Assembly (NCBI GenBank): GCA_008534395.1
Contig: SHMQ01000039.1
Location: 1 to 16,921, forward strand
DNA: 16,921 nt
DNA from: Candidatus Acidulodesulfobacterium acidiphilum
GTDB taxonomy: Bacteria > SZUA-79 > Acidulodesulfobacterales > Acidulodesulfobacteraceae
Direction: 5' to 3'
A model generated the notes under the pieces. That model was not told the DNA's origin and did no database searches. It was given only the letters and a program-made list of their open reading frames with translations. The translations under genes were made by a program, and so were the position numbers. Positions 1-16,921 of this stretch are shown piece after piece. The first letter of the stretch is position 1; every line of letters begins with the position of its first letter.

Positions 1-82
1 ATGCAATATTATTATATATTTTTTTTCTTTTAAGATAACCTTTATCTATCGGAAAAACCGGGTCATGTAATTGTTGTTCCAT
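1..82 (-). CDS. pstA: Phosphate ABC transporter permease PstA, N-terminal fragment (window edge)
   Basis: An ATG at 82-80 on the minus strand opens a frame with no stop through position 1, giving 27 residues that begin MEQQLHDPVF and end with a basic stretch (KRKK) before YNNIA. PstA proteins typically begin with a short cytoplasmic segment rich in basic residues before the first membrane helix, and pstA normally follows pstC, which ends 63 bases upstream. No good Shine-Dalgarno sequence precedes the ATG. The identity therefore rests on position and this short basic N-terminus; the diagnostic permease domain lies outside the window. Confidence 0.55.
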   Translation of the reverse strand, partial: MEQQLHDPVFPIDKGYLKRKKIYNNIA

Positions 83-145
83 TATAGGATAATTAATTAA
101 ATTATTTATTGATATAATATGTAAGCGTAATTATATATATTCATA

Positions 146-1090
146 TTAACCGCCGCCGAACTGCGACCTGCTAAATCTTCCGCCTATAACTCTGTTTAAA
201 ATATTTCTTCCTACAACATTAACTATAAGACTAACTAATAAAAGAATTAGCGCCAATTCAACTTCGGCAGAGGCATATATAGGGCTGATAACGGCAAAAG
301 TAAATGTATTGGCAAGCATAGAAGATATTGTATATCCAACGCTGAATAAAGATTTTGGAACAATCGCCTGGTTGCCTATTAAAAGGACGGTAGCTATGGT
401 TTCGCCTATAGCTCTTCCAAATCCTAAAATTATTCCTCCATATATTCCGTTCAAAGCATAAGGCATAGAAACGTCTTTTATTACGTCTAATTTAGTAGCG
501 CCCATCGCCAGCGCACCGTCTTTAGCAAGTTTAGGCACGGAAGACAGGGAATCTTTGGTAATCGAAGCAATTATGGGCAAAATCATGAAAGCTACTATTA
601 TACTGGCGGCAAGGATACCGTAACCAATGTTTTCTTCCACCCTTAAAAACGGTATGCCTGAAAAATGACTTTTAAAAAAAGGTTCTACTGATTCCCTTAA
701 CCAGGGAACTACGGTTAATACGCCCCAAACCCCAAAAACAACGCTGGGTATGCCTGCAAGCATTTCAATAATTACGGTAAAAATACCTCTTAAAAAAAGG
801 GGGCAGTATTCCTGTAAAAAAATTCCTATTCCTAAACTGAAAGGTATCGCAAATATGAGAGCAAGGAAAGTAACGGCAAATGTTCCTGCCAGGAAAGTCA
901 AGGCTCCAAATATTTCTGCCGGAGGATTCCACTCTTTCCTCCATAAAAAAGATATACCATATCTAGTTATGGACGGATAACTATAATATACTATAACAAT
1001 AACTGCTATTAAAAAAATAACTACGACGGCAAAAACAAATACCGATAAAATGAATTTAAAAAAGTCGTCTTTGTATTTTAAATTAAACAT
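146..1090 (-). CDS. pstC: Phosphate ABC transporter permease PstC
   Basis: Inner-membrane permease of the high-affinity phosphate importer PstSCAB, which pairs with PstA to form the channel. The protein is 314 residues, usual for PstC. A long first membrane helix (about residues 13-36) is followed by a WNPPAEIFGAL segment (54-64) and a LAGIPSVVFGVWG motif (111-123), both typical of PstC. The cytoplasmic EAA-type loop that docks to the PstB ATPase is visible at about 190-229 (GALAMGATKLDVI then GRAIGET). It follows pstS on the same strand, separated by 217 bases holding a terminator-like element, so it is probably transcribed at a lower level than pstS. No clear ribosome binding site precedes the chosen ATG, but the hydrophobic N-terminus leaves no better alternative. 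Confidence 0.93.
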   Translation of the reverse strand: MFNLKYKDDFFKFILSVFVFAVVVIFLIAVIVIVYYSYPSITRYGISFLWRKEWNPPAEIFGALTFLAGTFAVTFLALIFAIPFSLGIGIFLQEYCPLFLRGIFTVIIEMLAGIPSVVFGVWGVLTVVPWLRESVEPFFKSHFSGIPFLRVEENIGYGILAASIIVAFMILPIIASITKDSLSSVPKLAKDGALAMGATKLDVIKDVSMPYALNGIYGGIILGFGRAIGETIATVLLIGNQAIVPKSLFSVGYTISSMLANTFTFAVISPIYASAEVELALILLLVSLIVNVVGRNILNRVIGGRFSRSQFGGG

Positions 1091-1191
1091 TAATTAAAAT
1101 TGTTATGTCAGTTTTTTTAGTCTATATTTTTTTATTTAAGTTAGGTATTAATTAATTTTTTTAATTATAGCATATTATTTTTAATTTTTCT

Positions 1192-1231
1192 AAAAAAAAT
1201 AACTCCCGCAATACCTAAATAAGATAGCGGG
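1192..1231 (-). terminator. Rho-independent terminator or attenuator between pstS and pstC
   Basis: On the minus strand the transcript leaving pstS forms a stem of CCCGC with GCGGG (1227-1231 with 1205-1209), extended by four pairs including one G-U wobble (1223-1226 with 1212-1215, two-base bulge). A run of eight T follows (1199-1192). A G+C stem plus T-run is the classic intrinsic terminator. Placed inside the pst operon, it would trim most transcripts after pstS and let a minority read into pstC, consistent with the known need for more binding protein than permease. Confidence 0.65.
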
Positions 1232-1235
1232 CAGC

Positions 1236-1281
1236 AAACGGCGCGATAAGCATTTTTATTAATCTGCTAATCGCGCAGTTT
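1236..1281 (-). other. Stem-loop downstream of pstS
   Basis: A long imperfect inverted repeat: AAAC, GCGCGAT and AGCA (1236-1252) pair with TGCT, ATCGCGC and GTTT (1265-1281), with two single mismatches and a 12-base loop. It lies 26 bases after the pstS stop and just before the T-run terminator. It may protect the 3' end of the pstS transcript from decay, as REP-type stem-loops do after binding-protein genes; that role is inferred. Confidence 0.6.
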
Positions 1282-1307
1282 GTTTATATAAATTAGTTAA
1301 TAATTTT

Positions 1308-2402
1308 TTATTTTACCTGCGCCAAAAGTTTTTTAACGTTCGGCAAAACAGACTTTGGAAGCGGGGCAAAACCGGTCTTAACGGTATATTTTGTGGCCTG
1401 TCCAGGACCAAGAGCCCAGCTTACAAGGTCTTTAATAGATTTTGTCGTAGAAGAATTGGGCTGTTTTTTCCTAATCATCCAAAACTCAAAATTTGAATCG
1501 GGGTATGCATTCTTAGCCGAAATATTCCAAACTATGGATTTATCAAAATCGGCAGGAAAACCGCCCTGTTTTAATGCAGAGTTTGCGGCAGCCGCTATAG
1601 TTTTAACCGAACCCACTACATAATTACCGGCTTTATTTAACATTGCAGCGCTTGCAAGATGATATTCCAAAACCCAGCCAAGGCCTACATAACCTATACT
1701 GCCTGGAGTACTTTTAACGGCCGAAACAACCGCATCGCTTCCAAGATAACCGCTTCCAGTAGGCCAATCAGGAGAAAGACTTCTTCCTACTTTCTTTGCC
1801 CACGCTTTTGAAGTATCAGTCAAAAGACTAGTAAAATCAAAAGTAGTTCCGCTTGCATCCGCTCTGTGAACTACAAATATATTAAGATTAGGAAATTTAT
1901 ATTGCGGATTAAGTTTTTTAAATGCGGGATTATCCCAGTTTTTAATCTTGCCCATATAAATTTCGGAGACTAATTTCGGCGTCATTTTAAGATTTACGTT
2001 TTTTGGTATTCCCGGAATGTTGTAAATAACCTGCGCATCGTCGAGAGCAACAGGAACGTTAAGTAAATTAGGATACTTTTTTTTGAAAGCTTTCGTAAGA
2101 TAAGCATCAGATGCTCCTATGGTAATATTGCCGTCGGCTGAGTTTGAAATTCCAAAACCCGAACCTGTACCGGCAACGGAAACCGTGACATTCGAATGAA
2201 GTTTATGATACTCAACCGCCCAAACGGAATTTAACGGATAAAGCATTGTAGAGCCGGAAATGGTAAGCGTTCCGGCCGGAACCTTAGAACTTGCCGCAGG
2301 CGTTTTAGATTTAGCGCATCCCGAAACAAGAAACGATAATCCGACGACGGCAGAAACCGTCGCAACTCCCAACAGCATTTTTTTCTTACTGCTTTTGTTC
2401 AT
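1308..2402 (-). CDS. pstS: Phosphate-binding lipoprotein PstS
   Basis: Extracytoplasmic phosphate-binding component of the Pst importer. The N-terminus is a lipoprotein signal: basic MNKSSKKKM, hydrophobic core, then lipobox VSGC with the modified cysteine at residue 29. The mature protein shows PstS-family segments: ISGSTMLYPL near the start, GTGSGFGI, ADASGTTFDF and GSIGYVGLGWV; the SGST and SGTT loops are where phosphate oxygens are bound in known structures. The length of 364 residues is normal. A strong ribosome site (GGAGGG, six bases before the ATG) fixes the start. It heads the operon and lies under a Pho-box promoter. The lipid anchor implies tethering to a membrane rather than the free periplasmic form of E. 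coli. Confidence 0.95.
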   Translation of the reverse strand: MNKSSKKKMLLGVATVSAVVGLSFLVSGCAKSKTPAASSKVPAGTLTISGSTMLYPLNSVWAVEYHKLHSNVTVSVAGTGSGFGISNSADGNITIGASDAYLTKAFKKKYPNLLNVPVALDDAQVIYNIPGIPKNVNLKMTPKLVSEIYMGKIKNWDNPAFKKLNPQYKFPNLNIFVVHRADASGTTFDFTSLLTDTSKAWAKKVGRSLSPDWPTGSGYLGSDAVVSAVKSTPGSIGYVGLGWVLEYHLASAAMLNKAGNYVVGSVKTIAAAANSALKQGGFPADFDKSIVWNISAKNAYPDSNFEFWMIRKKQPNSSTTKSIKDLVSWALGPGQATKYTVKTGFAPLPKSVLPNVKKLLAQVK

Positions 2403-2467
2403 ACTTTCCCTCCATAATTAAATTTAAATTTTTGATTTGTCTTTTCGCAAAATTTATTGCTTTAATT

Positions 2468-2473
2468 ATCATA
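2468..2473 (-). promoter_or_regulatory. Likely -10 box of the pstS promoter
   Basis: TATGAT on the minus strand (2473-2468). It starts ten bases after the last 7-mer core of the Pho box (TTGTAAT, 2490-2484), the spacing used in activator-dependent Pho promoters where the Pho box replaces the -35 element. An overlapping alternative is GATAAT at 2470-2465. Confidence 0.55.
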
Positions 2474-2479
2474 ACAGAT

Positions 2480-2523
2480 TTTTATTACAATTTTATTACA
2501 TTTATGTTAAATTTTTGTAACAA
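2480..2523 (-). promoter_or_regulatory. Pho box: four tandem 11-bp PhoB/PhoP-type repeats upstream of pstS
   Basis: Read on the minus strand, 2523-2480 is four consecutive 11-base units: TTGTTACAAAA, ATTTAACATAA, ATGTAATAAAA, TTGTAATAAAA. The E. coli Pho-box half-site is CTGTCAT followed by four A/T bases, also with 11-base spacing. Units 3 and 4 match that pattern closely, unit 1 fairly well and unit 2 weakly. The box lies about 80 bases upstream of the pstS start and directs that gene. Confidence 0.75.
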
Positions 2524-2550
2524 TTCTGGCAAGGCCGCAAAATTGTATGA

Positions 2551-2556
2551 TATAAT
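2551..2556 (+). promoter_or_regulatory. Candidate -10 box for the alcohol dehydrogenase gene
   Basis: A perfect TATAAT on the plus strand, about 65 bases upstream of the dehydrogenase start. No convincing -35 element lies at 16-18 bases (GGCAAG at 17), so it may be weak or activator-dependent. The Pho box ends 27 bases upstream, so phosphate-dependent effects on this gene are conceivable but unproven. Confidence 0.4.
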
Positions 2557-2622
2557 AGTCGAAATTAATTTCTTTTATATTAATACCAATGTTAATATTA
2601 ATATTATTAAGGGGGTAAACAC

Positions 2623-3777
2623 ATGACAAAATTCACCATCTATAATCCGGTTAAAATACATTTCGGCGCAGGCATTATTTCTGAAGCGGGAAAAATTGCC
2701 AAGAAATATTCCGATAATGTATTAATAGTTACCGGAAAAAATTCAATGCAAAAAACCGGAACGTTAGATAAGCTTGTTAAAATTTTAAAAGAATCAGGTA
2801 TAACGGTAACTATTTACGACGGTATAACGCCTAACCCCACTATTACCGAAATCGACGAAGCCGCAAAAATCGCAAAGCAAAAAGGCGTCGGCCTAATAAT
2901 AGGTTTAGGAGGCGGAAGTCCGCTCGATTCCGCAAAGGCAATAGCGGTTGCGGCAAAAGGAGATATTCCGGTATGGGAATACTTAAAAACTCAGGCTAAC
3001 GATGCGATTCCGGTTATAACCATAGTTTCAACTTCAGGAACGGGAAGCGAGGTAAACAGATATTCGGTTATGTCCAATCCTGCGACCGGCGAAAAACCGG
3101 GCTTCGGTTATGAATGTATGTATCCGAAAGAAGCCGTAATAGATCCGGAAATAACCTCGTCAATGCCTCCTTATGTAACGGCAACTACGGGTTTTGACGT
3201 TTTTGTCCATATTTTTGAAGCATTTACCGGAAAGGCAAAAAACGAGTTCTCAACTGCATACTGCATGCAGGCGTTTTATCTTTTAAAAGACAATTTGATT
3301 AAAGCATATAACGAACCCGATAATATGCAGGCAAGGGGCAATATGGCGCTTGCCTCGGCGCTCGCGGGACTTGCCATAGATATTTCAGGCGTAGGAATAA
3401 TGCATGCAATGGAACATCCCGTATCCGGAAATTATCCTAATGTTGCGCACGGAGCGGGACTCGCCGTTCTGGCGCTGGAATCTATGAAATACAACTTAAA
3501 CACATGTAAAAGGGATTATATGCTTATAGCGCATCATTTCGGCATTAAAAGAGCGGGCAAAAGCGACGATGAATATGCAATGTCTTTGATAGAAAAGACG
3601 GAAGAGATAATTACCGCTTTAAAACTTAACGTAAAACTCAAAGATCTCGGCGTAGAAAAAGACAAGCTTCAAAAAATTGCAAAAGAATCTTTTATAACTA
3701 TGGGATTTGCTATAGAAAACAATCCTGCAGAAATTGACGAGAACGAAATTTTAAGACTGTTGGAGAATAGCTATTAA
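2623..3777 (+). CDS. Iron-containing (group III) alcohol dehydrogenase
   Basis: NAD(P)-dependent interconversion of an alcohol and an aldehyde or ketone; a cytoplasmic Fe-ADH family enzyme of 384 residues, the normal size. The nucleotide-binding GLGGGSPLDSAKA lies at 94-106 and the family signature STSGTGSEV at 136-144. Metal ligands expected from FucO are present: D192 and H196 (FDVFVH), H261 in the HAMEHP segment and H276 in AHGAG. The spacing between the last two histidines is one residue longer than in FucO. The ribosome site GGGGG seven bases before the ATG supports the start. It is a single gene, divergent from pstS and closed by a hairpin at 3825-3872. Substrate cannot be read from the sequence; butanol-, propanediol- and lactaldehyde-type enzymes share these motifs. 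Confidence 0.9.
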   Translation: MTKFTIYNPVKIHFGAGIISEAGKIAKKYSDNVLIVTGKNSMQKTGTLDKLVKILKESGITVTIYDGITPNPTITEIDEAAKIAKQKGVGLIIGLGGGSPLDSAKAIAVAAKGDIPVWEYLKTQANDAIPVITIVSTSGTGSEVNRYSVMSNPATGEKPGFGYECMYPKEAVIDPEITSSMPPYVTATTGFDVFVHIFEAFTGKAKNEFSTAYCMQAFYLLKDNLIKAYNEPDNMQARGNMALASALAGLAIDISGVGIMHAMEHPVSGNYPNVAHGAGLAVLALESMKYNLNTCKRDYMLIAHHFGIKRAGKSDDEYAMSLIEKTEEIITALKLNVKLKDLGVEKDKLQKIAKESFITMGFAIENNPAEIDENEILRLLENSY

Positions 3778-3824
3778 CGCTATTGATGAGTTTATAAATA
3801 ATGTGCTGATTATTAATGATATTA

Positions 3825-3872
3825 TATATAAAGAGTTACAGCTAACTATTTTTAGCGACAACTCTTTATATA
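3825..3872 (+). terminator. Long hairpin terminator after the alcohol dehydrogenase
   Basis: A perfect 13-base stem (TATATAAAGAGTT at 3825-3837 with its complement at 3860-3872) encloses a second small stem (GCTAA with TTAGC, 3841-3856). On the plus strand it is followed by TTTTATTT, as in an intrinsic terminator. Nothing T-rich follows on the minus strand, although the hairpin also sits just past the end of the zinc-ribbon operon. Confidence 0.7.
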
Positions 3873-3886
3873 TTTTATTTCAAAAA

Positions 3887-4110
3887 TCATGCCAATTTTT
3901 GCCTGCATTTTTCACAAAATTTTGCTTCAGGAGCATTCTTAAAACGCAGTTTGAAACAAATATATTGTTAGGACCATCTTTGTTTACATAAAATTTAGTT
4001 AATACTAATGACGTCGAATTTGTCTTTTTAGCTCTTGCAACAGCTATTAAAATTATAATAACTATAACTATTAACGGGGCAAAATTTGTAAGGTTTTGCA
4101 TTAAATTCAT
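3887..4110 (-). pseudogene. Small membrane protein with C-terminal zinc ribbon, frameshifted
   Basis: The frame starting at 4110 gives MNLMQNLTNF, one membrane helix (about residues 11-25), a basic segment and FYVNKDGPNN, then an unconvincing tail ending at 3880. In the -1 frame from 3967 to the stop at 3887-3889, the DNA instead encodes a zinc-ribbon half: YICFK, then FKNAPEAKFCEKC, then RQKLA. Joining the two frames at about 3965-3969 (one base missing) restores a TM plus zinc-ribbon protein of the kind found twice upstream in this operon. The first ribbon cysteine pair is also damaged: CFKL-R where CxxC-G is expected. It lies 33 bases after the LppM-like gene. It could be a decaying gene, programmed frameshifting or an assembly error. 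Confidence 0.6.
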
Positions 4111-4143
4111 AACGATATTCTACTAATTTTTTAAAAATATAAT

Positions 4144-4815
4144 TTATTCTGCTTTTTTCTTTCTATTCGCTATTAACAAAATCGATATAATAATTATCCC
4201 TACAAACGAGATAAAGAAAATAGCAATAAGTATTATAATTGCGGTATCGGAAGATAAAAAAGATAAAATACCGTTATACGGACGATATATAACATAAGCG
4301 GTTTTTCCATATAAAAAATCAGTTGTATTATTAAAAACCACTATATTTGCAGATTTAATTTTTCCGTCGGTACCGTTTTTCTTTAAAATATTTCCCGGAA
4401 CGTGTACGGTTAACTCGCTAATATTTTTCAGATAGCCGAAATCTAACCTTACGGTATTGTTCTTTTTGTCAACGGTTATTTTTATTCCGGCTCTTTTTGC
4501 ATCGACCCACCTTACAAATACCTTATAATTTAACAATCCATTTTTATCGATAACAGGCTTAGAAACCTTAACATAACTATACTTTTTTAAAAAATGCTCT
4601 TTTATTTTGCTCATAGGATATCCGGTTGGAATATCTAAAAGTCGATAAATGCCATAACCCCCTCCGGTTTTATCGATATGTAAATCTCCGACTACCTTAC
4701 AACCCGGAATTATCAAAAATATAGACAGTAAAGTTAATAATAGCGCTATTTTAAATTTAACTTTTTTATTTTTCATCGTTTCTTTATTTTTAATATTATT
4801 TTCTATTTTTTTCAT
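4144..4815 (-). CDS. Putative lipoprotein with C-terminal membrane anchor, LppM-like
   Basis: Function unknown; 223 residues. A basic N-terminus is followed by a hydrophobic stretch ending IIPGC, a tolerable lipobox with cysteine 39. Next comes a beta-rich extracytoplasmic domain starting VVGDLHIDKTGGGYGIY, and a strong membrane helix at about 192-216 followed by a basic tail (NRKKKAE). A lipobox, a 'GC-x-V-x-D-x-x-I' beginning and a C-terminal helix recall the LppM/DUF3153 family, but this is a resemblance in layout, not a confirmed match. The start is fixed by GGAG seven bases upstream; the in-frame ATG at codon 14 has no ribosome site. It is the third gene of the zinc-ribbon operon, 53 bases after its upstream neighbour. 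Confidence 0.65.
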   Translation of the reverse strand: MKKIENNIKNKETMKNKKVKFKIALLLTLLSIFLIIPGCKVVGDLHIDKTGGGYGIYRLLDIPTGYPMSKIKEHFLKKYSYVKVSKPVIDKNGLLNYKVFVRWVDAKRAGIKITVDKKNNTVRLDFGYLKNISELTVHVPGNILKKNGTDGKIKSANIVVFNNTTDFLYGKTAYVIYRPYNGILSFLSSDTAIIILIAIFFISFVGIIIISILLIANRKKKAE

Positions 4816-4868
4816 ACCATAACTCCGAACGAAATGTTATATTTTATTTTCATTAAAAATAAACTTAA

Positions 4869-5966
4869 TTATCGCACTTTAATATAAGCCGCCGGCGATT
4901 CTTCGATCGTAGCAGCAGAAGTTACCGTAAGAACGTAGGTGTATGTTCCTGCCGGAAAATTAGACGGAATTTTCATGGCAAGATTGACGTTGTAAATTCC
5001 GGGCTTATCGACGTTGACGTAAGAATTGTTATAAGCCGTAAGGCCGTTTCCATAAACTTCGTACGTCAATTTTACGCTCTGCGAAGACTGATTAGGCGGC
5101 GTCTCGGCATAAAATTTGGAATTAATATTAATCGTACTGCCGGGACTAGCGCTGACGTTGTCTGCCATAACGTTTGAAATTATAACAGCAGGGGCATTTC
5201 CCGCTGCACTGCCGAGAGGCGAAATACCGACAATATTCGGGCTTGCAGAACTCAAGTAAGTTTTAAATGCGGAAAACCCACCGGCTCTATTAGTAGGCCT
5301 GCTTGAATTATTATTAGAGTAAACGTAAGTCGGCGCAGAAGAAACATTACCGTTGGGCTGAGAAGAATTAGCGGGATTATTTGAATTAGGTATATTTTTA
5401 ATTATATTTTTATTTTTCTTTGAAGATTTAACTTGACGTTTATGCTTATGTTTATTATGTTTATGTTTTTCGGATTTATTTTTAGTTTTAATGTGAAAAA
5501 CTTTGTATATTTTTTTTTCTACTTTTTTAAGTTTGCCGGTTTTGAATAAAGAAAAAAGAATACCGCCACTACCTATAAATATAATCGCCAAAACAATTAT
5601 AGAGATCAACAATCGTTTTCCTTTTTTACCGCCGCCTTTATTAAGTATTTTCGGTGCTTTGGGAGTTGCCGACGAAAATGCACTATCGCCGCTTGGATTT
5701 TTGAGACTAATACCTTCTTTTGCGTCGTTTTGCATCGAACTTTCGGCCCTGATGCTCGCATCTGCATTGTTTTTGACTAAATTGACGTTATTTTCGGGCG
5801 TTTGAACGGGCGAAGGCGAAGCGTTTGCATTTTTTAAAACGTTAGTATTGTGCGCAGAAGCCTTATCAGATGACGCCTGCTTCCTCTCGAATTTTTGTCC
5901 GCATTTTGGACAGAAATTTGCGTTATCGTTTTCTATTTTCGTACCGCAATTTTTACAAAAAAACAT
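4869..5966 (-). CDS. Zinc-ribbon, single-TM protein with C-terminal Ig-like domain
   Basis: Function unknown; 365 residues. The N-terminal zinc ribbon has cysteines 4, 7, 19 and 22 (CKNC and CPKC). A Ser/Ala/Asn-rich cytoplasmic linker runs to about 115, then one membrane helix at about 118-141. Beyond it lies a very basic His/Lys-rich stretch (about 161-185, including KHKHNKHKHKR), an Asn/Ser/Pro-rich linker to about 240, and a C-terminal beta-sandwich-like region (about 258-364) with alternating hydrophobics, resembling bacterial Ig-like domains that end 'PAGTYTYVLTVTS'. The ribbon is thus predicted inside and the Ig-like domain outside. The ribosome site AGAGGAAA supports the start. It begins 16 bases after the six-TM zinc-ribbon gene ends, so the two are surely co-transcribed. 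Confidence 0.75.
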   Translation of the reverse strand: MFFCKNCGTKIENDNANFCPKCGQKFERKQASSDKASAHNTNVLKNANASPSPVQTPENNVNLVKNNADASIRAESSMQNDAKEGISLKNPSGDSAFSSATPKAPKILNKGGGKKGKRLLISIIVLAIIFIGSGGILFSLFKTGKLKKVEKKIYKVFHIKTKNKSEKHKHNKHKHKRQVKSSKKNKNIIKNIPNSNNPANSSQPNGNVSSAPTYVYSNNNSSRPTNRAGGFSAFKTYLSSASPNIVGISPLGSAAGNAPAVIISNVMADNVSASPGSTININSKFYAETPPNQSSQSVKLTYEVYGNGLTAYNNSYVNVDKPGIYNVNLAMKIPSNFPAGTYTYVLTVTSAATIEESPAAYIKVR

Positions 5967-5982
5967 TTTTTATTTCCTCTTT

Positions 5983-7209
5983 TTAACTAAGTTTATTTCC
6001 GCAATTCTCGCAAAATAAAGCATCGGAAGGATTTTGCGCTCCACAAGCCGTGCAAAATTTTACTCCCGCATCGGTTTTAGCGTCTGATGAACCTGTGCTG
6101 CCTCCATGATTAGTTTGCCGTTCAAGTCCTGCCTGCTGCGGTGGAACATTGTTTGTAAAATCCCCGCCGGAAGTCGTTTGAGAAGTCGTCGTTCCTCCTT
6201 TCATGCTTGCCGCTTTTTCTTTATATTTTTCTATGTTGGATTTTAATTTGGAAGTAACGTCGTTAAACTGTGCATCGACATCGTCAAAATTCATATCTGA
6301 TATTACGTCTAAATATATATAGTTCTGTCCTAACATTAAATATACGAAAAGAAGAACCATTAAGAGCATATATATAATACCTACGCCGAATCCTACAAAG
6401 CCCCCGAACATTGAAAGAGAGGACATGATACCGCCGCCTCCGTTTAACATTCCCAGCATAGAACCGCCGTAACCGCCTGATAATAAATAAGTCGGTCTTG
6501 TAACGGCTAATATCGAAGCCGTAAGAGCAAAAGAACATACGGTCAATAATATAAATATTAAAGCTAAGACAACAAAAACCTGCATTAAAAATATGAAGTA
6601 ACCAAAAAGGAGAGTTGAATGTTTTTTATAAATCTTATAAGCTTTTACTATAATTTCTTTTAAATTATTTCCGTCAAAAACTAAAGGGTTGATCATAAAA
6701 TTGATTAAAAGTATTGCAAAAAACATAATGGCAAAGATTATAGTAAATCCCGGTATTCCAATAAAATCTAAAAGTTTGCCTAACCCGGGTATTTTTGCTA
6801 TGAAAAAATAAATAAGAGAAATTATAACGACTACCAAAGGAACTATGGCTAATATTATTTCTGAAATTAAAATACGGTAAAACGAAAATATTCCGAATAT
6901 TATTGCGTCCATTACGGGAATAGACGCCTTATTTCTGGCATGCTCCATTAATACTTTTCCGGTAGCGGTATAACCTATAAGGTAGATAATAAGGTATAAT
7001 ATTACCCCTATAATAGAAACAAATTTTCCAATAGCGGAATGCCCTCTATACGCCATATCGGTTGCTATAGCAATAGATCCTATTAATATAGCAAATGAAA
7101 TTATAAAAGTTGCCAGCAAAAGAATTATTGCTTTAATACGTTGAAATGCTTCAAAAGATTTGACTAAAATTCCAAATTTAAAAAAGGACTCCCCGCGTGC
7201 GACATCCAT
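5983..7209 (-). CDS. Six-TM membrane protein with C-terminal zinc ribbon
   Basis: Function unknown; 408 residues. About six membrane helices are visible (roughly 26-48, 62-82, 115-137, 155-175, 200-232, 271-294), with a glycine-rich segment at 245-275 between the last two. A cytoplasmic tail follows: an amphipathic segment (DVDAQFNDVTSKLKSNIEKY), a Thr/Ser/Gly-rich linker and a zinc ribbon at the extreme C-terminus with cysteines 386, 389, 400 and 403 (CTAC and CENC). A strong AGGAGG precedes the ATG. It is the first gene of the operon, behind a near-consensus promoter. Similar zinc-ribbon tails occur on many uncharacterised bacterial membrane proteins; no enzymatic motif is visible. Confidence 0.75.
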   Translation of the reverse strand: MDVARGESFFKFGILVKSFEAFQRIKAIILLLATFIISFAILIGSIAIATDMAYRGHSAIGKFVSIIGVILYLIIYLIGYTATGKVLMEHARNKASIPVMDAIIFGIFSFYRILISEIILAIVPLVVVIISLIYFFIAKIPGLGKLLDFIGIPGFTIIFAIMFFAILLINFMINPLVFDGNNLKEIIVKAYKIYKKHSTLLFGYFIFLMQVFVVLALIFILLTVCSFALTASILAVTRPTYLLSGGYGGSMLGMLNGGGGIMSSLSMFGGFVGFGVGIIYMLLMVLLFVYLMLGQNYIYLDVISDMNFDDVDAQFNDVTSKLKSNIEKYKEKAASMKGGTTTSQTTSGGDFTNNVPPQQAGLERQTNHGGSTGSSDAKTDAGVKFCTACGAQNPSDALFCENCGNKLS

Positions 7210-7290
7210 AATTCCTCCTAAAGAATTTCAAAGATTTGATTAAATTATAAGCGATATGTTTATTTTATATTATAATTTAAATTTATAATA

Positions 7291-7319
7291 ACTATATTTT
7301 TTCTAAAAAAAATTGTCAA
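7291..7319 (-). promoter_or_regulatory. Near-consensus sigma-70 promoter of the zinc-ribbon operon
   Basis: On the minus strand TTGACA (7319-7314) is separated by exactly 17 bases from TATAGT (7296-7291): a perfect -35 and a five-of-six -10 at optimal spacing. Transcription would start near 7284, giving a leader of about 75 bases before the start at 7209. The AT-rich 146-base gap holds no other obvious element. Confidence 0.75.
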
Positions 7320-7355
7320 GAATTTTTTGCTAATTTTTTACTAAATAAATGATTA

Positions 7356-8867
7356 CTAAATAATTATTTTTAGCGCAGATATTTTTTTTTGTAAATTGCG
7401 GCGGCTCATGCCGATAGTTTGTGCAGTTTTAGTTACGTTGCTCCCGTTTTCTTTTAGTTTGCGAATCAGGTATGCTCTTTCAAAATTTTCTTTTGCCTGC
7501 TGAAATAAATCGGCAGACATAATACTTTCGATATTATTTGAATTTTCACGGCACAATATATTTTCGCCGGATGAATAATTCAAGTGAGATTGCTTTGCAT
7601 CTTCGACTGCATAAAAGCCGTCGGATTTTATAGGCGCAGTCAAAGATATGCTTGAAATGACGCTTTCCGTTTCCGAAATAACTCTACCGTTATTTTCCGC
7701 GACAGCCGGATACTTAATTTTTAATTCCGCGGCGACGTCTTCGGCGGTTACTTTATTATATAGATTTAAAATAGAAAACCTTTCTATGATATTTTTAAGT
7801 TCCCTGACGTTTCCCGGCCAGCTATAACCTTGCAGTAACTCCAAAGCGGAACGGTCTATCTCTAATCTGCCGGTATTGCCGCTAAAAATTTTAACAAAAT
7901 AATTTACTAAAAGAGGTATGTCGCTTTTTCTTTCCCTTAACGGCGGTATATAAAGCGGAATAACGTTAAGCCTGAAAAAAAGATCGCTTCTGAATCTGCC
8001 CGATTTAATTTCCTCTTCGAGATCTTTATTAGTAGCGGCGATAACCCTGACGTCTGACTCAATTTCGTTATCTCCGCCTATCCTTTGAAATTTGCCTTCC
8101 TGTAAAACCCTCAATATTTTTGACTGCATTCTCAGGCTCATATCGCCTATTTCGTCTAAAAAAAGTGTCCCTCCGTCGGCTAATTCGAATTTTCCTTTTT
8201 TTCTAGCCGCCGCTCCCGTAAAAGCTCCTTTTTCGTAACCGAAAATTTCGCTTTCTATAAGCTCTTCCGGTATAGCGGCACAGTTAATTGCTATAAAAGG
8301 CTCGCTGCTCCTCAGGCTGTTAATATGAACCGACCTCGCTGCAATCTCTTTTCCGGTGCCGTTTTCTCCGGCAATAAGAACGGGAGCCGAAGACGGGGCC
8401 GCCTTATATATCTTTTCCCTTAGATTTTTAATAGATTCTGCCTCGCCGATAAGTTCGAAACTGTTAGGCAGACTTTCTGCCAAAATAGCTTTCTTTTCGT
8501 TAAGGCTGTTATATTTTAATGCGTTTTCTACCGTAATAACGAGTCTGTCTAAAGAAAGCGGTTTCTCTATAAAATCGTAAGCTCCTATTTTTATAGTTTT
8601 AATTGCCGTATCTATATCGGAATGACCCGAAATCATAATTACCGGAATGTTTTTGTTTATCCTGACCATTTCACGTAAAATATCCGAGCCGTCGGAATCG
8701 GAAAGCCAGACGTCCAATAAGACTACGTTAGGCGATTTGTCGGCAAAGGCGTTTAATCCGGCTTTTCCGCCTGCCTCTGTTATTACCGAGTAGCCTTCGT
8801 CTTTAAGAATTCCGGAAAGAGAACTTCTTATGCTTTCTTCATCGTCCACTATCAATACAATCTTCAT
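7356..8867 (-). CDS. ntrX: Sigma-54-dependent response regulator, NtrX type
   Basis: Transcription activator of the NtrC/NtrX class, 503 residues. The receiver domain (1-120) keeps acidic residues D8 and D9, phosphoacceptor D52, S80 and K102. The AAA+ domain carries Walker A GENGTGKE (167-174), the sigma-54 contact motif GAFTGA (214-219) and Walker B LFLDEI (235-240). A Fis-type helix-turn-helix occupies about 475-500 (NVTKTAQTIGMSRRNLQKK), preceded by the NtrX-like LFQQAKENFERAYLIRKL. A linker of roughly 70 residues between AAA+ and DNA-binding parts (about 384-452) has low complexity. AGAGGT before the ATG supports the start. It lies downstream of ntrY on the same strand, as its cognate regulator. 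An NtrC-type assignment is less likely given the NtrY partner. Confidence 0.88.
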   Translation of the reverse strand: MKIVLIVDDEESIRSSLSGILKDEGYSVITEAGGKAGLNAFADKSPNVVLLDVWLSDSDGSDILREMVRINKNIPVIMISGHSDIDTAIKTIKIGAYDFIEKPLSLDRLVITVENALKYNSLNEKKAILAESLPNSFELIGEAESIKNLREKIYKAAPSSAPVLIAGENGTGKEIAARSVHINSLRSSEPFIAINCAAIPEELIESEIFGYEKGAFTGAAARKKGKFELADGGTLFLDEIGDMSLRMQSKILRVLQEGKFQRIGGDNEIESDVRVIAATNKDLEEEIKSGRFRSDLFFRLNVIPLYIPPLRERKSDIPLLVNYFVKIFSGNTGRLEIDRSALELLQGYSWPGNVRELKNIIERFSILNLYNKVTAEDVAAELKIKYPAVAENNGRVISETESVISSISLTAPIKSDGFYAVEDAKQSHLNYSSGENILCRENSNNIESIMSADLFQQAKENFERAYLIRKLKENGSNVTKTAQTIGMSRRNLQKKISALKIII

Positions 8868-9004
8868 GTTTACCTCTTTTATAAATAAATATTTTATTAC
8901 TTTTATTTATATACATATAATTATACTTATATTTATAAATAAAATGAGCAATATTTATTCCACTCGATATTTTATATATAAAAAATATTTATTTTAACGA
9001 TTTG
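8868..9004 (-). other. AT-rich spacer between ntrY and ntrX
   Basis: 137 bases composed almost entirely of A and T, with repeated AATATTTATT and TTTATAAATAAA words. A TATAAT-like hexamer occurs on the minus strand, but no -35 lies at a usable distance. I see no G+C stem and no reading frame. It could carry a secondary promoter for ntrX; nothing firm can be claimed. Confidence 0.4.
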
Positions 9005-10915
9005 TTATAACTGCATATATATTATAAAATCTGCGCCGCCTCTTTCGTTATTTTCGACACGTATCTGCGCATTGTTTTCCATTAAAATATTTTTTGTAAT
9101 AGCTAATCCTAGACCGGTTCCGCCCTGTTTTGTAGAAAAATAAGGTTCATAAATATTCTGGACTATTTCGTCGTTTATTCCAGTTCCGTTGTCTGAAAAC
9201 GATATCTTTAAGGCAAGATTTTTATTTCCGCTTTCTTTACCCCCCCGTTCTATCAGTTCCGTAAAAATTCTAATTTCGGGTTTATAGTCTTCGCCTATTT
9301 TCTCCAAATATTTCAAATTAACGCTATATACCGCATTTTCTATTATATTCATAAAAGCTCTTTTCATCTGTCTGCCGTCTATGGAAACCTTCGGCAAAGC
9401 ATCGCATAAATGCTCTATAAAACAAATATTTCTGTGAGCATTTTTGTATAAGTTGACCACTTCTCCTATTAAAGCGTTTATATCGGCAGGTTCCAAATTT
9501 GCTTTTGGAAGCCTTGCATAAAGCGAAAATTCATCTACCAAACTTTTTAAGTCGTCAACTTCCTTTATAATCGTGTTTACCAATTCGCCGAAAGTGCTAT
9601 CTTCAAGCGATATTTTTTCTCCGTATTTTCTTTTTAATCTTTCTGCAGAAAGACGAATAGGCGTAAGGGGATTTTTTATTTCATGCGACATTCTTTTTGC
9701 TACTTCTTCCCATGCCGCAACTCTCTGCGCTTTCATCATATCCGTAGTATCGTTTAATACCACTATAAAACCTATATAATTTCCCGCTTCGTCTTTCATC
9801 GTAGTAATATTGACTATATATACCTTCAAAGCTCCGTCTATATTCAATTTTATTTCTTTTGTAAGATTTTCTTTGCCAGTTTTTGCAAGTCCTTTTATAA
9901 CGCTTCTGATATCCGAAAAAATGTCTTTTGCAAAAACATCTTTATAATTCTTGCCTATAGCATCTTTATAATTTATACCGAACATATCTTCTGCGGCATT
10001 GTTTATGCTTCTAACCTTGCCGGTGGAATCTATGCCTATGACGCCTGCATGTATGTTTTTAAGTATTACTTCCATAAACCTTCTTCTTCTTTCGATTTCT
10101 TCATTGACGTTTTTTAAATCTATATTTGCTTTTTCTATCTCCTCCTTATTCTTTTTTAGATCTAAAGCCATCAAATTAAACGAATTTATAAGCATTCCTA
10201 TTTCGTCGTCGCTTTCTTTCGAAACTTTGATATCTAGGTCTCCCGAAGCCACCTTTTTTGTGCCCTCCACAAGATCTATAATAGGCTTAGTCATTTTTTT
10301 CGACAAATAAAAGCCAACCCATGATGAAATAAAAAGGACGATAAGCGTAAATATAGAAAAGAAAATAAGGTAAGTGGTTTCCATAGGGTTTTTTATAAAC
10401 CTTATCTGCGAATACTCCCTGTAAAAATGCTCGAGCCATTCAATTTTACGGTTTACCGCTGCGTCTTTTGCGCTTTTTATCAAGGCACTTTTATGCCTGA
10501 TTATAGCCGAAGTATAATCCATGGCTTTTTCTAACCTGAAAGTGTACCACTTGTTTATAATATTTGCGGCAAAACCCGTAGCAATCATTACGATAAACAT
10601 AAACAAGGAAGGAACCACGCTTACTATAACAAACAGTCCCACGAGTTTAGTTCTTAATTTTGCGCCTATTACTCCTCTTTTTCTTTCTATTATTAATTTT
10701 ATAACGTTTCTCAATACAAGAAACGACATAAGTAAAAAAAGGACTACCGTAATATTTATATAAGCATAAACTATAATCTTAGACGTTACGGAAATGTTCG
10801 AAAAAGATATCATGCGCAGTTCTTCAAAAGTAGAAAAAACGACGAGCGCGAAAATTATAGCCGCAAAAATAATTTCCCTTTTTATCTTAACTTTTTCGGA
10901 ATTTTTTTTATCCAT
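9005..10915 (-). CDS. ntrY: Membrane sensor histidine kinase, NtrY type
   Basis: Autophosphorylating kinase expected to donate phosphate to the NtrX-like regulator downstream. The 636 residues hold about four membrane helices (13-33, 47-69, 92-116, 181-203), then a HAMP domain (about 203-258), a coiled segment, a PAS domain (about 280-395), the phosphoacceptor box RMSHEIKNPLTPIRLSAERL with H411, and a GHKL ATPase with N-box NIIENAVYSV, DNGTGI (575-580) and GGTGLGL (598-604). The four-helix N-terminus and the NPLTPI H-box are typical of NtrY. The extracytoplasmic segment between helices 3 and 4 is only about 65 residues, so the protein is shorter than many NtrY proteins of 700 or more. The ribosome site is weak (AAGG, ten bases away). 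Confidence 0.87.
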   Translation of the reverse strand: MDKKNSEKVKIKREIIFAAIIFALVVFSTFEELRMISFSNISVTSKIIVYAYINITVVLFLLMSFLVLRNVIKLIIERKRGVIGAKLRTKLVGLFVIVSVVPSLFMFIVMIATGFAANIINKWYTFRLEKAMDYTSAIIRHKSALIKSAKDAAVNRKIEWLEHFYREYSQIRFIKNPMETTYLIFFSIFTLIVLFISSWVGFYLSKKMTKPIIDLVEGTKKVASGDLDIKVSKESDDEIGMLINSFNLMALDLKKNKEEIEKANIDLKNVNEEIERRRRFMEVILKNIHAGVIGIDSTGKVRSINNAAEDMFGINYKDAIGKNYKDVFAKDIFSDIRSVIKGLAKTGKENLTKEIKLNIDGALKVYIVNITTMKDEAGNYIGFIVVLNDTTDMMKAQRVAAWEEVAKRMSHEIKNPLTPIRLSAERLKRKYGEKISLEDSTFGELVNTIIKEVDDLKSLVDEFSLYARLPKANLEPADINALIGEVVNLYKNAHRNICFIEHLCDALPKVSIDGRQMKRAFMNIIENAVYSVNLKYLEKIGEDYKPEIRIFTELIERGGKESGNKNLALKISFSDNGTGINDEIVQNIYEPYFSTKQGGTGLGLAITKNILMENNAQIRVENNERGGADFIIYMQL

Positions 10916-10950
10916 TTTTTTATTGCCTTATTTGCTTTAACTCCTTTTTT

Positions 10951-10960
10951 ATTGTATCAT
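10951..10960. promoter_or_regulatory. Overlapping divergent -10 boxes between ntrY and the MBL-fold hydrolase
   Basis: The two divergent starts are only 53 bases apart. On the plus strand TATCAT (10955-10960) lies eight bases before the hydrolase ATG, with a weak TTGCTT at 17-base spacing (10932-10937). On the minus strand TACAAT (10956-10951) would start the ntrY transcript near 10944. The two boxes overlap by two bases, so the transcription units may compete. Confidence 0.4.
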
Positions 10961-10968
10961 AAAAATAT

Positions 10969-11745
10969 ATGAAAATTTTAGTACTCGGTTGCGGCACCTC
11001 GACCGGCGTTCCGTTAATAGGATGCCGCTGTAAAGTTTGCGCTTCGGAAAATCCAAAAAACAAACGTTTGAGACCTTCTATACTTATATCCGAAAATAAT
11101 TTCGATATATTAATAGATACGGCGCCTGACTTAAGAACACAAGCTTTGAAATTTAATATCGCAAACATCGATGCGGTGTTATATACTCACACGCATGCCG
11201 ACCATATTTTCGGCATAGACGACCTCAGAATGTTTAATTACTTAAAAAAACAGGACAACAAATTTATACCGGTTTACGCCTCGGAAACGGCGGTAAATTT
11301 TATTAAAGATAAATTCGACTATATATTTAAAGAAAAAACCGAATCAAGCAAGCCTTATCTAATCCCTAATATTATAAAAGAATCCTTTGAAATCAAATCC
11401 GGATTATTTATAACTCCCGTCCCCGTATATCACGGCAAAAATTTAATAAACGGCTACAGAATAAACGACTTCGCCTATATTACCGACGTATCGTCTATAA
11501 CGGAATCTTCTTTGGGTTTGCTTAAGGGGTTAAACGTGTTAATGATAGACGCCCTCAGGTTCGACTCTCACAAAACGCACTTCAGCATAGCCGAAGCTAT
11601 TAACGTTGCCGAAAAAATAAACCCGTCCAGAACTTATTTCACGCATATGGGGCATAACATAGATTACGACGAAATAAAAGAAATATGCTCCTGCAAATCC
11701 GAAAAACTAATACCGTCTTACGACGGATTAAGCATTGAACTGTAA
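10969..11745 (+). CDS. PhnP-like MBL-fold metal-dependent hydrolase
   Basis: Metallo-beta-lactamase-fold phosphodiesterase-like enzyme of 258 residues. It begins with LGCGTSTGVPLIGCRCKVC; cysteines 19, 21 and 24 match the structural zinc site of PhnP. The catalytic motif is THTHADH (H74, H76, D78, H79), with H155 (VYHG), D173 (YITD) and H226 (THMGH) completing the two-metal site. PhnP acts on cyclic phosphoribose and other phosphodiesters, but stand-alone homologues like this one, with no phn genes beside it, are of unsettled substrate, so no gene symbol is given. No Shine-Dalgarno sequence precedes the ATG, and the candidate -10 box is so near that the transcript may be leaderless. It converges on lptG with a 33-base gap. 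Confidence 0.85.
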   Translation: MKILVLGCGTSTGVPLIGCRCKVCASENPKNKRLRPSILISENNFDILIDTAPDLRTQALKFNIANIDAVLYTHTHADHIFGIDDLRMFNYLKKQDNKFIPVYASETAVNFIKDKFDYIFKEKTESSKPYLIPNIIKESFEIKSGLFITPVPVYHGKNLINGYRINDFAYITDVSSITESSLGLLKGLNVLMIDALRFDSHKTHFSIAEAINVAEKINPSRTYFTHMGHNIDYDEIKEICSCKSEKLIPSYDGLSIEL

Positions 11746-11778
11746 TATAATTTTATATTTCGGCATTGCCAACATTAA

Positions 11779-12879
11779 TTAATCGATACCCGCTATAAGA
11801 TATATCGCAAACGACATAAATATTATGTCTGCCATGAAAGCAGCAAGAAAAGGACTTAATTGGGCGGATTCGCCCAGAGACAGAGATATCGAATTTATAA
11901 CCCACCATGTAAAAGCAAATACGATGCTTATCCCTATAGAAACGGGGGAATTGCCTTTTTTACCGAGCATAAGCCCTATCGATATTCCTATAAGTATTAG
12001 AATTAAATTTATCAGCGGAAACGACAGTTTGGAATAGTAACTCGTAAGTACGTAGCTTAAACCCGATTCGGATTTTTTTGCTACTGCGACCATCTTTGAA
12101 AGATTTATTATAGAGAGAAACTCCGGCCTAAGAGTATTTGACCTGAAAAAATTTAAATTAAGATAAACTGGAATTATAAGAGCTTTAAAATATTTTTGCT
12201 CAAATCCGCCGCTTTTGTTTTTCATATTAAAGCTATCAATCTGCCCTGCCACTAATATAAGACCTTTCTTGCCGAAACGTCCCGATTTTGCTATGTATCT
12301 TTTTAAAAGAACAAATTTATCGTTAAAAACATAAACATTCACGCCTTTTATAGTTTTGCTGGACGGATTCATAATCTTTGCCGTAACTATGCTTCTTTTA
12401 TAATGGATTAAAATATTTTTGGTCGTATATTTATAAACCGATTTTGCGTTGAAAGATTTGTTTTTATTGATATATCTCTGCATAACTACTCTTCTCAAGA
12501 CATTTGTTCGCACGGCGACGAAGTTTGAAAGCAAAAATGATGCAACAGATAAAAATAAACCAAGTACAATGAGCGGAGCAAAAAATTTCAGCATACTGAG
12601 CCCAGACGATTTTACGGCGGTAATTTCGTTATTCTTATTAAAAACGGAAATAGATAAAAGGGTCGATAAAAGAATAGAGAGCGGCAATATCCTGTATATT
12701 ATTTCCGGAAGTTTATATATATAGTAAATGATTATATACTGAAATTCGGGAGAGTGTTTAGTAAATGCGCCGATATTAGAAAGAAAATCTATAGTTACGT
12801 AAAAAAATATCAAGCTTATTATAGTCACGGCAAAATATTTTAAAAATTCGTTTAACAGGTATTTTTGTAATATTTTCAT
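11779..12879 (-). CDS. lptG: LPS export permease LptG
   Basis: One of the two inner-membrane permeases of the LptB2FG complex that extracts lipopolysaccharide and passes it to LptC and the Lpt bridge. From the ATG at 12879 the protein has 366 residues. It begins MKILQKYLLNEFLKYF, the usual LptG opening, followed by transmembrane helices around residues 14-34 and about 52-115, a periplasmic beta-jellyroll region (about 120-255, with NVYVFNDKFVLLKRYIAKSG), and C-terminal helices from about 275. The frame stays open for 23 more codons upstream, but those would overlap the end of lptF and look unlike the family, so the internal ATG is chosen. It lies 2 bases after the lptF stop, without its own ribosome site, implying translational coupling. 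Confidence 0.88.
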   Translation of the reverse strand: MKILQKYLLNEFLKYFAVTIISLIFFYVTIDFLSNIGAFTKHSPEFQYIIIYYIYKLPEIIYRILPLSILLSTLLSISVFNKNNEITAVKSSGLSMLKFFAPLIVLGLFLSVASFLLSNFVAVRTNVLRRVVMQRYINKNKSFNAKSVYKYTTKNILIHYKRSIVTAKIMNPSSKTIKGVNVYVFNDKFVLLKRYIAKSGRFGKKGLILVAGQIDSFNMKNKSGGFEQKYFKALIIPVYLNLNFFRSNTLRPEFLSIINLSKMVAVAKKSESGLSYVLTSYYSKLSFPLINLILILIGISIGLMLGKKGNSPVSIGISIVFAFTWWVINSISLSLGESAQLSPFLAAFMADIIFMSFAIYLIAGID

Positions 12880-12881
12880 AA

Positions 12882-13970
12882 TTATTTTAATGAAGCTTTG
12901 ACATAAAGCACAAAACCAGAGGCGGCAAGAAATAGATCGGCGCCGCAAACTCCTATAAAAGGATTAATCTTATCGTTTAAAGACATATAAAAACCGGAAG
13001 TGAATACGACATAATAAATAACTACAAATATAATAGTATATGAGATAGCTAAGAATAAACTTCTTTTTTCAATAAGGGTGCCGAGCGGCATACCTATGAA
13101 TATAAAAAGCAGCGTAGCAACCGGTATCGCTATTTTTTTATAAAGATACGTCAGATAAATATTTTTCATCTCCGGACTTTTCTGGACTATATATTTTTGT
13201 AAAAGTTTGGAAAAAGTCAAAAAATGAATAGAGCTATTTTTGCCTGGTATAGAAAATCCGCTAAGCTTAACGTTAATTTTATAAGTTTTAAAATGCATAA
13301 TCCAAAAATTCTTAGAATCAGGCTCCTGATTCTGTATAGTGCCGTTTTTCAAATAAAAAGACAGAGTATTACGTTTCCTGTCGTACTTAATATTGCCGCT
13401 TTTTGCAATTAAAGTTTCAGGATTATTCCGAACTTTATTTAATATAAAAATTCCTTTAAGCGTAGATTTTTGCGTATTTACGCTTTTAACGAAAATGTTA
13501 AGCCCTCCAAACCTGTTAGTGAATGAATTTTTTTTCAATGCGGAAAGGGCGGCTTTTTTAACTTCTTTAACCGCAAGGACCCTAAAAAAAAAATTGAACC
13601 TCGGTGCTATATAAAACGAAAAAAGTATAGAAAAAACAAGCGGTATGAGGGAAAATAAAATTGCAGGTTTAGTAAGCCTGAAAATACTTACTCCGGAAGC
13701 CCTTAACGCAGTAATTTCGTTATCCTGCGTCATCTTGCCGAAAACAGCAAGTAATGCAAGCAAAAAAGATACGGGCAAGGTTATTATCATAAAATCAGGT
13801 ATTGTCAAGCTTGCAAGTTTTAAAACGGCAGATATGCTGATGCCTTTATTTAAAACCATCTGCGTCAACAAAAGAATGCGGTTTATCGTAACGCTGAAAG
13901 TGAAAATAACCAGACCGAAAATAAACGGAAAAATCATCTGCTTAAAAATATATCTATCTATAGTTGACAT
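12882..13970 (-). CDS. lptF: LPS export permease LptF
   Basis: Partner permease of LptG in the LPS export ATPase complex; 362 residues. The start MSTIDRYIFKQMIFPFIFGL is characteristic of LptF. Two or three N-terminal membrane helices (to about residue 125) include the conserved cytoplasmic stretch DNEITALRASGVSIF, which contacts LptB in known structures. A periplasmic jellyroll follows (about 140-260, including LNIFVKSVN and TLSFYLKNGTIQNQ), and then three C-terminal helices from about 280 (IAIPVATLLFIFIGMPLG). Gene order lptF then lptG is the standard one. No clear ribosome site precedes the ATG. The 151-base gap to the divergent gene at 14122 is AT-rich and probably holds promoters for both sides, but no convincing -35/-10 pair is visible. 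Confidence 0.88.
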   Translation of the reverse strand: MSTIDRYIFKQMIFPFIFGLVIFTFSVTINRILLLTQMVLNKGISISAVLKLASLTIPDFMIITLPVSFLLALLAVFGKMTQDNEITALRASGVSIFRLTKPAILFSLIPLVFSILFSFYIAPRFNFFFRVLAVKEVKKAALSALKKNSFTNRFGGLNIFVKSVNTQKSTLKGIFILNKVRNNPETLIAKSGNIKYDRKRNTLSFYLKNGTIQNQEPDSKNFWIMHFKTYKINVKLSGFSIPGKNSSIHFLTFSKLLQKYIVQKSPEMKNIYLTYLYKKIAIPVATLLFIFIGMPLGTLIEKRSLFLAISYTIIFVVIYYVVFTSGFYMSLNDKINPFIGVCGADLFLAASGFVLYVKASLK

Positions 13971-14111
13971 ATTGTCTTATATATCTTATTATTTTAAAAA
14001 TTGCTTTAAAATTATTGACTATATTATTTAAAAATATTAAAATTAATCTAAGCCGTATTTGATATAGTAATTTTATATTGTACCAAAAATTATAAATATT
14101 TTAAAGATGAC

Positions 14112-14116
14112 GGAGG
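14112..14116 (+). promoter_or_regulatory. Ribosome binding site deciding the start at 14122
   Basis: GGAGG, five bases before the ATG at 14122. An in-frame ATG five codons earlier (14107) overlaps the upstream side of this site and has none of its own, so the later start is chosen. Confidence 0.75.
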
Positions 14117-14121
14117 TTGTT

Positions 14122-15879
14122 ATGTCGTATAATTTAATTTTTATAGACGAAAGCGAATCGATGCAAAGAGCTATAACTGCGATACTACAGGACAATACCG
14201 AATTCAACCTCAATCTTGTTAAAGAACCTTCGTCTATTTACAAAGTTGCAAAAAATTTTAAGCCTGATATTATAGTACTGAGCTATAATTCTATCGACAC
14301 CGATCTAAAGAAAAGCATAACGGAACTTAAAACAAGCAAAGAGTTTGCAGAAACTCCCCTTCTTCTATTAGTTCCTTCTGATTTGTCCGATAAGGAGAGA
14401 GACGTTCTTATTAAATTAAAAACGGACGGCTTTATATACAGGCCGTTCGACAAAGATACGTTTATCTTAAAAGTAAAAAAAGCGCTGTCTATTCCCGACG
14501 AAGATAAATCCGGAAAAATTTCGGGAGATATCGCTTCCGAAAACAAAAAAAACGACTTAAACAAAATTAAGTACGCGGCTAAAAATAATGTTATTAAAAG
14601 CGATAAAGTATTCGACATTTCAGATTTTGAAACTAAAAAAAATAACGAAAATTTAGATTTTCAAAACATATCAAATGCTTTATCGCCTAAGAAAGATAAT
14701 AATAATGAGGGCGGCTATGAAAATGCGGCGTCGGATACCGAAAATTCAGATATCGAATCGGCAGAACTCAGCCAGGCGTTTGAAAATTTATTTAAAGACG
14801 ATGCTATATTCAAAGAATTTGAAGAATTAAACAAGAAAGACGTCCGGCTTTCGGCTGCAGAAGATTCGAATATTATATCCAAAACCGAAACGACAGCAGG
14901 CGCAACTCGGATGCAGGAAATTGAAACAAGCTCAGCCTATGATATAACGCAAACCGGAGAAGAAAAAAATGAAGCGCCTATATCGATTACCGGAACCCAA
15001 AATAAATTGGAAACGGAACCGGCTTCCGATATTAAAAAAACTGAAGAACCGACCGATATTGCGGAAATAAAAATTTCGGAACCGTTTTCATACGAAAAGA
15101 TTCAGGAAACTTCATTAGAGCCGCAAACTCAACAGATTAATACCGACAAGGAAAACGATATACGGAAGACGGAAGAAATTGAAAAATCTGCCGATACTTT
15201 ATGGAGTATAGAATCTTCAGATTCTTTCGAGCCTAATCCGCTTAACGAACTAATGTCTTCTATAAACGTAAATCAAACATCGCGGAACGTTAATAATGCA
15301 GATGATATAAATAACGGTATTTTTGATCTTAGCGCTCCGGAAAGCGGACTTGAAATTAACGCCGATTCTTTAAAAGGAACAGAAGAAGCGTCCGAACAAA
15401 TAAATGTTGCGGAACAAAATAGTTTAACGGGTTATGGGTCAAATAAAAATCAAACTTCCATAGACGTTAATATTAATAATAATGCAGATGATATAAATAA
15501 CGGTATTTTTGATCTTAGCGCTCCGGAAAGCGGACTTGAAATTAACGCCGATTCTTTAAAAGGAACAGAAGAAGCGTCCGAACCACACTTGGCGGCTCTC
15601 GAGAAACAACAGCCGAATAATCAGGATTTCAATGAACCTTTTGCCGGATTCAATATCGCGTTAAGCGAAGAAAAAACTTCAACCGAAAAAAAAGGAGAAT
15701 TAAAATTGAAAATTTTAAACGAACAGAATCTTGCCGATATGGATTCTTATCTTAAAAATGCTATAGAAACAGTCATTAGCGAAATTAAACCCGATATTAT
15801 TGAAACAGTGAAAAAAATGCTTCCAGATATTATTGAAAAGATAGTCAAAGACGAAATAGAAAAAATTAAACAGTCTTAA
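14122..15879 (+). CDS. Pseudo-receiver protein with acidic repeat region and PopZ-like tail
   Basis: Function unknown; 585 residues from the start chosen by GGAGG at 14112. Residues 1-122 have the fold pattern of a response-regulator receiver: LIFIDESESM with the acidic pair D9/E10, PDIIVLSYNS, and FIYRPFDKD before the last helix. The phosphoacceptor Asp is replaced by S54 and the conserved Lys by R107, so conventional phosphorylation is unlikely. Residues about 125-525 are low-complexity, acidic and rich in Asn, Ser, Glu and Thr, with an exact internal duplication of about 35 residues (DDINNGIFDLSAPESG twice). The C-terminus (about 530-585) is amphipathic helix, ending IKPDIIETVKKMLPDIIEKI then VKDEIEKIKQS, like the tails of PopZ-type and some deltaproteobacterial receiver proteins. 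It is followed at 6 bases by nadC. A scaffold or polarity role is speculation. Confidence 0.7.
   Translation: MSYNLIFIDESESMQRAITAILQDNTEFNLNLVKEPSSIYKVAKNFKPDIIVLSYNSIDTDLKKSITELKTSKEFAETPLLLLVPSDLSDKERDVLIKLKTDGFIYRPFDKDTFILKVKKALSIPDEDKSGKISGDIASENKKNDLNKIKYAAKNNVIKSDKVFDISDFETKKNNENLDFQNISNALSPKKDNNNEGGYENAASDTENSDIESAELSQAFENLFKDDAIFKEFEELNKKDVRLSAAEDSNIISKTETTAGATRMQEIETSSAYDITQTGEEKNEAPISITGTQNKLETEPASDIKKTEEPTDIAEIKISEPFSYEKIQETSLEPQTQQINTDKENDIRKTEEIEKSADTLWSIESSDSFEPNPLNELMSSINVNQTSRNVNNADDINNGIFDLSAPESGLEINADSLKGTEEASEQINVAEQNSLTGYGSNKNQTSIDVNINNNADDINNGIFDLSAPESGLEINADSLKGTEEASEPHLAALEKQQPNNQDFNEPFAGFNIALSEEKTSTEKKGELKLKILNEQNLADMDSYLKNAIETVISEIKPDIIETVKKMLPDIIEKIVKDEIEKIKQS
15291..15397 (+). 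repeat. 107-bp exact direct repeat, copy 1
   Basis: Begins TAATAATGCAGATGATATAA and ends GAAGCGTCCGAAC. Identical over all 107 bases to 15477-15583. It is in frame inside the pseudo-receiver gene. Confidence 0.97.
15477..15583 (+). repeat. 107-bp exact direct repeat, copy 2
   Basis: Second identical copy, offset by 186 bases (62 codons), so it preserves the frame. Flanking QTS and V-N residues are also similar just before each copy, suggesting the original duplicated unit was longer and has begun to diverge outside the exact core. Confidence 0.97.
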
Positions 15880-15885
15880 AAATAA

Positions 15886-16740
15886 ATGCAGATATTAGAC
15901 TTCCAAATAAAACCTCTTATATACAACGCCTTAAACGAAGATATAAAGTGGGGGGATATAACGACAGATGCCGTCTTGTCGGAAAAAAATAATCCGGTTA
16001 TGAACTGCGAAGTTATCGCAAAAAGAGCGTGCACCGTTTGCGGGCTTAATATATTTTCAAAAGTATTTGAAATTGTTACAAAAAACGATTATGCCATAGA
16101 TTTTTATTGCAGCGAAGGAGAAAAAATCGATGCAATGCAGAAAGTTTTGCATCTTAAAGCGAAGGCAGGCGATATTCTCTACGGCGAAAGGACAGCCCTT
16201 AATTTTCTTCAGCACTTGTCAGGGATTGCAACTGCGTCTAGCATTGCTTCCGGAGAATTGCGCGGTTTAAAAACTAAAATTTTAGATACCCGAAAAACCA
16301 TACCGGGTTTAAGATTGCTGCAAAAATATGCCGTTAAAATCGGCGGAGGAGAAAATCACAGATTCGATTTGTCTTCCGGAATACTTATTAAGGACAACCA
16401 TATTAAACTTGCCGGCGGCGTGAAGGAAGCAATAGGCGCGGTAAAAAAAAAATATTCAGGTTTTAATTTTAAAATCGAGATAGAAACTTCTTGCCTTGCG
16501 GAAGTAAGGGAAGCGGTTACAGCCGGAGCAGAAATAATAATGCTTGATAATATGAAAATAGATACGATGAAAAAAGCGGTTAAAATTATAAATAATGCCG
16601 CTCTCACCGAAGCCTCCGGCAATATGACCGTAGAAAAATTGCGCGATATAGCGGTAAAAACGGGCGTAGATTATATTTCTATGGGATCCCTTACTAATTC
16701 CGTTATGCCGGCTGATTTTTCGCTAAATTTCGTCCTGTAA
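15886..16740 (+). CDS. nadC: Quinolinate phosphoribosyltransferase (nicotinate-nucleotide pyrophosphorylase)
   Basis: Converts quinolinate and PRPP to nicotinate mononucleotide, CO2 and pyrophosphate, the step joining de novo NAD synthesis to the common pathway; cytoplasmic. The 284 residues match the usual size. The N-terminal part has EDIKWGDITTDAV (18-30) and GERTALNFLQHLSGIAT (100-116). The signature is DTRKTIPGLR (134-143), then KIGGGENHRFDLSSGILIKD (151-170) and NHI, with basic residues R136, K137, H158, R159, K169 and H172 forming the substrate pocket. E198, E200 and D221 (MLDNM) and the GSLTNS loop (267-272) complete the barrel. No ribosome site is visible; it starts 6 bases after the upstream stop and may be translationally coupled. 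Neither nadA nor nadB is in the window. Confidence 0.95.
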   Translation: MQILDFQIKPLIYNALNEDIKWGDITTDAVLSEKNNPVMNCEVIAKRACTVCGLNIFSKVFEIVTKNDYAIDFYCSEGEKIDAMQKVLHLKAKAGDILYGERTALNFLQHLSGIATASSIASGELRGLKTKILDTRKTIPGLRLLQKYAVKIGGGENHRFDLSSGILIKDNHIKLAGGVKEAIGAVKKKYSGFNFKIEIETSCLAEVREAVTAGAEIIMLDNMKIDTMKKAVKIINNAALTEASGNMTVEKLRDIAVKTGVDYISMGSLTNSVMPADFSLNFVL

Positions 16741-16788
16741 ATTTATCTTAATTTTTTAATAGAAATATTATAAAATATATATTATATA

Positions 16789-16821
16789 TTATAGGGACAG
16801 AATTCAATTCTGTCCCTATAA
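16789..16821. repeat. Perfect 16-bp-arm palindrome (REP-like or terminator-like)
   Basis: Arms 16789-16804 and 16806-16821 are exact complements around one central base; the core is GGGACAGAATT and its complement, with GAATTC at the centre. No T-run follows on either strand, so it is not a standard intrinsic terminator. Palindromes with a GGGACAGA core are often seen in intergenic spaces of bacteria carrying REP-associated (IS200-like) transposases; no transposase gene is present here. Confidence 0.85.
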
Positions 16822-16867
16822 CAAATTTGCATAAAATAGAAATTTTATTTTAAACAAGGGGTTTTTA

Positions 16868-16921
16868 ATGGAAGAAATAAATTATATCGATATTTTTGAA
16901 ATCAAAAAAAAATTAAAAAGT
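16868..16921 (+). CDS. Unidentified gene, N-terminal 18 codons (window edge)
   Basis: An ATG at 16868 is preceded by AAGGGG with seven bases of spacing, a good ribosome site, and the frame (MEEINYIDIF, then a lysine-rich stretch) stays open to the window end. Too little is present to name it. It lies 127 bases downstream of nadC, beyond the palindrome, so it may be a separate unit. Confidence 0.6.
   Translation, partial: MEEINYIDIFEIKKKLKS

What the first reader, a model, noticed from the sequence alone, without database searches (positions are those of the whole stretch)
3887..7319. Undescribed envelope operon built around zinc-ribbon membrane proteins
Four adjacent genes under one near-consensus promoter combine a six-TM protein with cytoplasmic C-terminal zinc ribbon, a single-TM protein with cytoplasmic N-terminal zinc ribbon and an external Ig-like domain, an LppM-like double-anchored lipoprotein, and a broken TM plus zinc-ribbon protein. 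Repeated ribbons on the cytoplasmic side and beta domains outside suggest one membrane complex. I know of no named system with this composition.
Basis: inference. Interest (0 to 1): 0.65.

Follow-up and report, generated by a model that had tools for sequence, protein, structure and literature searches.

The report
Zinc-ribbon membrane protein pair, orphan operon
In an uncultured acid-mine bacterium, two inner-membrane proteins with small zinc-binding tags on the cell's inside are always encoded side by side, with optional partners, and most likely form an envelope-sensing unit found only in this small bacterial family; its function is untested.

Summary
The genes are real. [quoted passage not shown] P2 (4869-5966) has an N-terminal ribbon, one TM and an external Ig/FnIII-like beta-sandwich. 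P3 (4144-4815) is a lipoprotein with a C-terminal TM. P4 (3880-4110) is the remnant of a 255-residue ribbon protein, intact in two relatives. A near-consensus promoter is conserved in relatives. 'LppM-like' is not supported by sequence searches. P1 and P2 are neighbours in 11 of 11 genomes with P1, at two unrelated chromosomal sites and in both gene orders: a conserved pair. P2-P4 pairs also occur without P1. P3 is an add-on. P1's membrane body was found only in this family (Ca. Acididesulfobacter and relatives). In genus g2 the pair often precedes a vWA-FHA-PP2C-kinase cluster whose kinase and FHA proteins carry ribbons, but genome-wide co-occurrence is not significant. Best reading: an envelope-sensing membrane unit held together or docked by cytoplasmic ribbons; complex and signal are inferred, not shown. 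Closest analogues in design are B. subtilis YdjG/YdjH/YdjI-PspA and TcaA-type proteins, whose defining domains are absent here.

The parts
5983..7209 (-). P1: polytopic membrane protein (6 to 8 hydrophobic segments) with cytoplasmic C-terminal zinc ribbon (residues about 382-406)
   Evidence: body without any Pfam/NCBIfam/PDB match; dN/dS 0.13 against G005
4869..5966 (-). P2: N-terminal zinc ribbon (residues 4-22), low-complexity linker, TM 119-141, linker, external beta-sandwich about 244-350
   Evidence: ribbon dN/dS 0.016, external domain 0.18
4144..4815 (-). P3: lipoprotein (lipobox-like IIPGC, Cys39) with C-terminal TM 192-216; optional member
3880..4110 (-). P4 remnant: pseudogene of a 255-residue protein (TM, conserved core around two TMs, C-terminal ribbon) intact in G005 and G012
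3887..3958 (-). ribbon remnant of P4, read in another frame (CFKLRFKNAPEAKFCEKCRQKLA)
   Evidence: sequence
7291..7319 (-). sigma-70-like promoter TTGACA-17-TATAGT, conserved in G005 and G012
3824..3873 (.). terminator-like hairpin (-20.4 kcal/mol) between the P4 remnant and the convergent Fe-ADH gene; no strong U-tract on the operon strand
7356..8867 (-). context only: NtrX-like response regulator, own gene upstream of the promoter
2623..3777 (+). context only: iron-containing alcohol dehydrogenase, convergent

Best explanation
P1 and P2 are the co-inherited core of an inner-membrane unit. P2 is a receptor-like protein: its external Ig/FnIII-like domain contacts something in the periplasm or cell surface, and its TM and flexible linkers connect this to the cytoplasmic ribbon. 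P1 is the polytopic membrane partner, with its own ribbon on the same cytoplasmic side. The ribbons serve as docking modules, to each other or to further ribbon-bearing proteins. P4 (intact in relatives, a dead remnant here) and P3 are optional subunits. Shown: gene content, ribbons, shared conserved promoter, P1-P2 linkage, purifying selection, loss of P4. Inferred: physical complex, sensing, docking role of the ribbons, and any output.
For: P1-P2 adjacent in 11 of 11 genomes with a full-length P1 among 99 relatives. The sites are unrelated: ntrX/Fe-ADH in the window's genus, ispD/gltX side in genus g2; order is reversed in G012. Presence of P1 and a P2-type protein in the 30 family genomes: Fisher p 1.4e-6, not corrected for phylogeny. 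P1 and P2 distance matrices track each other (r 0.72 overall, 0.92 within g2), which shared descent would also give. Promoter kept ahead of whichever gene is first. Purifying selection, strongest on P2's ribbon (dN/dS 0.016) and P1's membrane body (0.10), while linkers evolve faster. P2-P4 pairing recurs without P1 in G023 and G026. Nearby in g2, LemA, FHA and kinase proteins also carry ribbons.
Against: No direct evidence of contact: the AF2 model of P1 is poor (pLDDT 48.7) and no complex could be modelled. Zinc ribbons of this type are very common on unrelated proteins (ribbon-only hits in many genomes), so a shared ribbon is weak evidence of a shared complex. The unit is absent from most of the genus, so it is dispensable. 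No ligand, enzyme or output is identified.
Confidence: 0.45

Rival explanations
1. The pair is the membrane arm of the vWA-FHA-PP2C-Ser/Thr kinase cluster that follows it in genus g2: the ribbon-bearing kinase or FHA protein docks on P1/P2 and regulates them or reads them out.
For: In g2 the order is P1-P2-lipoprotein-small membrane protein(s)-vWA-ribbon+FHA-PP2C-ribbon+kinase on one strand. The same cluster exists in the window's genome at G000:C43.
Against: Co-occurrence in the 30 family genomes is not significant (6 of 11 P1+ against 5 of 19 P1-; Fisher p 0.24). G021 and G023 have P1-P2 without the cluster; G003, G008 and G020 have the cluster without P1; in the window's genome the two are on different contigs.
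Confidence: 0.2
2. Envelope-stress module working like B. subtilis YdjG/YdjH/YdjI-PspA: ribbon-bearing membrane proteins recruit a membrane-repair protein.
For: Same design of several ribbons in one membrane operon; YdjG has two ribbons plus TM plus an NTF2-like domain, and the band-7 protein has a C-terminal ribbon (PMC11237479); deletion of ydjG or ydjH abolishes PspA recruitment (PMC8581546).
Against: No PspA, band-7 or TPM domain among the proteins of the window's cluster or of its relatives' clusters that were scanned. P2's outer domain is a beta-sandwich, not NTF2-like.
Confidence: 0.12
3. Co-transcribed but unrelated proteins: the neighbourhood is only inherited gene order and the ribbons are generic.
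For: All genomes with P1 are from one family; ribbons are common; P3 and P4 come and go.
Against: Linkage survives a change of chromosomal site and a swap of gene order, which passive inheritance does not explain well.
Confidence: 0.15
4. P1 is a transporter or channel and P2 its accessory or gate.
For: P1 is polytopic with a well-conserved body.
Against: No match to any transporter family.
Confidence: 0.08

Closest known systems
B. subtilis pspA-ydjGHI envelope-stress operon (ribbons in YdjG and the band-7 protein)
   Same: Several proteins of one membrane operon carry zinc ribbons; ribbon + TM + outside domain in YdjG
   Different: No PspA, SPFH/band-7 or TPM domain here; outer domain of P2 is an Ig/FnIII-like sandwich; P1 body unrelated to any known family
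TcaA-type membrane proteins (S. aureus TcaA)
   Same: N-terminal ribbon, single TM, large extracellular part (TcaA layout beyond the ribbon from general knowledge)
   Different: P2 matches no TcaA model; only the ribbon of a distant P2 paralogue touches NCBIfam TcaA (E 0.0045, 15.8 bits against cut-off 550)
TerY-P triad (vWA, PP2C, kinase with zinc ribbon)
   Same: The cluster next to P1-P2 in genus g2 has vWA, PP2C and a ribbon-bearing kinase
   Different: Ribbon is N-terminal, an FHA protein is added, the kinase is membrane-bound with an external cytochrome c-like domain; not part of the window's locus
LppM (mycobacterial lipoprotein)
   Different: No detectable sequence relation by Pfam or PDB profile search

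Membership tests
Zn_Ribbon_1 (PF13240) domain proteins | CxxC-x(10-11)-CxxC ribbon above gathering score | tested here: met
   P1 30.4 and P2 27.7 bits against 25; P4 of G005 27.6; the window's P4 remnant does not
TcaA family | full-length TcaA model (NCBIfam teico_TcaA) | tested here: not met
   window P2 has no TcaA hit at E<=1
TcaA family | ribbon - TM - extracellular architecture | tested here: met
PSP / Ydj envelope-stress operon | PspA and/or band-7 protein in the operon | tested here: not met
   no such Pfam match among the cluster proteins scanned
PSP / Ydj envelope-stress operon | recruits PspA to the membrane | not testable with these tools
   needs experiment
LppM family | sequence match to an LppM model (Pfam) or to a solved LppM chain | tested here: not met
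LppM family | LppM fold | not tested
Ig/FnIII-like outer domain (P2) | beta-sandwich fold of Ig/FnIII type | tested here: inconclusive
   seven strands at pLDDT about 70-90; best Z 5.8, many Ig-like/FnIII neighbours (RbmA, CARDB, GH2 domains), below a level that proves relation
TerY-P triad | vWA + PP2C + kinase with ribbon in the window's operon | tested here: not met
   cluster is elsewhere in this genome (G000:C43); adjacent only in genus g2
bacterial PH-like domain (P4 core) | match to a bPH-type Pfam family | tested here: inconclusive
   weak DUF6232 E 0.0014 and bPH_7 E 1.3

The most novel reading that the evidence does not exclude
P1-P2 is a new class of membrane signalling unit whose cytoplasmic zinc ribbons form a docking code shared with a Ser/Thr kinase that carries a c-type cytochrome-like domain outside the membrane, so that envelope state and electron flow are read by one ribbon-assembled complex in iron/sulfur acidophiles.
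Probability: 0.1. Interest if true: 0.75.

Novelty: new variant of a known kind. Interest (0 to 1): 0.4.

Why it matters
Zinc ribbons on bacterial membrane proteins are common and rarely explained. A pair that stays together through relocation and gene-order change, with a partner (P4) that also pairs with a P2 paralogue elsewhere, gives a small and testable case of whether ribbons act as docking tags. It also marks a lineage-restricted envelope protein family in poorly known acid-mine-drainage bacteria. The functional claim is untested.

Tried and rejected
P1 relatives outside the family: profile search of 386 genomes gave, beyond the family, essentially only ribbon hits; a scan of 84,980 species gave 9 loci, all close relatives (pattern-based, so distant ones could be missed); none in viral contigs or plasmids. 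Fold search with the P1 model was not run because the model is poor. Fold search with the P2 model: no Foldseek match below E 0.001, so no specific family can be named for its outer domain. Anti-phage defence: no PADLOC match for P1, P3 or P4 and only an E 0.004 hit over the low-complexity linker for P2; the kinase hits there are generic kinases. P3 as equivalent of the g2 lipoprotein: no similarity. Obligate link to the kinase cluster: rejected by distribution. Clean empty site for the cassette: not obtainable; in P1-negative relatives ntrX is followed by a porin-like/GlnK/Amt set and Fe-ADH lies elsewhere, and in G002 both flanks stop at contig ends, so its absence there is uncertain. A literature search for the cytochrome-kinase architecture found nothing, which is weak evidence given the library and terms.

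Full report
What is there. On the minus strand between ntrX (7356-8867) and a convergent iron-alcohol dehydrogenase gene (2623-3777) lie P1 (5983-7209), P2 (4869-5966), P3 (4144-4815) and a 76-codon frame at 3880-4110. Gaps are 146, 16, 53 and 33 bp, with a good ribosome-binding site before P1 (AGGAGG) and P2. A promoter-like TTGACA-17-TATAGT stands at 7319..7291. The same 11-of-12 element is found ahead of P1 in G005 and ahead of P2 in G012, where the order is P2-P1-P4. A hairpin of -20.4 kcal/mol lies at 3824-3873. This is a plausible operon; no expression data were seen.

The proteins. P1 and P2 carry zinc ribbons above Pfam's cut-off; the four cysteines are invariant in all relatives aligned. 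P1's membrane body matches no family or solved structure. Its AlphaFold2 model is poor (pLDDT 48.7), with about six long helices, while a simple topology model gives eight segments, N and C termini inside by a small margin. P2 is modelled as ribbon, disordered linker, TM, disordered linker, and a seven-strand domain at 244-350 with pLDDT mostly 70-90. Structural neighbours at Z 4.5-5.8 are mostly Ig/FnIII-like sandwiches (RbmA, CARDB, GH2 domains), and the profile's best PDB sequence hits are antibody heavy chains at marginal E 0.02. 'Ig-like' is therefore reasonable but not proven by homology. P3 has a lipobox-like IIPGC and a C-terminal TM; a relation to LppM could not be detected by sequence.

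P4. Relatives G005 and G012 have an intact 254-255 residue protein there: TM, conserved core with two further TMs, C-terminal ribbon. Against G005, the window copy keeps the first 50 or so codons and the ribbon, and lacks about 546 bp between two short direct repeats of the type TATTTGTT(T)CAA; one further base is lost within the ribbon. The near-identical locus of genome G011 shares this. P4 is a pseudogene here. Its core gives only weak hints of a bacterial PH-like domain (DUF6232 E 0.0014, bPH_7 E 1.3).

Distribution. In 99 relatives P1 occurs full-length in 11 genomes of one family: 4 of 16 in the window's genus and all 7 of genus g2 (one g2 record is Ca. Acididesulfobacter diazotrophicus). 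P2 is the neighbour in all 11. The sites differ: ntrX/Fe-ADH in the window's genus, next to ispD/ispF- and gltX-like genes in g2 (gene names from sequence recognition, not from a search). P2-type proteins with two ribbons pair with P4-type proteins, without P1 beside them, in G023:C66 and G026:C180. P3 is found only in G000, G005, G011 and, unlinked, in G065/G210 of another family. P4's core, without ribbon, recurs in G048 and G266 in other surroundings. Beyond the family, P1's profile finds essentially only ribbons. Absence in incomplete or broken assemblies (G002, G010) is not reliable.

Selection. Nei-Gojobori dN/dS against G005: P1 0.13, P2 0.20, P3 0.27, ntrX 0.10, Fe-ADH 0.05; P2's ribbon 0.016, P1's body 0.10, linkers 0.24-0.37. 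Synonymous changes are high for P1 and P2 (dS about 0.85-0.89), so these are rough. The intact genes are under constraint.

Wider neighbourhood. In g2 the pair is followed by a lipoprotein unrelated to P3 and, variably, a superinfection-immunity-like 81-residue protein, a TM2-like protein, or LemA-ribbon plus TM2-SHOCT. In G016, G025, G027 and G029 a vWA protein, ribbon-FHA protein, PP2C and (where the fetched stretch reaches it) ribbon-kinase come next. The window's genome has this cluster on another contig. Presence of P1 and of the cluster's PP2C is not significantly associated (p 0.24). Zinc-ribbon kinase/PP2C/vWA triads are known as TerY-P (described in PMC11090510 after Anantharaman et al. 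2012).

Interpretation. The robust claim is that P1 and P2 are functional partners: linkage persists through change of site and order. That P2 and P4 also are partners is likely. That the ribbons hold the unit together or dock it to other ribbon proteins is an inference from their repeated presence and strong conservation; ribbons are common, so this is weak on its own. An envelope-sensing role follows from P2's shape only. Precedent for the design is the B. subtilis pspA-ydjGHI operon, where ribbon-bearing and membrane proteins recruit PspA (PMC11237479, PMC8581546), but none of its defining domains is present here.

Verdict. The most surprising by-product is a kinase with an external cytochrome c-like domain.

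Noticed in passing
L078:4628-6454 (own genome G000:C43), L038:16007-17941, L041:414-2306, L079:9376-11118, L081:13712-15409, L082:12839-14635, L084:10532-12259: Ser/Thr kinase with N-terminal zinc ribbon, one TM and a C-terminal mono-heme c-type cytochrome-like domain (invariant CFYCH and SSMPPxPxMP) that should lie outside the membrane; Pfam Cytochrome_CBB3 E about 4e-4 to 4e-5 in four of them, below cut-off. Possible redox-sensing kinase.
   Followed up: partly
window 3880-4110: P4 pseudogene apparently formed by deletion between short direct repeats plus a frameshift, shared by two near-identical loci.
   Followed up: yes
window 2432-7356; L127, L129: The cassette may sit at a rearrangement junction: in P1-negative relatives ntrX is followed by a porin-like gene, glnK and amt, while in the window's genome that set lies next to the kinase cluster on contig C43.
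   Followed up: partly
L040:5580-6738: In G027 a LemA protein with C-terminal zinc ribbon and a TM2-SHOCT protein replace the usual lipoprotein and small membrane protein after P2.
   Followed up: no
window 14107-15879: Response-regulator receiver-like N-terminus (E 0.0014), long low-complexity middle, DUF2497-like C-terminus (E 0.0024); contains a near-exact internal repeat (NNADDINNGIFDLSAPESGLEINADSLKGTEEASE).
   Followed up: no
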